From positions 62,001-126,000 of the forward strand of contig NZ_PSWS01000048.1 in assembly GCF_002932875.1 (NCBI RefSeq): DNA of 64,000 bases, read 5' to 3'. The notes under the pieces are model-generated. The model was not told the DNA's origin and made no database searches. It saw only the letters and a list, made by a program, of their open reading frames with translations. Source of the stretch: Rathayibacter tritici. GTDB taxonomy: Bacteria > Actinomycetota > Actinomycetes > Actinomycetales > Microbacteriaceae. Of this stretch, positions 1-64,000 are shown piece by piece. The number at the start of each line of letters is the position of its first letter. Positions within the stretch are counted from its first letter, which is position 1. Position numbers and translations under genes: made by a program.

Positions 1-1017
1 CAACGGCTCCAGTTGCGCGAGCGCAACTCCTACCTGCCCGCGATCGAGGAGGTGGCCGGAGAGATGCTGCGCACGGTCGGGCACCGCGGGGGAGCGCTGA
101 CCCACAGCTCCGTCTCGAAGATGGCCCGGCATCTCGGCTTCGAGATCATCCACGTCGGTGACCTGCCGCACTCGGCGCGCTCGGTGATCGACCTCGCGAA
201 CGGTCGGATCTACCTCCCGCCCGCTTCGATCCCGGGCGGGCACGGGCTGCGGGCGCTCGCGCTCCAGGCGATGGCGCACCGCCTCCTCGGCCACGAGCGG
301 CCGGTGACCTACGCCGACTTCCTCCGCCAGCGTCTCGAGATCAACTACTTCGCGGCCGCCTGCCTGATGCCGCTGGAGCCGGCCGTCGCCTTCCTCCAGG
401 AGGCCAAGCGCGAGCGGGACATCTCGGTCGAGGACTTCCGCGACGGCTTCGGAGTCACCCACGAGGCCGCCGCCCTGCGCTTCACCAACCTGCTTACCTC
501 GCACCTCGACATTCGGATGCACTTCCTGCGAGTCCTCGGCGACGGCTCGATCCAGAAGGCCTACGAGAACGACGGGCTGCCGCTGCCGACCGATGTGACC
601 GGAGCTGTCGAGGGCCAGGTCGTCTGCCGCTACTGGTCGGCGCGCTCGGCGTTCACCCGCACGAACCGCACCACCGAGTACTACCAGTACGTCGACACGC
701 CGGCGGGCACCTTCTGGTCAGCGTCGCAGACCGGCACGACCGCGACGGAGGAGTTCTCGATCACAGTGGGCGTCCCGTTCGCCGAGGCCCGCTTCTTCCG
801 CGGCCGCGACACCGACCGCCGCGAGCTCTCCCGCTGCCCCGACGAATCCTGCTGCCGACGCGCACCGTCCGATCTCGCCGCGCGCTGGGACGGCAACGCC
901 TGGCCGAGCGCCCGCCTGCACGCGCACGTGCTCGCGCCCCTGCCCTCGGGCACCTTCCCCGGCATCGACGACGCCGAGGTCTACGAGTTCCTCGACATCC
1001 ACGCCCGCGAGCCCTAA
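1..1017 (+). CDS. ScfR/RamB-type transcriptional regulator, C-terminal part (cut by window start)
   Basis: The reading frame is open to the first base, so the N-terminal part (in this family an XRE helix-turn-helix) lies outside the window. The visible 338 residues hold an IrrE/ImmA-like domain: the helix MAHRLLGHE followed by RLEINYFAAACLMP. A C-terminal ScfR-type domain follows, with conserved Cys/Arg positions such as SRCPDESCCRR. Known family members (for example RamB) sense short-chain acyl metabolism and control acetate, propionate or glyoxylate-cycle genes. The usual HEXXH zinc motif is absent here (AHRLLGH), so the domain is probably a sensor rather than a protease. Its target genes are likely upstream and not visible. 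The TTG at base 13 is very unlikely to be the real start. The family call is strong, the ligand is unknown. Confidence 0.85.
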   Translation, partial: QRLQLRERNSYLPAIEEVAGEMLRTVGHRGGALTHSSVSKMARHLGFEIIHVGDLPHSARSVIDLANGRIYLPPASIPGGHGLRALALQAMAHRLLGHERPVTYADFLRQRLEINYFAAACLMPLEPAVAFLQEAKRERDISVEDFRDGFGVTHEAAALRFTNLLTSHLDIRMHFLRVLGDGSIQKAYENDGLPLPTDVTGAVEGQVVCRYWSARSAFTRTNRTTEYYQYVDTPAGTFWSASQTGTTATEEFSITVGVPFAEARFFRGRDTDRRELSRCPDESCCRRAPSDLAARWDGNAWPSARLHAHVLAPLPSGTFPGIDDAEVYEFLDIHAREP

Positions 1018-1035
1018 CCGCCCTCCCCCCTCCTT

Positions 1036-1096
1036 CGCGAGATGCCACTTACGAGGCCTTTCCTCGGCGTGTCTTCGTCATAGGTGGCATCTCGCG
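1036..1096. repeat. Palindromic element A, copy 1
   Basis: A 61-nt element with 16-nt terminal arms: CGCGAGATGCCACTTA on the left and TAGGTGGCATCTCGCG on the right, which pair with one mismatch. It lies 39 nt before the DUF559 gene. A second 61-nt copy lies just after that gene in reverse orientation; the reverse complement of this copy matches it at about 51 of 61 positions by hand count. Confidence 0.85.
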
Positions 1097-1134
1097 GCGG
1101 GGGCTGTGGAGAACTCGAGCGGGGAGGATGGCGG

Positions 1135-2028
1135 ATGGGGGACCCTGCGGGCATGAGTGAGCAGCAGCATTCCGGAGTGGTCAACGCGTCGACGAGTGGC
1201 GCGTCGCGGCACGGCCTCGTCCGGGACTATCCGGTCGCCGTCTTCCGTGGTGCACGTGCGGTCGTGGAGCCGCTGGACTTCGACGAGCGGATCACTGCAT
1301 TCGCGGCTGTCATGCGGCCGGGGGAGTTCTTTTCGCACGGCACGGCGGCGCACCTGCTGGGTCTGCCGGATCGGAGGAAGACAGCGACGACTGCGCTCGA
1401 CGTCGCGGTCGCCCCGCCGATGCGCGCCGCGCGTCGCGTGGGCGTCCGCTCGCACCACCTCTGGGACGAGGCGGTCACGGTCGTCCATGCCACCTACCCG
1501 ACGGCCGATCCGGCGTCGACGTTCTGCCACCTCGCCGCGTCCAGGACTCTCGACGAACTCGTCGTCCTCGGCGACGCCCTCGTTCTGCCCGACGAGGAGG
1601 GGACCCGTCGGGGGCTCCGCGTCGACCTCACGATCCTGGCCGAGCGCGCCCGGTGCTTCCGCGGGCGGGGCGGTCGCCTGGCCCGCGAGGCGGTGGGCTG
1701 GGTCAGGTCAGGGGCGGAATCCCCGCGCGAGACACTGCTGCGACTACTGCTTCTGCGAGCCGGACTTCCGGAACCGGAGCTGAACGTGGAGCTGTTCGAT
1801 GCTGACGGGCTCTTCGTCGCCCGAGTGGACATGCTCTACCGACGTGAGCGCGTCGTCGTCGAGTACGACGGTGATCAGCACCGTACGGACCGGGCGCAAT
1901 ACGAGCGGGATATTGCCCGGATCGAAGCGATCGAAGCGCTCGGCTACCGAGTCGTCCGGGTCCGCGCTTCCGGTCTCCTCGCGCCCGACGCGACCGTCGC
2001 CCGCGTCCGCCGCGCCCTCGCCGTGTGA
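1135..2028 (+). CDS. DUF559 (Vsr-like nuclease fold) protein with AbiEi-like N-terminus
   Basis: About 297 residues. The N-terminal ~110 residues resemble the AbiEi-type antitoxin/DNA-binding region common in actinobacterial DUF559 proteins (segment FFSHGTAAHLLGLP). The last ~110 residues are a DUF559 domain of the Vsr/PD-(D/E)xK endonuclease superfamily, with VARVDMLY, VVVEYDGDQHR, an ERD segment and LGYRVVRVRA. The Asp, Glu and His positions expected for a metal-dependent nuclease are present. The start is the ATG with GGGGAGG 7 nt upstream; an in-frame ATG at 1153 is an alternative. The gene stands alone between two inverted copies of palindromic element A, so gene plus repeats form a unit of about 1.06 kb. 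Its biological role is unknown; nuclease activity is inferred from the fold only. Confidence 0.75.
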   Translation: MGDPAGMSEQQHSGVVNASTSGASRHGLVRDYPVAVFRGARAVVEPLDFDERITAFAAVMRPGEFFSHGTAAHLLGLPDRRKTATTALDVAVAPPMRAARRVGVRSHHLWDEAVTVVHATYPTADPASTFCHLAASRTLDELVVLGDALVLPDEEGTRRGLRVDLTILAERARCFRGRGGRLAREAVGWVRSGAESPRETLLRLLLLRAGLPEPELNVELFDADGLFVARVDMLYRRERVVVEYDGDQHRTDRAQYERDIARIEAIEALGYRVVRVRASGLLAPDATVARVRRALAV

Positions 2029-2035
2029 CCGACCC

Positions 2036-2096
2036 CGCGAGATGCCTCTTATGACGACGACACGCCGAGCGGATGCCGCACAAGTGGCATCTCGCG
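2036..2096. repeat. Palindromic element A, copy 2
   Basis: A 61-nt element beginning CGCGAGATGCCTCTTA and ending AAGTGGCATCTCGCG, so its ends are near-perfect inverted repeats. Read in reverse complement it aligns without gaps to the copy on the other side of the DUF559 gene. It begins 7 nt after that gene's stop codon and lies 21 nt from the end of the convergent SorC-type regulator. Confidence 0.85.
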
Positions 2097-2117
2097 GAGG
2101 GAGCGGGACGGGGTGCG

Positions 2118-3116
2118 TCAGCCGGAGATGAGGGCGCGGGCGGTGCCCTCGTCGAGGATGAGGTCGGTGATCAAGCCGGCGGCGAGGGCGCCGCGCAGGC
2201 CCGGCAGCTTGGAGGCGCCGGCCACCACGCAGATCCGGCGCGACGCGCGACGCACGGTCGAGAGGTCCGGGCCGCTTGCACGTTCGTTCATGGGGATGTC
2301 GTCCCAGCTGCCGTCGGAGCGGTAGAACACCGTCGCGACGTCGCCGACGACGCCCGAGCCGCTGAGCGAGGTGAAGTCGCTCGGCTCCAGGTAACCGCCG
2401 ATGTACACCTTCGAGGGGACTGCGGCGAACGGCGACCCGAGCCCGAACAGCGCCACGTCCATCCGCTGCTGCAGCTCCAGGACCCGACGGGTGGAGCGCT
2501 CGCGCCACACCGCCTGCTTGGTGGTCGGGTCGTCGAAGAATGCCGGCACCGGGAACTGCTGCACCTTCGCGGCGTACGCGTCGCCGAAACGGCGCAGGAT
2601 CTCACTGGAGTAGTTGATGCCCGTCGTCTCGGTGTTCCCCGCGCCGTTCAGCTGCACGATCTGCGTGTTGTGCGTCTCCTTGGCGATCAGGTGGCGACTG
2701 ATAGCGCTCATCGTCGACCCCCACGCGATGCCGACGATCATGTTGGAGTCGATGAACTGCCCGAGGATCCGCGCCGCGGACAGCGCCACCCGCTCCAGCC
2801 GGTCGATCTCGCTGGTGTGATCCGGCACCGGCACGATGTGCGCGGTGATGTCGAAGTGCGCGCGCACCTCGGCCGAGAGGGCGCTCGCCCGGTCGAGAGG
2901 GGAGCGGATCTGGATGTCGACCAGGCCGGTCGCGCGGGCGTGCGAGAGCAGGCGCGAGACGGAGGAGCGCGACGTGTGCAGCTCGTGCGCGATGGCGTCC
3001 ATCGTCAGGTCTTGCATGTAGTAGAGCTGTGCCGCCCGCAGCGCGTCGCGCGTTTTGTCTGGATGGGTCGCGTGGGTCGTCTCGTCGAGTTCGACGACCG
3101 GTCTCACCGGGGTCAT
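2118..3116 (-). CDS. SorC/DeoR-like sugar-responsive transcriptional regulator
   Basis: About 332 residues with an N-terminal helix-turn-helix (YYMQDLTMDAIAHELHTSRS region) and a C-terminal SorC-type sugar-phosphate-binding domain (VGIAWGSTMSAISRHL, VVAGASKLPGLRGAL). SorC proteins are tetrameric regulators whose effector is usually a phosphorylated sugar or polyol. The gene is divergent from glpD with a shared 155-nt promoter region, so it is the best local candidate to control glpD-glpF-glpK, with glycerol-3-phosphate or dihydroxyacetone phosphate as a plausible effector (inference). The start is the ATG with AGGGAG just upstream; an in-frame GTG at 3131 would add five residues. Many actinobacteria use a GlpR of the short DeoR type instead, so this assignment is not certain. 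Confidence 0.85.
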   Translation of the reverse strand: MTPVRPVVELDETTHATHPDKTRDALRAAQLYYMQDLTMDAIAHELHTSRSSVSRLLSHARATGLVDIQIRSPLDRASALSAEVRAHFDITAHIVPVPDHTSEIDRLERVALSAARILGQFIDSNMIVGIAWGSTMSAISRHLIAKETHNTQIVQLNGAGNTETTGINYSSEILRRFGDAYAAKVQQFPVPAFFDDPTTKQAVWRERSTRRVLELQQRMDVALFGLGSPFAAVPSKVYIGGYLEPSDFTSLSGSGVVGDVATVFYRSDGSWDDIPMNERASGPDLSTVRRASRRICVVAGASKLPGLRGALAAGLITDLILDEGTARALISG

Positions 3117-3145
3117 TACCACTCCCTGCACGGATTTCCACCCGT

Positions 3146-3172
3146 CTTGACCGGATGTGTTGTCGGGTCAAG
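3146..3172. promoter_or_regulatory. Inverted repeat in the regulator-glpD intergenic region, candidate operator
   Basis: CTTGACC and GGTCAAG form perfect 7-nt arms separated by 13 nt. The site lies 30 nt from the SorC-type regulator start and 100 nt before glpD, where an operator for the regulator would be expected. TTGACC could also serve as a -35 element. No experimental support. Confidence 0.45.
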
Positions 3173-3271
3173 GATGGCTGTATTCCTCCGCGAAATCAAT
3201 CGTCCATCTCTTCGGTGCACGCTAGCGCGGGGGCCTCGACGACACCCCTACGACACGAAGGCGAGTACGAA

Positions 3272-5026
3272 GTGGCACAGTCCGACGGAACTCCCGGAAA
3301 CTCCGCTCTGCGTGAGAGCGTCGCTGCTCTCCGCGACAACCCCCGAGCCACGGTCCTGGTCATCGGCGGTGGAATCAACGGCATCGGGACCTTCCGCGAA
3401 CTCGCGCTGAACGGCGTCGACGTCGCCCTCGTCGAGCGCGGCGACTACGTCTCCGGTGCCTCGAGCGCCTCCAGCCACATGATCCACGGCGGCATCCGCT
3501 ACCTCGAGAACGGCGAGTTCCGTCTCGTCAACGAGGGCGTGCACGAGCGCAACGGCCTGCTGAAGATCGCTCCCCATTACGTCAAGCCGCTGCAGACGAC
3601 CATCCCGATCTACTCGACGTTCTCGGGCATCCTCGCCGCCCCCCTGCGCTTCCTGACTCACAAGTCGGGCAAGCCGCAGGAACGCGGTGCGCTGCTGATC
3701 AAGGTCGGGCTCACCCTCTACGACTTCTTCTCCCGCGACGGCGGCACCGTGCCGCGCCACCAGTTCCACGGTCGGAAGCGCTCGCTGAACGAGCTGCCTC
3801 AGCTCGATCCGAAGATCAAGTACACCGCCACCTACTTCGACGCCTCCGTGCACGAGCCGGAGCGCCTCGCGCTCGACGTCCTGCACGACGCGCTGATCGG
3901 TGGCAAGAAGGCCCGCGCGGCCAATTACGTCGAGGCCGTCGGCGCCGACGAGAAGGGTGTGGTCCTGCGCGATCGCGAATCCGGCGAAGAGTTCACCTTC
4001 GCAGCCGACGTTGTCGTCAACGTCTCCGGGCCCTGGACCGACTTCACCAACACCGCCCTCGGCACGAGCACGACGTTCATGGGCGGCACCAAGGGCTCGC
4101 ACATCGTGCTCGACAACCCCGAGCTGGTCGAGGCCTGCGAGGGCCGCGAGATGTTCTTCGAGCACAGCGACGGCCGCATCGTCCTCATCTACCCGCTCAA
4201 GGGCCGCGTCATGGTCGGTACGACCGACATCGACGCTGACCCCACCAAGCCCGCGGTGTGCACGGAGGAGGAGATCGACTACTTCTTCGAGCTCGTCAGC
4301 CACGTTTTCCCCGCCATCCCGGTGGACCGCTCGCAGATCGTCTTCAAGTTCTCCGGCATCCGTCCGCTGCCCCGTCACGACGACGAGGCGCCCGGATTCG
4401 TCTCCCGCGACTACCGCATCGAGCCCTCGACCCTGCCCGGCAACGGCTCGCCCGTGCTCAGCCTGGTCGGTGGCAAGTGGACGACGTTCCGTGCCCTGTC
4501 CGAGCACCTCTCGAACGAGGTTTTCACGCGGATCGGCGTAACCCGTCGCGTCTCGACCGTGAAGACCCCCATCGGAGGTGGCAAGGGCTTCCCGCGCACC
4601 GACGCGTCCCGTGCGCAGTGGATCAGCCAGCACCGCTCCGGCCTGTCCTCGGCCCGCACCGGCCAGCTGCTCGAACGCTACGGCACCCGCGCGCAGGAGG
4701 TCATCGAGGCACTGGTCGACGGACACGACGAGGCACTCGACTTCGACAAGGACTTCACCACCGGCGAGGTCCGCTATCTCGCGAATCACGAGAGCGTGGT
4801 GCACCTGATCGACCTGGTCATGCGCCGCACGAACCACGCTTTCACCGGAGGCCTGAGCCGCGAACTCCTCGAGGAGCTCGCCGAGCACACCGGAGCCGTG
4901 CTGGGCTGGGACGACGCCACCCGGGCATCCGAAGTGGATGCGACCATCGCGCACCTCAAGGAGTACAACGGCGTCGAGGTCGGGGGCACGTCGGTGCAGG
5001 CCCCGACGGCCGTGCCCGCCTCCTGA
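3272..5026 (+). CDS. glpD: Glycerol-3-phosphate dehydrogenase (FAD, respiratory)
   Basis: 584 residues. Oxidises sn-glycerol-3-phosphate to dihydroxyacetone phosphate and passes electrons to the quinone pool at the membrane. The N-terminal FAD-binding motif VLVIGGGINGIG sits at residues 28-39, followed by ALVERGDYVSGASSASS and MIHGGIRYLE, all typical of GlpD. A late FAD segment, SLVGGKWTTFRALSE, and the C-terminal helical domain are complete. The start is GTG, chosen because the aligned part begins soon after it; an AAGGCGAG purine stretch precedes it. A strong hairpin follows the stop codon, so glpF and glpK may be transcribed partly from their own promoter or by read-through. It is probably controlled by the divergent SorC-type regulator. 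Confidence 0.95.
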   Translation: MAQSDGTPGNSALRESVAALRDNPRATVLVIGGGINGIGTFRELALNGVDVALVERGDYVSGASSASSHMIHGGIRYLENGEFRLVNEGVHERNGLLKIAPHYVKPLQTTIPIYSTFSGILAAPLRFLTHKSGKPQERGALLIKVGLTLYDFFSRDGGTVPRHQFHGRKRSLNELPQLDPKIKYTATYFDASVHEPERLALDVLHDALIGGKKARAANYVEAVGADEKGVVLRDRESGEEFTFAADVVVNVSGPWTDFTNTALGTSTTFMGGTKGSHIVLDNPELVEACEGREMFFEHSDGRIVLIYPLKGRVMVGTTDIDADPTKPAVCTEEEIDYFFELVSHVFPAIPVDRSQIVFKFSGIRPLPRHDDEAPGFVSRDYRIEPSTLPGNGSPVLSLVGGKWTTFRALSEHLSNEVFTRIGVTRRVSTVKTPIGGGKGFPRTDASRAQWISQHRSGLSSARTGQLLERYGTRAQEVIEALVDGHDEALDFDKDFTTGEVRYLANHESVVHLIDLVMRRTNHAFTGGLSRELLEELAEHTGAVLGWDDATRASEVDATIAHLKEYNGVEVGGTSVQAPTAVPAS

Positions 5027-5048
5027 TCGGCCGAGAGGCTCGATCGGC

Positions 5049-5087
5049 GACAGCCCCGGAGTGAGGAATACCTCGCCCGGGGCTGTC
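5049..5087 (+). terminator. Hairpin between glpD and glpF
   Basis: GACAGCCCCGG pairs perfectly with CCGGGGCTGTC, and the inner GAGG/CCTC extends the stem around an AATA loop. There is no T-run, as is common for actinobacterial terminators. It could end glpD transcripts or reduce read-through into glpF-glpK. Confidence 0.75.
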
Positions 5088-5157
5088 GTCACGACAACGC
5101 ACAAACGTGCACGCGCCGTTCCTTGTCGCTGGGACAGGGCGCCGATAACTTCACACA

Positions 5158-5199
5158 CGGCGGGCATCGCAGCCCGCCGCGAACGCCTGCGCGCGTTCG
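5158..5199 (+). promoter_or_regulatory. Two hairpins in the glpF leader
   Basis: Stem 1 is CGGCGGGC/GCCCGCCG with a 6-nt loop (5158-5179). Stem 2 is CGAACGC/GCGTTCG with a 6-nt loop (5180-5199). They are back to back and end 8 nt before the AAAGGA ribosome-binding stretch of glpF. They may stabilise or modulate the glpFK mRNA; no known riboswitch class was recognised. Confidence 0.4.
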
Positions 5200-5223
5200 T
5201 CTTACCCAAAGGAAAAGGTCAAC

Positions 5224-5982
5224 GTGGACAATCTCGGAGTGGTGTTCCTCGCCGAAGTCGTGGGAACGGCGATGCTCGTGCTCCTCGGCTGCGGTGTCGT
5301 CGCCAACGTCGCACTCGTGAAGAGCAAGGGTCTCAACGGCGGAACCCTCATGGTCAACATCGGCTGGGGCTTCGCGGTCTTCGCCGGCGTGATCGTCTCG
5401 TACAACTCGGGGGCGCACCTGAACCCCGCGGTCACCCTGGGCCTGGTCGCCAGCGGAGCGACCGAATTCGGCTCGGGCGTCCCGGTGAACATCGCCTCGA
5501 TCCTCGTGTACATCCTCGCCCAGATGATCGGTGCGATCCTCGGCGCCGTCTTCTGCTGGCTCGCCTACAAGCAGCACTTCGACGAGGAGCCCGACGCAGC
5601 CAACAAGCTCGGCGTCTTCTCGACCGGCCCGGCGATCCGCTCCTACGGCTGGAACTTCGTCACCGAGGTCATCGGTACGTTCGTCCTCGTCTTCGTCGTC
5701 ATCGGCTTCGGCGGCGGACGTCAGGGCGACGGCGGCCTGGCCGCACTCGGCGCTCTCCCCGTCGCCATCCTGGTGATTGCAATCGGTGCCTCGCTCGGCG
5801 GCCCGACCGGCTACGCCATCAATCCCGCCCGTGACCTCGGCCCCCGCATCGCGCACGCGCTGCTGCCGATCAAGGGCAAGGGCTCGAGCGACTGGAGCTA
5901 CGCCTGGGTGCCCGTGGCCGGCCCGATCGTGGGCGGTGTGCTCGCGGGCCTCGCCTCGCTCGCGCTGCTTCCGGTCCTCTAA
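5224..5982 (+). CDS. glpF: Glycerol uptake facilitator (MIP/aquaglyceroporin)
   Basis: 252 residues, six membrane helices plus two half-helices. The two pore signatures are present: HLNPAVT (NPA at 67-69) and INPARDLGPR (NPA at 200-202). The Asp following the second NPA is typical of glycerol-permeable members. It lets glycerol diffuse across the cytoplasmic membrane for trapping by GlpK. The start is GTG with AAAGGAAAAGG upstream. It lies 46 nt before glpK and is almost certainly co-transcribed with it. The leader contains two tight hairpins. Confidence 0.93.
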   Translation: MDNLGVVFLAEVVGTAMLVLLGCGVVANVALVKSKGLNGGTLMVNIGWGFAVFAGVIVSYNSGAHLNPAVTLGLVASGATEFGSGVPVNIASILVYILAQMIGAILGAVFCWLAYKQHFDEEPDAANKLGVFSTGPAIRSYGWNFVTEVIGTFVLVFVVIGFGGGRQGDGGLAALGALPVAILVIAIGASLGGPTGYAINPARDLGPRIAHALLPIKGKGSSDWSYAWVPVAGPIVGGVLAGLASLALLPVL

Positions 5983-6028
5983 AGCCGCCGCATTTCCTGC
6001 CACCCCCGTTACGAAGGAGTAATCATTC

Positions 6029-7543
6029 ATGGCTGACTACGTCATCGCTATCGACCAGGGGACCACGTCGTCCCGCGCGATCATCTTCGACAAGAAGGGA
6101 TCGATCGTCTCCACCGGCCAGAAGGAGCACGAGCAGATCTTCCCGCGCGCCGGCTGGGTCGAGCACGACCCGATCGAGATCTGGAACAACGTCCGTGAGG
6201 TGATCGGTCAGGCCCTCTCCCGCGCCGACCTGACCCGTCACGACATCGCCTCGGTCGGCATCACCAACCAGCGCGAGACCGCGGTCGTCTGGGACAAGAC
6301 CACCGGCAAGCCCGTCTACAACGCCATCGTCTGGCAGGACACCCGTACCCAGTCGATCGTCGACCGACTCGCGGGCGACGAGGGCGCGGACCGCTTCAAG
6401 TCGATCGTGGGCCTCCCGCTCGCGACCTATTTCTCCGGTACCAAGATCGTCTGGATCCTCGAGAACGTCGAGGGTGCGCGCGAGAAGGCGGAGGCGGGTG
6501 ACCTGCTCTTCGGCACCACCGACACCTGGGTTCTGTGGAATCTGACCGGCGGCATCGACGGCGGCGTCCACAAGACCGACGTCACCAACGCCTCCCGCAC
6601 CCTGTTCCTCGACCTCGAGACTCTCGAGTGGCGCGACGACATCCTCGAGGCCTTCGGGGTTCCGAGGTCGATGCTCCCCGAGGTCTGCTCCTCCTCCGAG
6701 GTCTACGGCCAGGTCGAGTCCTCCTCGCTGCTGCGCGAGGTGCCGATTGCGGGCATCCTGGGCGACCAGCAGGCCGCGACCTTCGGTCAGGCGGCGTTCG
6801 ATCCGGGCGAGGCGAAGAACACCTACGGCACCGGCAACTTCTTGATCTTCAACACGGGCACCGAGATCGTGCACTCGAAGAACGGGCTGCTCACCACCAT
6901 CGGCTACAAGCTCGGCGACGGTGAGGTGCACTATGCGCTGGAGGGCTCGATCGCCGTCTCCGGCTCGCTAATCCAGTGGCTGCGCGACAACCTGGGCCTC
7001 ATCGGCTCGGCCCCTGAGGTCGAGGCGCTGGCCGCCACGGTCGAGGACAACGGAGGCGCGTACTTCGTCCCCGCGTTCTCGGGCCTGTTCGCGCCGTACT
7101 GGCGCTCGGACGCGCGCGGTGCCCTCGTGGGCCTGACCCGCTACGTCAACAAGGGCCACATTGCCCGCGCCGCGCTGGAGGCGACCGCCTTCCAGACCCG
7201 CGAGGTCCTGGACGCGGTCAATGCCGACTCCGGTGTGCCGCTGCAGGAGCTCAAAGTCGACGGCGGCATGATCGCCAACAACTTGCTCATGCAGTTCCAG
7301 GCCGACATCCTCGGCGTCCCGGTCGTTCGACCGGTCGTCGCCGAGACCACCGCGCTCGGAGCGGCCTATGCGGCCGGTCTCGCGGTCGGCTTCTGGGCGA
7401 ACCTCGACGACCTGCGCCAGAACTGGCAGGAGGACTCGCGCTGGACTCCCCAGATGGACCAGGACGAGGCTGCCCGCCAGTACCGCCTGTGGAAGAAGGC
7501 CGTCACCAAGACCTTCGACTGGGTCGACGAGGACGTGCAGTAA
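6029..7543 (+). CDS. glpK: Glycerol kinase
   Basis: 504 residues, the usual family length. ATP-dependent phosphorylation of glycerol to sn-glycerol-3-phosphate, the substrate of GlpD. FGGY-kinase features are present: the N-terminal phosphate-binding segment [13 protein letters not shown], the substrate region [23 protein letters not shown], and the C-terminal adenosine-binding region [13 protein letters not shown] with [20 protein letters not shown] lies 10 nt before the ATG. Last gene of the glycerol cluster, followed by a stem-loop. Complete, with no disruption seen. Confidence 0.97.
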
Positions 7544-7549
7544 TTTTTT

Positions 7550-7574
7550 CCGCGGCAGTCCCTGCCTGCCGCGG
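7550..7574 (+). terminator. Stem-loop after glpK
   Basis: CCGCGGCAG pairs with CTGCCGCGG around a 7-nt loop, starting 6 nt after the glpK stop. The T-run lies before rather than after the stem, so this would act as a tail-less actinobacterial hairpin. Confidence 0.6.
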
Positions 7575-7891
7575 CGCGGTCGGCTCGTCGAGGCGGTCGC
7601 GTCTCGGGGAGCGGGTCGCGTCCGGCTAGCGGACAACGCGGGCACGTGTTCTCCCCGTTCGCCTTCTTCGGCGAGCGGATGACGTCAGTCCCTCACGGTG
7701 AAGCGCCCTGGTCGTCCCTCGGGTCGGGTGGGGCGCTTCGTTGTTCCGAGGAAGGCGCGGAGTCTGCCGGGCGGGAGGTCCGCGCCAGCGAGGGCGGAGG
7801 ACGGGGCGGTTCTGCGAGTTGCGGGTGGGCTGCTCCTGGTGAGCGACTCCGGGTGAGCGCCGGCCGATCGCCGCGAACGAGGCCGTGCCGC
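7575..7891. other. Convergent intergenic region with hairpins, no gene seen
   Basis: The space between glpK and the convergent HAD gene contains no credible coding frame. It holds CGTTCGCC/GGCGAGCG (7659-7680) and a longer hairpin GAAGCGCCC/GGGCGCTTC (7700-7739), the latter followed by a T-rich stretch and suited to stop transcription from either side. Confidence 0.6.
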
Positions 7892-8623
7892 TCAGCCCCC
7901 GGACAGCCCTAGCTGCGCGTCGAGTTCGTCGAGGCCGCCGATGCGCCGGACGTCCAGCGCCAGTGCTTCCGGCGGCAGCGCGCGGCCGTGCTCGGGGCCG
8001 CCAACGCGGTCGAGCCACACGCCGCGCAGCCCGGCAGCGGCCGCTCCGATCGCGTCGGTCCCGAGCCGGTCGCCGACATAGAGCGCGTCGGCCGGAGCGA
8101 CGCGGAACCGCTCGCAGGCGATCGTGAAGATCCGCGCATCCGGCTTGGCGACGCCGACATCACCCGAGGCGATCACGTGCTCGACCCGGTCCGCGAGGCG
8201 CGTGCCCTTGATCTTGCCCAGCTGAAAATCGAGCACGCCATTCGTGATGATCCCGACCCGGACCCCGGCGGCGTCGAGCCGGTCGAGGACGGGCAGCGCG
8301 TCGTCGTGCAGGGTCCACGCGGCCACGTAGTGCGCCAGGTACCCGCGGAACCAGGAACTCGCCTCCTCCGGCGACAGCGCGACTCCGGCCTCTGCGGCGA
8401 AGTCTGTCGCGCGGGCCCGTCGCTGACCCTCGTAGTCGAGCTCACCAGCGAGGTAGCGGTGGTAGTGCTCCTCCTCGAGCAGGTGCCAGCGGTGCTGCAG
8501 GTCGAGCGGAGTGGCGGCGTACGCCGCTCCCAGCGACGCAGCGTGCGCGACGATGCCCTCCCGCACGGCGTGGGCATGCGCGAAGAGCGTGTCGTCGAGG
8601 TCGAAGAGCGCGAGCTGCAGCAC
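7892..8623 (-). CDS. HAD-family hydrolase (haloacid dehalogenase-like phosphatase)
   Basis: 243 residues. Motif I LFDLDDTLF (nucleophile Asp8, acid/base Asp10), motif II IITNG, the conserved Lys in GVAKPDARIF and motif IV VGDRLGTDAIGA are all present with a helical C1 cap, so this is a complete HAD phosphatase of the YjjG/HAD-IA type. The substrate is probably a small phosphorylated metabolite or nucleotide but cannot be named. The GTG start lies 7 nt after the trpS stop codon, so the two genes form an operon. No separate promoter is seen. Confidence 0.88.
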   Translation of the reverse strand: MLQLALFDLDDTLFAHAHAVREGIVAHAASLGAAYAATPLDLQHRWHLLEEEHYHRYLAGELDYEGQRRARATDFAAEAGVALSPEEASSWFRGYLAHYVAAWTLHDDALPVLDRLDAAGVRVGIITNGVLDFQLGKIKGTRLADRVEHVIASGDVGVAKPDARIFTIACERFRVAPADALYVGDRLGTDAIGAAAAGLRGVWLDRVGGPEHGRALPPEALALDVRRIGGLDELDAQLGLSGG

Positions 8624-8630
8624 GGTCGGC

Positions 8631-10540
<1,910 letters not shown>

Positions 10541-10546
10541 CACAGC

Positions 10547-10552
10547 ATTCTA
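10547..10552 (-). promoter_or_regulatory. -10 box (TAGAAT) for leaderless xth
   Basis: TAGAAT on the minus strand ends 6 nt before the second GTG of xth, the spacing seen at several other leaderless starts in this window. Confidence 0.55.
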
Positions 10553-10614
10553 CGGAAGGGGTACCGACGGCGACGGCCCGGCGGCGCTGCCCGGGGTGCC
10601 GTCTCTCCCGTCCG

Positions 10615-11004
10615 CCGTTCGATGTGCAGGGGATGCATGGGTCGGACGCCGTATCGTCCGGCAGGATCGCCCGGACCGCGCGGATCACCTGCTGATCGCG
10701 CGGACTCCTGCAGATCGTGCGGAGTCCTGCTGATGGCGCGGATTGCTGTAGGGGACAGGGCGGATGACCGCCCATCGCTCGGTGTGGGGTGCCGTGACCT
10801 GCACGAGCCGTTCGATGTGCAGGGGATGCGTGGCTTGAACGCCATTTCATCCGGCTCAATCGCGCAACCCGCTCGGATCGCCTGCTGATCGCACCAACTC
10901 CTGCACATGGCACCAACTCCTGCACATGGCACGGACTCCTGCACATCGCGCGGACTCCTGCACATGGCACGAACCCCTGCTGATCGCACCGGCTCCTGCA
11001 CATC
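10615..11004. repeat. Duplicated intergenic block with 19-nt tandem repeats
   Basis: Two related blocks each begin CCGTTCGATGTGCAGGGGAT (10615 and 10808), share a variable middle part and end in tandem units of about 19 nt. Block 1 has about three units (10678-10735). Block 2 has six contiguous units (10891-11004) of the type GCACGGACTCCTGCACATG with few changes. The ~580-nt gap between xth and the fructose PTS genes holds no credible gene. The units are contiguous, so this is not a CRISPR array. Function unknown. Confidence 0.8.
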
Positions 11005-11028
11005 ACGCGCGCGCCGCGAACGCAGAAG

Positions 11029-11090
11029 CCGGCGGCCGCCTCGCGCGCCGCCTCCCTCGGAGAGGGGAGGGGCACGGGGGTGGCCGCCGG
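11029..11090 (-). terminator. Nested hairpin terminator after the fructose PTS operon
   Basis: CCGGCGGCCGCC and GGTGGCCGCCGG form an outer stem with one mismatch. An inner stem CCTCCCTC/GAGGGGAGG lies within it. It begins 33 nt past the stop of the last PTS gene on the minus strand. Confidence 0.65.
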
Positions 11091-11122
11091 CGGGACCGCT
11101 CAGGACGGTCGGTCGGTGGGAA

Positions 11123-12940
11123 TCAGGCGGGGACGGCCCGCGCGGCGACGGGCTCGGGCACCTCGGCGACCACGGGGGCGCGCGCGATGCTCTTCGCGAC
11201 AATCACGCAGACGGCCGTCACGACCATGCCCACCAGGATGGCGACCAGGTAGAGGATCGGCTGCCCGACGAGCCCGGTGACCCAGACCCCGCCGTGCGGC
11301 GCGCGAAGGGTCGAGCCGAACAGCGCGACGAGAGCACCCGTCACAGCCGAGCCGACCATTGCCGAAGGGATCACGCGCAGCGGGTCGACCGCGGCGAACG
11401 GGATCGCTCCCTCCGAGATGAAGGACGCACCCAGGAGGTAGGCGGCCTTGCCGTTCTGCCGTTCGGCATCGGTGAACAGGCGTTTGCGGAGCGACGTCGC
11501 CAGCGCGAGGCCCAGCGGCGGAGTCATTCCGGCGGCCATCACGATCGCCATCACCTTGAACTGCACCGAGTTCGGGTCGCCGTCGGCGGGGACGGAGGCG
11601 AGACCGGTGGTCGCGAAGGCGTACGCCACCTTGTTCACGGGGCCGCCCATGTCGAACGCCATCATCAGGCCGAGAATGATGCCGAGGATGATCAGGTTGC
11701 CGCCGGTGAGGCCGGAGAGCCACGCGGACAGGCCCTCACTCAGTGCGCGGAGCGGGGCTCCGAGCACGACGAACATCAGGAATCCGGTGATGAAAGTAGC
11801 GATCAGAGGGATGATCACGACGGGCATCAGCGACTTGAACGCCGCGGGGAGCTTGATCCGCGAGATGAAGAGGGCCGCGTAGCCGGCGATGAAGCCGGAG
11901 GCGAGGCCGCCGAGGAAGCCCGCGCCGACGGTGACCGCGACCGCTCCGCCGAGGAAGCCCGGCGCAATGCCGGGGCGGTCGGCGATGCCGAAGGCGATGA
12001 AGCCGGAGAGCACCGGCACCAGGAACGCGAAGGTCGCGCTTCCGATGAGGAACATCACCCCGGCCCAGTCGGTGATGTTCGCGACGCTGAAGCCCTCGTC
12101 AATGATCTGCTGAGCCGTGAAGTCCACGATCCGGTAGCCGCCGAAGAGGAACGACAGGGCTATCAGCAGACCGCCTGCCGCGACGAACGGGATCATGTAC
12201 GACACGCCGGTCATCAGGTTCTGCCGGATGCGCGTGCCGACGCCGACCTTCTTCGGAGCGGCAGGAACCGCGGCCGGAGTCGATCGTGCGCCTGCCGAGC
12301 CGGTGCCGCGCAAGGCCAGCGCGCGATCGAGGACCTCGTCCGGCTTGGAGAGCGCCTCGGCGACGCCCACCTGGAGGATCGGCTTGCCGGCGAAGCGGTC
12401 CCTGCCCCGGACTTCGAGGTCGGCGGCGAGGATGACGACGTCGGCGTCGGCGATGTCGGCCGCGGTCATCTCGTCCGAGCCGGCTGCACCCTGCGTCTCG
12501 ACGTGGATCGGATAGCCGCGCTTCTTCGCGGCCTGCTCCAGAGCTTCCGCCGCCATGTAGGTGTGTGCGATGCCAGCAATACAGCTGGTCACGGCGACGA
12601 AGCGCGGTTCGGAGGCGCGGCCCGCGGCGGGTGCGTTCCGCACCTGTGCGGCGGCGCGGTCGATGACGTCGGCGGCCTTCGCGAGCGCCTCCGACGTGCC
12701 CACTTCGAGGGTGGGCTTGCCGGCGAAGCGCTCCTTCCCGCGGACCTCGAGGTCGGCGGCGAAAATAACGACGTCGGCGTCGGCGATCGTCTGGTCGGTC
12801 ATGGGGTCGGAGCCCGCAGCGCCCTGGGTCTCGACCTGAATCTCGTAGCCCTTTTTCTTCGCGGCCTGCTCGAGCGCCTCGGCCGCCATGTAGGTGTGCG
12901 CGATGCCGGCGATACAGCTCGTCACGGCGACGATCTTCAC
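11123..12940 (-). CDS. fruA: Fructose-specific PTS enzyme IIB-IIB-IIC with two active-looking IIB domains
   Basis: 605 residues. Imports fructose and phosphorylates it to fructose-1-phosphate. Residues 1-100 and about 112-215 are tandem IIB domains, both with the motif VAVTSCIAGIAHTYMAA (phospho-accepting Cys9 and Cys120). Residues ~233-590 form the IIC membrane domain with about eight to ten helices, including SYMIPFVAAGG, AFDMGGPVNK and SFISEGAIPFA. By eye the two IIB copies are about four-fifths identical, which suggests a recent internal duplication. In E. coli FruA the extra B' domain lacks the cysteine; here it is kept. The GTG start overlaps the IIA stop by 4 nt, so translation is coupled. 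HPr and enzyme I are not in the window. Confidence 0.94.
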   Translation of the reverse strand: MKIVAVTSCIAGIAHTYMAAEALEQAAKKKGYEIQVETQGAAGSDPMTDQTIADADVVIFAADLEVRGKERFAGKPTLEVGTSEALAKAADVIDRAAAQVRNAPAAGRASEPRFVAVTSCIAGIAHTYMAAEALEQAAKKRGYPIHVETQGAAGSDEMTAADIADADVVILAADLEVRGRDRFAGKPILQVGVAEALSKPDEVLDRALALRGTGSAGARSTPAAVPAAPKKVGVGTRIRQNLMTGVSYMIPFVAAGGLLIALSFLFGGYRIVDFTAQQIIDEGFSVANITDWAGVMFLIGSATFAFLVPVLSGFIAFGIADRPGIAPGFLGGAVAVTVGAGFLGGLASGFIAGYAALFISRIKLPAAFKSLMPVVIIPLIATFITGFLMFVVLGAPLRALSEGLSAWLSGLTGGNLIILGIILGLMMAFDMGGPVNKVAYAFATTGLASVPADGDPNSVQFKVMAIVMAAGMTPPLGLALATSLRKRLFTDAERQNGKAAYLLGASFISEGAIPFAAVDPLRVIPSAMVGSAVTGALVALFGSTLRAPHGGVWVTGLVGQPILYLVAILVGMVVTAVCVIVAKSIARAPVVAEVPEPVAARAVPA

Positions 12941-13389
12941 GAGACGACGACCTCTCGGGCGATGATGTCCGCGACCTCCTGGCCGCTGGCGGCGGCACGG
13001 AGGGACCCGGTGAAGGACTCGTGGATCAGCTTGCGGGCGAGCTGGGCGAGGATCTTGAGGTGCGCCTGGTCGGCGCCATCCGGAGCCGCGATCAGGAAGA
13101 TCAGATCGGCAGGGCCGTCAGGGGCGCCGAAGTCGACGCCCTGCTTCGCGATGCCGACTGCGACACTGGGGGAGACGACGTGCGCGGAGCGGGCGTGGGG
13201 GATTCCGATGCCGCCGGGCATGCCGGTGGCCATTTGCGACTCGCGGTCGCGGACGTCGGCGAGGAAGCCGTCGAGGTCGGTGACGCGGCCGGCGTCGGCG
13301 AGCGTCTTCGCGAGCTGCGCGGTGGCCTCGTCCTTCGTGGCGGCGGTGAGGTCGACGATGACCGTCGACGCCTCGGTGAGAGCAGTCAT
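12937..13389 (-). CDS. Fructose-type PTS enzyme IIA
   Basis: 150 residues, a stand-alone IIA domain of the fructose/mannitol class. The phosphorylated histidine lies in GGIGIPHARSAHV (His65). It passes phosphate from HPr to the IIB domains of the next gene. It overlaps fruK upstream and the IIBBC gene downstream by 4 nt each, so the PTS parts and the kinase are made in a coupled way. Full length, no defects seen. Confidence 0.93.
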   Translation of the reverse strand: MTALTEASTVIVDLTAATKDEATAQLAKTLADAGRVTDLDGFLADVRDRESQMATGMPGGIGIPHARSAHVVSPSVAVGIAKQGVDFGAPDGPADLIFLIAAPDGADQAHLKILAQLARKLIHESFTGSLRAAASGQEVADIIAREVVVS

Positions 13390-14345
13390 GCGCTCAGTTC
13401 TCCAATCGGGAGGGTGGGGTCGGGGTTCTCGACGACGGTGACGTCGTCGAGGTGAAGGGAGTCGGGCCCCGGGGCTTCACTGCCCGGGAGCTGGACGGCG
13501 GCGGTTCCCCACGCGACTGCTGTCGCGAGGCGCTCCGCCTCCGTGGCGTCGACGGCCGAGAGATAGCCGGCGAGTGTGCTGTCGCCGGCGCCGACGGTGC
13601 TGAGGGGCACGACGGCGGGGGCGCCCGCCCACCACGACGCGTGCGCCGTGACGAGGAGGGCTCCGCGCTCTCCGAGGCTGACGAGCGCTCGCGCAGTCGG
13701 CAGCCCCAAGAGTTCACGGGCTCCGCTGACAACGTCTCCGACCGTCGTCAGGGAGCGCCCGAGGAGCTCCTCGAGCTCCTCGAGGTTGGGCTTGACCAGG
13801 GTGGCCGTGCCTGCCGCGACGATGGCGGTCAGGGGTGCTCCCGAGGTGTCAACGGCGAGGGGGACGCCGAAGTGCCGGGCGAGACGGCCCAGGGCGGGGT
13901 AGAAATCCGTTCCCAATCCCGGAGGGATGCTGCCGCAGGCGACGAGCCAGCGGGGTGAGGCCGAGACGTGGTCGGCGATCAGCGCGGAGAGGTCCTGCGC
14001 CTCCTCCTCCGTGACCGCAGGCCCGGGCTCGTTGATCTTGGTGGTGCGGCCGGTGCGGTCGTCGACCACGGTGATGTTGGTCCGGATCGGGCGGCCGATC
14101 GCGGCGCTGGCGGAGCGCACACCGGCGGCCTCCAGCATCGCGGAGAGGTCGAGGCCGGTGGAGGCGTCTGCGGGATACACCGCGGTGGCGTCGACTCCAT
14201 TGCGGGCGAGGGCGCGGGCGACATTAACGCCTTTGCCGGCCGGGTCGCGCCGCACATCGTGTGCTCGGTTGACGTCGCCGAGGGCGAAGCCGCTGGTCGA
14301 GAGGGTGACGTCGATGCTCGGGTTTGCGGTGACGGTGACGATCAT
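13386..14345 (-). CDS. fruK: 1-phosphofructokinase
   Basis: 319 residues of the PfkB/ribokinase family. Phosphorylates fructose-1-phosphate, the PTS product, to fructose-1,6-bisphosphate. The N-terminal MIVTVTANPSIDVT, the substrate segment DPAGKGVNVARAL, LVKPNLEELEELLG and the catalytic GAGDSTLAGYLSA (base Asp) are typical of LacC/FruK enzymes. The ATG overlaps the fruR stop by 4 nt and the stop overlaps the IIA start by 4 nt. The position between fruR and PTS genes supports fructose over tagatose. Confidence 0.94.
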   Translation of the reverse strand: MIVTVTANPSIDVTLSTSGFALGDVNRAHDVRRDPAGKGVNVARALARNGVDATAVYPADASTGLDLSAMLEAAGVRSASAAIGRPIRTNITVVDDRTGRTTKINEPGPAVTEEEAQDLSALIADHVSASPRWLVACGSIPPGLGTDFYPALGRLARHFGVPLAVDTSGAPLTAIVAAGTATLVKPNLEELEELLGRSLTTVGDVVSGARELLGLPTARALVSLGERGALLVTAHASWWAGAPAVVPLSTVGAGDSTLAGYLSAVDATEAERLATAVAWGTAAVQLPGSEAPGPDSLHLDDVTVVENPDPTLPIGELSA

Positions 14346-15103
14346 GCGCGGACGACCTCCGGGCCGGCCGACTCGATATCGTCGGCGAGCTGGTCGTCGA
14401 CAGCGGTGTCGGTGATGACGGTGTCGACTGCGGACAGCGGGGCAACGTGCCCGAAGTCCTGCCGGCCGAACTTGGAGTGGTCGGCGAGAACCACGACTCG
14501 GCGGGCGGAGGCGATGATCGCAGACTTGACGACGGCCTCGTTGAGGTCGGGCGTCGTGAGCCCGCGCTCCAGGCTGAGGCCGTTCGTGCCGATGAAGGCG
14601 ACGTCCACCGAGATCGAGGCGATGGCCTGCACGGCCCACGGTCCGACGGCGGCCTGCGTCACTCCGCGCAGGTGCCCGCCGATGAGGTGGAGCTCGATGG
14701 TCGGCCGACCGACGAGCGCCATCGCGACGGGGAGGGAATGGGTGACGACCGTCAGCCGACGGTCCAGGGCGAGCAACTCGGCCAGGCGCACCGTGGTGGT
14801 GCCGGCGTCGATAGCAATCGAACCGCCGTCGGGGACCTCGGCCAGCGCTGCGGTGGCGATGCGGTCCTTCTCGCCGGCGAGGTGTCCCTCGCGGGCGGCG
14901 ACCTCGGGCTCGATGCCCAGGCGCTTGACCGGAATCGCGCCGCCGTGCGCGCGACGCAGGAGGCCGCGCTTCTCGAGGCTGGTGAGGTCGCGACGGATCG
15001 TCTCGGGTGTCACCGCGAGAGAGAGGGCGAGGTCACGGACCTCGACGCGCCCGTCGATGCGGGCACGGTCCAGGATCGACTGGTGCCGCTCCGGTGCGTA
15101 CAT
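14342..15103 (-). CDS. fruR: DeoR-family repressor of the fructose operon
   Basis: 253 residues. An N-terminal DeoR winged helix (RHQSILDRARIDGRVEVRDL, then VTPETIRRDLTSLEKRGLLRRAHGGA) is followed by a sugar-phosphate-binding DeoRC domain (SIAIDAGTTTVRLAELL, FIGTNGLSLERGL, VVLADHSKFGRQ). First gene of the fru operon, so it is autoregulated with it. The effector in this family is usually fructose-1-phosphate or fructose-1,6-bisphosphate (family knowledge). The ATG has GGAG 5 nt upstream. A TTGACT-N17-TAAAAA promoter lies about 80 nt upstream. Confidence 0.9.
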   Translation of the reverse strand: MYAPERHQSILDRARIDGRVEVRDLALSLAVTPETIRRDLTSLEKRGLLRRAHGGAIPVKRLGIEPEVAAREGHLAGEKDRIATAALAEVPDGGSIAIDAGTTTVRLAELLALDRRLTVVTHSLPVAMALVGRPTIELHLIGGHLRGVTQAAVGPWAVQAIASISVDVAFIGTNGLSLERGLTTPDLNEAVVKSAIIASARRVVVLADHSKFGRQDFGHVAPLSAVDTVITDTAVDDQLADDIESAGPEVVRA

Positions 15104-15180
15104 ATGGACTCCGTCGTCTCGCCGTGGGTGGTGCGCCTGATCCGCGGTGCCGTTGCCGACTTCAGATCTGCGTTTCCTTC

Positions 15181-15209
15181 TTTTTAGACCCGTTAGCGGA
15201 GAAAGTCAA
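15181..15209 (-). promoter_or_regulatory. Promoter of the fructose operon
   Basis: Minus strand: -35 TTGACT (15209-15204) and -10 TAAAAA (15186-15181) separated by 17 nt, a near-consensus housekeeping promoter. The predicted transcript start is about 70 nt before fruR. CTGT-containing direct repeats just upstream of the -35 may be FruR sites, but this is weak. Confidence 0.6.
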
Positions 15210-15282
15210 CAGAAACGGACAGAGGAGGCGCGCGCAAAGGGAGGGTTTGTCGCGCCGATGTCCGCAACCGAGGTGTTGCCGG

Positions 15283-16365
15283 TCAGGCAGCGAGCTGTTC
15301 GAGCTCCTCGTCGAGCTGTGCGAGCTGACGTTCGAGGCGGCGTCGCTTGAAGAGAGAGGCGTCCGGGAGTGCAGCGCTCAGTCGCTCGCGTTCGGCCTCG
15401 GCGAGGGTGCGGCGGGCTGTGCGGAGCTGCTCCTCCCGCTCCTTCTCGCGCTCCTGCGGAGTCAGCTTCCGCGCGGAGATACCGGCGTCGCTCATCCCGA
15501 CGGAGATCCACGATGCGGCGATCAGGATCACCTGGCAGACGAGGTTGAACCAGATCAGGAGGCCGATAAGCACGGCGAAGGAGGCGAGCAGCGGGTTGCG
15601 GGACGCGCCGCCGAGCAGCTGCGTCCCGAGCACCTTGAGCGCTCCGAGCGCGATCCCGCCGAGCAGGGATCCCGCCCAGAGGTTCTTCCACGGGATCGAG
15701 ATGCCGGAGAGGATGCGGAACGAGCCGGCGAGGGTGCCGGTGTCCAGCGCGAGCATGATCAGCAGGCCGACCACGCTGCCGGCCAGGCGCGCGAGCATCG
15801 AGTCGCTGCCGATCCCGAGGAAGTCGAACGCCACGTCGACCAGCGATGTGGAGAACACCGAGAGGCTCGCGGAGACCAGCAGCACCGCTCCGAAGACCAG
15901 CGCGAGCCCCGCGTCCCTGAGCTTGAGCAGCACGAAGGGGGTGGTCGGACCGGGGAGCGAGAACAGCAGGCGTACTGCCTGGCGAAGGCTCCCCAGGAAA
16001 TTGAGCGCCGTCCCGAGCAGGCCGGTCGCGGCGATCGCACCGGTCCAGCCGAGGATCGAGGAGTCGAGTAGGTCCTCGACCGACACGAGGGCGTTCTTCC
16101 CGCCGATCAGCCCCGGCACCGAACGGGTGACCAGATCGAGCAGGGAGTCGCGCAGCACCGAGTCGTCGCGCACCCAGAATCCGAAGACGGCGAAGAAGAC
16201 GAACAGCGCCGCGAAGACCGCGAACAGCGCTTGAAAGGCGAGCCCGGAGGCGAAGAGCGGCCCACCGGTCTCGGAGTAGTGCATCATCACCCGCACCGGC
16301 CGTGTCCGCATGATCCGCTCGACCAGTCCCGGGATCCCGCGGGGAGTGTCGGCCGCCTCGGTCAT
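15283..16365 (-). CDS. YihY/BrkB-family inner-membrane protein
   Basis: 360 residues. About six membrane segments typical of the YihY/virulence factor BrkB family (LFASGLAFQALFAVFAALFV, LGWTGAIAATGLLGTALNFLG, LIGLLIWFNLVCQVILIAAS), then a hydrophilic, Glu/Arg-rich C-terminal tail of about 60 residues predicted to form a coiled coil. Despite its old name as a ribonuclease it is a membrane protein of unknown function. The ATG is preferred because a TACGCT box lies 7 nt upstream (leaderless); the GGGAGG is too close to act as a normal ribosome-binding site. Monocistronic, ending about 75 nt before the fru promoter. Confidence 0.88.
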   Translation of the reverse strand: MTEAADTPRGIPGLVERIMRTRPVRVMMHYSETGGPLFASGLAFQALFAVFAALFVFFAVFGFWVRDDSVLRDSLLDLVTRSVPGLIGGKNALVSVEDLLDSSILGWTGAIAATGLLGTALNFLGSLRQAVRLLFSLPGPTTPFVLLKLRDAGLALVFGAVLLVSASLSVFSTSLVDVAFDFLGIGSDSMLARLAGSVVGLLIMLALDTGTLAGSFRILSGISIPWKNLWAGSLLGGIALGALKVLGTQLLGGASRNPLLASFAVLIGLLIWFNLVCQVILIAASWISVGMSDAGISARKLTPQEREKEREEQLRTARRTLAEAERERLSAALPDASLFKRRRLERQLAQLDEELEQLAA

Positions 16366-16372
16366 GCCTCCC

Positions 16373-16378
16373 AGCGTA
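16373..16378 (-). promoter_or_regulatory. -10 box (TACGCT) for leaderless yihY
   Basis: Minus-strand TACGCT ends 7 nt before the ATG of the YihY-family gene. Confidence 0.5.
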
Positions 16379-16405
16379 GGACCGCGTGCCGTCCCCGGGT
16401 GCATG

Positions 16406-16480
16406 CTCGGCTCGCACGAACGCGTCCGGCTCGTCAGGCTCCCGTCGTCCGGCGAGCCGACGAGATTCTCGCGAGCCGAG
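16406..16480. repeat. Palindromic element B, copy 1
   Basis: A 75-nt element with perfect outer arms CTCGGCTCGC/GCGAGCCGAG and a second inner matching CGGCTCG/CGAGCCG pair. It begins about 40 nt upstream of the yihY start and ends 17 nt past the stop of the second DUF559 gene. It aligns to the reverse complement of copy 2 on the other side of that gene. Confidence 0.85.
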
Positions 16481-16497
16481 GGGGAGGAGTGGCGTGC

Positions 16498-17307
16498 TCA
16501 CCGTGGTCGTCCTCGCTCGAGGACTGCGCGGATGCTCGCGAGGGTCGCGGGCCAGTGGTGCATCACGTCGGAGTAGGTCAGGCGGATCGTCGTGTAGCCC
16601 AGGGCCGCGGCGGCTCGATCCCGGTGCCGGTCCCGCTCGAACGACGTCGCGTCGTCGTGCCACTGCCTGCCGTCGACTTCGATGATGGCCCAGTCGTCGA
16701 TCACGAGATCGACCCGGCCGACGCCGGGGATCTCGACCTGCGACTCGCACTCGATCCCGGCGAGCGTGAGACCCACCCGCGTGACGGACTCCGGCCCTGA
16801 TCCGGCGCGTGGATCGGTGAGTCGAGCCACACACGAGAGACGGCGGGGGAGTCGGCTGAGGACGTCTGCGAGAGCGGTCGGGCTGATCAGACGCAGGCGA
16901 AGGCAGGAGTCGATAACGGCTACGGCGAGCTCGATGCGCTGGCAGGTGAGGACGTGGCCCACCGCCTCCTCCCGAGTCGTTCGGATCGAGCGGTAGGGTG
17001 CCTCGCTGATCCGGTGACTCCAGTGGGTGACCACGTCTTCCGGCTGAGTCGCCGCTCGTGGGCGGGAACTCGATGTGATCGCGAGATGGAGCCGTGGATC
17101 CGGTGGTCGAAAAGCTCCGGCCTCGGCGAGGAGCGTGATGCAGGTCAGCGACCCGCAGGCGATCGCCGCGCGCAGCTCCTGGTCGGATGCGTTCGCGCCG
17201 GCGTACCAGCCTCGGCGGATCCGCCGGAGCGCCCCCGACCGAACGGCCGCCGGGGCGTCGACCCCGACAGCTCTGAGATACCCGATGTGGTGCACGCCGT
17301 ACTGCAT
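16498..17307 (-). CDS. DUF559 (Vsr-like nuclease fold) protein with AbiEi-like N-terminal HTH, second copy
   Basis: 269 residues. The N-terminus (YLRAVGVDAPAAVRSGALRR, IRRGWYAG) is the AbiEi-type winged-helix region seen in many actinobacterial DUF559 proteins. The C-terminal DUF559 domain has VGRVDLVIDDWAIIEVDGRQ, WHDD, an ERDRHRDR segment and LGYTTIRLTY, keeping the Asp, Glu and His positions of the PD-(D/E)xK/Vsr fold. It resembles the first DUF559 protein only in this domain, so the two are diverged paralogues, not a recent duplication. The ATG at 17307 is preferred over an upstream frame extension. The gene lies alone between inverted copies of palindromic element B. Function unknown. 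Confidence 0.75.
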   Translation of the reverse strand: MQYGVHHIGYLRAVGVDAPAAVRSGALRRIRRGWYAGANASDQELRAAIACGSLTCITLLAEAGAFRPPDPRLHLAITSSSRPRAATQPEDVVTHWSHRISEAPYRSIRTTREEAVGHVLTCQRIELAVAVIDSCLRLRLISPTALADVLSRLPRRLSCVARLTDPRAGSGPESVTRVGLTLAGIECESQVEIPGVGRVDLVIDDWAIIEVDGRQWHDDATSFERDRHRDRAAAALGYTTIRLTYSDVMHHWPATLASIRAVLERGRPR

Positions 17308-17408
17308 GCATCGAGCTTTGCCCGTCGGCCGCCGAGGCACCTGCCGCTCGCCGCTATCCGTGGAGAGCCCGCCCGTTCCGCCGCCTGTGGAGGGACTCCC
17401 GCCCGCTC

Positions 17409-17484
17409 CTCGGCTCGCAGAAACGCGTTCGGCTCGCCGGATCCGAGGATTCCGACGAGCCGAACGCGTTCTCGCGAGCCCGAG
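17409..17484. repeat. Palindromic element B, copy 2
   Basis: A 76-nt element, the most perfect copy: left CTCGGCTCGCAGAAACGCGT then TCGGCTCG pairs over about 28 nt with the right side CGAGCCGAACGCGTTCTCGC then GAGCCCGAG, with one single-base gap and two or three mismatches. It fills the space between the second DUF559 gene and the sdhB stop (8 nt), so it may also act as the sdh operon terminator. Confidence 0.85.
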
Positions 17485-17491
17485 CTGCGGG

Positions 17492-18253
17492 TCAGGCGCG
17501 GCCGCGGATGACGGCCTGCTTCACCTCGGCGATCGCCTGGGTGATCTGGATGCCGCGCGGACACGCCTCCGTGCAGTTGAAGGTCGTCCGGCAGCGCCAC
17601 ACGCCCTCCTTGTCGTTGAGGATGTCCAGGCGCGCCCCGCCCGCGTCGTCGCGCGAATCGAAGATAAAGCGGTGGGCGTTCACGATCGCGGCCGGCCCGA
17701 AGTACTGACCGTCCGTCCAGAACACCGGGCACGACGAGGTGCACGCGGCGCAGAGGATGCACTTGGTGGTGTCATCGAAGCGAGCACGGTCGGCGACAGA
17801 CTGCACGCGCTCCTTGCCCTTGGGCGCCGGAGTGTTGGCGACCAGGAACGGCTGCACCTCACGGTAGGAGGCGAAGAACGGCTCCATATCCACGACGAGA
17901 TCCTTCTCGAGGGGAAGACCCTTGATCGCCTCGATGTAGATCGGCTGCGAAATGTCGAGATCCTTGATCAGCGTCTTGCAGGCCAAGCGGTTGCGGCCGT
18001 TGATCCGCATCGCATCCGAGCCGCAAATACCGTGCGCGCAGGAGCGGCGGAAGGTCAGCGATCCGTCCTGGTCCCACTTGATGCGGTGCAGGGCATCGAG
18101 GACGCGGTCGGTCGAGTACATCTCAACGTCGAAGTCCTGCCAGCGCGGCTCGGCGTCCACCTCGGGGTCGAAGCGGCGGATGATGAACGTGACGGTGAAC
18201 GCCTCCGGTGCCGCGGGGGCGGCGGGCGGCTGCTCGAGGGTAGCGGTGGACAT
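17492..18253 (-). CDS. sdhB: Succinate dehydrogenase iron-sulfur subunit
   Basis: 253 residues. Carries electrons from SdhA to the membrane anchor. The [2Fe-2S] ligands lie in CAHGICGSD (Cys72, Cys77) and LACK (Cys92), with Asp80 at the fourth position as in several other SdhB proteins. The second domain has CILCAACTSSCPVFW and CTEACPRGI for the [4Fe-4S] and [3Fe-4S] clusters. It starts 2 nt after sdhA and is the last gene of sdhCDAB, followed by palindromic element B. Confidence 0.96.
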   Translation of the reverse strand: MSTATLEQPPAAPAAPEAFTVTFIIRRFDPEVDAEPRWQDFDVEMYSTDRVLDALHRIKWDQDGSLTFRRSCAHGICGSDAMRINGRNRLACKTLIKDLDISQPIYIEAIKGLPLEKDLVVDMEPFFASYREVQPFLVANTPAPKGKERVQSVADRARFDDTTKCILCAACTSSCPVFWTDGQYFGPAAIVNAHRFIFDSRDDAGGARLDILNDKEGVWRCRTTFNCTEACPRGIQITQAIAEVKQAVIRGRA

Positions 18254-18255
18254 GG

Positions 18256-20091
18256 CTAGTACTTCCTCTCCATCGGCTGGTACCGGGTGATCACGACGGG
18301 TTTCCAGTCGAGCCGGATGTGGTCACCGGCATCGGAGGAGTGGGCGTCACCGGAGAGGTACGCCATCGTGTGCTGCATGTAGTTCTCGTCGTCGCGCTTC
18401 GGGAAGTCGTCGCGCATGTGTCCGCCGCGGCTCTCCTTGCGGTTGCGCGCCGAGTAGACGACGACCTCGGCGAGGTCGAGCAGGAAGCCCAGCTCGACGG
18501 CCTCGAGGAGGTCGGTGTTGAAGCGCTTGCCCTTGTCCTGCACAGAAATGTTGCGGAACCGGTCGCGCAGGCGCTGGATCGTGTCGGTGACCGACTCCAG
18601 CGACTCATCTGTGCGGAACACCTGGGCGTTCTTGTCCATCTCGTCCTGCAGCTCCTTGCGGATCGAGGCGATCCGTTCGGTGCCGGTCGCGGAGCGGAGC
18701 GAGGTGAGCATGTCCCGAATGGCGCCGGCCGGGTCGGCCGGCAAAGGGGTGAAGCCGACCGTCGTGGCGTAATCGGCCGCATTGTTCCCGCTGCGCTTGC
18801 CGAAGACGTTGATGTCGAGAAGGGAGTTGGTTCCGAGGCGGTTCGAGCCGTGCACCGAGACGCAGGCGCACTCGCCTGCGGCGTAAAGACCGGGGACGAC
18901 GGTCGTGTTGTCGGAAAGGACCTCCGCCTTCACGTTCGTGGGAATGCCGCCCATCGCGTAGTGCGCGGTCGGCATCACGGGCACCGGCTCGACGACTGGG
19001 TCGACGCCGAGGTAGGTGCGGGCGAACTCGGTGATGTCGGGGAGCTTGGTCTCGAGCACCTCGGCGCCCAGGTGCGTGCAGTCCAGCAGCACGTAGTCCT
19101 TGTGCGGGCCGGCACCGCGGCCCTCCGCCACCTCCTGGACCATGCAGCGGGCCACGATGTCGCGCGGCGCCAGGTCCTTGATCGTCGGGGCATAGCGCTC
19201 CATGAAGCGCTCACCCGAGGCATTACGGAGAATCGCGCCCTCGCCCCGCGCCCCCTCGGTGAGGAGGATGCCGAGGCCGGCGAGGCCGGTCGGGTGGAAC
19301 TGGAAGAACTCCATGTCCTCCAGCGGCAGGCCCTTGCGCCAGATGATGCCGACGCCGTCGCCCGTGAGGGTGTGCGCGTTGGAGGTGGTCTTGTAGATCT
19401 TGCCGAAGCCACCGGTCGCGAAGATGATCGCCTTCGCCTGGAACACGTGCAGTTCGCCGGTCGCCAGCTCGTAGGCGACGACGCCGGACGGCTTCGACAC
19501 GCCGTCGACCTCGGTCATGACCAGGTCGAGCACGTAGAACTCGTTGTAGAAGTTGATGCCGAGCCGGACGCAGTTCTGGAACAGCGTCTGCAGGATCATG
19601 TGGCCGGTGCGGTCGGCCGCGTAGCAGGCTCGGCGGACGGGCGCCTTGCCGTGGTCGCGGGTGTGCCCGCCGAAGCGGCGCTGGTCGATCTTGCCCTCCT
19701 CGGTGCGGTTGAAGGGCAGGCCCATGTTCTCGAGGTCGATAACCGCGTCGATGGCCTCCTTCGCGAGGATCTCCGCCGCGTCCTGGTCGACGAGGTAGTC
19801 GCCGCCCTTGACGGTGTCGAAGGTGTGCCACTCCCAGCTGTCCTCCTCGACGTTCGCCAGGGCCGCGGCCATACCGCCCTGCGCCGCTCCGGTGTGGGAG
19901 CGGGTGGGATACAGCTTCGAGATGACGGCCGTCTTCGCCTTCGGGCCGGCCTCGATGGCCGCGCGCATCCCGGCGCCGCCGGCGCCGACGATCACCACGT
20001 CGAACTGGTGGTAGTGCACGCCGTCGGGTCCGACGGTCTGCGCGAAGGCGCTCTGGTCGGCGCCGGTGTGGGAGTGGCCTGGTGTGCTCAC
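18256..20091 (-). CDS. sdhA: Succinate dehydrogenase flavoprotein subunit
   Basis: 611 residues. Oxidises succinate to fumarate in the TCA cycle. FAD binding is shown by [18 protein letters not shown], covalent flavin attachment by the His in [12 protein letters not shown], and the active site by the [15 protein letters not shown] and [12 protein letters not shown] segments. The GTG start is chosen because the [15 protein letters not shown] leader fits actinobacterial SdhA and longer frames are Pro/Arg-rich non-homologous sequence. It lies 103 nt after sdhD and 2 nt before sdhB. Confidence 0.96.
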
Positions 20092-20194
20092 GGGGTGGAT
20101 GCTCCGTCGTACGGGGATGGGAGGGGGAGATGCCGGGTCCGGGAGCCGCGGGGCAGGAGCGACGCGCGGCCGACTCCGCTCCGCGGCAGCACGA

Positions 20195-20638
20195 TCACGC
20201 CGCGCAGAACGAGGGCAGCAGGTCGGCCGCTGTACCGGCGGGGCACGGGTCGAACGCGAAGACAACCCAGGTGCCGAGCGCGATCAGCGCGACGACGGCG
20301 ACGAGGATGCCGCCCTTGAACGTCTTGGCCAGCAGCGGCGAGGTGGCGTAGTCGTTGACCAGCGTGCGCATGCCGTTGCCGCCGTGGATCAGCGCGAGCC
20401 AGAGCATCAGCACGTCCCACCACTGCCAGAACGGATTGGCCAGCTTCCCGCCGACGAAGCCGAAGTCGATCGCCTTGATGCCATCGCCGAGAAGCAGGTT
20501 GTAGATCAGGTGCCCGAAGATCAGGACGATCAGCACGACGCCGGAGGCGCGCATGTAGATCCAGCCCCACTTCTCCCAGTTGGTGCCGGAGGAGCGGGTA
20601 GGAGTGTGGGGAGTCCGCGGTGCCGCGACGGTCGTCAT
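20195..20638 (-). CDS. sdhD: Succinate dehydrogenase membrane anchor subunit
   Basis: 147 residues with three membrane helices ([56 protein letters not shown]). The His in LIFGHLI and the HGGNGMRTL segment match haem/quinone-site residues of the SdhD family. Its ATG overlaps the sdhC stop codon by 4 nt. The 103-nt gap to sdhA contains only G-rich sequence with no gene. Confidence 0.9.
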
Positions 20639-21069
20639 TCGGCCCCTCCCTCGCTGAAGACATTGATCAGGTGGCGCGGTGCGAAGCCGAGCATCAGGAC
20701 GACCCAGAGGCCCATCACCACCCAGAAGAGCACGCGCTGGTTGCGAGTGGCCCAGCTCCAGAAGTCGACCAGGATGATCCGCAGGCCGTTCAGCGCGTGG
20801 AACGCGATCGCACCGACGAGGCCGGTCTCGCCGAGTCCCATGATCGGGTTTTTATAGGTGCCGATGACCGCGTTGTACGCCTCCGGGCTCACCGCGATGA
20901 GAGCCGAGTCGAGGACGTGCACGAGGAGGAAGAAGAAGATGGCGACACCGGTGATCCGGTGCAGCACCCACGACCACATGCCTTCGCGACCGCGGTACAG
21001 GGTGCCGGCCGGACGCCGGATCTTCCCCTGCTTCCGGGGTGCGAGGGTTTGAGCAGTTTGAACTGACAC
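20635..21069 (-). CDS. sdhC: Succinate dehydrogenase cytochrome b556 subunit
   Basis: 144 residues with three membrane helices. The family signature MWSWVLHRITGVAIFFFLLV and the haem-ligand His in LLVHVLDSAL are clear, as is AFHALNGLRIILVD. It anchors SdhAB and binds quinone together with SdhD. The GTG at 21069 is chosen over a TTG two codons upstream because GGGAGGG lies 6 nt before it. First gene of the operon, with a TAGAAT -10 box about 95 nt upstream and a DtxR-like box further up. Confidence 0.92.
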   Translation of the reverse strand: MSVQTAQTLAPRKQGKIRRPAGTLYRGREGMWSWVLHRITGVAIFFFLLVHVLDSALIAVSPEAYNAVIGTYKNPIMGLGETGLVGAIAFHALNGLRIILVDFWSWATRNQRVLFWVVMGLWVVLMLGFAPRHLINVFSEGGAE

Positions 21070-21164
21070 GAACAACCCTCCCTGGTTGTGCTCCGACGGC
21101 CTGACCGATTCCCGCGTCTCAGGGACGGGGGCGGGGCGGGGAGCGACGAGAAACTCGCCTGACG

Positions 21165-21208
21165 ATTCTAAGCGAGCGCGCAGGTCGGCGCGGCTTAGGC
21201 GAGCCTTA
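21165..21208 (-). promoter_or_regulatory. sdh promoter region: -10 TAGAAT and DtxR/IdeR-like box
   Basis: The minus-strand -10 TAGAAT is at 21170-21165. TTAGGCGAGCCTTA (21195-21208) matches 11 of 14 positions of the DtxR/IdeR core TTAGGTTAGCCTAA and sits where a -35 or activator site would be. It overlaps the end of the upstream mannosyltransferase gene. Iron control of sdh is known in corynebacteria (through DtxR/RipA); direct control here is inference. Confidence 0.4.
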
Positions 21209-22330
21209 GCTGCGGGGTAGTGCGAGGGAGGGTGCCCCCGCCGCGGCGTAGTGGACGAGGAGCTCGTCGGTGAGCGCGCTCCAGGTGCGGTGCAGCACTC
21301 GGCGGCGGCCGGCCTCGGCGAGACGGGCGCGCAGCCCGGGGTCGCGCACCAGCCGCTCCACCTGGCGGCGCAGATCGGAGTCGCTCTCGGGTGCGTAGAG
21401 CAGGCCGTCGACCCCGTGCTCGATCAGATCGGTGGGGCCGCCTGCGTGCGGGGCGACGACCGCGGTACCGGATGCCTGCGCCTCCTGCACCGTCTGGCCG
21501 AACGTCTCCTCCGTGCCTGTGTGCACGAAGACGTCGAGCGCGGCGAAGACGGCGGGGAGCCGCTCGCCGTCGAGCCGACCGAGCATCCGCGCCGTCGGCC
21601 CCAGGGCAGCGGCCACTCGGGAGGCGGAGGGACCGTACCCGCCGACGACGAGCTCGGCGCCGGGGAGCGAGGTGAGTGCCGCCATCCGCTCGACTCGTTT
21701 CTCGGGGGAGAGGCGGCCGATGTAGCCCACGAGCGAGCCGCCAGGGCCCAGGTGAGCGCGCACGGCCTGCGCGTAGGGGGAGGAGCGGCTGCGCGGGTGG
21801 AAGCGCTCACTCTGCACACCGCGGCCCCACAGTGCGGTGCGCTCGATACCGGCGGCGGCCAGATCGTCGAGGGCGCTGCTGGAGGGGGCGAGGGTCAGAT
21901 CCGCTCCGGCGTGGATCTGCCGGATGATGCGCCAAGCGAGGGCGCGGGCACCGCGGATGCCGTAGCGGGCGGCGAACCGGGCGACGTCCGTCTGGTAGAT
22001 CGCGACACTCGGCACGCCGAGCCGCCCGGCCGTCGCAATGGCGCGGGCGCCGAGGAGGAAGGGGGAGGCAACGTGGACGACATCGGGTTCGAAGGCGGCC
22101 AGCTCCCGAGTGAGCGCGAGCGTGGGGATCCCGACCGGGAAGTCGCGGTAGGCGATCGCCGGATGCTCCACCACGCGATGCCCGGCGTAGTGCCCGGGCG
22201 CGCCCGCCGCCGGGCAGATGACGAGCGCTTCGATCCCGCGCTCGGCGAACTCATCGAGCACCCGCAGCACGCTCGTGGTCACACCGTTCAAGGACGGCAG
22301 GAAGCTCTCGGTGACGACCGCGACTCTCAC
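21206..22330 (-). CDS. GT4 glycosyltransferase, probable GDP-mannose-dependent alpha-mannosyltransferase
   Basis: 374 residues with a GT-B fold. The N-terminal VAVVTESFLPSLNGVTTSVL, middle LVGYIGRLSPEKRVERM and C-terminal donor-site motif TGTEETFGQTVQEAQASG (EX7E-type) match the MgtA/PimB-like GT4 mannosyltransferases of actinobacteria, which build glycolipids on the cytoplasmic face. It is divergent from manC, which makes GDP-mannose, supporting that donor. The GTG start has a TAGCGT box exactly 7 nt upstream, suggesting a leaderless message. Acceptor unknown. Confidence 0.85.
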   Translation of the reverse strand: MRVAVVTESFLPSLNGVTTSVLRVLDEFAERGIEALVICPAAGAPGHYAGHRVVEHPAIAYRDFPVGIPTLALTRELAAFEPDVVHVASPFLLGARAIATAGRLGVPSVAIYQTDVARFAARYGIRGARALAWRIIRQIHAGADLTLAPSSSALDDLAAAGIERTALWGRGVQSERFHPRSRSSPYAQAVRAHLGPGGSLVGYIGRLSPEKRVERMAALTSLPGAELVVGGYGPSASRVAAALGPTARMLGRLDGERLPAVFAALDVFVHTGTEETFGQTVQEAQASGTAVVAPHAGGPTDLIEHGVDGLLYAPESDSDLRRQVERLVRDPGLRARLAEAGRRRVLHRTWSALTDELLVHYAAAGAPSLALPRS

Positions 22331-22337
22331 GCCCCGG

Positions 22338-22343
22338 ACGCTA
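22338..22343 (-). promoter_or_regulatory. -10 box (TAGCGT) for leaderless mannosyltransferase
   Basis: Minus-strand TAGCGT ends 7 nt before the GTG start, divergent from the manC promoter. Confidence 0.5.
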
Positions 22344-22406
22344 CGGCGCTCGGGTGAACGGCGGCGCGCGCCGGGATGAACGGACGGTCGCACTCGGGCT
22401 CCCTTG

Positions 22407-22412
22407 TATCCT
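22407..22412 (+). promoter_or_regulatory. -10 box (TATCCT) for leaderless manC
   Basis: TATCCT ends 6 nt before the ATG of manC; no purine-rich ribosome-binding site is needed. Confidence 0.55.
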
Positions 22413-22418
22413 GGGGAC

Positions 22419-23552
22419 ATGACATCACCTGAGACCGATGGCCGCGCCCCGCTCGACCGCTTCTACAGCGTGATCCCGGCCGGCGGGATCGGCTCGAGGC
22501 TGTGGCCGCTCTCCCGGGCCGACGCCCCGAAGTTCTTGCACGATCTGACGGGATCGGGTCAGACGCTCCTCCGCGACACCTGGGACCGCCTGGCGCCCCT
22601 CTCCGGTGCCGACCGGATCATGGTTGTGACCGGCCGTGCGCACCGCGCCGCCGTCGAGGAGCAGCTCGAAAGTCTCGAGGACCTCAACGTCGTCCTCGAG
22701 AGCGAGCCGCGCGACTCCTCCGCCGCGATCGGATTGGCCGCCGCGATCCTCGAGCGCCGCGAGCCGGGCGTGATCATCGGCTCGTTCGCCGCCGACCACG
22801 TCATCAGCGGGCAGCAGCTCTTCCACGACGCGGTCGCCGAGGCCGTCGTCGCGGCGGACGCGGGCTACATCGCAACGATCGGCATCACCCCGACGGAGCC
22901 GGCGGTCGGCTTCGGCTACATCCGCACTGGGAAGCACCTCGGGATCGACGGAGCGACGCACACCCGCGCCGTGGACTCCTTCGTCGAGAAGCCGGACGCG
23001 GAGACCGCGCGCGCCTACCTCGCCAGCGGTGAGTACCTCTGGAACGCGGGCATGTTCATCGCTCGCGCCGACCGCCTCCTCGAGGAGCTCGGCCGTGCGA
23101 AGCCGAAGCTGCTCGCTGGTCTGCTCGAGCTCGCCGCCGCCTGGGACACCCCGGAGCGGGGCGCGGTGGTCGACCGTATCTGGCCGGGCCTGGAAAAGAT
23201 TGCGATCGACTACTCCGTGGCTGAGCCCGCCGCGGCGGCGGGCAGGCTGGCCGTGGTGCCGGGGCACTTCTCGTGGGACGACGTGGGCGACTTCGCGTCC
23301 ATCGCGAAGCTGCACTCGAGCGGGCTCCGCTCCGACCTCGCCATCCTCGGTGAGGATGCGCGCGTGTTGGCCGACTCCGCGACGGGCATCGTGGTCAGCG
23401 GCGGCAACCGCACCATTGCCCTCATCGGAGTAAAGGACATCGTCGTCGTGGATACCCCCGACGCGCTCCTGGTCACCACGACCGAGAACGCGCAGAAGGT
23501 CAAGGGCGTCGTCGACGCCCTCCGCCTGTCCGGCCGCACCGACGTCCTCTAG
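22419..23552 (+). CDS. manC: Mannose-1-phosphate guanylyltransferase
   Basis: 377 residues. Makes GDP-mannose from mannose-1-phosphate and GTP. The nucleotidyltransferase signature IPAGGIGSRLWPLSRADAPK is at the N-terminus. VIIGSFAADHVI, FGYIRTG, the active-site FVEKPD and WNAGMFIARAD follow. It is short (no isomerase domain), as in actinobacterial ManC/ManB. The ATG follows a TATCCT -10 box by 6 nt, so the mRNA is probably leaderless. The divergent neighbour is a likely user of GDP-mannose, and a polyprenyl-phosphate mannose synthase occurs later in the window. Confidence 0.93.
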   Translation: MTSPETDGRAPLDRFYSVIPAGGIGSRLWPLSRADAPKFLHDLTGSGQTLLRDTWDRLAPLSGADRIMVVTGRAHRAAVEEQLESLEDLNVVLESEPRDSSAAIGLAAAILERREPGVIIGSFAADHVISGQQLFHDAVAEAVVAADAGYIATIGITPTEPAVGFGYIRTGKHLGIDGATHTRAVDSFVEKPDAETARAYLASGEYLWNAGMFIARADRLLEELGRAKPKLLAGLLELAAAWDTPERGAVVDRIWPGLEKIAIDYSVAEPAAAAGRLAVVPGHFSWDDVGDFASIAKLHSSGLRSDLAILGEDARVLADSATGIVVSGGNRTIALIGVKDIVVVDTPDALLVTTTENAQKVKGVVDALRLSGRTDVL

Positions 23553-23570
23553 TCCCCGCGGCACCCCGCC

Positions 23571-23604
23571 GAAGCGCGGCCCTCCCTCGGAGGCGCCGCG
23601 CTTC
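23571..23604 (+). terminator. Terminator after manC
   Basis: GAAGCGCGGC pairs perfectly with GCCGCGCTTC; the loop holds a further CCTCC/GGAGG stem. It lies 19 nt after the manC stop. Confidence 0.7.
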
Positions 23605-23841
23605 GCCGTTCCCGCCCGCCCAGCGCCCCCGAGGTGCGTCCTCGACCTCAGGTACGAGGACCCGCCCGACGTCACCCGCTCTGCGGTGGCGCACCACGCA
23701 TCACAGGAAGATCAACACTGTGTAACGCTTCCTGACCGCCACCGTCCAGGCGGCTGAGTGGCTTGTCATAGTGGGTAACGTGTGAGGATCGACGCCCTGC
23801 TGTGCTCGTCGCGCAGGGCCGCATTCCTGGAGGACGACATC

Positions 23842-24927
23842 TTGACTATCACCACGCGCACGGCCGCGTTCGGCGCACTCGCCGCCCTCGGCGTCACCAC
23901 GCTTCTCGCCGGCTGCGCCTCCGCCCCCGAGCAGAGCGGCTCCAGTGCCGCCGCCGGTGGCGGCTTCCTGCCCTGCATGGTCTCCGACGCGGGCGGGTTC
24001 GACGATAAGTCGTTCAATGAGCTCGGCTACACCGGCCTCGTCAAGGCCTCGGAGGCCCTCGGCGTCACCCCGAAGACCGTCACGTCGGAGTCCGAGACCG
24101 ACTACGCCCCGAACCTCACCAGCCTGGTCGACCAGGGCTGCAACCTGATCGTCACCGTCGGATTCGCGCTGGCGGAGGCGACCTCGGCCGCGGCCGAGGC
24201 GAACAACGACATCGACTTCGCGATCATCGACGACGCGACGATCGACCTGCCGAACGTGAAGCCGATCACCTTCGACACCTCGCAGGCAGCGTTCCTGGCC
24301 GGCTACGCGGCGGCGTCCTACTCAAAGACCGGTGTCGTGGGCACCTACGGCGGCCAGCAGTTCCCGACCGTCACGATCTTCATGGACGGCTATGCGGACG
24401 GCGTGAAGTACTTCAACGAGCAGAAGGGGAAGGACGTCACGGTCGTCGGCTGGGACGTCGACGCGCAGACCGGCTCCTTCACCGGCGGTTTCGCAGCGGG
24501 CGTCGAGGCCAAGTCGGCCGCGCAGTCGCTGATCGACCAGAACGCGGACGTCATCCTGCCCGTCGGCGGTCCGATCTTCCAGTCGGCGATCGAGGCGATC
24601 CGCGACTCCGGCAAGGACATCGCGATGGTCGGCGTGGACGCGGACCTGTACGAGACCTACCCGGACGGCGGCGATCTGTACCTGACCTCGATCCTCAAGG
24701 GCATCGAGGCCGGCACGACCGATGTCACCAGCTCCGCCGGAGCCGACGACTTCGACGCCACGCCGTACGTGGGCACCCTGGATAACGCGGGAGTCGGCAT
24801 CGCGCCGTTCCACGACTTCGAGTCGAAGGTGTCCGGCGACCTGAAGGGCGAGCTCGACACCATCACGGCGGGCATCATCGACGGATCGATCACCGTCACC
24901 TCCCCGTCGGCGCCGAAGGCGTCCTAG
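23842..24927 (+). CDS. BMP-family nucleoside-binding lipoprotein of an ABC importer
   Basis: 361 residues. An N-terminal signal peptide ends in the lipobox LLAGC (Cys25), so the protein is lipid-anchored outside the membrane. The BMP domain (VSDAGGFDDKSFNELGYTGL, VDQGCNLIVTVGFALAEATS, GGQQFPTVTIFMDGYADG) is the PnrA/BmpA type that binds purine and other nucleosides. The TTG start is chosen because GGAGG lies 8 nt upstream and the signal peptide then has a normal length. Upstream GTAACG direct repeats (23721-23726 and 23776-23781) lie in the likely promoter. A very strong hairpin separates it from the transporter genes, consistent with higher expression of the binding protein. Confidence 0.92.
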   Translation: MTITTRTAAFGALAALGVTTLLAGCASAPEQSGSSAAAGGGFLPCMVSDAGGFDDKSFNELGYTGLVKASEALGVTPKTVTSESETDYAPNLTSLVDQGCNLIVTVGFALAEATSAAAEANNDIDFAIIDDATIDLPNVKPITFDTSQAAFLAGYAAASYSKTGVVGTYGGQQFPTVTIFMDGYADGVKYFNEQKGKDVTVVGWDVDAQTGSFTGGFAAGVEAKSAAQSLIDQNADVILPVGGPIFQSAIEAIRDSGKDIAMVGVDADLYETYPDGGDLYLTSILKGIEAGTTDVTSSAGADDFDATPYVGTLDNAGVGIAPFHDFESKVSGDLKGELDTITAGIIDGSITVTSPSAPKAS

Positions 24928-24937
24928 TCGCCTGATC

Positions 24938-24984
24938 GACGAGGCCGGCGGGCCCGAGCATCTCTCGGGCCCGCCGGCCTCGTC
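24938..24984 (+). terminator. Perfect 21-bp hairpin between BMP lipoprotein and ABC ATPase genes
   Basis: A 21-nt arm (24938-24958, GACGAGGCC...CCCGAG) pairs without mismatch with 24964-24984 around the 5-nt loop CATCT. This is among the strongest stems in the window. It probably ends most transcripts after the lipoprotein gene or protects its 3' end. Confidence 0.85.
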
Positions 24985-25061
24985 GTTGCTCCGGCGCGCG
25001 AATCGATTCCGTGGCGACCGTCCGTCCCCGTCGAGCGCGCATCGTGGCGCGACCCGAAAGT

Positions 25062-25067
25062 TAGATT
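25062..25067 (+). promoter_or_regulatory. -10 box (TAGATT) for leaderless ABC ATPase gene
   Basis: TAGATT ends 6 nt before the ATG of the ATPase, giving the transporter-salvage operon its own leaderless promoter downstream of the strong hairpin. Confidence 0.5.
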
Positions 25068-25073
25068 GGTCCC

Positions 25074-26594
25074 ATGAAGCTCGAACTGCGTGGCATCACG
25101 AAGCGCTTCGGCGCGCTCGTGGCCAACGACCACATCGATCTCACGGTCGAACCCGGGGAGATCCACTGCCTCCTCGGCGAGAACGGCGCGGGGAAGTCGA
25201 CGCTCATGAACGTGCTGTACGGCCTGTACCAGGCCGAGGAGGGGGAGATCCTGCTGGACGACGCGGTCCAGCACTTCTCCGGTCCGGGCGACGCCATGAA
25301 GGCGGGCATCGGGATGGTCCACCAGCACTTCATGCTCGTCCCCGTGTTCACCGTCGCCGAGAACGTCATGCTGGGCCACGAGGAGACGAAGGCCGGCGGA
25401 CGCCTGGACCTCGTTGCCGCGCGAGCCCGGGTGCGCGAGATCTCGGACCGGTTCGGCTTCGACGTCGACCCGGACGCTCTGGTCGAGGATCTGCCCGTCG
25501 GCGTGCAGCAGCGGGTCGAGATCATCAAGGCGCTCTCGCGGGACGCCCGTGTGCTCGTCTTCGACGAGCCGACCGCCGTGCTGACCCCGCAGGAGACCGA
25601 CGAGCTGATCGCGATCATGCGCCAGCTGCGCGCGTCGGGGACGGCGATCGTCTTCATCACGCACAAGCTGCGCGAGGTGCGCGAGGTCGGTGACCGCATC
25701 ACGGTCATCCGCCTCGGCAGAGTCGTGGGGGAGGCGTCGCCGACGGCGAGCAACGCCGAGCTCGCCTCCCTGATGGTCGGCCGGGCCGTCGAGCTGACCG
25801 TGCAGAAGGAGCAGGCGGCGCCGGGCGACGAGGCCCTGGTCGTCTCGAACCTCACGGTGCGCGACGGCACTGGCCAGGCCGTCGTCGACGACGTCTCCTT
25901 CGAGGTGCGCCGCGGCGAGATCCTCGCGATTGCGGGCGTGCAGGGCAACGGCCAGACCGAGCTCACCGAGGCGATCATGGGCCTGCAGGAGCGGGTCGAG
26001 GGCTCGGTGACCCTCGACGGGCGCCGCCTCGACGGCTTGTCCGTGCGCCGGGTCCTGGAGTCGGGAGTCGGATTCGTGCCCGAGGATCGCACGGAGGACG
26101 GGCTGGTCGCCGAATTCACCATCGCCGAGAACCTCATGCTCGACCGCAGCGATAGGGGTCCCTTCGTGAAGGGCCTGGGTGTGCGGCTGAAGGAGCTCGA
26201 GCGTTTCGCCGAGGAGCGGGTGCGCGAGTTCGACGTGCGCGCGCAGGGCATCGGCACCCATGTCGGGCGGCTCTCCGGAGGCAACCAGCAGAAGGTGGTG
26301 CTCGCGCGCGAGCTCAGTAGGGAGTTGCGCCTGTTCATCGCCGCACAGCCGACCCGCGGAATCGACGTCGGCTCCATCGAGTTCGTGCACAAGCGCATCG
26401 TCGAGACCCGCGACACCGGCGTCCCCGTGATCGTCGTCTCGACCGAGCTCGACGAGGTCGCGGCGCTCGCCGACCGCATCGCGGTCATGTACAAGGGCGG
26501 GATCATCGGCATCGTCCCCGCCGACACCCCGCGCGAGGTGCTGGGACTCATGATGGCCGGGCAGACGCCCGCCGAGAAGGGAGCGGCGGCGTGA
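25074..26594 (+). CDS. Nucleoside ABC transporter ATP-binding protein (two ATPase domains)
   Basis: 506 residues, two fused ABC domains of the YufO/NupA/RbsA type. Domain 1 has Walker A GENGAGKST, the Q-loop region GMVHQHF, the degenerate signature LPVGVQQRVEI and Walker B VLVFDEPTA. Domain 2 has a weak Walker A (VQGNGQTEL), the signature LSGGNQQKVVLARE and AAQPTRGIDVG in place of a normal Walker B. This asymmetry is usual for the family. It powers import of nucleosides delivered by the BMP lipoprotein. Its stop overlaps the next permease start by 4 nt. Confidence 0.94.
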   Translation: MKLELRGITKRFGALVANDHIDLTVEPGEIHCLLGENGAGKSTLMNVLYGLYQAEEGEILLDDAVQHFSGPGDAMKAGIGMVHQHFMLVPVFTVAENVMLGHEETKAGGRLDLVAARARVREISDRFGFDVDPDALVEDLPVGVQQRVEIIKALSRDARVLVFDEPTAVLTPQETDELIAIMRQLRASGTAIVFITHKLREVREVGDRITVIRLGRVVGEASPTASNAELASLMVGRAVELTVQKEQAAPGDEALVVSNLTVRDGTGQAVVDDVSFEVRRGEILAIAGVQGNGQTELTEAIMGLQERVEGSVTLDGRRLDGLSVRRVLESGVGFVPEDRTEDGLVAEFTIAENLMLDRSDRGPFVKGLGVRLKELERFAEERVREFDVRAQGIGTHVGRLSGGNQQKVVLARELSRELRLFIAAQPTRGIDVGSIEFVHKRIVETRDTGVPVIVVSTELDEVAALADRIAVMYKGGIIGIVPADTPREVLGLMMAGQTPAEKGAAA

Positions 26595-27901
26595 GCGACG
26601 CGCAACTGCCCGCGGTCGATCCCGATGCGGAGACCGAGAAGGCGACCGGGCTCGAGCCCGGTCAGAAGCCGGGTCAGGAGGCGCGCCTCGGCCCGATCGA
26701 GAGCGGCGCCTCGCGCGTGCTGCGCGAGATCCTCTCCGGCACCGCGCTGATGTCGGCGCTCGCCGTGCTGCTCTCCCTCATCGCGGGCGGAGTGCTGATC
26801 GCCGCGACCGACAAGGACGTCCAGGCGGCGTCGGGCTACTTCTTCGCCCGGCCGCTGGACACCCTGCAGGCGATCTGGCAGTCCGTCTCGGGCGCCTACT
26901 CCTCCCTCTTCCAGGGCTCGGTGTACAACCTCCGCCGCGACGGTTTTGCCAACGGCATCAAGCCGCTGACCGACACGCTGGCGTTCGCGACTCCGCTGAT
27001 CGCGGGCGGGCTCGGAGTGGCACTGGCGTTCCGCGTGGGCCTGTTCAACATCGGCGGCCGCGGCCAGATGCTGATCGCCGCCGCCTGCGCGGGCTGGGTC
27101 GGCTTCTCCTTCGACCTGCCGTGGGGCGTGCACCTGCTGGTGACCCTCGCCGCCGGCATCCTGGGCGGCGCGCTCTGGGGCGGACTCGTGGGCCTGCTCA
27201 AGGCCCGCACCGGCGCGCACGAGGTGATCCTCACGATCATGCTCAACTACGTCGCCTTCTACCTGATCTCGTACCTGCTGCGGACGCCCGGAGCGCTGCA
27301 GGCGCCCGGGTCGAACAACCCCAAGTCGCCCGGGATGAAGGAGACCGCGGTCTTCCCGGCCCTACTCGGCCCCGGCTACTCGCTGACCCTGGGCTTCGTC
27401 TTCGCGGTCCTGGCGACAGTGTTCGTCTGGTGGCTGCTGAACCGCTCGACGATCGGCTTCAAGTTCCGCGCGGTGGGCGAGAATCCGCACGCCGCGCGCG
27501 TCGCCGGCATCGACGTGAAGAACAGCTACGTGTTCGCGATGCTGCTCTCGGGCGGCCTGCTGGGTCTGGCCGGCAGCGCCCAAGTGATGGGCACGGTGAC
27601 CACCGGCTTCACTTCCGGGATCGACGCGGGCATCGGCTTCGACGCGATCACGGTCGCGCTCCTGGGCCGCTCGCGGCCGTGGGGCGTGTTCTTCGCCGGC
27701 ATCCTCTTCGGCGCCTTCAAGGCCGGCGGCTACTCGATGCAGGCCGCCGAGGGCGTGCCGATCGACGTCGTCCTGGTCGTCCAGTCGCTGATCGTCCTGT
27801 TCATCGCCGCACCGCCGCTGGTGCGCGCAATCTTCCGCCTCCCGACGCCCGGAGCCGCCCCGACGCGCCGCACCCGCCGCACCTCGGAGGCGTCCGCATG
27901 A
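26591..27901 (+). CDS. Nucleoside ABC transporter permease 1
   Basis: 436 residues. After a hydrophilic N-terminal stretch of about 50 residues, eight to ten membrane helices of the BPD_transp_2 (YufP-like) family follow. The conserved segments FRVGLFNIGGRGQMLIAA, GAHEVILTIMLNYVAFYLI, FRAVGENPHAARVAGIDV and GIGFDAITVALLGRSRPWG are present. It forms the membrane channel with permease 2. The GTG start overlaps the ATPase stop and the stop overlaps permease 2, both by 4 nt. Confidence 0.93.
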   Translation: MSDAQLPAVDPDAETEKATGLEPGQKPGQEARLGPIESGASRVLREILSGTALMSALAVLLSLIAGGVLIAATDKDVQAASGYFFARPLDTLQAIWQSVSGAYSSLFQGSVYNLRRDGFANGIKPLTDTLAFATPLIAGGLGVALAFRVGLFNIGGRGQMLIAAACAGWVGFSFDLPWGVHLLVTLAAGILGGALWGGLVGLLKARTGAHEVILTIMLNYVAFYLISYLLRTPGALQAPGSNNPKSPGMKETAVFPALLGPGYSLTLGFVFAVLATVFVWWLLNRSTIGFKFRAVGENPHAARVAGIDVKNSYVFAMLLSGGLLGLAGSAQVMGTVTTGFTSGIDAGIGFDAITVALLGRSRPWGVFFAGILFGAFKAGGYSMQAAEGVPIDVVLVVQSLIVLFIAAPPLVRAIFRLPTPGAAPTRRTRRTSEASA

Positions 27902-29163
27902 GCACCGCCGTTGCCACCGCCTCCGATCGGATCATGATCCGCAGCTGGAAGGCGCCGATCGCGTTCGGGATCTTCGCGCTGCTCGCCGTCGTCCTCTTCG
28001 TGGCCCTGGGGCGCGACGGGACGAGTTCGTTCCGCCTCGCCGCGGGTACCGACTTCTTCGCCCTGCCGGACATCCCGTTCCCGACGCGGGGCACGGGCGT
28101 GGTCGTCGCGGTCCTCCTGGTCGCGCTGGCCGTCGTGGCGGCCGCGCTCACCCGCGCCGGCCGGCGGATCCCGCTCTGGCTCTCGGCGGTCTTCGCCCTG
28201 GTGTTCCTGATCGGGTTCCTGGTCTGGGCCTCGGCCGGGGCCGCCCTCCCCGTCTCCGGGCTGCTGCTGGGGACTGTCGGGCTCGCCACTCCGCTGATCT
28301 TCGGCTCCCTCGGCGGAGTCATCTCGGAGCGGGTCGGAGTGGTGAACGTCGCGATCGAGGGGCAGCTGCTCGCCGGCGCCTTCACCGCGGCGATGGTCGG
28401 CTCGCTGACCCGACAGCCGGTGCTCGGCCTGCTCGCGGCGATGGTTGCGAGCGTCCTGGTCTCATTCGTGCTGGCGGCCTTCGCGATCAGGTACCTGGTC
28501 GACCAGGTGATCGTCGGCGTCGTGCTCAACGTGCTGGTGACGGGCCTGACGAGCTTCCTCTACTCCCAGGTGCTCTCGGCGGACGCGTCGACCTTCAACT
28601 CGCCGGTGAAGTTCGATCGGCTGCCGATCCCGGTGCTCAGCCAGGTGCCGATCGTGGGCGCGGTGCTGTTCAACCAGACGGTGATCGTCTACCTGATGTA
28701 CGTCGCGATCGTCGCCGTCTGGTGGGGGCTGTTCAGGACGAAGTGGGGACTGCGCCTGCGCGCGGTGGGTGAGCACCCGCAGGCCGCGGATACTGTCGGG
28801 ATCGACGTCGCGCGCACGCGCTTCTGGAATGTCTCGCTGGCCGGAGCGATCGCCGGAGTCGGCGGCGCGTACTACACGCTCGATGCGGTCGGCGCGTTCG
28901 GCAAGGAGATGACCGCGGGCGCCGGCTTCATCGCCCTGGCCGCCGTGATCTTCGGCCGCTGGGATCCGATCAAGGCAACGCTCGCCTCGCTGCTGTTCGG
29001 CTTCGCGACCAACCTGCAGAATGTGCTCGGCGTCATCGGCTCGCCGGTGCCGAGCGAATTCATGCTGATGCTGCCCTACGTCGTGACGATCTTCGCGGTC
29101 GCCGGCCTCGTCGGTCAGTCCCGCGGACCGGCGGCCGCCGGCAAGCCGTATCTGAAGTCGTGA
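27898..29163 (+). CDS. Nucleoside ABC transporter permease 2
   Basis: 421 residues of the YufQ-like BPD_transp_2 family. SERVGVVNVAIEGQLLAGAF, DQVIVGVVLNVLVTGLTSF, RAVGEHPQAADTVGIDVART and TAGAGFIALAAVIFGRWDP are the typical membrane-domain segments. The N-terminus has three to four extra helices before the core. ATG overlaps the stop of permease 1 by 4 nt. cdd follows within 11 nt. Confidence 0.93.
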   Translation: MSTAVATASDRIMIRSWKAPIAFGIFALLAVVLFVALGRDGTSSFRLAAGTDFFALPDIPFPTRGTGVVVAVLLVALAVVAAALTRAGRRIPLWLSAVFALVFLIGFLVWASAGAALPVSGLLLGTVGLATPLIFGSLGGVISERVGVVNVAIEGQLLAGAFTAAMVGSLTRQPVLGLLAAMVASVLVSFVLAAFAIRYLVDQVIVGVVLNVLVTGLTSFLYSQVLSADASTFNSPVKFDRLPIPVLSQVPIVGAVLFNQTVIVYLMYVAIVAVWWGLFRTKWGLRLRAVGEHPQAADTVGIDVARTRFWNVSLAGAIAGVGGAYYTLDAVGAFGKEMTAGAGFIALAAVIFGRWDPIKATLASLLFGFATNLQNVLGVIGSPVPSEFMLMLPYVVTIFAVAGLVGQSRGPAAAGKPYLKS

Positions 29164-29174
29164 GAGGAGTCGCC

Positions 29175-29579
29175 GTGACCGATATCGACTGGGAGATGCT
29201 GCGCACCGCCGCACTCGAGGCCATGAGCCACGCCTATGTGCCGTACTCGACGTTCCCCGTGGGGGCGGCCGCGCTCGTCGACGACGGCCGCGTGATCTCG
29301 GGCTGCAATGTCGAGAACGCCTCCTACGGACTGACGCTCTGCGCGGAGTGCGCTCTGGTGTCCGCGCTGCACATGACGGGCGGCGGACGACTCGTCGCCT
29401 TCACCTGCGTGGACGGCAAGGGCGGCGTACTGATGCCGTGCGGGCGCTGCCGTCAGCTGCTCGTCGAGCACTCGGCCGACGGGATGCTGCTCCAGACCGT
29501 GTCGGGCGTGAAGACGATCGACGAGGTCATCCCCGACGCGTTCGGCCCGCGCACCCTCGAGGCCTACGCGGCGCAGTAG
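29175..29579 (+). CDS. cdd: Cytidine deaminase
   Basis: 134 residues, the homotetrameric type. Deaminates cytidine and deoxycytidine to uridine and deoxyuridine. The catalytic/zinc motif C-A-E (Cys56, Glu58) and PCGRCRQ supply the three zinc cysteines and the proton-shuttle Glu; NVENAS binds the ribose. The GTG at 29175 is chosen because AGGAG lies 6 nt upstream; a GTG at 29160 overlapping the permease stop is a less likely alternative. It feeds imported pyrimidine nucleosides to the phosphorylase encoded next. Confidence 0.94.
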   Translation: MTDIDWEMLRTAALEAMSHAYVPYSTFPVGAAALVDDGRVISGCNVENASYGLTLCAECALVSALHMTGGGRLVAFTCVDGKGGVLMPCGRCRQLLVEHSADGMLLQTVSGVKTIDEVIPDAFGPRTLEAYAAQ

Positions 29580-29615
29580 CACCACACCCTTCCACTCGTG
29601 AACCGAGGACTCCGC

Positions 29616-30923
29616 ATGACCCGCTCCACACCCGTCGAAGCCTTCGACGCCGTCGAGATCATCCGCACCAAGCGCGACCGGGGCACCCTCTCGACCGCCC
29701 AGATCGACTGGCTGATCGACGCGTACACCCGCGGTTACGTCGCCGACGAGCAGATGGCGGCGTTCGCGATGGCCGTGCTGCTGAACGGGATGGAACGCGA
29801 CGAGATCCGCGACCTCACGCTCGCGATGATCGCCAGCGGCGAGCGGATGCGCTTCGACGGGCTCGGCAAGCGCACCGTCGACAAGCACTCCACCGGCGGG
29901 GTCGGCGACAAGATCACGCTGCCGCTCATGCCGCTGGTCGCCTCCTTCGGAGTGGCGGTACCGCAGCTCTCGGGGCGCGGGCTCGGGCACACGGGCGGCA
30001 CCCTCGACAAGCTGGAGGCGATCCCTGGCTGGCGGGCCGACCTCGGCAACGAGGAGATGCTGGAGCAGCTGCGCACGGTCGGCGGAGTGATCTGCGCGGC
30101 TGGCTCGGGCCTCGCTCCGGCCGACAAGAAGCTCTACGCGCTCCGCGACATCACGGGAACGGTCGAGGCGATCCCGCTGATCGCGTCCTCGATCATGTCG
30201 AAGAAGATCGCCGAGGGGACCGACGCCCTGGTGCTCGACGTGAAGTTCGGCTCCGGCGCGTTCATGGTCGACATCGAGCGCTCGCGCGAGCTCGCCCGGG
30301 CGATGGTCGATCTCGGCAACCACGCGGGGGTGCGCACGACCGCGCTTCTGACCAACATGCATGTGCCGCTGGGATTGGCCATCGGCAACGCGAACGAGGT
30401 GCGGGAGTCGGTCGAGGTACTGGCCGGCGGCGGACCCGCGGACGTCCGAGAGCTGACCCTGGCCCTGGCCCGCGAGATGCTCGCGCTCGCCGGGCAGCCC
30501 GACGCGGACGTCGAGCGCGCCCTCGACGGTGGCGCGGCGATGGACACCTGGCGCGCCGTCATCCGCGCCCAGGGCGGAGACCCGGACGCGGCCCTCCCCG
30601 AGGCGCGAGAGGCCCACGTCGTGCTCGCCGAACGCGACGGTGTGCTCGTGGAGCAGCAGGCGCTGCCATTCGGAATCGCCGCCTGGCGACTGGGTGCCGG
30701 GCGCGCACGTCAGTCGGACGCCGTGCAGCACGCGGCGGGGGTCGACCTGCACGCGAAGCCCGGCGACGCGGTCCGCGCGGGTCAGCCGCTGTTCACGCTC
30801 TCGGCCGACGAGCCGGAGCGCTTCGCGCGAGCCCTGGAGGCGCTGGACGGCGCCTACCGGATCGGCGACGAGGGCGACGAGGTGCTCGACGGTGGGCCCC
30901 TTGTGGCGGAGCGCGTCTCGTGA
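29616..30923 (+). CDS. deoA: Thymidine (pyrimidine nucleoside) phosphorylase
   Basis: 435 residues. Splits thymidine or (deoxy)uridine with phosphate to base and pentose-1-phosphate. The signature SGRGLGHTGGTLDKLEAIPG, the phosphate-binding KHSTGGVGDK and LVLDVKFGSGAFM are all present, plus the C-terminal domain with ALPFGIAAWRLGAGR. The ATG with GAGGA 6 nt upstream is chosen over an in-frame GTG at 29598. It ends the transporter-salvage operon and is followed by a strong stem-loop. The pentose-1-phosphate is a substrate for the phosphosugar mutase encoded nearby. Confidence 0.95.
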   Translation: MTRSTPVEAFDAVEIIRTKRDRGTLSTAQIDWLIDAYTRGYVADEQMAAFAMAVLLNGMERDEIRDLTLAMIASGERMRFDGLGKRTVDKHSTGGVGDKITLPLMPLVASFGVAVPQLSGRGLGHTGGTLDKLEAIPGWRADLGNEEMLEQLRTVGGVICAAGSGLAPADKKLYALRDITGTVEAIPLIASSIMSKKIAEGTDALVLDVKFGSGAFMVDIERSRELARAMVDLGNHAGVRTTALLTNMHVPLGLAIGNANEVRESVEVLAGGGPADVRELTLALAREMLALAGQPDADVERALDGGAAMDTWRAVIRAQGGDPDAALPEAREAHVVLAERDGVLVEQQALPFGIAAWRLGAGRARQSDAVQHAAGVDLHAKPGDAVRAGQPLFTLSADEPERFARALEALDGAYRIGDEGDEVLDGGPLVAERVS

Positions 30924-30925
30924 CC

Positions 30926-30954
30926 GGGACCGGCTCCGCCTGAGCGCCGGTCCC
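30926..30954 (+). terminator. Terminator after deoA
   Basis: GGGACCGGC pairs perfectly with GCCGGTCCC around an 11-nt loop, 2 nt after the deoA stop. Confidence 0.7.
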
Positions 30955-30967
30955 GCGGCGAGAACGT

Positions 30968-31040
30968 GGGCTCGCAGAAACGGGTTCGGCTCGCGAGACC
31001 TGGCGAGTCCCGCGAGCCCAACGGAATTCGACGAGCCGAG
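30968..31040. repeat. Palindromic element B, solitary copy 3
   Basis: A 73-nt element GGGCTCGCAGAAACGGGTTC...GCGAGCCCAACGG...CGAGCCGAG, in the same orientation as copy 2. It lies between deoA and add, 13.5 kb from the two copies around the second DUF559 gene, with no DUF559 gene beside it. It shows the element can stand alone. Confidence 0.75.
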
Positions 31041-31104
31041 GGGCTCGGTCGCGCCGTTGTCGGCCGGGAAGCGCCGCTCGGTGAAGCGCCGTCGCCCACC
31101 CTCT

Positions 31105-31110
31105 AAGGTG
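31105..31110 (+). promoter_or_regulatory. -10 box (TAAGGT) upstream of add
   Basis: TAAGGT lies 31 nt before the add GTG, which has its own GAGGAG ribosome-binding site. An imperfect palindrome GTGGTCC/GAACCAC overlaps the expected transcript start (about 31109-31124). Confidence 0.4.
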
Positions 31111-31141
31111 GTCCGGGAACCACCGACCCGTGAGGAGCACC

Positions 31142-32263
31142 GTGACCGATCACACTGAGGAGTACCTCCTCCCGGGCGAGGGAATCCTCATCGACGGGCT
31201 CCCCAAGGTGTCGCTGCACGACCACCTCGACGGCGGCCTGCGCCCCGCGACGATCATCGAGATCGCTCGCGAGACGGGCGTGCCGCTGCCGGCCGAGGAG
31301 CCCGAGGCGCTCGCCGAGTGGTTCCGCGCCACCGCCGACTCCGGGTCCCTCACCGACTACATCGCCACCTTCGAGACGGCGGTCGCGGTGATGCAGACGG
31401 CCCCGTCCCTCGAGCGCGTGGCCCGTGAGTTCGTGCTCGACCTCGCCGCCGACGGTGTCGTGTACGGCGAGGTGCGCTGGGCGCCCGAGCAGCACCAGCG
31501 CGCAGGACTCGCACTCGACCAGGCCGTCGAAGCGGTGCAGGAGGGCCTTCAGCAGGGCGTCCAAGAAGCGGCCGCCCAGGGACATCGGCTCCGCGTCGGG
31601 CAGCTGATCGCCACGATGCGGCACGCCGACCGCTCGCTCGAGATCGCGGAGCTGGCGCTGCGGCACCGCGAGCGCGGCGCCGTCGGCTTCGACATCGTAG
31701 GAGCGGAGGCGGGTTTCCCGGCCTCGCGCCATCGCGCCGCCTTCGAGCTGCTCGCGACGGCGCACTTCCCGGCCACTGTGCACGCCGGAGAGGCGGACGG
31801 CCTCGACAGCATCCGCTCGGCCCTGCTCGACGGACGCGCGCTGCGCCTGGGCCACGGCGTCCGACTCGCCGAGGACATCCGCATCGAGCGCCAGGACGAC
31901 GACGCGAGCTACGTGACACTCGGCGAGCTCTCGGAGTGGGTGAAGGACCGCGAGATCGCGCTGGAACTCAGCCCCTCCTCCAACCTGCAGACCGGCGCCA
32001 TCGCCGCGTGGGGCGCGGAGCTGATCGACCACCCCTTCGACCTGCTCTACCAGCTCGGCTTCCGGGTGACGGTGAACACCGACAATCGGCTGATGAGCGC
32101 GACCACCCTGAGTCGCGAGCTCGCCCTCCTCTCCGACGCGTTCGGCTACGACCTCGACGACATCGAGGCCTTCCAGCTCAACGCGGCCCACGCCGCGTTC
32201 CTCCCGCTCGACGAGCGCCGAGACCTCGTCGAGACGATCAGCGCCGGCTTCGAGGCGGTCTGA
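31142..32263 (+). CDS. add: Adenosine deaminase
   Basis: 373 residues. Converts (deoxy)adenosine to (deoxy)inosine, which PNP then cleaves. The metal-binding HDHLDGG near the N-terminus, the third zinc His in VHAGEADG, GHGVRLAED, LSPSSNLQTG and NTDNRLMS complete the active site. The GTG start follows GAGGAG. Separated from deoA by a terminator and palindromic element B, and followed after 2 nt by a PTS IIA gene. Confidence 0.95.
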   Translation: MTDHTEEYLLPGEGILIDGLPKVSLHDHLDGGLRPATIIEIARETGVPLPAEEPEALAEWFRATADSGSLTDYIATFETAVAVMQTAPSLERVAREFVLDLAADGVVYGEVRWAPEQHQRAGLALDQAVEAVQEGLQQGVQEAAAQGHRLRVGQLIATMRHADRSLEIAELALRHRERGAVGFDIVGAEAGFPASRHRAAFELLATAHFPATVHAGEADGLDSIRSALLDGRALRLGHGVRLAEDIRIERQDDDASYVTLGELSEWVKDREIALELSPSSNLQTGAIAAWGAELIDHPFDLLYQLGFRVTVNTDNRLMSATTLSRELALLSDAFGYDLDDIEAFQLNAAHAAFLPLDERRDLVETISAGFEAV

Positions 32264-32265
32264 GC

Positions 32266-32751
32266 GTGCCGCTGGACGCCCTGCCCGAGGAGGCGGTGGC
32301 CCTGCGCCACTCCGCTGGATCCTGGCGAGAGGCCGTGCTCGAGGCGGGCCGCGCCCTCGAACGCACCGGGGCGGTGGACGCCGCCTACTCCCGGCGGATG
32401 GTCGAGCAGGTCGACGTTCTCGGCCCCTACATCGTCATCGCGCCGGGGCTCGCCCTCGCGCACGCCCGGCCGGGGAACGACGTGCTCGCCGACGGCCTCT
32501 CCGTCGTCACTCTCGCCGAACCGGTCGCTTTCGGACACAGCACCAACGACCCGGTCTCGGTCGTCATCGGCATCGCGGCCACCCGGGCGCACGGTCACCT
32601 CGGCTTCGTCTCCGGGCTCGCCGACGTGCTCAGCCGCCCGGACGCGGTCGCCGCGCTTGCCGCCGCCCGCACCGTCCGCAGCATCAACGCGGTCCTCACC
32701 GACGACACCCCGCACCACCCGTACCACCCGCACCACGGAAGAAGCGCATGA
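32266..32751 (+). CDS. PTS enzyme IIA (ascorbate/mannitol-type), no cognate IIC nearby
   Basis: 161 residues, a IIA domain of the PTS_EIIA type 2 fold. The phosphorylated histidine is in YIVIAPGLALAHARPGNDV, typical of UlaC/SgcA-like IIA proteins. VSVVIGIAATRAHGHLGFVSGLADVLSRPD is the conserved C-terminal half. The GTG starts 2 nt after the add stop, and the stop overlaps the next IIB gene by 4 nt. The C-terminus is His-rich. No IIC permease occurs in the next genes, so the substrate is unknown; either the IIC lies elsewhere or the pair has a regulatory role. Confidence 0.85.
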   Translation: MPLDALPEEAVALRHSAGSWREAVLEAGRALERTGAVDAAYSRRMVEQVDVLGPYIVIAPGLALAHARPGNDVLADGLSVVTLAEPVAFGHSTNDPVSVVIGIAATRAHGHLGFVSGLADVLSRPDAVAALAAARTVRSINAVLTDDTPHHPYHPHHGRSA

Positions 32752-33020
32752 AGATCATCACCCTGTGCGGCGCCGGAATCGGTACCTCCGCCATCCTCAA
32801 GCTCGGGGCCGAGCGCGCACTCGAAACCCTCGACCTCGAAGCCGACGTCATCGCCTCCGACCTCAGTTCCATCGCCGCGCTCGCCGCCGACGCGCAGGTG
32901 ATCCTCACCTCCCGCGAACTCGTCGACCACATCGGCCGCACCTTCGCCGAGGTCGTCGTCATCGACAACTACCTCGACCAGAACGAGATCACGGCGAAGA
33001 TCGAGAGGGCGCTGGGCTGA
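32748..33020 (+). CDS. PTS enzyme IIB (ascorbate/lactose-like small IIB)
   Basis: 90 residues. The P-loop-like motif TLCGAGIGTSAILK with the phospho-accepting Cys is at the N-terminus (Cys7), as in UlaB/SgcB. SDLSSIAALAADAQVILTSREL and the VVIDNYLDQNEI end also fit. ATG overlaps the IIA stop by 4 nt. It would take phosphate from the IIA protein. The membrane IIC that normally follows in ulaABC-type operons is missing; a convergent terminator and the mutase gene follow instead. Confidence 0.87.
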   Translation: MKIITLCGAGIGTSAILKLGAERALETLDLEADVIASDLSSIAALAADAQVILTSRELVDHIGRTFAEVVVIDNYLDQNEITAKIERALG

Positions 33021-33027
33021 GTCGTTT

Positions 33028-33056
33028 CTGACCGCTCCCTGGCAGGGGGCGGTCAG
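33028..33056. terminator. Bidirectional terminator between IIB and phosphosugar mutase
   Basis: CTGACCGCTCCCT pairs with AGGGGGCGGTCAG (one mismatch) around a 3-nt loop. It serves the plus-strand IIB gene and also contains the stop codon of the convergent mutase gene. Confidence 0.75.
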
Positions 33057-34720
33057 GCGAGCAGGGCGGCGGCGCCGGCGCGGAGGGCGGCGAGGCGGGA
33101 CGAGACGGCGAAGCGGCGGGCGGCGGGGTCGGGGTCGTGCGACCAGGCGTCGAGGTAGAGCTTCACCTTCGGCTCCGTGCCGCTCGGGCGCGCGATGAGG
33201 CGGGCGCCGTCGAGCGAGAAGCGCAGCGCATCCGTCGGGGGCAGCGCGCCACCCGTGGCGAGGACGTCCTCGCTCCGCTCGACGGCGAGCCCGCCGATCG
33301 CGGTGGGAGGGGTCGCCCGCAGCCCGGCCATGATCCGGCCGATCTCGGTGAGGTCGGTCACCCGGAGCGAGATCTGTTCCGAGCTGAAAAGCCCGAACCG
33401 CTCCGCGAACGCCGCCAGCTCATCATCGACGGTGCGTCCCTCCGCGGCGAGAGCACTGGCGAGGGAGAGGAAGGCGAGAGCGGCCGAGATGCCGTCCTTG
33501 TCGCGGACGGTGCCGGGGTTCACGAGGTAGCCGAGCGCCTCCTCGTAGCCGAAGACGAGGCCGGGGACCCGCGAGATCCACTTGAAGCCCGTGAGCGTCT
33601 CGGCGAAGTCGAGACCGTAGTCGGCCGCGACGGCGCTCAGAGCGGGGGAGGAGACGATCGAGCAGGCGAGCGCCCCGCCGGCTCGGCCCTCGCGGCGGGC
33701 CTGCTCAGCGGCACGCCAGCCGAGCAGCGCGCCGACCTCGTTGCCGGTGAGTCGACGGAAGCCCTCGGGTGCGGACGCGTCGGGCACGGCGGCGGCGAAC
33801 CGGTCGGCGTCGGGGTCGTTCGCGACGATCAGCTCGGCACGGCCGGAGCGCGCGGTCGCGAACGCTAGATCCAGCGCACCCGCCTCCTCCGGATTCGGGA
33901 ACGCGACCGTGGGAAACGCCGCATCGGGCTCGATCTGCTCGACGACGACGGCCGGCTCGTCGAAACCGGCGGCCGAGAGCACCCGGTGCGCCGTCTCCCA
34001 GCCCACCCCGTGCATCGCTGTGTAGACGACGCGCAGCGGAGCCGACTGACGGCCGACCGCAGCGGTCGCCTCGACGTAGGCGGTCACCACCGATTCGTCC
34101 GCGAGCCGGTACTCGCCGCGCGGCAACTCCGGGACCCGCCTGTCCCGCGCGACCGCGAGGATCCGCTCGGCGATCTCGGAGTCGACGGGCGGCACGATCT
34201 GCGAGCCCTCGTCGGCGCCGCCGAGGTACACCTTGTAGCCGTTGTCCTGCGGCGGGTTGTGGCTCGCCGTGACCATGACTCCGGCGTGCGCGCCGAGGTG
34301 ACGCACGGCGAAGGCCAGCACAGGAGTGGGCAGCAGGCGCGGCAGCAGCACCGCGTCGACCCCGGCGCCCGCCATCAGCGTGGCGGAGTCCTCGGCGAAG
34401 ACCCGCGAGTTCTTCCGGCCGTCATAGCCGATCACGACGACCGGCCGCTCCAGGCTCTGCGCGAGGAGGTGGTCCGCGAGGCCGACGGCGGCCTGCGAGA
34501 CCAGCACGCGGTTCATCCGGTTGGATCCCGCTGCGATCGCGCCGCGCAGACCTGCGGTGCCGAAGGCCAGACGGGCGCCGAAGCGGTCCTCCAGCTCGGC
34601 CCGCGCTGCGGCGTCACCGGAGTCGGAGGCGCTCAGCAGGCCGACCAACTCCGCGCGCGTCTCGGGGTCGGGGTCCTGCGCGAGCCAGTCCTCGGCGAGG
34701 TCTCGGACGTCGGCGCTCAC
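33053..34720 (-). CDS. Phospho-sugar mutase (PGM2/phosphopentomutase-like)
   Basis: 555 residues of the alpha-D-phosphohexomutase superfamily. The phosphoserine loop VMVTASHNPPQDNGYKVY, the metal loop NDPDADRFA, the sugar-specificity segment GYEEALGYLVN and the phosphate-binding RPSGTEPKVKLYLD are complete. The order AFGTAGLRG with GYDGRKNS matches the long PGM2-type proteins, which interconvert pentose-1- and pentose-5-phosphates or glucose phosphates. The operon with PNP and neighbouring deoA favours phosphopentomutase in nucleoside salvage (inference). Its GTG start overlaps the PNP stop by 4 nt. In M. tuberculosis the orthologue is annotated pmmB next to deoD. Confidence 0.9.
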   Translation of the reverse strand: MSADVRDLAEDWLAQDPDPETRAELVGLLSASDSGDAAARAELEDRFGARLAFGTAGLRGAIAAGSNRMNRVLVSQAAVGLADHLLAQSLERPVVVIGYDGRKNSRVFAEDSATLMAGAGVDAVLLPRLLPTPVLAFAVRHLGAHAGVMVTASHNPPQDNGYKVYLGGADEGSQIVPPVDSEIAERILAVARDRRVPELPRGEYRLADESVVTAYVEATAAVGRQSAPLRVVYTAMHGVGWETAHRVLSAAGFDEPAVVVEQIEPDAAFPTVAFPNPEEAGALDLAFATARSGRAELIVANDPDADRFAAAVPDASAPEGFRRLTGNEVGALLGWRAAEQARREGRAGGALACSIVSSPALSAVAADYGLDFAETLTGFKWISRVPGLVFGYEEALGYLVNPGTVRDKDGISAALAFLSLASALAAEGRTVDDELAAFAERFGLFSSEQISLRVTDLTEIGRIMAGLRATPPTAIGGLAVERSEDVLATGGALPPTDALRFSLDGARLIARPSGTEPKVKLYLDAWSHDPDPAARRFAVSSRLAALRAGAAALLA

Positions 34721-35550
34721 AGGGCGCCCGTGATCCCGGCGAGCAGGCGGGCGAGGTCGTCCTCGGCGTCGCGACCGGCCTCCAGGACCTCCTCGTGGCT
34801 CAGGGGCGTCTTCTGGATACCCGCGGCGAGGTTCGTGATCAGCGACATACCCAGCACCTCCATGCCCGCCTCGCGCGCGGCGATGGCCTCGAGCGCAGTG
34901 GACATGCCGACAATGTGCCCGCCGATGATCTTCGCCATCTGCACCTCGGCCGGGCTCTCATAGTGCGGGCCGCGGAACTGCACGTACACGCCCTCGTCGA
35001 GTTCCGGCCGCGTCCCGCGGGCCAGCTCGCGGAGCCGGGCGGAGTAGAGGTCGGTGAGGTCGATGAACGTCGCGCCCTCCAGCGGGGAGTCGGCGGTGAG
35101 GTTGATGTGGTCGCTGATCAGCACCGGCGTTCCCGGCGTCCAGTGCTCCTTGATCCCGCCGGCGCCGTTGGTGAGGATCATCACCGAGGCCCCTGTCGCG
35201 GCGGCGGTGCGGACACTGTGCGCGACGCGGCGCACGCCGTAACCCTCGTAGTAGTGGGTGCGCGCGCCGATGAGCAGTGCGCGCTTGCCGGTGGGCAGTA
35301 GCACGGAGCGCAGAGTGCCGCCGTGACCGTGCACGGCCGGCTTCGAGAACCCGAGGATCTCGGTGGCCTGGACTGTCGCGGTCGTCTCGCCGATCGCGTC
35401 GGCGGCCTTGCCCCAACCGCTGCCGAGGGTGAGGGCGATGTCGTGCTTCTCGACACCCGTTGCTTCGGCGATCTGTGCGGCGGCACGGGCCGCGATCTCG
35501 AAGGGATCGGCGTGGGGAGCGTCGAGCGGATGCAGAGTCTGGTCGGCCAT
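34717..35550 (-). CDS. punA: Purine-nucleoside phosphorylase
   Basis: 277 residues, the trimeric PNP/MTAP class. Cleaves (deoxy)inosine and (deoxy)guanosine with phosphate. Motifs: LTLGSGWGKAAD (phosphate site), GKRALLIGARTHYYEGY, ILTNGAGGIKEHWTPGTPVL, YVQFRGPHYESPAEV and GMSTALEAIAAREAGMEVLG with NLAAGI. It uses products of Add and supplies pentose-1-phosphate to the mutase encoded next. The ATG has TAGGGT exactly 6 nt upstream, with GGAGGG in between, so it could be translated from a leaderless or a very short leader mRNA. Confidence 0.95.
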   Translation of the reverse strand: MADQTLHPLDAPHADPFEIAARAAAQIAEATGVEKHDIALTLGSGWGKAADAIGETTATVQATEILGFSKPAVHGHGGTLRSVLLPTGKRALLIGARTHYYEGYGVRRVAHSVRTAAATGASVMILTNGAGGIKEHWTPGTPVLISDHINLTADSPLEGATFIDLTDLYSARLRELARGTRPELDEGVYVQFRGPHYESPAEVQMAKIIGGHIVGMSTALEAIAAREAGMEVLGMSLITNLAAGIQKTPLSHEEVLEAGRDAEDDLARLLAGITGAL

Positions 35551-35556
35551 CCCTCC

Positions 35557-35562
35557 ACCCTA
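35557..35562 (-). promoter_or_regulatory. -10 box (TAGGGT) for the PNP-mutase operon
   Basis: Minus-strand TAGGGT ends 6 nt before the PNP ATG. Confidence 0.5.
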
Positions 35563-35646
35563 CCGAGGGGTCGTGCCGGGTCGGGGGCGACTCCCGCGGG
35601 CGCTCGGACACCCCGCGATTGGGTGAACACTCAGTCAGAGGGGACA

Positions 35647-37092
35647 ATGGGACTCATGGCTTACGAGTTCGAGCGCGCGCAGAGAATCGCTGTACTCGGA
35701 GGGGGGCCAGGAGGCTACGAGGCCGCCATCGCGGGGACGCAGCTCGGCGCAGAGGTCACTCTGGTCGAGCGGGTCGGAGTGGGCGGCTCGGCTGTGATCA
35801 CGGACGTCGTTCCGTCGAAGTCGCTGATCGCGACGGCCGAGGCCACGAACGCGATCGGCGAAGCTGCCGACCTCGGTGTGCAGTTCTTCACCCGCTCGGA
35901 GCAGAACAAGCCGGTTCGTCCCGACGTGGCGGTGAACCTCGCGACGGTGAACAAGCGCCTGCTCGGCCTCGCGCGTCAGCAGTCCGAGGACATGCGCGCG
36001 AATCTGGTGCACCACGGCGTGCGCATCGTGCAGGGCGACGGTCGCCTGGACGGCTCCACTGCGCTGATCGTATCGACGGCGGCCGGCGGCGAGGGCATGG
36101 ACTTCGACCGCATCGAGGCGGACACCATCGTCGTGTCGGTCGGCGCCAGTCCGCGAGTGCTGCCGACGGCCGCTCCCGACGGCGAGCGGATCCTCAGCTG
36201 GACCCAGCTCTACACCCTCAAGTCCGTCCCCGAGCACCTCATCGTGGTCGGCTCCGGAGTGACCGGTGCGGAGTTCGCCTCCGCCTACCGCGCGCTCGGC
36301 GCCCGCGTGACCCTGATCTCCTCCCGCGACCAGGTGCTGCCCGGCGAGGATGCCGACGCGGCCGCCGTGATCGAGAACGTGTTCAAGCGCAACGGCATGG
36401 TCGTGCTCTCGAAGTCCCGCGCCGATCGCGTCGAGCGGACCGAGAAGGGCGTGCAGGCCGTGCTCTCGGACGGACGCGTCGTCGAGGGCTCGCACTGCCT
36501 GATGGCCGTCGGCTCGGTGCCGAACACGGCGGGTATCGGCCTCGAGGACGCCGGAGTGCAGCTGACGGAGTCGGGTCACATTCGCGTCAATCGCGTCGCC
36601 CGCACCAGCGTCCCCTCCATCTACGCGGCCGGCGACTGCACCACGTTCCTCCCGCTCGCCTCCGTCGCCGCCATGCAGGGCCGCACGGGCGTGTTCCATG
36701 CGATGGGGGATGCCGTGAACCCGACCGAGGTGCGCAATGTCGCGGCGAACATCTTCACGCAGCCCGAGATCGCGACCGTCGGCTGGAGTCAGCGCGAGAT
36801 TGAGGAGGGGATCGCGCAGGGCGACATCTACAAGCTCCCGCTCGCCGCGAATCCGCGGGCGAAGATGATGGGCATCCGCGACGGTTTCGTGAAGCTGTTC
36901 GCGCGTACCGGCTCCGGCACCGTCATCGGAGGCGTCATTGTCGCACCGAAGGCGAGCGAGCTGATCTTCCCGCTGGCCCTCGCCGTCGAGCACCGACTGA
37001 CCGTCGACCAGGTCGCCCGCGCCTTCACCGTCTACCCGAGCCTCACCGGCTCGATCTCGGACGCCGCCCGCGCCATGCACATCGTCTCCTAG
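35647..37092 (+). CDS. lpdA: NAD(P)H-quinone dehydrogenase of the LpdA type (lipoamide dehydrogenase-like flavoprotein)
   Basis: 481 residues. The overall fold is that of lipoamide dehydrogenase: FAD motif AVLGGGPGGYEAAIAG, NAD motif IVVGSGVTGAEFASAYRALG, second FAD motif IYAAGDCTTFLPLAS and a C-terminal dimer domain. The redox CxxxxC of true lipoamide dehydrogenases is absent: the segment reads VGGSAVITDVVPSKSLI. This is the hallmark of M. tuberculosis Rv3303c (LpdA), an NAD(P)H quinone reductase. An in-frame ATG at 35656 is an equally good start; GAGGGG precedes both. Convergent with the accA gene (17 nt). Confidence 0.9.
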   Translation: MGLMAYEFERAQRIAVLGGGPGGYEAAIAGTQLGAEVTLVERVGVGGSAVITDVVPSKSLIATAEATNAIGEAADLGVQFFTRSEQNKPVRPDVAVNLATVNKRLLGLARQQSEDMRANLVHHGVRIVQGDGRLDGSTALIVSTAAGGEGMDFDRIEADTIVVSVGASPRVLPTAAPDGERILSWTQLYTLKSVPEHLIVVGSGVTGAEFASAYRALGARVTLISSRDQVLPGEDADAAAVIENVFKRNGMVVLSKSRADRVERTEKGVQAVLSDGRVVEGSHCLMAVGSVPNTAGIGLEDAGVQLTESGHIRVNRVARTSVPSIYAAGDCTTFLPLASVAAMQGRTGVFHAMGDAVNPTEVRNVAANIFTQPEIATVGWSQREIEEGIAQGDIYKLPLAANPRAKMMGIRDGFVKLFARTGSGTVIGGVIVAPKASELIFPLALAVEHRLTVDQVARAFTVYPSLTGSISDAARAMHIVS

Positions 37093-37109
37093 GCCACTCC
37101 CCGCGTCGG

Positions 37110-38876
37110 CTAGGGGCTGACGATGTGCAGGAGCACGTGGCCGGCGGCGACGGTGGAGCCGGCCTCCGCGTTGAGGGCGGTGACGGTGCCGTCCTTGTGG
37201 GCGGTGAGCGGCTGCTCCATCTTCATCGCTTCAAGGACGACGACGAGGTCGCCGGTGACGACGGTGTCGCCCTCGGCGACGGCGACCTTGACGATCGTGG
37301 CCTGCATCGGCGAGGCGACCGAGTCGCCCGTGACCGTGCTGACGGAGGAGGAGCCGCGGCGCTTCGGGGTGGCCGCGGCGGCTCCGCGCGCGGGGGCGGA
37401 GCCGACGAGGTCGCCGGGCAGGGTGACCTCGACGCGGCGTCCGTCGACCTCGACGACCACGTTCTGGCGGGCTGCTGCCTCGGGGGTCGCTCCGGGCTCG
37501 CCGCTCCAGGCCGGGATCGTGTTCTCGAACTCGGTCTCGATCCAGCGGGTGTAGATCGAGAAGGGGGCGCCGCCCTCAGGGGCGAAGGCCGGGTCCTCGA
37601 CGATCGCGCGGTGGAAGGGGAGCACCGTCGGCAGTCCGGTGACCTCGAACTCGGCCAGAGCGCGCCGCGATCGCTCGAGCGCCTGCTCGCGGCTATCGCC
37701 GGTGACGATCAGCTTCGCGAGGAGCGAGTCGAAGGAGCCGGAGATCACGTCGCCCGCGACGACACCGGAGTCGACGCGGACACCGGGTCCGCCGGGCGCC
37801 TTGAAGACGTGCACCGGGCCGGGGGCGGGGAGGAAGCCGCGGCCCGCGTCCTCACCGTTGATCCGGAACTCGAAGGAGTGGCCGCGGGGCGCCGGGTCGG
37901 CGTCGTCGAGCGCGCCGCCCTCCGCGAGCCGGAACTGCTCGCGGACGAGGTCGATACCGGTGACCTCCTCCGACACGGGGTGCTCGACCTGGAGGCGCGT
38001 GTTGACCTCGAGGAAGGACACCGTGCCGTCCTTGCCGATCAGGAACTCGCAGGTGCCGGCGCCGAGGTAGCCGACCTCCTTCAGGATCGCCTTCGAGGCG
38101 CGGTAGAGCTCGGCGTTCTGCTCGTCGGTCAGGAACGGCGCAGGCGCCTCCTCGACGAGCTTCTGGTGGCGGCGCTGGAGGGAGCAGTCGCGAGTGGAGA
38201 CGACGACGACGGTGCCGTGCGCATCGGCCAGGCACTGGGTCTCGACGTGGCGCGGCTGATCGAGGTACTTCTCGACGAAGCACTCGCCGCGACCGAAGGC
38301 GGCGACGGCCTCGCGGGTAGCGGAGGCGAAGAGTTCCTCGACCTCCTCGCGTTCGCGGGCGACCTTGAGGCCGCGCCCGCCGCCTCCGAACGCCGCCTTG
38401 ATCGCGACGGGGAGGCCGTGCTGGTCGACGAACTCGAGCACTTCGGCGGCGCCCGAGACGGGGTTGAGGGTTCCCGGAGCGAGTGGAGCGCCGACCTTCT
38501 CGGCCACGTGGCGGGCCGAGACCTTGTCGCCCAGGCGTTCGATCGCGTCGGGACCGGGGCCGATCCAGATCAGTCCGGCGTCGATCACGGCGCGGGCGAA
38601 GTCGGCGTTCTCGGCGAGGAAGCCGTAGCCGGGGTGCACGGCGTCGGCGCCGGAGCGGCGGGCCACCGAGAGCAGCTTGTCGATGACGAGGTAGGTCTCG
38701 GCGCTGGTGGTCCCGCCGAGGGCGTAGGCCTCGTCGGCGAGGCGGCTGTGCACGGCGTCGCGGTCCTGGTCGGCGTAGACGGCGACGGAGGCGATCCCGC
38801 TGTCGCGGGCTGCGCGGATGACTCGGACGGCGATCTCGCCTCGGTTGGCGATGAGCACCTTCGTAATCTTCGGCAT
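37110..38876 (-). CDS. accA3: Acyl-CoA carboxylase alpha subunit (biotin carboxylase plus biotin carrier)
   Basis: 588 residues. The N-terminal biotin carboxylase part has [18 protein letters not shown], the Gly-rich ATP loop [31 protein letters not shown] and [17 protein letters not shown] Pro/Ala/Ser-rich linker leads to the biotinyl domain with EAMKM (biotinylated Lys552). It carboxylates biotin for transfer to acetyl- or propionyl-CoA by AccD. The homologue in M. tuberculosis is AccA3. A TAGGGT box lies 9 nt upstream of the ATG. The partner beta and epsilon subunits and BirA are encoded 6-10 kb away. Confidence 0.95.
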
Positions 38877-38974
38877 GGTTCCTAACCCTAGGGGGCGCCT
38901 GCGCGCGGCCCGTCGCGGCTCACGACAAAGAAGCGGGGGGCGTTCGTCGGATCCTCACAACGGCGCGCGGGCGC

Positions 38975-39601
38975 TCACCGGTTCCAGAGTGCGGTCCAGT
39001 CGACGCCGAGACTGCGCACGAGCGAGCGGAGGGTCGGCACCGACATCCCGATCACGGTCGAGGGGTCGCCCTCGATCGCGGTGATGAACCCGGCGCCGCG
39101 GCCGTCGATGGTGAAGGCGCCGGCCACCTCGAGCGGCTCGCCGGTGGCGACGTAGGCGTCGATCTCGGTGTCCTCGATGTCCGCGGCGAACGTGACGGCG
39201 GCGGACGTGACCGCACCGGCCTCCGCGACGATCCGTCCGCCGCGGTGGTCGATCAGCCAGTGACCGGAGTGGAGGCGGCCGGTGCGTCCGCGCTGAGCCC
39301 GCCAGCGCTCGCGGGCCCGTTCCGGCTGGTGCGGCTTGCCGTGGACGACCCCGTCGAGCACGAACGCCGAGTCGCCGCCGAGCACCAGTCCATCGACCTC
39401 GGAGCTCAGCACGGCGTGCGCCTTGGCATGCGCGAGCAGCGACACGGTGGCGTCCGCATCCAGCACCGCGCCCCGCTCCTGCTCGGAGCGGGCGACGGCC
39501 GCGGGCTCGTCCACCTCGGAGGGGACGACGACGGGCTCGATCCCTGCGGCCCGCAGCAGCGCGAGGCGCGCCGGGGACGTGGAGGCGAGGTAGAGGCGCA
39601 C
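38975..39601 (-). CDS. maf: Maf-family nucleoside triphosphate pyrophosphatase
   Basis: 208 residues. Hydrolyses non-canonical or normal nucleoside triphosphates to monophosphates. The N-terminal LYLASTSPARLALLRAAG, the catalytic GLVLGGDSAFVLDG and GKPHQPERARERWRAQRGRT, then LHSGHWLI, match Maf/YhdE. In actinobacteria maf lies between accA and accD/accE, as here on a larger scale. The GTG with GGGAG 6 nt upstream is the start; the longer frame upstream is not conserved-looking. The divergent neighbour is an RNA methyltransferase, 44 nt away. Confidence 0.92.
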   Translation of the reverse strand: MRLYLASTSPARLALLRAAGIEPVVVPSEVDEPAAVARSEQERGAVLDADATVSLLAHAKAHAVLSSEVDGLVLGGDSAFVLDGVVHGKPHQPERARERWRAQRGRTGRLHSGHWLIDHRGGRIVAEAGAVTSAAVTFAADIEDTEIDAYVATGEPLEVAGAFTIDGRGAGFITAIEGDPSTVIGMSVPTLRSLVRSLGVDWTALWNR

Positions 39602-39645
39602 GAAGGCTCCCTGCGGCCGGGCCCACGCTGTGGGATGCTCGACGG

Positions 39646-40950
39646 ATGGCACAGACCCCGCCCCGAGCATCCGCCCGCTCCGATGGAGCCGACGACGCAC
39701 TCGGGACCGAGATCGAGCTCGACATTAGCAACGTTGCTCACGGCGGCGTGTTCGTCGCCCGACACGAGGGCCGCGTGGTCTTCGTCCCGGATGTCCTCCC
39801 CGGTGAGCGCGTCCGGGTCCGGATCAGCGAGGTGCGGCACGACAGCTTCTGGCGCGGCGAGGCCCTGGAGGTACTGGAGGCGTCGGAGCACCGGGTCGAG
39901 CACATCTGGCCCGAGGCCGCTCTCGGCCGTCGTCCCGAGGAGCGGGTCGGAGGCGCTGAGTTCGGCCACGCCGATCTGGCCTATCAGCGCGAGCTCAAAC
40001 GCCTGGTGCTGGTCGACTCCTTCGCCCGCTTCGCCCACCGCGACGTCGGGGTGGAGGTCGCGCCGATCGCCGGCGACGACGCCTCCCACGGGCTCGGCTG
40101 GCGCACCCGCAACCGCCTGCACGTCGACGACGCTGGCCGTGTCGGCCCCTACGCCGCGCGCAGCCACCACGTCGTCACGGTGCGGACGCTGCCATTAGCG
40201 ACCGCCGATTCGTCGCTGGTCGCACCCCTCGGCGAGCGCCTCGCGCCCGGATCCGTCGTCGACCTCGTGGACGCCGCCGGCTCCGAGGGCGCCGCGGTGC
40301 TCGTGCACGACCCCGCCGACAAGCGCGCGCGCCGCGACCGCACTGTGGTGAGCGAGTTCGTCGCTGGCCGCACCTTCCGGGTCGATCGCACCGGCTTCTG
40401 GCAGGTGCACCGCGGAGCGGCCGCCACGCTCTTCGAGGCCGTTCAGGCCGCCGTCGATGCGGAGTCGGCGGATCCGGATGCGGCGAACCACGACCTCTAT
40501 GGCGGTGTGGGCCTGCTTGCCGCCGCTCTGGCCGACCGCCTCGGAGCCGGAGTCCGTGTGACCAGCGTCGAGAGCGACTCCCGCGCCACCGAGCACGCGC
40601 TCGAGAACCTTGCCGACCACGTCGGCGCCCGGGCGGTGACAGCCCGGGTGGACCGTTACCTCCGCGACGTGCTCGCCCAGGCCGATGCTCGCGAGCGGGG
40701 GCGGTGGCGGGCGGCCACCGTCGTCCTCGATCCGCCCCGCTCGGGCGCTGGCCGCGCGGTCACCGAGGCGCTGGCGCAGCTGCGACCGGCCCAGCTCGTC
40801 TACGTCGCCTGCGACCCGGTGGCGCTCGCCCGCGACGTCGGGGCACTGACCGCTGAGGGTTACGAGCTCGCGACTCTCGACGGCTTCGACCTCTTCCCGC
40901 ACACCTCGCACGGAGAGGCCGTCGCGCGTCTGGTCCGCCAAGGGGACTGA
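39646..40950 (+). CDS. TrmA/RlmD-family RNA (uracil-5-) methyltransferase with TRAM domain
   Basis: 434 residues. The N-terminal TRAM domain (IELDISNVAHGGVFVARHEG, VVFVPDVLPGERVRVRI) binds RNA. The C-terminal SAM domain has the AdoMet loop DLYGGVGLLAAAL, motif VVLDPPRSGAGRAV and the catalytic Cys in LVYVACDPVALARDVG. It methylates a uridine in 23S rRNA or tRNA; the exact position is unknown. The CxxxxxCxxC iron-sulfur ligands of RlmD are absent between the domains (GGAEFGHADLAYQ there). It starts close to the divergent maf gene. Confidence 0.9.
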   Translation: MAQTPPRASARSDGADDALGTEIELDISNVAHGGVFVARHEGRVVFVPDVLPGERVRVRISEVRHDSFWRGEALEVLEASEHRVEHIWPEAALGRRPEERVGGAEFGHADLAYQRELKRLVLVDSFARFAHRDVGVEVAPIAGDDASHGLGWRTRNRLHVDDAGRVGPYAARSHHVVTVRTLPLATADSSLVAPLGERLAPGSVVDLVDAAGSEGAAVLVHDPADKRARRDRTVVSEFVAGRTFRVDRTGFWQVHRGAAATLFEAVQAAVDAESADPDAANHDLYGGVGLLAAALADRLGAGVRVTSVESDSRATEHALENLADHVGARAVTARVDRYLRDVLAQADARERGRWRAATVVLDPPRSGAGRAVTEALAQLRPAQLVYVACDPVALARDVGALTAEGYELATLDGFDLFPHTSHGEAVARLVRQGD

Positions 40951-40969
40951 CCGCGGCCTCGCGCCTGCG

Positions 40970-40975
40970 TAGCAT
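40970..40975 (+). promoter_or_regulatory. -10 box (TAGCAT) for the leaderless response-regulator operon
   Basis: TAGCAT ends 7 nt before the ATG at 40983 and therefore picks that ATG over the one at 40974. Confidence 0.55.
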
Positions 40976-40982
40976 GGGTTGG

Positions 40983-41681
40983 ATGGAGTTCCCTGCCGAC
41001 CATGATGCAGCCGAGGGTCCGCGGGTGCGGGTGGCGATCGTGGACGACCACGAATCGGTGCGCCTCGGCGTCGCCGCTGCCGTCCACAGTGCGGGGATGC
41101 AGGTGATCGCCGCCGCCGAGACGGTGCAGGCGCTCGAGTGCACGATCGGCAGTGCCGAGATCGATGTGCTCGTCCTGGATCTGTCCCTGAACGACGGGTC
41201 GAGTATCACCAGCAACGTGAAGTGGGGGCAGGTGCGCGGCTCCGCCGTCCTCGTGCACAGCATTGCCGATCGTGTGGTGGCGGTGCGGGAGGCGCTCGCC
41301 GCCGGTGCCGCCGGGGTCATTCCCAAGTCGTCGCCGATGTCGACCGTGGTCGCCGCCATCCGCACCGTCGCCCGCGGCGAGGTGCTGAACAATCTGGAGT
41401 GGGCGTCAGCGATCGACGCCGATGACGACTTCGCCCGGGCCGTGCTCGGCCGCCGCGAGCGCGACGTCCTGCACCTCTACGCTTCGGGCCTGCCGTTGAA
41501 GCGGGTGGCCGAGCGGCTCCAGATCTCGGTGTCGACGGCGAAGGAGTATCTCGACCGGATCCGCGAGAAGTACGTCGAGATCGGCCGTCCCGCGCCGACG
41601 AAGGTCGATCTGTTGCGGCGTGCGGTCGAGGACGGCATCCTCCCGGGCATCGACCCGGATGACGGCGATGGCGGGCGCTGA
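40983..41681 (+). CDS. NarL/LuxR-type response regulator
   Basis: 232 residues. The receiver domain has the acidic pair in AIVDDHESVRLG (Asp21, Asp22), the phosphorylated Asp66 in VLVLDLSLNDG and the conserved Lys115 in GVIPKSS. The C-terminal LuxR-type helix-turn-helix (LGRRERDVLHLYASGLPLKR, VAERLQISVSTAKEYLDRIR) binds DNA. It is the first gene of a three-gene operon with two membrane proteins related to histidine kinases. A palindromic site 0.34 kb past the first palindrome-free end of this operon is a candidate target. Its end overlaps the kinase gene. The stimulus is unknown. Confidence 0.9.
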   Translation: MEFPADHDAAEGPRVRVAIVDDHESVRLGVAAAVHSAGMQVIAAAETVQALECTIGSAEIDVLVLDLSLNDGSSITSNVKWGQVRGSAVLVHSIADRVVAVREALAAGAAGVIPKSSPMSTVVAAIRTVARGEVLNNLEWASAIDADDDFARAVLGRRERDVLHLYASGLPLKRVAERLQISVSTAKEYLDRIREKYVEIGRPAPTKVDLLRRAVEDGILPGIDPDDGDGGR

Positions 41682-42882
41682 GGCTCCGGTCGCCCGCCGG
41701 AACGCCGGGCGCGAGCGGATCGACACGATCATCAGCACGGTCGTGTCCTTCTTCGGCTTCGGTTTCGGCGTGCAGACCGTCCCGCCGATCCTCGCCCAGC
41801 TGCCGTTGCTGCGCCCCGAGGTCGCCTGGCCGGTGCTGGTACTGGTGTTCGGGTCGCTCAGCGGCGCCGTCGTCACTGCCGTGCTGCGGCGCGGTTCCCG
41901 GATCACTGCGGTCCTGGTCGCCGTCGGGGTCTTCGTCTCGGTGGTGACCTGGCCGGCGGCCGTCGCTCCCGGGGTCGCCAGTCGCGAGACGCCCTGGGTC
42001 TGGTACCTGATGACCATCGGCACCGCCTTCTGCACCATCGCGGCACCGCTGCGCGTCGCCATCGCCTACGCCGGCGTGACGACGGTGCTGTTCGGGGTGC
42101 TCCGCGTGCTGCCCGCCGGAGGTGGAGCGGAGCCGACTCGCGCGATCCTCGACGCCGCGTACGTCGGCATCGTCGGGTTCGTGATGCTGGTGCTGATCAC
42201 CGTGCTCCGGCAATCGGCCGATCAGGTCGACCGCGCTCAGACCACGGCCACACAGCAGTACGAGGCCGCGATGCGCCAGCACGCCGGCGAGGTGGAGCGG
42301 GTCGAGGTCGACGCGCTGGTGCACGACAACGTGCTCGCCACCCTCCTCTCCGCCGCGTCGGCCGAGTCGCCGGCTGAGCGTGCTCTCGTCTCGTCGATGG
42401 CTCAGCGCACACTCGGAGTGCTCCTGCCGGATCACGAGCCCGACACGCTGGAGGGCATGATCCCGCTGGAGCGCTTGCAGCGCCGACTCGCGCACGCCGC
42501 GTCCACCTTCGGGACCGAGATCGCTGTAAAGACGGCCGAGGGTGTCGATCCGCGGCGGACGACCCTGCCCCGCTCGGTGGCCGAGGCCTTGCTCGGAGCC
42601 GTTTACCAGGCCCTCGCTAACAGCGTCCAGCACGCCGGGCCGAGCGGCAGAGTGCACCGCGTCGTCCACGGGGTGCTCGGCGACGGCGTGGTGGAGATCG
42701 TGGTGGAGGACGACGGCCGCGGCTTCCAGCTGGCCGATGTGCCGCGTGAGCGGCTGGGCATCCGGCTGTCCATCCTCGAGCGGGTGCACAATGCCCGGGG
42801 CGTCGCCCGGATCGATTCGACACCGGGCGAAGGGACGCGGGTCGTCCTCACCTGGCGCCCGGACGCGGGCGGTGCGCGATGA
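41659..42882 (+). CDS. Membrane sensor histidine kinase (HisKA_3-like)
   Basis: 407 residues. Residues about 22-185 form five to six membrane helices with short loops, so the signal is probably sensed in or near the membrane. A short coiled segment leads to the dimerisation helix with VDALVHDNVLATLLSA (probable phospho-His222). The HATPase domain follows with the N-box ALANSVQHAG, VVEDDGRGFQLADV and GEGTRVVL. It overlaps the regulator gene by 23 nt and the next gene by 4 nt, so the three products are likely to work together. The ATG at 41659 is preferred; another in-frame ATG lies 9 nt later. Confidence 0.85.
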   Translation: MTAMAGAEAPVARRNAGRERIDTIISTVVSFFGFGFGVQTVPPILAQLPLLRPEVAWPVLVLVFGSLSGAVVTAVLRRGSRITAVLVAVGVFVSVVTWPAAVAPGVASRETPWVWYLMTIGTAFCTIAAPLRVAIAYAGVTTVLFGVLRVLPAGGGAEPTRAILDAAYVGIVGFVMLVLITVLRQSADQVDRAQTTATQQYEAAMRQHAGEVERVEVDALVHDNVLATLLSAASAESPAERALVSSMAQRTLGVLLPDHEPDTLEGMIPLERLQRRLAHAASTFGTEIAVKTAEGVDPRRTTLPRSVAEALLGAVYQALANSVQHAGPSGRVHRVVHGVLGDGVVEIVVEDDGRGFQLADVPRERLGIRLSILERVHNARGVARIDSTPGEGTRVVLTWRPDAGGAR

Positions 42883-43922
42883 TCGCGTACCCGCGGCCTC
42901 TGCTCCAGGGGCTCGGCGCCGGCTTCTCGCTCTATCACGTGGTGCTCGCGTTCTTTTCGTTCCGTCTCTCCCCGGCCACTACGGCCGACCTGGTCGCGGT
43001 CGCGCTCTACGTCGCGGCGACGGTCGTCGCCCTCTGGCCCGGATCGACCACCCGGCTCGCGCTCCCGGTCGCGATCGGGATGGCCGTGGTCGCCGTCGCC
43101 CTGCCCCTGCTCGTGTCGCCATCGCTGGACCCGGCGGCCTCCAACGGCTACTCCACCTGGTACATCGCCGCCGTCGGAACTCTGATGACGATCGTCTGCG
43201 CCCGGCGCCGGGCCATCTGCGCGTGGATCGGCGTTGGCTTCCTGATCGTGCACACCCTGGTCTGGGCGGGTCCCGCCGCGCTCGCCACCCTCGGCGTCGT
43301 CGGCGGAATCGCCTGGGTCGCGATCGCGCAGCTGCTCATCGTCGAGCTGGGTCGGGCGGGATCGGAGGCGCGTGTGCTCGAGGCGGCCGAGCGCGCGGCC
43401 GCGTCGTGGCGTGCGGCGGAGGAGGCGCACCTCACGGAGCGCGAGGTGCGCCTCGAGCAGACCCGCGCTCTCGCCTCCGACATGCTGCTGCGCATCGCGC
43501 AGCCGGGGCCGGGTCTGACCGACGACGAGCGGCGCGAATGCCGCCTGCTCGAGGCGGCGGTGCGCGACGAGATCCGAGGCAGGCGATTGCTCGACGACGA
43601 GGTGCGGCGCCTGGTGCTCGACGCGCGGCGCCGCGGGGTGAGCGTCTCGGTGCTCGATGACGGCGGACTGGACCGCAGCTCGGAGAGCGAGAGCCGCCGG
43701 GTACTGGGCGAGCTCGCTCGGGCGCTCGACGGCATTCGCGAGGAGGTGGACCGGGTGGTTGTGCGGACCGCGTCGGCCGATTCGGCATCGGCGGTGACCG
43801 TTGTGGGGTTGCGGACGGCGGGTGACGGCAGTGCGGGCGCTCTGGGTTCCGATGACCCGGGCGACGAGGTGGACGCGTGGGTCGAGATCCGACGCGGCGG
43901 ACCGGGCGAGCGGGACGCCTGA
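42879..43922 (+). CDS. Membrane protein resembling a degenerate histidine kinase
   Basis: 347 residues. Residues about 8-165 hold five to six membrane helices arranged like the preceding kinase. A charged helical segment (EAAERAAASWRAAEEAHLTE region) and a cytoplasmic domain follow, but no phospho-His box and no clear ATP-binding N, G1 or G2 box can be found. It may be a partner or signal-receiving subunit of the preceding kinase, whose stop codon it overlaps by 4 nt. The C-terminus is Gly/Asp-rich. No named family was recognised; the kinase relationship is inferred from topology and position. Confidence 0.7.
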   Translation: MIAYPRPLLQGLGAGFSLYHVVLAFFSFRLSPATTADLVAVALYVAATVVALWPGSTTRLALPVAIGMAVVAVALPLLVSPSLDPAASNGYSTWYIAAVGTLMTIVCARRRAICAWIGVGFLIVHTLVWAGPAALATLGVVGGIAWVAIAQLLIVELGRAGSEARVLEAAERAAASWRAAEEAHLTEREVRLEQTRALASDMLLRIAQPGPGLTDDERRECRLLEAAVRDEIRGRRLLDDEVRRLVLDARRRGVSVSVLDDGGLDRSSESESRRVLGELARALDGIREEVDRVVVRTASADSASAVTVVGLRTAGDGSAGALGSDDPGDEVDAWVEIRRGGPGERDA

Positions 43923-43971
43923 GCAGTCGCGGTCGGCCGGCCGCGGAGAAATCCAGCCGCTTAACGGAGTG

Positions 43972-44014
43972 CGGCGGGCCGTCCACTCCTCCGAAGAGGG
44001 GGCCCGGCCCGCCG
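43972..44014 (+). terminator. Terminator after the signalling operon
   Basis: CGGCGGGCCG and CGGCCCGCCG pair perfectly (10 bp), with an inner CCTC-CGAA-GAGG stem. It lies 49 nt after the third gene. Confidence 0.7.
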
Positions 44015-44023
44015 TCAAACCCC

Positions 44024-44058
44024 GAGTGAGGGTAACAACCCGAATATTACCCTCACTC
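44024..44058. promoter_or_regulatory. Perfect 12-bp inverted repeat, candidate response-regulator operator
   Basis: GAGTGAGGGTAA and TTACCCTCACTC are perfect arms separated by 11 nt. The half-site TTACCCT occurs a third time at 44080-44086, overlapping a TACCCT -10 candidate. The centre lies about 52 nt before the expected transcript start, a usual distance for NarL/LuxR-type activators. Confidence 0.55.
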
Positions 44059-44095
44059 GCCCCCAACACACCCGCCTGCTTACCCTGGTCGGCGA

Positions 44096-44191
44096 GTGAT
44101 TGGCGGCGCCCCTTCTGAAGGAGGAGCACCGTACATCGACAAGTGTGCTCGCTCCCTTCGAAGGCGCATAGTCAGCACTTTAGGGGACTAA
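44096..44191 (+). CDS. Possible 31-aa basic peptide, doubtful
   Basis: A GTG-started frame of 31 codons begins 9 nt after the TACCCT box (44081-44086), nearly leaderless. The product starts MIGGAPSEGGAPYIDK and ends CARSLRRRIVSTLGD, with one Cys and a cationic helical C-terminus. For: it lies behind an operator-like palindrome, downstream of a regulator-kinase-kinase-like operon. Against: only about half of third codon positions are G or C (nearly all are in the neighbours), one codon is TTA, and no homologue is known to me. It could be a signal peptide gene or chance. Confidence 0.25.
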   Translation: MIGGAPSEGGAPYIDKCARSLRRRIVSTLGD

Positions 44192-44261
44192 TCGGGGGAC
44201 AAAGTTCACCTTCGGTCGCACGGTTCGCGCCATCGGCGGCCGGGTAACCCCACGAGTGCGA

Positions 44262-44483
44262 TCAGCCGGAGAAGGAGCGCCACGCTCCGGACGCCGGACG
44301 CAGCGGCGAGCGCACTGCGCTGGCGCGGTCATTCCACCCTCCGCTGAGCTCGCGGGGTGTCTCCGGCTCCGCCTCGGTCCGTGACGCCAGCGCGGCGACG
44401 ACGGCCGTGATCGCGGCGATGTCGGCGGTGCCGAGGCCGGGGGTGGAGATGACGACAGCGGGGGCGGACTCGGTGGCGACCAT
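44262..44483 (-). CDS. accE: Acyl-CoA carboxylase epsilon subunit
   Basis: 73 residues, the size of actinobacterial AccE. The N-terminal helix IAAITAVVAALASRTEA and the C-terminal signature GGWNDRASAVRSPLRP followed by GAWRSFSG fit AccE5-like subunits that stabilise and activate AccA-AccD complexes. Normally accE follows accD directly; here the MprF-like gene lies between them on the opposite strand, so accE has its own start region. The ATG lacks a clear ribosome-binding site. Confidence 0.85.
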   Translation of the reverse strand: MVATESAPAVVISTPGLGTADIAAITAVVAALASRTEAEPETPRELSGGWNDRASAVRSPLRPASGAWRSFSG

Positions 44484-44593
44484 GCCGTGACGCTATCGCA
44501 TGCCGTTCACGGCGTGGTCCAGCGGTGCATGGCTATGCTGACGCCGGATGGCGCCGGAGCGTCGTCCGTCCGTTGTGAACAGGAGCCTCCCGC

Positions 44594-47164
44594 ATGCCGA
44601 CCTGGTTCCCGAGGAGCGGCGCCGCGGCCGTGCGTCCCCTGCGGCTGCTGATCCGGAGATCCCCGGCCGCCGTGGGGATCGTCCTGGTCCTCCTGACCGC
44701 GAGTGCGGTCGCCGGCACCCTCACCGCCCCCGCGGAGGCGATGACCGCGGCCTGGTGGGCGGCCGGCGCGACCACGACGCTCGACGGCCGCCCGTGGACG
44801 GCGGTTACGGCGCTGGTGATCGCCGCCGATCCGCTGCAGCTGCTCCTCGATGTCGCCCTGGCGCTGCCGATGCTCCTCGCGGCGGAGCGCCGCCTCGGCT
44901 GGGCCCGGACCGTCCTCGCCTTCCTCGTCACCGGAGTGATCGGCGTGGTCGTCGGCACATCCCTCCAGTCGCTTGGCGCTCTCGCAGGCGAGTGGTGGGC
45001 GGGTGACACGGTCGGCGACCGCACCTTCGACCCCCTGATCGGTGCGGTCGGAGCCCTGATCGCCTCGACCGCGGTCATGGGCGCGCTCTGGCGGCGCCGC
45101 CTCCGAGTGAGCGTGTTCGCTGTCGTGCTGATGTTCGTGCTCTACGCGGGCGACTCCGCCGACGCTTATCGGCTCCTCGCGGGGGCGGCGGGCCTCGTGG
45201 TCGGGTCGGTGCTGGCGAGAGGAGCGTCGGGGCTGCGTCCTCAGCGGCCGGCGCCGAGCTCGCACCGGGAGTCGCGGGCCCTGCACGGGGCCGTCGTCGC
45301 CGTCACCGCGATCGGCCCGCTCGTCGCCGTCCTCTCTGACTCGGGCTACGGGCCGTTCTCGTTCCTCGGCCGCCTGCTGCAGAGCGCCTTCACCGGCACG
45401 ACCGATCTCGAGGACCCCTGCAGCCGCGCCGTGCGGCACTGCGCCCACCACGTGAAGCTGAGCCTCGTCGCACCCGGGCCGATCCTGCTGACCTTCGTTC
45501 CGCTGATCCTGCTGCTGGTCGCGGCCTACGGCCTGCGCTCCGGGCGCCGCCTCGGCCTGCTCCTCGCGGTCGGCGTCAACGTCGCCATCGCGGTCCTCAA
45601 CATCTTCTCCTTGCAGCGCGCGGCTCGGCACCCCGAGTTCCAGTACTACGCCGAGTACCTGCTCTGGGTGGCGACCACCGTGCTCGTGCCGCTGGCGGTC
45701 GTGGCGATGCTCGTGATCGGGCGCCGGCACTTCCGCATCCGCGCTCCTCGCGCCGCCTCGCGGCTGTGGACGCGAGTCGTGGCGTCCGCCTTCGTGGTCC
45801 TGCTCGGCAGCTACCTCGTGCTGTCGGCGGGCGTGCGCACCAGCTTCGAGCCGCTGCTGGGGTTCGGACGGCTGCTGCTGGACGGCCTGCTTCGCTTCGT
45901 TCCGGTGAGCTTCCTGGGCGGCGCCGGCCTGCTCGCCGTGCCGCGCGATCCCGCGGCGCGAATCGTCTTCGAGTGGGCCGGTCCGGTGTTCTGGCTGCTC
46001 GTCATCGTGGCGATCGTCTCGCTGCTCCGCGCGACCGATGTGCAGCGCGTCCGCGGCGACGAGGCCCGCTACCGCGCGCTCCTCTCGCAGCACGGGGCAG
46101 GCAGCCTCGGCCACCAGGGGACCTGGGCGGGCAATGCTCACTGGATCTCGGCCGACGGGACCGGCGGAGTCGCCTACCGGGTGATCGGCGCCGTGGCGAT
46201 CACCCTGTCCGACCCCGCCTGCGCCCCCGAGCGGCGGGCCGCGATCGTGGCCGAGTTCGTACGGTTCTGCGACGAGCGCAGCTGGACCCCCGTCTTCTAC
46301 AGCATCCACGACGAGGTGCTGCCCGTCTTCGACGACCTGGGCTGGTCGCGCCTCTCGGTGGGCGAGGAGACGATCATCGAGCTGTCCTCGTTCGAGCTCA
46401 CCGGCAAGCAGTGGCAGAAGGTCCGCTATCCGCTGAACCGGGGCATCAAGCTCGGGATCGAGGCGCAGTGGACCAGCTGGCACGAGCTCTCCCTCGGCAT
46501 GGCCAACCAGATCGTCGATCTGTCGGAGCGGTGGGTCGCCGAGAAGGCGCTACCGGAAATGGGTTTCACCCTGGGCGGGATCGACGAGGTGCGCGATCCC
46601 GACGTCGCCCTCCTGCTCGCGGTCGGACCCGACGGCGCCCTGCAGGGCGTCACGAGCTGGCTGCCGGTGCACCGTGAGGGTCGGATCGTCGGCTGGACGC
46701 TCGACTTCATGCGCCGGTCCGACGACGCGATGCCCGGCATCATGGAGTTCCTGATCGCGTCGGCGGCGCTGCGCGTGAAGGAGGAGGGCGCCGAGTTCCT
46801 GTCGCTGTCCGGCGCGCCGCTGGCCACCGCCCCGATCCAGGAGGGGCAGGAGACGCCCGATCCGACCGTCCTCTCGCGGCTGCTCGAGTTCCTCTCGCGC
46901 ACGCTGGAGCCGGCCTACGGCTTCACGTCGCTCTTCCGCTTCAAGGCGAAGTTCCACCCGCGCTACGCGGGTCTGTGGATGACCTACCCCGATGCCCTGC
47001 AACTCCCGCGCATCGGAGCCGCCCTGGGGCGCGCCTACCTGCCGGACCTCTCCGCGTCGCAGGCCCTCGCCTTCGCGCGCGTGGTCGGCGCGAAACCGGA
47101 GGAGAAGGCCCCCGCGCCCGCGCAGCCGGTGGCGCAGCCGGCTCCGCCACGCACCTCCGACTGA
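44594..47164 (+). CDS. MprF-like membrane protein: multi-helix domain plus DUF2156 aminoacyl-phosphatidylglycerol synthase domain
   Basis: 856 residues. The first ~500 residues contain about 12 membrane helices; the initial part (TLDGRPWTAVTALVI, LLLDVALALPMLLAAERRLG) looks rhomboid-like but no Ser-His protease pair is evident. Residues about 540-830 are a DUF2156/LPG_synthase_C domain of the GNAT-like fold with GNAHWISADGTGGVAYRVIG, FYSIHDEVLPVFDDLGWSRL and KVRYPLNRG. Members transfer Lys or Ala from tRNA to phosphatidylglycerol, reducing negative surface charge and resisting cationic peptides. The C-terminus is Pro/Ala-rich. AGGAG precedes the ATG. It is inserted between accD and accE compared with other actinobacteria. 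Confidence 0.85.
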   Translation: MPTWFPRSGAAAVRPLRLLIRRSPAAVGIVLVLLTASAVAGTLTAPAEAMTAAWWAAGATTTLDGRPWTAVTALVIAADPLQLLLDVALALPMLLAAERRLGWARTVLAFLVTGVIGVVVGTSLQSLGALAGEWWAGDTVGDRTFDPLIGAVGALIASTAVMGALWRRRLRVSVFAVVLMFVLYAGDSADAYRLLAGAAGLVVGSVLARGASGLRPQRPAPSSHRESRALHGAVVAVTAIGPLVAVLSDSGYGPFSFLGRLLQSAFTGTTDLEDPCSRAVRHCAHHVKLSLVAPGPILLTFVPLILLLVAAYGLRSGRRLGLLLAVGVNVAIAVLNIFSLQRAARHPEFQYYAEYLLWVATTVLVPLAVVAMLVIGRRHFRIRAPRAASRLWTRVVASAFVVLLGSYLVLSAGVRTSFEPLLGFGRLLLDGLLRFVPVSFLGGAGLLAVPRDPAARIVFEWAGPVFWLLVIVAIVSLLRATDVQRVRGDEARYRALLSQHGAGSLGHQGTWAGNAHWISADGTGGVAYRVIGAVAITLSDPACAPERRAAIVAEFVRFCDERSWTPVFYSIHDEVLPVFDDLGWSRLSVGEETIIELSSFELTGKQWQKVRYPLNRGIKLGIEAQWTSWHELSLGMANQIVDLSERWVAEKALPEMGFTLGGIDEVRDPDVALLLAVGPDGALQGVTSWLPVHREGRIVGWTLDFMRRSDDAMPGIMEFLIASAALRVKEEGAEFLSLSGAPLATAPIQEGQETPDPTVLSRLLEFLSRTLEPAYGFTSLFRFKAKFHPRYAGLWMTYPDALQLPRIGAALGRAYLPDLSASQALAFARVVGAKPEEKAPAPAQPVAQPAPPRTSD

Positions 47165-47170
47165 CCCGCT

Positions 47171-47232
47171 CGAGACACCATCGGTGCGACGGGACACCGC
47201 GGCGGACGTGGCGTCTCCGCCCCGGTGTCTCG
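47171..47232. terminator. Convergent terminator between the MprF-like gene and accD
   Basis: CGAGACACC pairs with GGTGTCTCG, and an alternative inner stem GGGACACCGCGGCGGA/TCTCCGCCCCGGTGTCTC is also possible. It fills the gap between the two convergent stop codons. Confidence 0.6.
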
Positions 47233-47243
47233 GCGGCCGGGGA

Positions 47244-48848
47244 TCAGAGCGGGATGTTGCCGTGCTTCTTCGCGGGGAGGTTGGCGCGCTTGGTGCGCAG
47301 CGCCCGCAGCGCCTTGACGATGGACACGCGGGTCGCCGACGGCTCGATCACGCCGTCGAGCTCGCCGCGCTCGGCGGCGAGGAAGGGGCTCGCGACGTTG
47401 TAGGTGTACTCGCTCGCGAGGCGGGCCCTGACGGCCGCGACGTCCTCGCCGGCCTCCTCCGCCTTGCGGATCTCGGGGCGGTAGAGAATGTTGACCGCGC
47501 CCTGGCCGCCCATGACGGCGATCTCGGCGGTCGGCCAGGCCAGGTTGATGTCGGCACCGAGCTGCTTGGAGCCCATCACGATGTACGCGCCGCCGTAGGC
47601 CTTGCGGAGGATCACCGTGACCAGCGGCACGGTCGCTTCGGCGTAGGCGTAGAGCAGCTTCGCCCCGCGGCGGATGACGCCCGTCCACTCCTGGTCGGTG
47701 CCGGGCAGGTACCCCGGAACGTCGACCAGGGTGAGGATCGGCAGCGAGAAGGCGTCGCAGAAGCGCACGAAGCGGGACGCCTTCTCTCCGGCCTCGATGT
47801 TCAACGTGCCGGCCATAGCGCTCGGCTGGTTGGCGATGATCCCGACCGAGCGGCCCTCGACACGGCCGAAGCCGATCACGATGTTCGGCGCGAACAGCGG
47901 CTGCACCTCGAGGAAATCGCCCTCGTCGACGATGTGCTCGATCACGGCCCGCATGTCGTACGGCTGGTTCGGGCTGTCCGGGATGACCGTGTCGAGGAAG
48001 CGGTCGGCGTCGGTGGTCTCGAGGTCGACCTCGGTCTCGAAGACGGGCACCGGCGACAGGTTGTTGTCGGGGAGGAAGGAGAGGAGTGTCCGCGCATAGT
48101 CGAGCGCGTCGTTCTCATCGCTCGCGAGGTAGTGCGAGACGCCCGAGATCTTATTGTGCGTCAGCGCGCCGCCCAGCTCCTCCATACCCACGTCCTCGCC
48201 GGTGACGGTCTTGATCACGTCGGGGCCGGTGACGAACATCTGACTGGTCTTATCGACCATGATCACGAAGTCGGTGAGGGCGGGGGAGTAGACCGCACCG
48301 CCCGCAGCCGGACCGCAGATGATCGAGATCTGGGGGATCACTCCGCTCGCCGCTGTGTTACGGCGGAAGATCTCGCCGTACTTTCCCAGGGCGACCACGC
48401 CCTCCTGAATGCGCGCTCCACCGGAGTCGAGGATGCCGATGATCGGCACGCCCGTCTTCAGGGCGAGGTCCATCACCTTGATGATCTTCTCGCCGGCCAC
48501 CTCGCCGAGCGAGCCGCCGAAGATCGTGAAGTCCTGCGAATAGACGGCGACCTGTCGGCCGTGGATGGTGCCGGTTCCGGTAACGACCGCGTCGCCGTAG
48601 GGGCGCTTCTTCTCCATGCCGAACGCATGCGTGCGGTGCCGGACGAACTCGTCCAGCTCGACGAACGAGCCCGGGTCCAGGAGGGTGTCGATCCGCTCGC
48701 GCGCGGTCATCTTGCCCTTGGCGTGCTGCTTCTCGATCGCCGCCTCGCCGCTGGCCGTGACGGCCTCGTGGTAGCGGTTCCTGAGGTCCGCGATCTTCCC
48801 CGCGGTCGTGTATCGATCGGGCGCGGGACGTTCGGTGTTCGCGGTCAC
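47244..48848 (-). CDS. accD5: Acyl-CoA carboxylase beta subunit (carboxyltransferase)
   Basis: 534 residues. It transfers CO2 from carboxybiotin to acetyl- or propionyl-CoA. The N- and C-crotonase halves are complete: [67 protein letters not shown] and, in the second half, [14 protein letters not shown] and [12 protein letters not shown]. The length and sequence fit the AccD5/PccB group. A TAGGGT box lies 6 nt before the GTG start (leaderless). It is divergent from birA, whose product biotinylates the partner AccA. Confidence 0.95.
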
Positions 48849-48854
48849 CCGCTC

Positions 48855-48860
48855 ACCCTA
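48855..48860 (-). promoter_or_regulatory. -10 box (TAGGGT) for leaderless accD
   Basis: Minus-strand TAGGGT ends 6 nt before the accD GTG. Confidence 0.55.
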
Positions 48861-49030
48861 CCGGCGGCGCGGACGGCGCCTCTTGTCGCACGGGTACAGG
48901 GAGCAGTGGCCCGGGCGGGAGGATCCGGACAAGGACGGGCGGGCGGAACAGCCGGGCGAAACAGGCAGATGACCGGCGCAGGCGGGCCGCTGCGACGTGC
49001 CGCTCGGAGCGGCCTCGCGGGAGCCGCCGC

Positions 49031-49036
49031 TACCGT
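49031..49036 (+). promoter_or_regulatory. -10 box (TACCGT) for leaderless birA
   Basis: TACCGT ends 6 nt before the birA ATG; divergent from the accD promoter about 170 nt away. Confidence 0.5.
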
Positions 49037-49042
49037 TGCCGG

Positions 49043-49810
49043 ATGCAGCTCCCGCTCTCCGCAGCCGTCTCCCCCCGCATCCTCGTGCTCGAGTCGGCGG
49101 GGTCGACGAACGACGAGCTCCGCGAGCGGGCCTGTGCCGAGCCCGCCGCGTGGCCGCACCTCTCGGTGATCGCGACCGACGACCAACGGGCGGGCCGCGG
49201 TCGTCTGGGGCGTGTCTGGCAGGCTCCCGCGGGCCGGACACTTGCGGCCTCGACCCTGGTCGACGCCTCCGCGCTCGGTGGAGCCGCCACCGGCTGGCTG
49301 CCGCTCGTGGCGGGTGCCGCCCTGGCCCGCGCGCTCGCGCCGCTGGTCGACGGGGACGTCGCGGTGAAGTGGCCGAACGACGTCCTGATCGACGGGAGGA
49401 AGGCCGCCGGGATCCTCGCCGAGCGGCTGCCCGACGGCCGGGTCGTCGTCGGCACGGGGGTGAACCTCCTGCTGAGCGAGCAGGAGCTGCCGGTGCCGAC
49501 CGCCACCTCCCTCGCCCTCGCCGGAGCGTCGCGGACGAGCGCGGACGCCGTGCTCGCCGCGTTCCTCGCCGAGTTCTCCGCGCTCCTGAATCCGTTGCTC
49601 GCCCGGGGCGATGCCGAGTCCTCCGGCGCGGCCGCCGCGGTGCGCGCCTCCTGCACCACGCTCGGGACTCGCGTGCGGCTGGAGCTGCCCGACGGCACAC
49701 AGGAGGAGGGCACCGCCGCCGCCCTCGACTCCGACGGCTCGCTCGTGCTCGAGCAGGGCGGCGTCCGCCGATCCTTTCTCGCGGGCGACGTGACACACCT
49801 GCGCTCCTGA
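49043..49810 (+). CDS. birA: Biotin-[acetyl-CoA-carboxylase] ligase
   Basis: 255 residues. Attaches biotin to the Lys of EAMKM in the AccA carrier domain. The catalytic domain has STNDELRERA, the biotinyl-AMP loop DDQRAGRGRLGRVWQAPAGR, VKWPNDVLIDGRKAAGILAE and a C-terminal SH3-like domain. No N-terminal DNA-binding domain exists, so it does not act as a repressor. It is divergent from accD and its stop overlaps the next start by 1 nt (TGATG). Confidence 0.95.
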   Translation: MQLPLSAAVSPRILVLESAGSTNDELRERACAEPAAWPHLSVIATDDQRAGRGRLGRVWQAPAGRTLAASTLVDASALGGAATGWLPLVAGAALARALAPLVDGDVAVKWPNDVLIDGRKAAGILAERLPDGRVVVGTGVNLLLSEQELPVPTATSLALAGASRTSADAVLAAFLAEFSALLNPLLARGDAESSGAAAAVRASCTTLGTRVRLELPDGTQEEGTAAALDSDGSLVLEQGGVRRSFLAGDVTHLRS

Positions 49811-50301
49811 TGGCCCGCTCCGATCCCGGCGACCGCGAGCTGGCGCGGCTGACCCCGCGGGCCCGGCACGCCGTCGCGCCGGCCATCGGGTTCCTCGTGC
49901 TCACCTGGACGGGCTTCTACTTCGCGGCGCAGTTCGAGCTCGCTCTGCAGCGCTGGATCATCGCGCTCGGAACCGCCGTGCTGGTGCTGCTGCTGTGCGC
50001 GCCGGGAGTCGCGGGCTGGGCGAGTGTGCGGTACCGCGTCACCGCGACCGGCCTCCGTGCGCGCCGGGGGGTGGGGGCGGTCCGTCGCGCCGAGGTCATT
50101 TTCGACCGGCGGATGGACGTCTCGGTCCAGCGCTCGCTCGGGCAGCGCCTGGCCCGCTGCGGCGACGTCCGGATCGGGCAGGCCGGCGCCGAGGTCTTCG
50201 TGCTGCGCGATCTGCCCGACCCGGAGCTGACGGCAGACCTGCTCCGGGAGGCCATTTCCGCGGCCCCGGCCCTCGAACCGGAGTGGCCGCCGCCCGCGTG
50301 A
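49810..50301 (+). CDS. Bacterial PH-domain membrane protein
   Basis: 163 residues. Two adjacent membrane helices (about 25-70: APAIGFLVLTWTGFYFAA and WIIALGTAVLVLLLCAPGVA) precede a bacterial PH (bPH_2/YdbS-like) domain starting SVRYRVTATGLRARRGVGAV and FDRRMDVSVQRSL. The function is unknown. It sits between birA and purK, as its counterpart Rv3278c does in M. tuberculosis. Start overlaps the birA stop by one base, so it is translationally coupled. Confidence 0.82.
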   Translation: MARSDPGDRELARLTPRARHAVAPAIGFLVLTWTGFYFAAQFELALQRWIIALGTAVLVLLLCAPGVAGWASVRYRVTATGLRARRGVGAVRRAEVIFDRRMDVSVQRSLGQRLARCGDVRIGQAGAEVFVLRDLPDPELTADLLREAISAAPALEPEWPPPA

Positions 50302-50318
50302 CGCCGGTGGCCTCTCGC

Positions 50319-50324
50319 TAGCAT
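50319..50324 (+). promoter_or_regulatory. -10 box (TAGCAT) upstream of purK
   Basis: TAGCAT lies 40 nt before the purK ATG, which has its own GGAGG ribosome-binding site. Confidence 0.4.
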
Positions 50325-50364
50325 GGAGCCGCCCCGCGTCAGCGGGCGGAGATGGAGGCGTGTC

Positions 50365-51495
50365 ATGCGCGTCGGCGTGATCGGAGGCGGCCAGCTCGCC
50401 CGGATGATGATTCCTGCGGCGGTGGAGCTCGGTATCGAGATCGCCGTGCTCGCCGAGAACGAGGGGGCGTCGGCGTCGCTCGCCGCAACCCGGGTCGGCG
50501 ACTACCGCGACGAGGCGACGGTGCTCGCCTTCGCCGAGACCGTGGACGTGGTCACCTTCGACCACGAGCACGTGCCCCAGCCGATCCTCCGCGAGCTCAT
50601 CGCCCGCGGCGTCGCGGTGCACCCCGGCCCCGATGCGTTGCTCTACGCGCAGGACAAGCTGATGATGCGGCGCCGTCTGAGCGCTCTGGGTGTCCCGGTG
50701 CCGGAGTGGGCCGAGGTGTCCTCCGCCGACGAGCTGGGCGAGTTCCTGGCCGGGCACGGCGGCCGCGCCGTGGTGAAGACCGCGCGGGGCGGCTACGACG
50801 GCAAGGGCGTTCGCGTGGTGCGCGGTGCCCATGAGGCGGACGACTGGTTCGCTGCCCTCGCCGAAGACGGCCGCGGCGGGTCCCTCCTGGTCGAGGAGCT
50901 GGTCGATTTCCGCCGTGAGCTCGCGCAGCTCATCGCCCGTCGGCCCTCCGGCGAGAGCATTCTGTGGCCCGTCGTGGAGTCGGTGCAGCGCGACGGCGTC
51001 TGCGCCGAGGTGATCGCGCCGGCCCCGGCTTCGGCCGGACGCCTCGCGGGAGCAGCCGCCGAGATCGCCCAGACCATCGCCGACAGCCTCGGCGTGACCG
51101 GCGTCCTCGCCGTCGAGCTGTTCGAGACGACGGACGAGCGGATCCTCGTCAACGAGCTCGCGATGCGCCCGCACAACAGCGGGCACTGGACGATGGACGG
51201 CTCGACCACCTCCCAGTTCGAGCAGCATCTGCGCGCTGTCCTCGATCTTCCGCTCGGAGCGACGGGCTGCCGCGATCGGTGGACGGTGATGGTCAACGTG
51301 CTGGGCGGACCGGCGGGGGAGTCGCTGACCGACCGCTACTCGCGGGTGCTGGCCGATTACCCCGCCGTGAAGGTGCACAACTACGGCAAGCAGCCGCGCC
51401 CTGGGCGCAAGGTCGGGCACGTGAACGCCACGGGAGACGAGCTCGACCTCGTGGTCTACGAGGCGCGCGCGGCGGCGGCGGTTCTCACGGACTGA
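50365..51495 (+). CDS. purK: N5-carboxyaminoimidazole ribonucleotide synthase
   Basis: 376 residues, ATP-grasp family. Converts AIR plus bicarbonate and ATP to N5-CAIR in purine synthesis. [19 protein letters not shown] at the N-terminus, [23 protein letters not shown], the ATP loop [16 protein letters not shown] and [18 protein letters not shown] are all characteristic. The ATG is preceded by GGAGG at 7 nt. Its product is the substrate of PurE, encoded 61 nt downstream. Confidence 0.96.
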
Positions 51496-51499
51496 CCCG

Positions 51500-51505
51500 T
51501 ACGAT
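51500..51505 (+). promoter_or_regulatory. -10 box (TACGAT) after purK, for the purE leader ORF
   Basis: TACGAT starts 5 nt after the purK stop and ends 7 nt before a GTG that opens a 15-codon frame running into purE. It gives purE-LCP a likely promoter of their own. Confidence 0.5.
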
Positions 51506-51512
51506 GGTCGCC

Positions 51513-51560
51513 GTGACACGCCTGCCGACCTACCCGATCCCTGCCGGAGCCCTCTCGTGA
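51513..51560 (+). CDS. Leaderless 15-codon ORF coupled to purE (putative leader peptide)
   Basis: GTG, then codons for [14 protein letters not shown], then TGA. The start is 7 nt after a TACGAT -10 box, so the ORF could be the first thing translated on a leaderless mRNA. Its stop overlaps the purE GTG as GTGA (4 nt), the same coupling seen between real genes here. purE itself lacks a clear ribosome-binding site, so translation of this ORF may deliver ribosomes to purE. Three Pro codons are notable. No homologue known; regulatory role is inferred. Confidence 0.45.
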
Positions 51561-52075
51561 GCGCGGACGCGCTCGTGAACGGCTCGGCGCCCCTCGTCGG
51601 CGTCGTGATGGGCTCGGACTCGGACTGGTCGGTGATGCAGGCGGCGTCGACGGTCCTCCGCGAATTCGGCGTCGCGCACGAGGTGCGCGTCGTCTCGGCG
51701 CACCGCACTCCGGAGGCGATGATCGCTTACGGCCGGGAAGCGCGCGACCGAGGGCTGAGAGTCGTCATCGCGGGTGCCGGCGGTGCCGCGCACCTGCCGG
51801 GCATGCTCGCCGCCGTGACTCCGCTTCCGGTCATCGGTGTGCCGGTGCCGCTCGCCCGTCTCGACGGGCTCGACTCCCTTCTGTCGATCGTGCAGATGCC
51901 CGCCGGTGTCCCGGTCGCCACCGTCTCCATCGGTGGAGCCCGCAACGCCGGACTGCTCGCCGTGAAGATCCTGGCGACGGCGGACGATGCTCTCTCCACG
52001 GCGCTCGAGGCGTTCGCAGCCGACCTCCAGGAGCAGGTCGCCGCGAAGAACGACGCCCTGGTGGCAAGCCTGTGA
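51557..52075 (+). CDS. purE: N5-carboxyaminoimidazole ribonucleotide mutase
   Basis: 172 residues, class I PurE. Converts N5-CAIR to CAIR. The active-site [43 protein letters not shown] and [22 protein letters not shown] are complete. The GTG overlaps a 15-codon upstream ORF by 4 nt, and its stop overlaps the LCP gene by 4 nt. Confidence 0.96.
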
Positions 52076-53436
52076 CGGCCGTCGCTCTGCCGCTGCGGCA
52101 CCCGGACGTCGCCTCCCGAGCGTTCATGACGCGGCGGGCGTGGTGGCTGCTGATCGTCAACGTCCTGGTACCCGGGTCCGCGCAGATCCTGGCGGGCAAC
52201 CGCCGACTCGGGCGGCTGGGGCTCGGCTTCACGCTCGGACTCTGGGTCGCCCTGCTCGTGGCTGTGTTTCTCTACTTCGTGTTCCCCACGGGTCTGTACA
52301 CGCTCGCCACCTTCGACGTCTCGATGCTCGCGCTCCAGGCCGCGCTCGTCGTGTACGGCGTCGTGTGGGCCGTGTTGACCCTGGACACCCTCCGCCTGAT
52401 CCGCGTTGTGCGCGTGCGCCCTCGGATGCGCGGGGTGCTCGCCTTCGCGACGATCGCGGTGATGGCGGCGTCGGTGGGCACCACCGCCTACGGCACCTAC
52501 CTGGTCGGCGTCACCCGCGGAACGCTCTCGTCGATCTTCGGCGGCGGAGCGATCGAGCAGCCCATCGACGGCCGCTACAACATCATGCTGCTGGGCGGCG
52601 ACGCGGGGGAGGACCGCGACGGATTGCGTCCGGACAGCATCTCGGTGGTGAGCATCGACGCGTCGACCGGCAAGGCCGCGATCATCGGAGTGTCGCGCGA
52701 GTTCCGCAACCTCCCCATCCGCTCTGACAGTCCGATGCATGCTCGCTACCCCGACGGCTACAACTGGGGCGCGTGCGATGTCGACACGTGCAAGCTGAAT
52801 TCGATCTACACAGAAATGCAGCTGAAGCATCCGGACTACTACCCCGATGCCGTCGCTCACGGCAGCGAACCCGGCATCGAGGCGATGCGCGACGCCGTCG
52901 AGGGCATCCTCGATCTGAAGATCCAGTACTACGCGCTCATCGACATGGAGGGCTTCGCTCAGCTGATCGACGCGCTCGGTGGCATCGACATCGACTACGT
53001 GGCCAACGATCCGCTGCCGCTGGGTGGCCTGCCCGATGATGACGGCGTGATGCAGGGCGTGAACCAGTGGATTCAGCCGGGCCACTGGCATTTCAACGGT
53101 GAGCAGGCGCTCGCCTATGCGCGCTCGCGGTACACGACGAGCGATTACGACCGGATGGCGCGTCAGAGGCAGGTGCAGGAAGCGCTTCTCGCCCAGTTCG
53201 ATCCGGGCAACGTGCTCGCGAAGTTCCAGGACGTCGCGGCCGCCGGCTCGCAGGTGATCAAGACGGACGTGCCGCAGGGGATGCTCGGCTACTTCGTGCA
53301 GCTCGGGCTGAAGACGAAGTCGCAGCCGGTGGATCCGATCGAGCTCGTGCCGCCGGATGTGGATCCGGAGAAGCCGGACTACGACGTCGTGCACTCGCTG
53401 GTCAAGGCGGGACTCTCGGGCGACTCCGCGCAGTAG
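52072..53436 (+). CDS. LytR-CpsA-Psr family glycopolymer transferase
   Basis: 454 residues. Residues about 20-150 contain four hydrophobic segments ([38 protein letters not shown] and others), more than the single anchor of many LCP proteins. The extracellular LCP domain follows ([20 protein letters not shown], then [50 protein letters not shown]), including the Arg and Asp residues that bind the pyrophosphate lipid. It ligates secondary wall polymers to peptidoglycan. The GTG overlaps purE by 4 nt, so cell-wall and purine genes share transcription. Counterpart of Rv3267 in M. tuberculosis. Confidence 0.92.
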
Positions 53437-53485
53437 GGGCGCTCCCCGAGCACCGCGGTGACGGCTGCGCTCCGACGCGCCGGAA

Positions 53486-53540
53486 CCCGGGACCGTGCCG
53501 ACCCGGGACCGTGCCGACCCTGGACCGTGCCGACCCGGGG
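53486..53540. repeat. 16-nt tandem repeat, about 3.4 copies
   Basis: CCCGGGACCGTGCCGA is repeated three times in a row (third copy with CCCTGGACC), then a partial copy CCCGGGG. It lies in the 206-nt space between the LCP gene and the DUF1023 gene. Each unit is partly palindromic (CCCGGG). Confidence 0.8.
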
Positions 53541-53642
53541 TCGGAGGGCGCCATGTCATCGCCGTGGGTACATTTCCGGCTAACGTGAGTGAATCTCTAC
53601 TGGGTTCTCGTTCTCTGGGCCCATCCCTACCGGGAGGTTCTC

Positions 53643-55703
53643 ATGCTGCGATTCGACCAGGCGCAGGCCGCCGCGCTCGTGCGAGGCTCTCTCGCAGCGC
53701 GAGGCGCCGTCCAGTGCCACCAGATCGCGCTCCACGACGCGGCCGGAACGGCGCTGGTCGACTTCGCCGGCCCGTACGCCGGTGTCTTCCGCGAGAACGT
53801 CCTCCGTCACCTGGACGACTCCGGCCAGCTCTCCCGCGCTCTGGGCTCGCTCGCGGACGACGTGGAAGCCGCGTGCTGGCAGGCGCACCAGGAGCTCGAG
53901 CGGCTCGAGGAGCTGGCGGCGTGGCAGGCGCGGGAGGCCGCGCGGGAAGACCGACGACGCCAGAGCGCCGCGGTGGGCGTGGTGAGCGTGGACGAGGCAG
54001 TCCTGGACCGGATGCCCTCCACCTCGCCGTTCGCCGTGCCGGAGGTGTCGGCGGTCTTCCTCCCGCTCCCTCATCGACGCGGCAGCGGAGGCGGTTCGTC
54101 GGGGTCGAGCTCCGCCGATCCGGATCGCCTGCGGATGTTCGTCTCCCGCGCGCAGTCCTCCGCGACCGATCTCGAGGCGGCGCTCTGCCGCGTGCGGTCG
54201 GACTGGGCGGGCTTCGTCGACCGGTGCGGTTGGGCGCGGACGGGGTCACCCGAGTTCCTCACCGGGTTCGCCCTGTTCATCGAGGAGTGCCGCGCCGATG
54301 CCCTCTGGATCGAGTGGATAGCGAGCGCCTTCGAGGCGGCGGGTGGAGGGACGCTCTCGGTCGGCGCTCTCGACCTCGCGGCGACGACGAAGGCGGATCT
54401 CAGCGAGCGGGACCTGCTCCAGGCGCTGGCGTCTGTCCCCGCCGGCGAGCTCAGCACGATGGTCGCGGGGTCACCCGAGCTCGCGGCGCGCATCGCGGGC
54501 CTGCGCCCCGAGCTGGTGGCGGACTGGTGGGCGACGTTGGATCCGCAGGACGAGGAGTCGGACCTCTCCGAGCGGCAGGGGCTGCTCCTGGCGACTCTTC
54601 CGGCGCTGCTCGGGAATCTCGAGGGGCTGCCCTACGGAGCCCGAGACAAAGCGAACAGGATCGCGCTGCGACGCGGCCTCGAGTCGGTCGAGCGCGAGAT
54701 CGCGACGACGCAGCGGCTGGTGCTGCACACCGCGCTCCTCCCGACCGGCCCCGTGGCGCTGCCGCTGCTGATGGCGCGACTGGATGAGCTGAAGGAGAGG
54801 CAGGCCTGCTTGGCGAACGTCGATGAGACGCTCGGCTCGGCCGTTGACGGCGTACCGCGCTTCCTCCTCTCGCTCACCAGCGACCAGCCGCCGCTAGCGG
54901 CGGTCTCGATCGGCGATCTCGACACGGCGACGAACGCCTCGTTCGTGGTTCCCGGGATGGGGACGACGACGCAGGACATGAGCACGCTGGCCACCGGGGC
55001 CCAGGCGGTCCAGGCGCAGCGAGGGAGCGACAGCGCTGTCGTCGCGTGGATCGGCTACGAGACACCACCCGTCCCCTTCTCTCCGGAGCCGGACCTCAGC
55101 GTCTTCGGCTTAGCGGACGCGGAGAAGGGCGGTGCCGCTCTGGCCTCGGCTCTGAAGGGCTTCGACGCGGTTCGTCGCGAGTCGCCGCCCGAGCTCGGGG
55201 TGGTTGCCCACTCCTTCGGCAGCACCGCGGCGTCGATCGCGCTGACCGATCCGGACGTCCATGTCGACAGCTTCACCACCCTCGGGTCGGCCGGTCTGCC
55301 GAACTGGATCACGAGCGCGAGCCAGCTGCACGCCGACCGGGTGTACGCCGGTCAGGCCACCGACCGGTCGCTCATCGATCCTGAACCCGGAGACAGGTAC
55401 TCGTGGGTGGGCAGGTCGTTCAGCCCGTGGCACAGCGTCGACCCCACGGACCCCGCCTTCGGCGCCTGGGTTTTCGGCGTGGAGACGGGCGGCGACGCGG
55501 GACTGCCGGTGACGACCCACGACCTGGTCGTCGGCGAGGCGTCGGAGGACCGGGGGTACCTCGATCGAGGGACGGAGTCATCCCGCAACGTCTCGCGGGC
55601 GCTGGGCGGCGAGGAGGAGAAGCTGACTCCGCCGTCGCCGCGTCGGGAGTCGGTGCCGCATCCGCGTCCTCAGGACCCGCCGGAGGTGCCGAAGCATGAC
55701 TGA
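53643..55703 (+). CDS. DUF1023 alpha/beta hydrolase with long helical N-terminal region
   Basis: 686 residues. About the first 330 residues are helical and Ala/Glu-rich with WXG100-like character (MLRFDQAQAAALVRGSLAAR, then a long amphipathic helix to ~110, a Gly/Ser linker, and a second helical block with DWAGFVDRCGWARTGSPEFL). Residues ~440-600 form a DUF1023 hydrolase domain: SFVVPGMGTTTQDM, VVAWIGYETPP and the nucleophile elbow GVVAHSFGSTAAS. The C-terminus is Pro-rich. ATG with GGGAGG 6 nt upstream. The architecture resembles secreted type VII-like or polymorphic effector proteins, but no signal peptide or YxxxD/E signal was identified; the substrate is unknown. Overlaps a lipoprotein gene by 8 nt. 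Confidence 0.8.
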   Translation: MLRFDQAQAAALVRGSLAARGAVQCHQIALHDAAGTALVDFAGPYAGVFRENVLRHLDDSGQLSRALGSLADDVEAACWQAHQELERLEELAAWQAREAAREDRRRQSAAVGVVSVDEAVLDRMPSTSPFAVPEVSAVFLPLPHRRGSGGGSSGSSSADPDRLRMFVSRAQSSATDLEAALCRVRSDWAGFVDRCGWARTGSPEFLTGFALFIEECRADALWIEWIASAFEAAGGGTLSVGALDLAATTKADLSERDLLQALASVPAGELSTMVAGSPELAARIAGLRPELVADWWATLDPQDEESDLSERQGLLLATLPALLGNLEGLPYGARDKANRIALRRGLESVEREIATTQRLVLHTALLPTGPVALPLLMARLDELKERQACLANVDETLGSAVDGVPRFLLSLTSDQPPLAAVSIGDLDTATNASFVVPGMGTTTQDMSTLATGAQAVQAQRGSDSAVVAWIGYETPPVPFSPEPDLSVFGLADAEKGGAALASALKGFDAVRRESPPELGVVAHSFGSTAASIALTDPDVHVDSFTTLGSAGLPNWITSASQLHADRVYAGQATDRSLIDPEPGDRYSWVGRSFSPWHSVDPTDPAFGAWVFGVETGGDAGLPVTTHDLVVGEASEDRGYLDRGTESSRNVSRALGGEEEKLTPPSPRRESVPHPRPQDPPEVPKHD

Positions 55704-56337
55704 GCGGCGGCGAGCGGGGAGTCGGTGGCGGTTCGTTCCGATGATTGTCGCGGTGGTGCTGCTCTGTGCCTGTGGTGATTCAGCGTCGGTGACGCCGGAG
55801 GAGAACCGGCTGGGGGTGGTCGAGTTCGTGAAGGGGTCCGCCGCAGTCGTGCCGGGGGACGGCTGGTCGACGATCGAGGGATCGCCGCGGGCCGATCGGT
55901 GCGGGCTCGGCTGGGGGAGCAAGGGTGCGCGGTTCGCTTACACCTACTGGGCGCGTCCCGGGGCGGACGTGGACGGGGACGCGCAGCGGGTGGCGGAGTA
56001 CTGGCGGTCACTCGGGATGTCGGTGCGGGTCACGGACTCGACGCCCTGGCCCACCGTGTACGGGGAGGGCGGCCCGGTGCAGCGCGCGAGCTTCGACACC
56101 TCCTCGCCGTGGAACGACCGGTACACGATCGATGCGGTCTCGTGGTGCCAGCCGGGGGACTGGGCGGAGTTGAACCGCTCCTACCGGCGCCGAGCGCAGG
56201 AGGGCGAGGTCCAGCCCGGCGATGAACCGCGGATGAGCGACGAGGACCGGGCCTGGACGCCGCCTCCGACGGCGGAGCCGACCCCCGAGCCGCCGTCCGC
56301 TTCGCCGACCGCCGGGTCTGAGGTTCCGGCGGAGTGA
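55696..56337 (+). CDS. Putative lipoprotein, partner of the DUF1023 protein
   Basis: 213 residues. A basic N-terminus and hydrophobic stretch FVPMIVAVVLLCAC end at a lipobox-like LCAC, followed by GDSAS, suggesting a lipid-anchored exported protein. The middle ~110 residues contain Trp and two Cys residues that could form a disulfide (RCGLGWG and SWCQPGDW). The last ~45 residues are Pro/Glu/Ser/Thr-rich and disordered. No named family recognised. The start overlaps the DUF1023 gene by 8 nt, so the two are coupled; it may be a membrane partner or immunity-like protein (inference). Confidence 0.7.
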   Translation: MTERRRAGSRWRFVPMIVAVVLLCACGDSASVTPEENRLGVVEFVKGSAAVVPGDGWSTIEGSPRADRCGLGWGSKGARFAYTYWARPGADVDGDAQRVAEYWRSLGMSVRVTDSTPWPTVYGEGGPVQRASFDTSSPWNDRYTIDAVSWCQPGDWAELNRSYRRRAQEGEVQPGDEPRMSDEDRAWTPPPTAEPTPEPPSASPTAGSEVPAE

Positions 56338-56385
56338 CCGCACGCCTGCTCACCAGCGAGACGTCGCAGCGGCCGGCCCAACCGC

Positions 56386-57522
56386 TCAGAGGTCGGCGTG
56401 CAGAGCCCAGACGCGCTCGGCCGAGTCGCGCCAGCTGAAGGCGCGGGAGCGGTCGCGGCCGGCCACGGACATCCGCTCGCGCAGCCCGGTATCGGCGAGC
56501 ACGCTGCTCATCGCCAGGGCGAGACGCTCGGGGTAGTTCTTCGCGTCGGCGCGCTCGACGGCGACCCCGGCGTCCGCGGCGACCTCCATCAGCGCGGGGT
56601 CGTCCGAGTGGACCACCGGCACGCCGAAGTGCATCGCTTCTAGCACCGGTAGGCCGAACCCCTCGGCGATGCTGGGATACACGAAGAGCGTCGCGCGAGA
56701 GAGGACGACGGCGAGGTCGGCGTCGCTGAGGACGCCGAGCGCGCGCACCCGCGTCTCGTCGAGGCCCTGCTCATCGGCGACCGAGGCCACGTCGAGGTCG
56801 CCCCAGCCGGTCGGTCCGACCAGGAGGAGCGGGATCGTCGGCGCCGACGCTCCGCCGAACGCCGCGATCAGCGAGACCAGGCCCTTGCGGGGTTCGAGCG
56901 TGCCGACGCTCAGGACGTATTCGCCCGGGAGCGTCAGGGCGGCAGCGCGCTCGTCGGCGTCCTCCGGCAGCACCAGGCCCGAGCCGACCGCTCCGCCGAT
57001 GACGCGCAGGCGGTCGCCGAAGTCCATCACCTGCGAAAGCTGGTCCGCGACCGCGTGGGTGGGTACGACGACGGCGTCCGCGTGCTTGTGAGCGCGCTTG
57101 GCCATCGCCCGGTGCCACTTCGCCCCGTGCGGGGTGAGCGTCTCCGGATGTGTCCAGGGCACGGTGTCGTGGATGGTGACCGCGATCTGCTCGCCCTCGC
57201 CGCCGTCGTGGCCGCGCAGCGGGGCGAAGAGGCTCGGAGCGTGCATCATGCCGCCACCGGCCGGGATCCCGATCCCGTACTGCCAGGCACGCGAGAGTTC
57301 CCGGCGGCCGAGGGGGAGCCGGTGGATGCGCGCGAGGCCGGGCAGGCGCAGGCGCAGTTCCTCCTCCTTCTCGGGCGGGTGAGCGGAGACCACCGCCTCG
57401 ACCTCGCAGTCGCGCGGTGCGGTGGCGATGAGCTCGCGGGTGAGCTCCTCGGTGTAGCGGCCGATGCCGCCGGGCACGCGGGCGAGCATCTGGTCGACGA
57501 CGACGCGGAGGGTGGTGGTCAC
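56386..57522 (-). CDS. GT4 glycosyltransferase
   Basis: 378 residues, GT-B fold. VVVDQMLARVPGGIGRYTEEL at the N-terminus, TIHDTVPWTHPETL, VVPTHAVADQLSQV, YVLSVGTLEPRKGLVSLIAAF and the donor-site FVYPSIAEGFGLPVLEAMHFG (EX7E-type) are typical of GT4 mannosyl/rhamnosyl-type transferases. It is co-transcribed with rmlD (4-nt overlap), suggesting it acts in rhamnose-containing glycan synthesis. Acceptor and donor not determined. Confidence 0.88.
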   Translation of the reverse strand: MTTTLRVVVDQMLARVPGGIGRYTEELTRELIATAPRDCEVEAVVSAHPPEKEEELRLRLPGLARIHRLPLGRRELSRAWQYGIGIPAGGGMMHAPSLFAPLRGHDGGEGEQIAVTIHDTVPWTHPETLTPHGAKWHRAMAKRAHKHADAVVVPTHAVADQLSQVMDFGDRLRVIGGAVGSGLVLPEDADERAAALTLPGEYVLSVGTLEPRKGLVSLIAAFGGASAPTIPLLLVGPTGWGDLDVASVADEQGLDETRVRALGVLSDADLAVVLSRATLFVYPSIAEGFGLPVLEAMHFGVPVVHSDDPALMEVAADAGVAVERADAKNYPERLALAMSSVLADTGLRERMSVAGRDRSRAFSWRDSAERVWALHADL

Positions 57523-58364
57523 GGAGTCACCGCCAGGAGGGGAGCGGCGGCGAGGGCGTCCTGCCAGGGGCGCAGCGGAGCGAGCGCCGCCCGGCTCCAG
57601 CCGTCATGCCCGAGCACCGAGTAGGCGGGGCGCGGGGCGGGGCGGACGAACGAACCGCTGTCGGTCGGCCGCAGACGCTCGGGGTCCAGGCCCACCTTGG
57701 CGAAGACGGCGCGGGCGAAGCCGAGCCAGGTCGTCTCGCCGGCGTTGGTGCCGTGGTAGACGCCGGCCGGGGCGAGCGAGTCGACCAGCTCGACCAGGCG
57801 CGCGGCGAGGTCGGCCGTCCAGGTCGGCTGGCCGTGCTGATCGTCGACGACGGCGAGGGTGTCGTGGCTGCCGGCGAGGCGCACCATCGTCTTGGCGAAG
57901 TTCTGGCCGTGTTCGCCGTAGAGCCAGCCCGTGCGGACCACGTAGCCGCGCTCCGGGTTTGCTTCGAGCACCAGCCGCTCCCCCTCGGCCTTGGTGCGGC
58001 CGTACGCCGAGAGCGGGTGGCGCGGATGGTCCTCGGAGTAGGGGCTCGTGGCGGAGCCGTCGAAGACATAGTCGGTCGAGACCTGCACGAGCGCCGCTCC
58101 GGTCTCGGCCGTGGCGAGCGCGAGGTGGTGTGCGCCGACGGCGTTGACCCGGTGCGCCTCCTCTTCGTCGGTCTCCGCGTCGTCGACCCGCGTGTAGGCG
58201 GCGCAGTTCATGATCGCGTCGTGGCCCGCCACGGCGGCGCGCACCGCGTCGAGGTCGGTGACGTCGAGATCGCTGTGCCTGAGGGCGGTGCAGGGGCGGG
58301 AGCCGAGGACCGCCCGAAGGTCGGTGCCGAGCATGCCGGAGGCGCCCGTGATGAGGAAGGTCAC
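57519..58364 (-). CDS. rmlD: dTDP-4-dehydrorhamnose reductase
   Basis: 281 residues, short-chain dehydrogenase fold. Last step of dTDP-L-rhamnose synthesis. The NADP motif FLITGASGMLG, IMNCAAYTRVDDAETD, VQVSTDYVFDGS, the YxxxK pair in AYGRTKAEGE and VRTGWLYGEHGQNF are present. The GTG directly after GAGGAG fits the first motif; an upstream GTG at 58409 would add 15 residues. Divergent from rmlC, 97 nt apart. rmlA and rmlB are not in the window. Confidence 0.94.
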   Translation of the reverse strand: MTFLITGASGMLGTDLRAVLGSRPCTALRHSDLDVTDLDAVRAAVAGHDAIMNCAAYTRVDDAETDEEEAHRVNAVGAHHLALATAETGAALVQVSTDYVFDGSATSPYSEDHPRHPLSAYGRTKAEGERLVLEANPERGYVVRTGWLYGEHGQNFAKTMVRLAGSHDTLAVVDDQHGQPTWTADLAARLVELVDSLAPAGVYHGTNAGETTWLGFARAVFAKVGLDPERLRPTDSGSFVRPAPRPAYSVLGHDGWSRAALAPLRPWQDALAAAPLLAVTP

Positions 58365-58448
58365 CTCCTCATCATGCCGGAGGGCTGCACCGGTGGGCGG
58401 GTGGCGCACCGGTCGCCGGGCGGTCCTCCCGCAGAGACAGGCCGTCGT

Positions 58449-58454
58449 TACACT
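58449..58454 (+). promoter_or_regulatory. -10 box (TACACT) for leaderless rmlC
   Basis: TACACT ends 7 nt before the rmlC GTG, in the divergent rmlD-rmlC intergenic region. Confidence 0.6.
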
Positions 58455-58461
58455 GGCGATT

Positions 58462-59070
58462 GTGCAGATCCGAGAGCTCGCCGTTCCCGATGCCTATGAA
58501 GTGACTCCGCGCCAATTCCCCGACGATCGCGGAGTCTTCTACGAGTTCTACCGCTTCGATCACCTGGCCGAGAAGGTCGGGCATCCGCTCTCGCTCCGCC
58601 AGGGCAACACCTCGGTCTCCCGCCGCGGCACGGTGCGGGGGATCCACTTCGCGCAGTTCCCTCCGTCGCAGGCCAAGTACGTGTCGTGTTTCTCGGGTGC
58701 GGTGCTCGATTACATCATCGATGTTCGAGTGGGTTCGCCGACCTTCGGGCGGTGGGAGTCGATCCTGCTCGATGACGTCGACCGCCGCTCCGTCTACATC
58801 GCCGAGGGGATCGCGCACGCCTTCGTCGCGCTGACGGAGCGCGCCGTCGTCTCCTACCTCGTCACCGCCACCTTCGATCCCGTGCGCGAGAAGGGGATCG
58901 ACCCGCGTGACGAGCAGATCGGCCTCCGCTTCCCGGCTGAGGCCGGCGAGTTCCTGCTCTCCCCGAAGGACACCGACGCGCCGACCCTCGCCGAGGCCGA
59001 GGGGCAGGGCCTGCTGCCGACGTGGGACGAAGCACGCGCGTTCTACGCGCAGCTCGACGCCGCCACCTGA
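58462..59070 (+). CDS. rmlC: dTDP-4-dehydrorhamnose 3,5-epimerase
   Basis: 202 residues, cupin fold. Epimerises dTDP-4-keto-6-deoxyglucose to the L-rhamno form. The substrate and catalytic segments QGNTSVSRRGTVRGIHFAQF (catalytic His), KYVSCFSGAVLDYIIDVRVG, SPTFGRW and YIAEGIAHAFVAL are clear. The GTG start follows a TACACT -10 box by 7 nt, so a leaderless mRNA is likely. Complete enzyme; divergent from rmlD. Confidence 0.94.
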   Translation: MQIRELAVPDAYEVTPRQFPDDRGVFYEFYRFDHLAEKVGHPLSLRQGNTSVSRRGTVRGIHFAQFPPSQAKYVSCFSGAVLDYIIDVRVGSPTFGRWESILLDDVDRRSVYIAEGIAHAFVALTERAVVSYLVTATFDPVREKGIDPRDEQIGLRFPAEAGEFLLSPKDTDAPTLAEAEGQGLLPTWDEARAFYAQLDAAT

Positions 59071-59087
59071 TCGGGGACGTCGGCCGT

Positions 59088-60032
59088 TCAGTTCCGGGAG
59101 CGCAAGCGCATCAGCGCGACGCGCGCGCCCAGCCCGACGCGGACGGCCGCGCGGACCGGCGCCTGGTACCAGGCTCCGTACTTCTGTGCGAGGTACAGGT
59201 ACGCGCTGCGGTGGTGCACGGCGAGCATCCGGGCCGAGGCCAGGCGCGTCGAATGCCCGCCGAGGTGGGACACAACGGCATCCGCGAGGTAGACGTTGAT
59301 CCAGCCGCGCTGCCCCAGCGAGTCGCCCAGCTGGACGTCCTCGAAGTACATGAAGTAGCGCTCGTCGAAGCCGCCGATCTCCTCGAAGGCCGTGCGTCGC
59401 ACCATGACGCAGGCGCCGGAGAGCCAGCCCGCCTCCATCCGGCCGTGCTGGAGCGTGCCGACCGCGCGGGAGCGCCGGTACGTCGCCGACCACGGGTTGC
59501 CCGGCCAGACGTGGGCGAAGAGCGCGTGGCCGACACCCGTGCCGAGTGAGGGGAGGGCGCGGGCCGAGGGGTAGATCGTGCCGTCGGAGTCGAGAATCCG
59601 CGGCCCGATCGAGCCGATTCGCGGTTCCGCCATTGCCGCGTCGTAGAGCGCGTCGATCGAGCCGGGCAGGAAGACCGTGTCCGGATTGGTCACGAGGATC
59701 CACTCGACCTCGGGACCGAGGCGGTCGACCGCGTAATTCACGGCCCGGCCGTAGCCGAGGTTCTGCCCGGTCTCGTGGAACTCGACCCCGGGCAGTCGCT
59801 CGACCACGCTGCGCACGGAGTCGTCGGTGGTGAGGTTGTCGACCACCACGACGCGCACGTCGTGCTCCGTCGCCTCCGGCACCGACTCGAGGCACGCACG
59901 CAGGACTTCACCCGAGAAGTGGGTGACGACGACCACTGCGATGGGCAAGGCCGAGCGGGCGATGGGAGCCTCCGGGAAGTGCGGCGTCGACGGGAGGGGT
60001 GCCCCGTGGGAAGAACTCGACGAGGCTAGCAT
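59088..60032 (-). CDS. GT2 glycosyltransferase, WbbL-like (probable rhamnosyltransferase)
   Basis: 314 residues. GT-A fold with IAVVVVTHFSGEVLRACLES, VDNLTTDDSVRSV, TGQNLGYGRAVNYAVDRLG, the DXD-type TNPDTVF and, later, GWLSGACVMVRRTAFEEIGG, FDERYFMYFEDVQLG. These are signatures of the WbbL/GT2 rhamnosyltransferases that add rhamnose to a polyprenyl-linked sugar for wall polymers. Start ATG with GGAG 4 nt upstream; the residues before LPIAV are low-complexity. It follows the GtrA gene by 16 nt. Confidence 0.87.
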   Translation of the reverse strand: MLASSSSSHGAPLPSTPHFPEAPIARSALPIAVVVVTHFSGEVLRACLESVPEATEHDVRVVVVDNLTTDDSVRSVVERLPGVEFHETGQNLGYGRAVNYAVDRLGPEVEWILVTNPDTVFLPGSIDALYDAAMAEPRIGSIGPRILDSDGTIYPSARALPSLGTGVGHALFAHVWPGNPWSATYRRSRAVGTLQHGRMEAGWLSGACVMVRRTAFEEIGGFDERYFMYFEDVQLGDSLGQRGWINVYLADAVVSHLGGHSTRLASARMLAVHHRSAYLYLAQKYGAWYQAPVRAAVRVGLGARVALMRLRSRN

Positions 60033-60048
60033 GCTGCTCCGCCGGGTC

Positions 60049-60561
60049 TCAGCGGGCTGAGGAGCCGACCTCGTCGACGATCTCGCCGAGTTCGGTTGCG
60101 ACATCGGCGGTGACAGCGGGTTGACGGAACACCACAAATTTGTAGAGGCAGAAGTTCCAGACCAGGCCCACGAGCACAGCGACCGCCTTGGCGACGTTGA
60201 TCGCCAGGAACGCTTTCTCGCCGGGGCTGGGCAGGAAGAGGAGAGACGTGCCGAAGCGGGTGTCGAAGAAGACCTCGAACCCGTAGATGATCAGTGACTG
60301 CAGGACCAGGGAGCTGAAGCCGGTGACGAGGAAGAACTGGCCGAAGCTCCGCAGGGTGGGGCGGTCGGGGTGGCGGAAGACGAAGAAGTGGTTGAGGAAG
60401 TACGAGATCGAAATCCCGACCGTCACCGAGACCACGTTCGCGAGGAGTGTCGGCAGGCCGACCATCAGCGACAGTGCGTTCAGGATCAGGAAGTCCAGCG
60501 CCGTGTTGAGTGAGCCCGCGACAAGGAACCGCACCTTCTGGGATTCCAGCCAACGCGCCAC
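60049..60561 (-). CDS. GtrA-family small membrane protein (possible polyprenyl-sugar flippase)
   Basis: 170 residues with four membrane helices, GtrA/DPMS family. KVRFLVAGSLNTALDFLILN, the family segment ISYFLNHFFVFRHPD, VLQSLIIYGFEVFF and VWNFCLYKFVVFR are characteristic. Members help move polyprenyl-phosphate sugars across the membrane. It is divergent from a polyprenyl-phosphate mannose synthase, a natural functional pair. GTG start with GGAGGAG 6 nt upstream. Similar in position to Rv3277 near the birA-purK region of M. tuberculosis (the match is to family, not proven orthology). Confidence 0.85.
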   Translation of the reverse strand: MARWLESQKVRFLVAGSLNTALDFLILNALSLMVGLPTLLANVVSVTVGISISYFLNHFFVFRHPDRPTLRSFGQFFLVTGFSSLVLQSLIIYGFEVFFDTRFGTSLLFLPSPGEKAFLAINVAKAVAVLVGLVWNFCLYKFVVFRQPAVTADVATELGEIVDEVGSSAR

Positions 60562-60744
60562 GGGTACTCCTCCTGCCGACGACCGCCCGGAGGGACGACT
60601 CTGGCTGAGGGTACGCGGTCGATCTGTGCGGCGGCCCCCCTGCGGGCGAACTCTTCCTGAGAAAGCACGGCGGTGGCGCGGATGCCCTTCCCATCTGGAG
60701 ACGGCGCGCGCCCGGCGCTCCTCACGGCCGATGGTGCACGCTGG

Positions 60745-60750
60745 TACTGT
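60745..60750 (+). promoter_or_regulatory. -10 box (TACTGT) upstream of the mannose synthase gene
   Basis: TACTGT lies 66 nt before the ATG in the divergent intergenic region. The 255-nt space to the GtrA start shows no other gene. Confidence 0.4.
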
Positions 60751-60816
60751 TCCACCGCCTCCGCCCCGGCGCGAGCGTGCCCGACGCCGCTCCGCCACCG
60801 CCCGAATCGGATCGTC

Positions 60817-61566
60817 ATGCTCTCCCTCACCATCGTCACTCCTACGTACAACGAAGCGGACAACATCGGCGAACTGCTGCGCCGGCTGGCCACCGCCGCC
60901 GCAGCCGAGCCGGATGTGCTCGTGCGTTCGGTCATCGTGGACGACTCCTCGCCCGACGGCACGGCCGATCGGGCGCGTGCGCTCGGTGCCGAGCTGTCCA
61001 CAGGAACGTTCTCAGTCGAGGTACTCTCGCGCGCGGCGAAGGAGGGGCTCGGCGCCGCCTACCTCTGGGCCTTCGAGCAGGTGCTCGGGCGTGAGGACCC
61101 ACCGACGCACATCTTGCAGATGGACGCCGATCTCTCGCACGACCCGGCCTATCTCTCCGACTTCCTCCGCGAGGTCCGCGCCGGTGCGGACCTGGTGGTC
61201 GCCTCGCGCTACATCCCCGGCGGAGGGACGCCCGACTGGACGCTGGATCGCAAGATCCTCAGTCGCGGCGGCAACCTCTACTCGCGGGCACTGCTCGGCT
61301 CGCGGCTCACCGACTGGACGGGCGGTTTCAATCTCTTCAGCCGCGAGCTGCTCGAGCGGATCCACTTCGAGACCGTCGATGCGACGGGCTACGGCTTCCA
61401 GATCGCGCTGAAGCATCGAGCGTCGGTCGCGGCGCGACGCGTTCGCGAGATCCCGATCGTGTTCCTCGACCGCACGGAGGGGACCTCCAAGATCCCGGGA
61501 AACACGATGCTGCGCAGCCTCCTACTGGTCGTGCGGATCCGGTTCACGCGCGACTCGTCCCGGTAG
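60817..61566 (+). CDS. Polyprenol monophosphomannose synthase (DPM1-like GT2)
   Basis: 249 residues. Transfers mannose from GDP-mannose to polyprenyl phosphate. TIVTPTYNEADNIGELLRRL, VDDSSPDGTADRARALG, the metal-binding QMDADLSHDP, VVASRYIPGGGTPDW and GYGFQIALKHRA match the Dpm1/Ppm1 domain 2 group. No C-terminal membrane anchor is present, as in the soluble D2 form. It would use GDP-mannose from ManC (encoded at 22.4 kb) and work with the divergent GtrA protein. Confidence 0.92.
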   Translation: MLSLTIVTPTYNEADNIGELLRRLATAAAAEPDVLVRSVIVDDSSPDGTADRARALGAELSTGTFSVEVLSRAAKEGLGAAYLWAFEQVLGREDPPTHILQMDADLSHDPAYLSDFLREVRAGADLVVASRYIPGGGTPDWTLDRKILSRGGNLYSRALLGSRLTDWTGGFNLFSRELLERIHFETVDATGYGFQIALKHRASVAARRVREIPIVFLDRTEGTSKIPGNTMLRSLLLVVRIRFTRDSSR

Positions 61567-61595
61567 CGTTTCCGCTGGAACGGCGGTTCGCCTGC

Positions 61596-61615
61596 TCGGC
61601 CGGGCTCGCGGCCGA
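61596..61615. terminator. Weak convergent hairpin
   Basis: TCGGCC/GGCCGA with an 8-nt loop, between the stops of the mannose synthase and the convergent GT-C-like gene. Confidence 0.35.
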
Positions 61616-61631
61616 CGGTGGGACCGTGCGA

Positions 61632-63491
61632 TCAGGAGCCGGTGCGGAAGAGCAGCCAGCGCCGATCCGAGTCCGTGCTGACGACGCTGGGCCGGTCGGG
61701 GTCGGCCACCGCGTCGACGAAGGGCTTCCAGCCGTCGAGGTCGTCGACGTAGGCGAAGGTGTCGACCAGGACCGCGCAGGCTCCTGACGCGTCGTACTCG
61801 CGCTCGAACGCCCGGGGCGTGCTGGCGCGATTCCAGTCATCGGCCGATCGGGTGCCCCGGACCGCGCCGTAGCTGTAGCGCAGGCCGCCGTCGTCCGAGG
61901 AGTAAAGGTAGGGCAGGGCCTCGTCGTAATCGCCCATGTTCCCGATCGGGTCGGTCTCGGGGAAGTCCTTGAGCGGGAGCTGCACGATCCCGCAGCCGTC
62001 GGCGAGTCGGCGCTCGGTCTCCTGAGCGAACGCGCGAACGGAGGAGTCGCTGGTCGGAGCGAGCGGGATCGCTGCCGCCGTTCCCGCCACCTGGTCGATC
62101 AGTCCGACCGCGGCGACGACCGCCAGCGCGGGGAAGAGGAGCCGCCGGCGACGAACGAGCGTCTCGAGGGCGATGCCCGCGACGCCGAGCGCGAGAACGC
62201 TGAGCACGATCGACATCCGTGACCACGCTCGAATCTCGGGGCTCACGACGTACGAGAGGATGGCTCCGAGTCCGGCGACGATGAAGAACAGCAGTGCGAC
62301 GACGAACGCCTGACTGAGCAGCCCGACCCGAGCGTCCATGACCAGCAGGGCGAGGCGCGAGCGCGGAGCTGCGCCGGTGCGTCCCGCCCGGCCGAGCGCC
62401 GACAGCACGATCAGCAGGACGAGCAGGAACGCGGCAGAGACGACCACGGCCGTCGAGGGGTTCTCGGTCGTCGGGAGGATCGCGCTCGAGCGGGCGTACC
62501 CCTGCGCGAGTTCGGCCAGCGAGGAGAACCCGCTGGTGGGCGAGGGTAAGAGCAGGCTCTGCATCTTGCCGCCGTAGAACTCCGACTCCTGCGCCGAGCG
62601 GCCCTGGAAGTACTTCTCGTAGCGATCGCCCTGGTCGATGGAGAGCACGGCGAGCTGGACGGCGATGAAGCTCAGGAATGAGCCCAGCGCGAGCGTGGGC
62701 CAGGCGAGGCTGCGGACGGGGGATCGGCGTATGAGGGCCGCGAGCACCGCGAGAACCCAGGCCGAGCCGAGCACGATCGCACCGAAGACGAAGTAGTACG
62801 ACTGCGTCCACGCGATCGCCAGCGCGAGGGCGACGACGATCCCCGCTCGCACAAGGCGACGACGGCGCCGGCCTGCGATGCCCGCGGTCCACCGGTTCAG
62901 CGGATCCGTCTCCCGCCCGCCGATGACCAGCAGCAGCACGCCGATGAGCGGTACCGCCCAGTACTGCGCGAGGAAGGGGTGGCCGAAGGATAGTTGCACG
63001 AAGTGGTAGGGCAGCACCGCCGTCAGCACACCGAGCACCACGGACGTGACGCGGCGCAGACGCAGGGCTCGGAAGAAGACGTAGGCGGTGGCTCCCACGG
63101 CGGTGAAGCCGGCGATGCTGTAGAGGTTGAGCAGCCAGACGCCGTCGGGCGTGAGCGGCCCGACGACAGCGACGAAGACGGCCGACCAGGGATCGAACAA
63201 GGGCGCGAAGAAGAGATTCTGCGCCGCGGGGAACCCGAGCCTGCCGTTGGGGAGGAACGGGAACACCTCGCGTGCACTCGAGAAGATCGTGTAGTGCAGC
63301 ACCTGGTCCGGGCCGCCGAACGTCCACCTCTTTTCCAGGATCTTCGGAGTGATTCTGAGCGCGAGCATCCCGAGCGCTGTCGAGAGCACGGCGGTGACGG
63401 CGGCGAACCCTGCGTCGAGGAGGATCGCCGGACGGTGACGGCGCTGTCGGCCCTCCACAGGTTTGCTGACGGCAGCCTCCTCGATGATCAT
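61632..63491 (-). CDS. Large multi-span membrane protein, probable GT-C glycosyltransferase-like
   Basis: 619 residues with about 11-13 membrane helices over residues 25-480 and a soluble C-terminal part. An N-terminal exoplasmic loop contains FGGPDQVLHYTIFSSAREVF, resembling the first loop of GT-C enzymes that use polyprenyl-phosphate sugars. The Arg- and Asp-containing loop LSFGHPFLAQYW and the late soluble domain (IVQLPLKDFPETDPIGNMGD) occur in YfhO/DUF6311-type proteins. No specific substrate can be given. It stands convergent to the mannose synthase and divergent from the UXS-like gene. Confidence 0.7.
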   Translation of the reverse strand: MIIEEAAVSKPVEGRQRRHRPAILLDAGFAAVTAVLSTALGMLALRITPKILEKRWTFGGPDQVLHYTIFSSAREVFPFLPNGRLGFPAAQNLFFAPLFDPWSAVFVAVVGPLTPDGVWLLNLYSIAGFTAVGATAYVFFRALRLRRVTSVVLGVLTAVLPYHFVQLSFGHPFLAQYWAVPLIGVLLLVIGGRETDPLNRWTAGIAGRRRRRLVRAGIVVALALAIAWTQSYYFVFGAIVLGSAWVLAVLAALIRRSPVRSLAWPTLALGSFLSFIAVQLAVLSIDQGDRYEKYFQGRSAQESEFYGGKMQSLLLPSPTSGFSSLAELAQGYARSSAILPTTENPSTAVVVSAAFLLVLLIVLSALGRAGRTGAAPRSRLALLVMDARVGLLSQAFVVALLFFIVAGLGAILSYVVSPEIRAWSRMSIVLSVLALGVAGIALETLVRRRRLLFPALAVVAAVGLIDQVAGTAAAIPLAPTSDSSVRAFAQETERRLADGCGIVQLPLKDFPETDPIGNMGDYDEALPYLYSSDDGGLRYSYGAVRGTRSADDWNRASTPRAFEREYDASGACAVLVDTFAYVDDLDGWKPFVDAVADPDRPSVVSTDSDRRWLLFRTGS

Positions 63492-63550
63492 CCGATCGTG
63501 GTCCTTCCGATCCGCGGACGCGCCAGGTGTGCCAGGCGCGACCGAAACCC

Positions 63551-63556
63551 TATGGT
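63551..63556 (+). promoter_or_regulatory. -10 box (TATGGT) upstream of the epimerase gene
   Basis: TATGGT lies 62 nt before the ATG of the sugar-nucleotide epimerase/decarboxylase gene in a 127-nt divergent region. Confidence 0.35.
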
Positions 63557-63618
63557 AATTTCTTCGGGTTCCGCCGGGATGTCGCCGCCCAGCACACATG
63601 CTCGACGAAAGCTCTTCT

Positions 63619-64000
63619 ATGACACGCACTGTTCTCCTCGCCGGTGGCGCCGGATTCGTGGGATCGAATCTGGCCACCGAACTCCTTCTCCGCGGCGACC
63701 GGGTAGTCGTCCTCGACTCCCTGCTGACCGGCTCGACCCGCAACGTCGCCGCCCACCTCGGCCACCCCGCACTCACGGTGATTCAGGAGGACGCGGCCAA
63801 CGCACGCGACCTCGACGGTCCCTTCGACGTGGTGCTGCACTTCGCCTCGCCGGCGTCGCCACCGCGGTACCTCGCGCATCCGATCGAGACGCTGCATGCG
63901 GGGTCCGTGGTCACAGAGGCGCTGCTGGATGTGGCACGCCGCGACGGTGCCCGATTCGTGCTCGCTTCCACGTCGGAGGTCTACGGCGATCCGCACGTGC
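63619..64000 (+). CDS. NAD-dependent epimerase/decarboxylase, UDP-glucuronate decarboxylase-like (cut by window end)
   Basis: The first 127 residues are visible. The NAD motif LLAGGAGFVGSNLATELLLR is followed by VLDSLLTGSTRNV and the UXS-type active-site segment HFASPASPPRYLAHPIETL, then LASTSEVYGDP. These fit UDP-glucuronate decarboxylase (UDP-xylose synthase), an extended SDR; related dTDP/UDP-sugar epimerases are possible. The catalytic YxxxK lies beyond the window. It probably opens a further polysaccharide or nucleotide-sugar gene group. Confidence 0.82.
   Translation, partial: MTRTVLLAGGAGFVGSNLATELLLRGDRVVVLDSLLTGSTRNVAAHLGHPALTVIQEDAANARDLDGPFDVVLHFASPASPPRYLAHPIETLHAGSVVTEALLDVARRDGARFVLASTSEVYGDPHV

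Follow-up and report, generated by a model that had tools for sequence, protein, structure and literature searches.

Genes A and B and their flanking palindromes

The stretch of Rathayibacter tritici DNA analysed here (64,000 nucleotides, the window) contains two genes for DUF559 proteins, designated gene A and gene B, each of which lies between a pair of palindromes (Table 1). As the preliminary description of this DNA had proposed, gene A is bracketed by two near-palindromes of 61 nt, which match their own reverse complements at 40 of 61 positions, and gene B has the same layout with an unrelated palindrome family, families A and B differing in sequence. Compared with one another, the A elements agree at 51 of 61 positions when inverted and at 42 of 61 in direct order. 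They lie within the longest inverted pair listed for the window at a distance of up to 2.5 kb (77 nt, 81%), and the second-longest listed pair within this distance (73 nt, 74%) brackets gene B. Folding as single-stranded DNA resulted in z values of -7.1 and -4.8 for the A elements and of -2.6 and -6.8 for the B elements. The family A consensus starts with GCGAGATGCC and ends with GGCATCTCGC, and between its arms lie an asymmetric motif of nine bases, GACACGCCG, and about six bases of variable sequence. A known RNA family was ruled out for the palindromes, since an RNA family search of the window returned nothing at gathering score; the downstream A element gave one sub-threshold match (20.4 bits, with 69 needed).

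Table 1. Positions of the two DUF559 genes and their palindromes in the window
Feature	Position	Strand	Remarks
Family A palindrome, upstream of gene A	1036..1096	-	Asymmetric loop motif GACACGCCG on the minus strand
Gene A, 291-aa protein with C-terminal DUF559 / predicted Vsr-fold nuclease domain	1153..2028	+	
Family A palindrome, downstream of gene A	2036..2096	+	Loop orientation opposite to the upstream copy
Family B palindrome, 3' side of gene B	16409..16481	.	
Gene B, 280-aa DUF559 protein	16498..17340	-	GTG start at 17340 or ATG at 17311
Family B palindrome, 5' side of gene B, adjoining the 3' end of sdhB	17408..17480	.	

The centre of the 5' palindrome of gene B resembles that of a hairpin found at the same place in genome G004, which is without gene B there. 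At the corresponding site in G005 (contig C9, region L143-L146), a diverged DUF559 gene is accompanied by different palindrome arms (GTGCACG) with a similar centre, and in G003 (G003:C1, about 1123740-1126440, L137) gene B has tandem arrays of several CGGCTCGTG palindromes on both sides. The closest genome, G012, is about 94% identical to the window over the first 7.5 kb, and synteny with it is broken inside gene B (window 16600-16620); a shortened family A palindrome lies at the junction (G012:C1:643130-643183, L132), so that the element marks a rearrangement breakpoint. Two further hairpins were observed in the window, a perfect one with arms of at least 14 bp, probably a terminator (24937-24985), and one with GAGTGAGGGTAA arms and a GC content low for the genome, possibly regulatory (44023-44059).

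Predicted fold of the proteins and search for a transposase

In a Pfam scan, the products of genes A and B matched PF04480 (DUF559) with 31.5 and 23.0 bits, respectively, against a curated cut-off of 20.6, and the only other family matched was PF18741. The C-terminal catalytic domain models as a Vsr/I-Bth0305I-like fold, and its catalytic-type residues are invariant in all 15 sequences compared. The N-terminal half of the gene A protein has no confident fold, residues 1-117 being modelled with a pLDDT below 50; in the model of gene B, we read the first 50 residues as having the helix-strand order of a winged helix, and one relative showed a sub-threshold match to the AbiEi N-terminal domain (E 0.063). 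An NCBIfam search gave no useful match, and no relative of gene A with a solved structure was found by sequence. The Y1/HUH transposase family PF01797 was sought in the 15 genomes of the Rathayibacter group and one other, some of them drafts, and was found in none of these 16, with the control found in 5 of 14. This makes a RAYT unlikely as the agent, and the idea of a hidden RAYT acting in trans was dropped on the same ground. The predicted fold thus agrees with the earlier suggestion of a Vsr-like enzyme in the place of a Y1 transposase.

Palindromes flank most DUF559 relatives of the family on both sides

A search of ten genomes found 3-8 relatives of gene A per genome, and hairpin scans revealed palindromes flanking many of them on both sides, the sequences of which vary between loci. 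Among 199 Microbacteriaceae genomes, relatives of gene A with an E value of 1e-15 or lower were found in 131. The two-sided association was measured by a flank test, in which the 350 nt on either side of a gene were aligned locally with each other and the best score was compared with a threshold set at the 99th percentile of 1500 random intervals. Similar flanks were found at 40 of 55 DUF559 loci (57 were tried, L160 and L176 being dropped for their short flanks) and then at 16 of 25 further loci, that is at 56 of 80, whereas none of 276 control genes exceeded the threshold and one equalled it. As controls we took ordinary genes bordered by an intergenic gap at either end, leaving out 16 genes near DUF559. 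These counts substantiate the REP/RAYT-style tie of a nuclease-like protein to its own palindromes that had been suspected from the window. At 47 of the 56 passing loci, both copies of the stretch shared by the flanks are palindromic, at 7 only one copy is, and at 2 neither is; L102 and L263 pass the threshold with a shared stretch that is not palindromic. The test was failed by 24 of the 80 loci, some of which are fragments. One DUF559 relative, at G014:C1:3833138-3833991, is split into two frames and has no similar two-sided flanks; L281 and L282, both in the 25-locus set, cover this one broken gene.

Different DUF559 genes have different palindromes. Genome G142, for example, has five full-length DUF559 genes with five palindromes, two of them related (L264, L270). 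The relative order of the two palindromes of a locus is not conserved: among the 56 passing loci it is direct in 26 and inverted in 30, a call that is only as clear as the asymmetric centre of these near-palindromes, and alignment shows the A pair in direct order at L002/L083, L003/L081 and G015/L260. The inverted arrangement previously described therefore holds in the window and was ruled out as a defining feature of the system. When PF04480 loci were sampled across the class, the flank link was present at 6 of 28 (2 of 30 were dropped because they had no clear frame, and one of the six positives is gene A of G002). Since the link is this weak class-wide, the association belongs to a subgroup, and it was ruled out as a property of the DUF559 domain in general.

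Palindromes change in concert with each other and with the protein

The palindromes are homogenised at the locus. At three sites compared between genomes, the two palindromes of one locus are more alike than orthologous copies are at 22 of 23 loci (10/10, 7/7 and 5/6, site by site), and orthologous and cross-position similarities are nearly equal (35.1/34.7, 29.0/28.5 and 24.1/23.5). A similar pattern was seen in dispersed copies of family A, the inner arms of which are 0.83 alike within genomes and 0.66 between them, a difference reached in 0 of 500 shuffles (every listed 59-nt copy in seven genomes was used, 86 in total); a chosen set of 73 copies from eight genomes, which omitted some odd copies, gave 0.78 and 0.65, respectively. 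A change on one arm of a family A element tends to be paired by one on the other. The most uniform copies of all (0.91) are those of G010, a genome without gene A.

Palindrome and protein also diverge together. In comparisons of 40 loci, pairs with a protein identity of at least 0.70 have palindromes in common in 18 of 24 cases, and pairs below 0.50 in 0 of 727. Gene A changes faster than its surroundings, being 69-76% identical across five Rathayibacter loci where both neighbours are 96-98% identical; one gene A neighbour shows the same 96-98% identity across eight Rathayibacter loci.

For family D, 52 of 62 listed solitary copies from six genomes have the arm core of the palindrome at the D gene of the same genome (G001 17/17, G007 18/18, G005 2/2, G013 14/18, G014 1/2 and G015 0/5). 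This count covers the genomes in which a D-gene flank was read and copies were listed; G003, G004 and G008 are outside the list, and G010, G011 and G012 (3, 2 and 1 copies) were left out, no full D gene having been seen there. The expected match between flanking and dispersed elements did not hold in every genome, as the gene A palindromes of G003 (89 matches) and G004 (91 matches) rank the copies of their own genome only third and fourth of five, respectively.

Number and position of the dispersed copies

The family A pattern was found 3-91 times per genome in all 15 genomes of the Rathayibacter group, and the reversed-pattern control gave no match; the counts require exact outer arms and include the gene A flanks, as well as a small number of matches that differ in length or interior. 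Among the 199 family genomes, only four have it, all of them Rathayibacter; the single hairpin found in a fifth is unrelated in its interior. The comparison of genomes with and without the gene, which the preliminary description had set as a test, gave a divided answer: family A is absent in 194 of 195 family genomes outside Rathayibacter, but all 15 genomes inside the group have copies, including six without gene A (G001 12, G005 22, G008 7, G010 23, G011 8 and G014 3 matches). More than 50 matches were reached in six genomes, all of which have gene A (6/9 carriers versus 0/6 non-carriers, Fisher p 0.028); a rank test of copy number against gene A gave a one-sided p of 0.033 and a two-sided p of 0.066, which is weak and comes from related genomes.

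Other families are also dispersed. With gene flanks counted, family C has 1-5 matches in eight of the 15 genus genomes and none in seven, family D has 1-27 matches in 12 of the 15, and the palindrome family of one G142 gene has 3 matches, all in G142 and one of them solitary. G014, which has no family C match, has a C-type gene with palindromes of different arms. Solitary copies were thus seen for families A, C and D and for one G142 family, which are the families searched. Copy number and D gene are associated for family D (p 0.013), with the gene status inferred for G003, G004 and G006, and we do not rely on this test. A further dispersed hairpin, GCGATACCGCCGGTATCGC, was observed in the flank of L179 and at many other places, with matches in all eight genomes compared.

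Family A copies closely follow stop codons, and most are found where two genes converge. Of 39 loci inspected, 35 were typed (four that were 'inside' or 'unknown' were dropped, and a cruder gene caller typed some differently), with the result that 21 are convergent, 13 tandem and 1 divergent, compared with 25, 79 and 24 of 128 control gaps. The convergent excess is marked (Fisher p 9e-6), some of the loci being orthologues or duplicates.

Occupied and empty sites

Gene A lies between two open genes, and it occupies the same site in all ten known carriers (nine genomes, among them G012, G013 and G015, and the window). In ten relatives compared at this site, the gene and two palindromes are present in six, and the gene is absent in L001, L005, L008 and L010, where the empty site is intergenic; one decayed palindrome is left in L001. 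G011 and G014 are without a close relative of gene A. A mobile gene A was therefore ruled out, and the earlier suggestion of a mobile or formerly mobile unit is not borne out: gene A is sedentary, and only the small palindromes are dispersed.

At orthologous sites of dispersed copies, the element may be present, missing or represented by a different hairpin. At the L194 site, it is present in G011 and G008, and G014 and G002 have 21 and 10 bases instead; at the L195 site, five genomes have the element (one copy decayed) and G007 has an unrelated hairpin; and at the L180 site, the element of G006 corresponds to an ordinary hairpin in G005. Where glpD and its neighbour converge, family A is found in L009, another palindrome in the sister locus L010 and an ordinary hairpin in the other relatives. 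Some copies, in contrast, are common to different species: among the copies compared, 6 of 8 in G011 have a counterpart in G006. No target-site duplication was seen at the orthologues of seven sites, where the flanks are too diverged to exclude one. Two other observations concern the edges of the element. Family A copies at L178, L193 and L122 have the same right flank, and their left flanks diverge from the element start; L114 and L119 differ by 760 bp beginning at the element edge.

Interpretation and alternative explanations

Our preferred explanation, to which we give slightly better than even odds, is that one subgroup of the DUF559 proteins of Microbacteriaceae consists of Vsr-fold nucleases, encoded mostly between their own 50-70-nt palindromes, and that each homogenises or spreads its cognate palindromes, probably by cutting and repair copying. 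The nuclease is the factor that was found to be tied to the palindromes. It would bind its palindrome either as a dimer at the dyad or by recognising an extruded cruciform or single-strand hairpin, and would cut or nick this palindrome or a hairpin that occupies a similar position, whereupon repair may copy the sequence from another member of the palindrome family. In repeated cycles, copies would be homogenised, other hairpins between convergent genes would be replaced by the element, and protein and palindrome would change together, and the nuclease gene itself need not move. Binding, cutting and repair copying of this kind would explain the homogenisation, the joint divergence and the replacement of gene-end hairpins.

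Several points stand against this explanation. Nuclease cutting and copying are predicted steps; six genomes without gene A keep 3-23 family A matches, those of G010 being the most uniform; the gene A palindromes of G003 and G004 fit the dispersed copies poorly, and the D copies of G015 do not match the D gene. The weak rank test of copy number, the 24 of 80 loci that fail the flank test, the low class-wide count (6 of 28) and the lack of a target-site duplication at the sites read also count against it. Homogenisation could arise from ordinary recombination, and the flanks of orthologous loci are shared by descent.

The alternative that survives best, in our judgement unlikely, treats the palindromes as sites that serve the host, either as transcription terminators or in genome organisation, and whose similarity is maintained by ordinary recombination, with the DUF559 gene as a passenger that lies between two of them by chance. 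Their position close behind stop codons and mostly between convergent genes is what such sites would show, as are the unrelated hairpins at some orthologous sites and the persistence of copies without gene A, most uniform in G010. This alternative does not account for similar two-sided flanks that occur at none of 276 other genes, or for palindromes that differ between DUF559 genes and change with the protein.

It is rather less likely that the protein is a DNA-binding regulator of its own gene and, via the dispersed copies, of others, the nuclease domain being secondary. The dyad symmetry, the palindrome that precedes the gene, the winged-helix-like order in the gene B model and the sub-threshold AbiEi match of one relative (E 0.063) are consistent with it. 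The dispersed copies, however, lie at 3' ends, with 1 of 35 in the divergent gaps that hold promoters compared with 24 of 128 in the control, and the catalytic-type residues are invariant in 15 sequences.

We regard as improbable a role in defence or genome policing, in which the nuclease would cut DNA without, or with, its palindrome and the host copies would be protected or tolerated. The predicted Vsr/PD-(D/E)XK-type fold is common to restriction enzymes, and several fast-evolving relatives occur per genome; but the scanned neighbours of genes A and B are M78-like, SorC-like and BrkB-like, with no methyltransferase or known defence partner among them, and the flanking palindromes would be left unexplained. 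A classical transposon, moving as a unit of gene and terminal inverted repeats, is highly improbable, for although the gene is bounded by repeats and has empty sites in relatives, gene A is at one site in 10/10 known carriers, the order is direct at 26 and inverted at 30 of 56 loci, and the dispersed elements are solitary single hairpins with no duplicated target seen at the sites read.

Comparison with known systems

Small dispersed non-coding repeats with dyad symmetry are known as MITEs and from IS elements. The palindromes described here are likewise small, dispersed and dyad-symmetric, and they differ in that gene A stays at one site and no target duplication was seen.

REP palindromes have the RAYT as their known partner. 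According to the abstract of the paper that described them, RAYTs have flanking inverted REPs, co-evolve with them, are encoded by fast-evolving rayt genes and correlate with REP abundance (PMC2817692); this 2010 paper found RAYTs meeting its criteria only in gammaproteobacteria (PMC2817692). Judged from the cited parts of two papers, the REP/RAYT system (REPtron) and the present one share a gene with a palindrome on each side, further palindromes scattered at gene ends, joint divergence of gene and palindromes, a gene that changes faster than its neighbours and several cognate pairs per genome (PMC2817692, PMC3733652). Abundance follows gene presence in part, yet family A non-carriers keep 3-23 matches. 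The nuclease, in contrast, comes from another superfamily (Vsr-like by its predicted fold, with PF01797 in 0/16 genomes), the 50-70-nt hairpins have no GTAG or CGTC tag and no fixed inverted order, and the system is found in Actinomycetota. By analogy, then, the DUF559-palindrome system would work like a REPtron without being one.

EDxHD homing endonucleases such as I-Bth0305I, as presented in the cited part of PMC3943268, resemble the DUF559 proteins in the predicted C-terminal fold. Unlike in these enzymes, the gene lies outside any intron or intein, and only the short repeat is dispersed, the nuclease gene not being seen to spread. The Vsr mismatch endonuclease and Caulobacter VsrA belong to the same domain family and share its predicted fold, as far as the cited sections of PMC12907096 describe them. 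The DUF559 proteins described here differ from them by a long N-terminal region and by the absence of a methyltransferase among the scanned neighbours, and palindromes go unmentioned for VsrA-type proteins in those sections (PMC12907096).

Significance for DUF559 proteins and repeat evolution

A literature search restricted to open-licence PMC papers found no earlier report, and the DUF559-palindrome system looks like an unrecorded counterpart of REP repeat systems, built on a different enzyme. A wider proposal, which we hold tentatively and at somewhat less than even odds, is that many DUF559/Vsr-fold nucleases, several per genome, may form an independently evolved REP-like class, in which each would drive its own 50-70-nt palindrome by homing-like cut-and-copy without a transposase. 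Such nucleases would rewrite terminator hairpins between convergent genes, and nuclease and palindrome would change together, giving each gene a private recognition code.

If true, a second, chemically unrelated enzyme class would have its own palindromes, and the REP way of life would have arisen more than once. The system also makes bacterial concerted evolution testable at the 60-bp scale and, on the same condition, would provide many natural nuclease-palindrome pairs for reading a recognition code and would give a role to many of the DUF559 proteins found in a single large family of bacteria.
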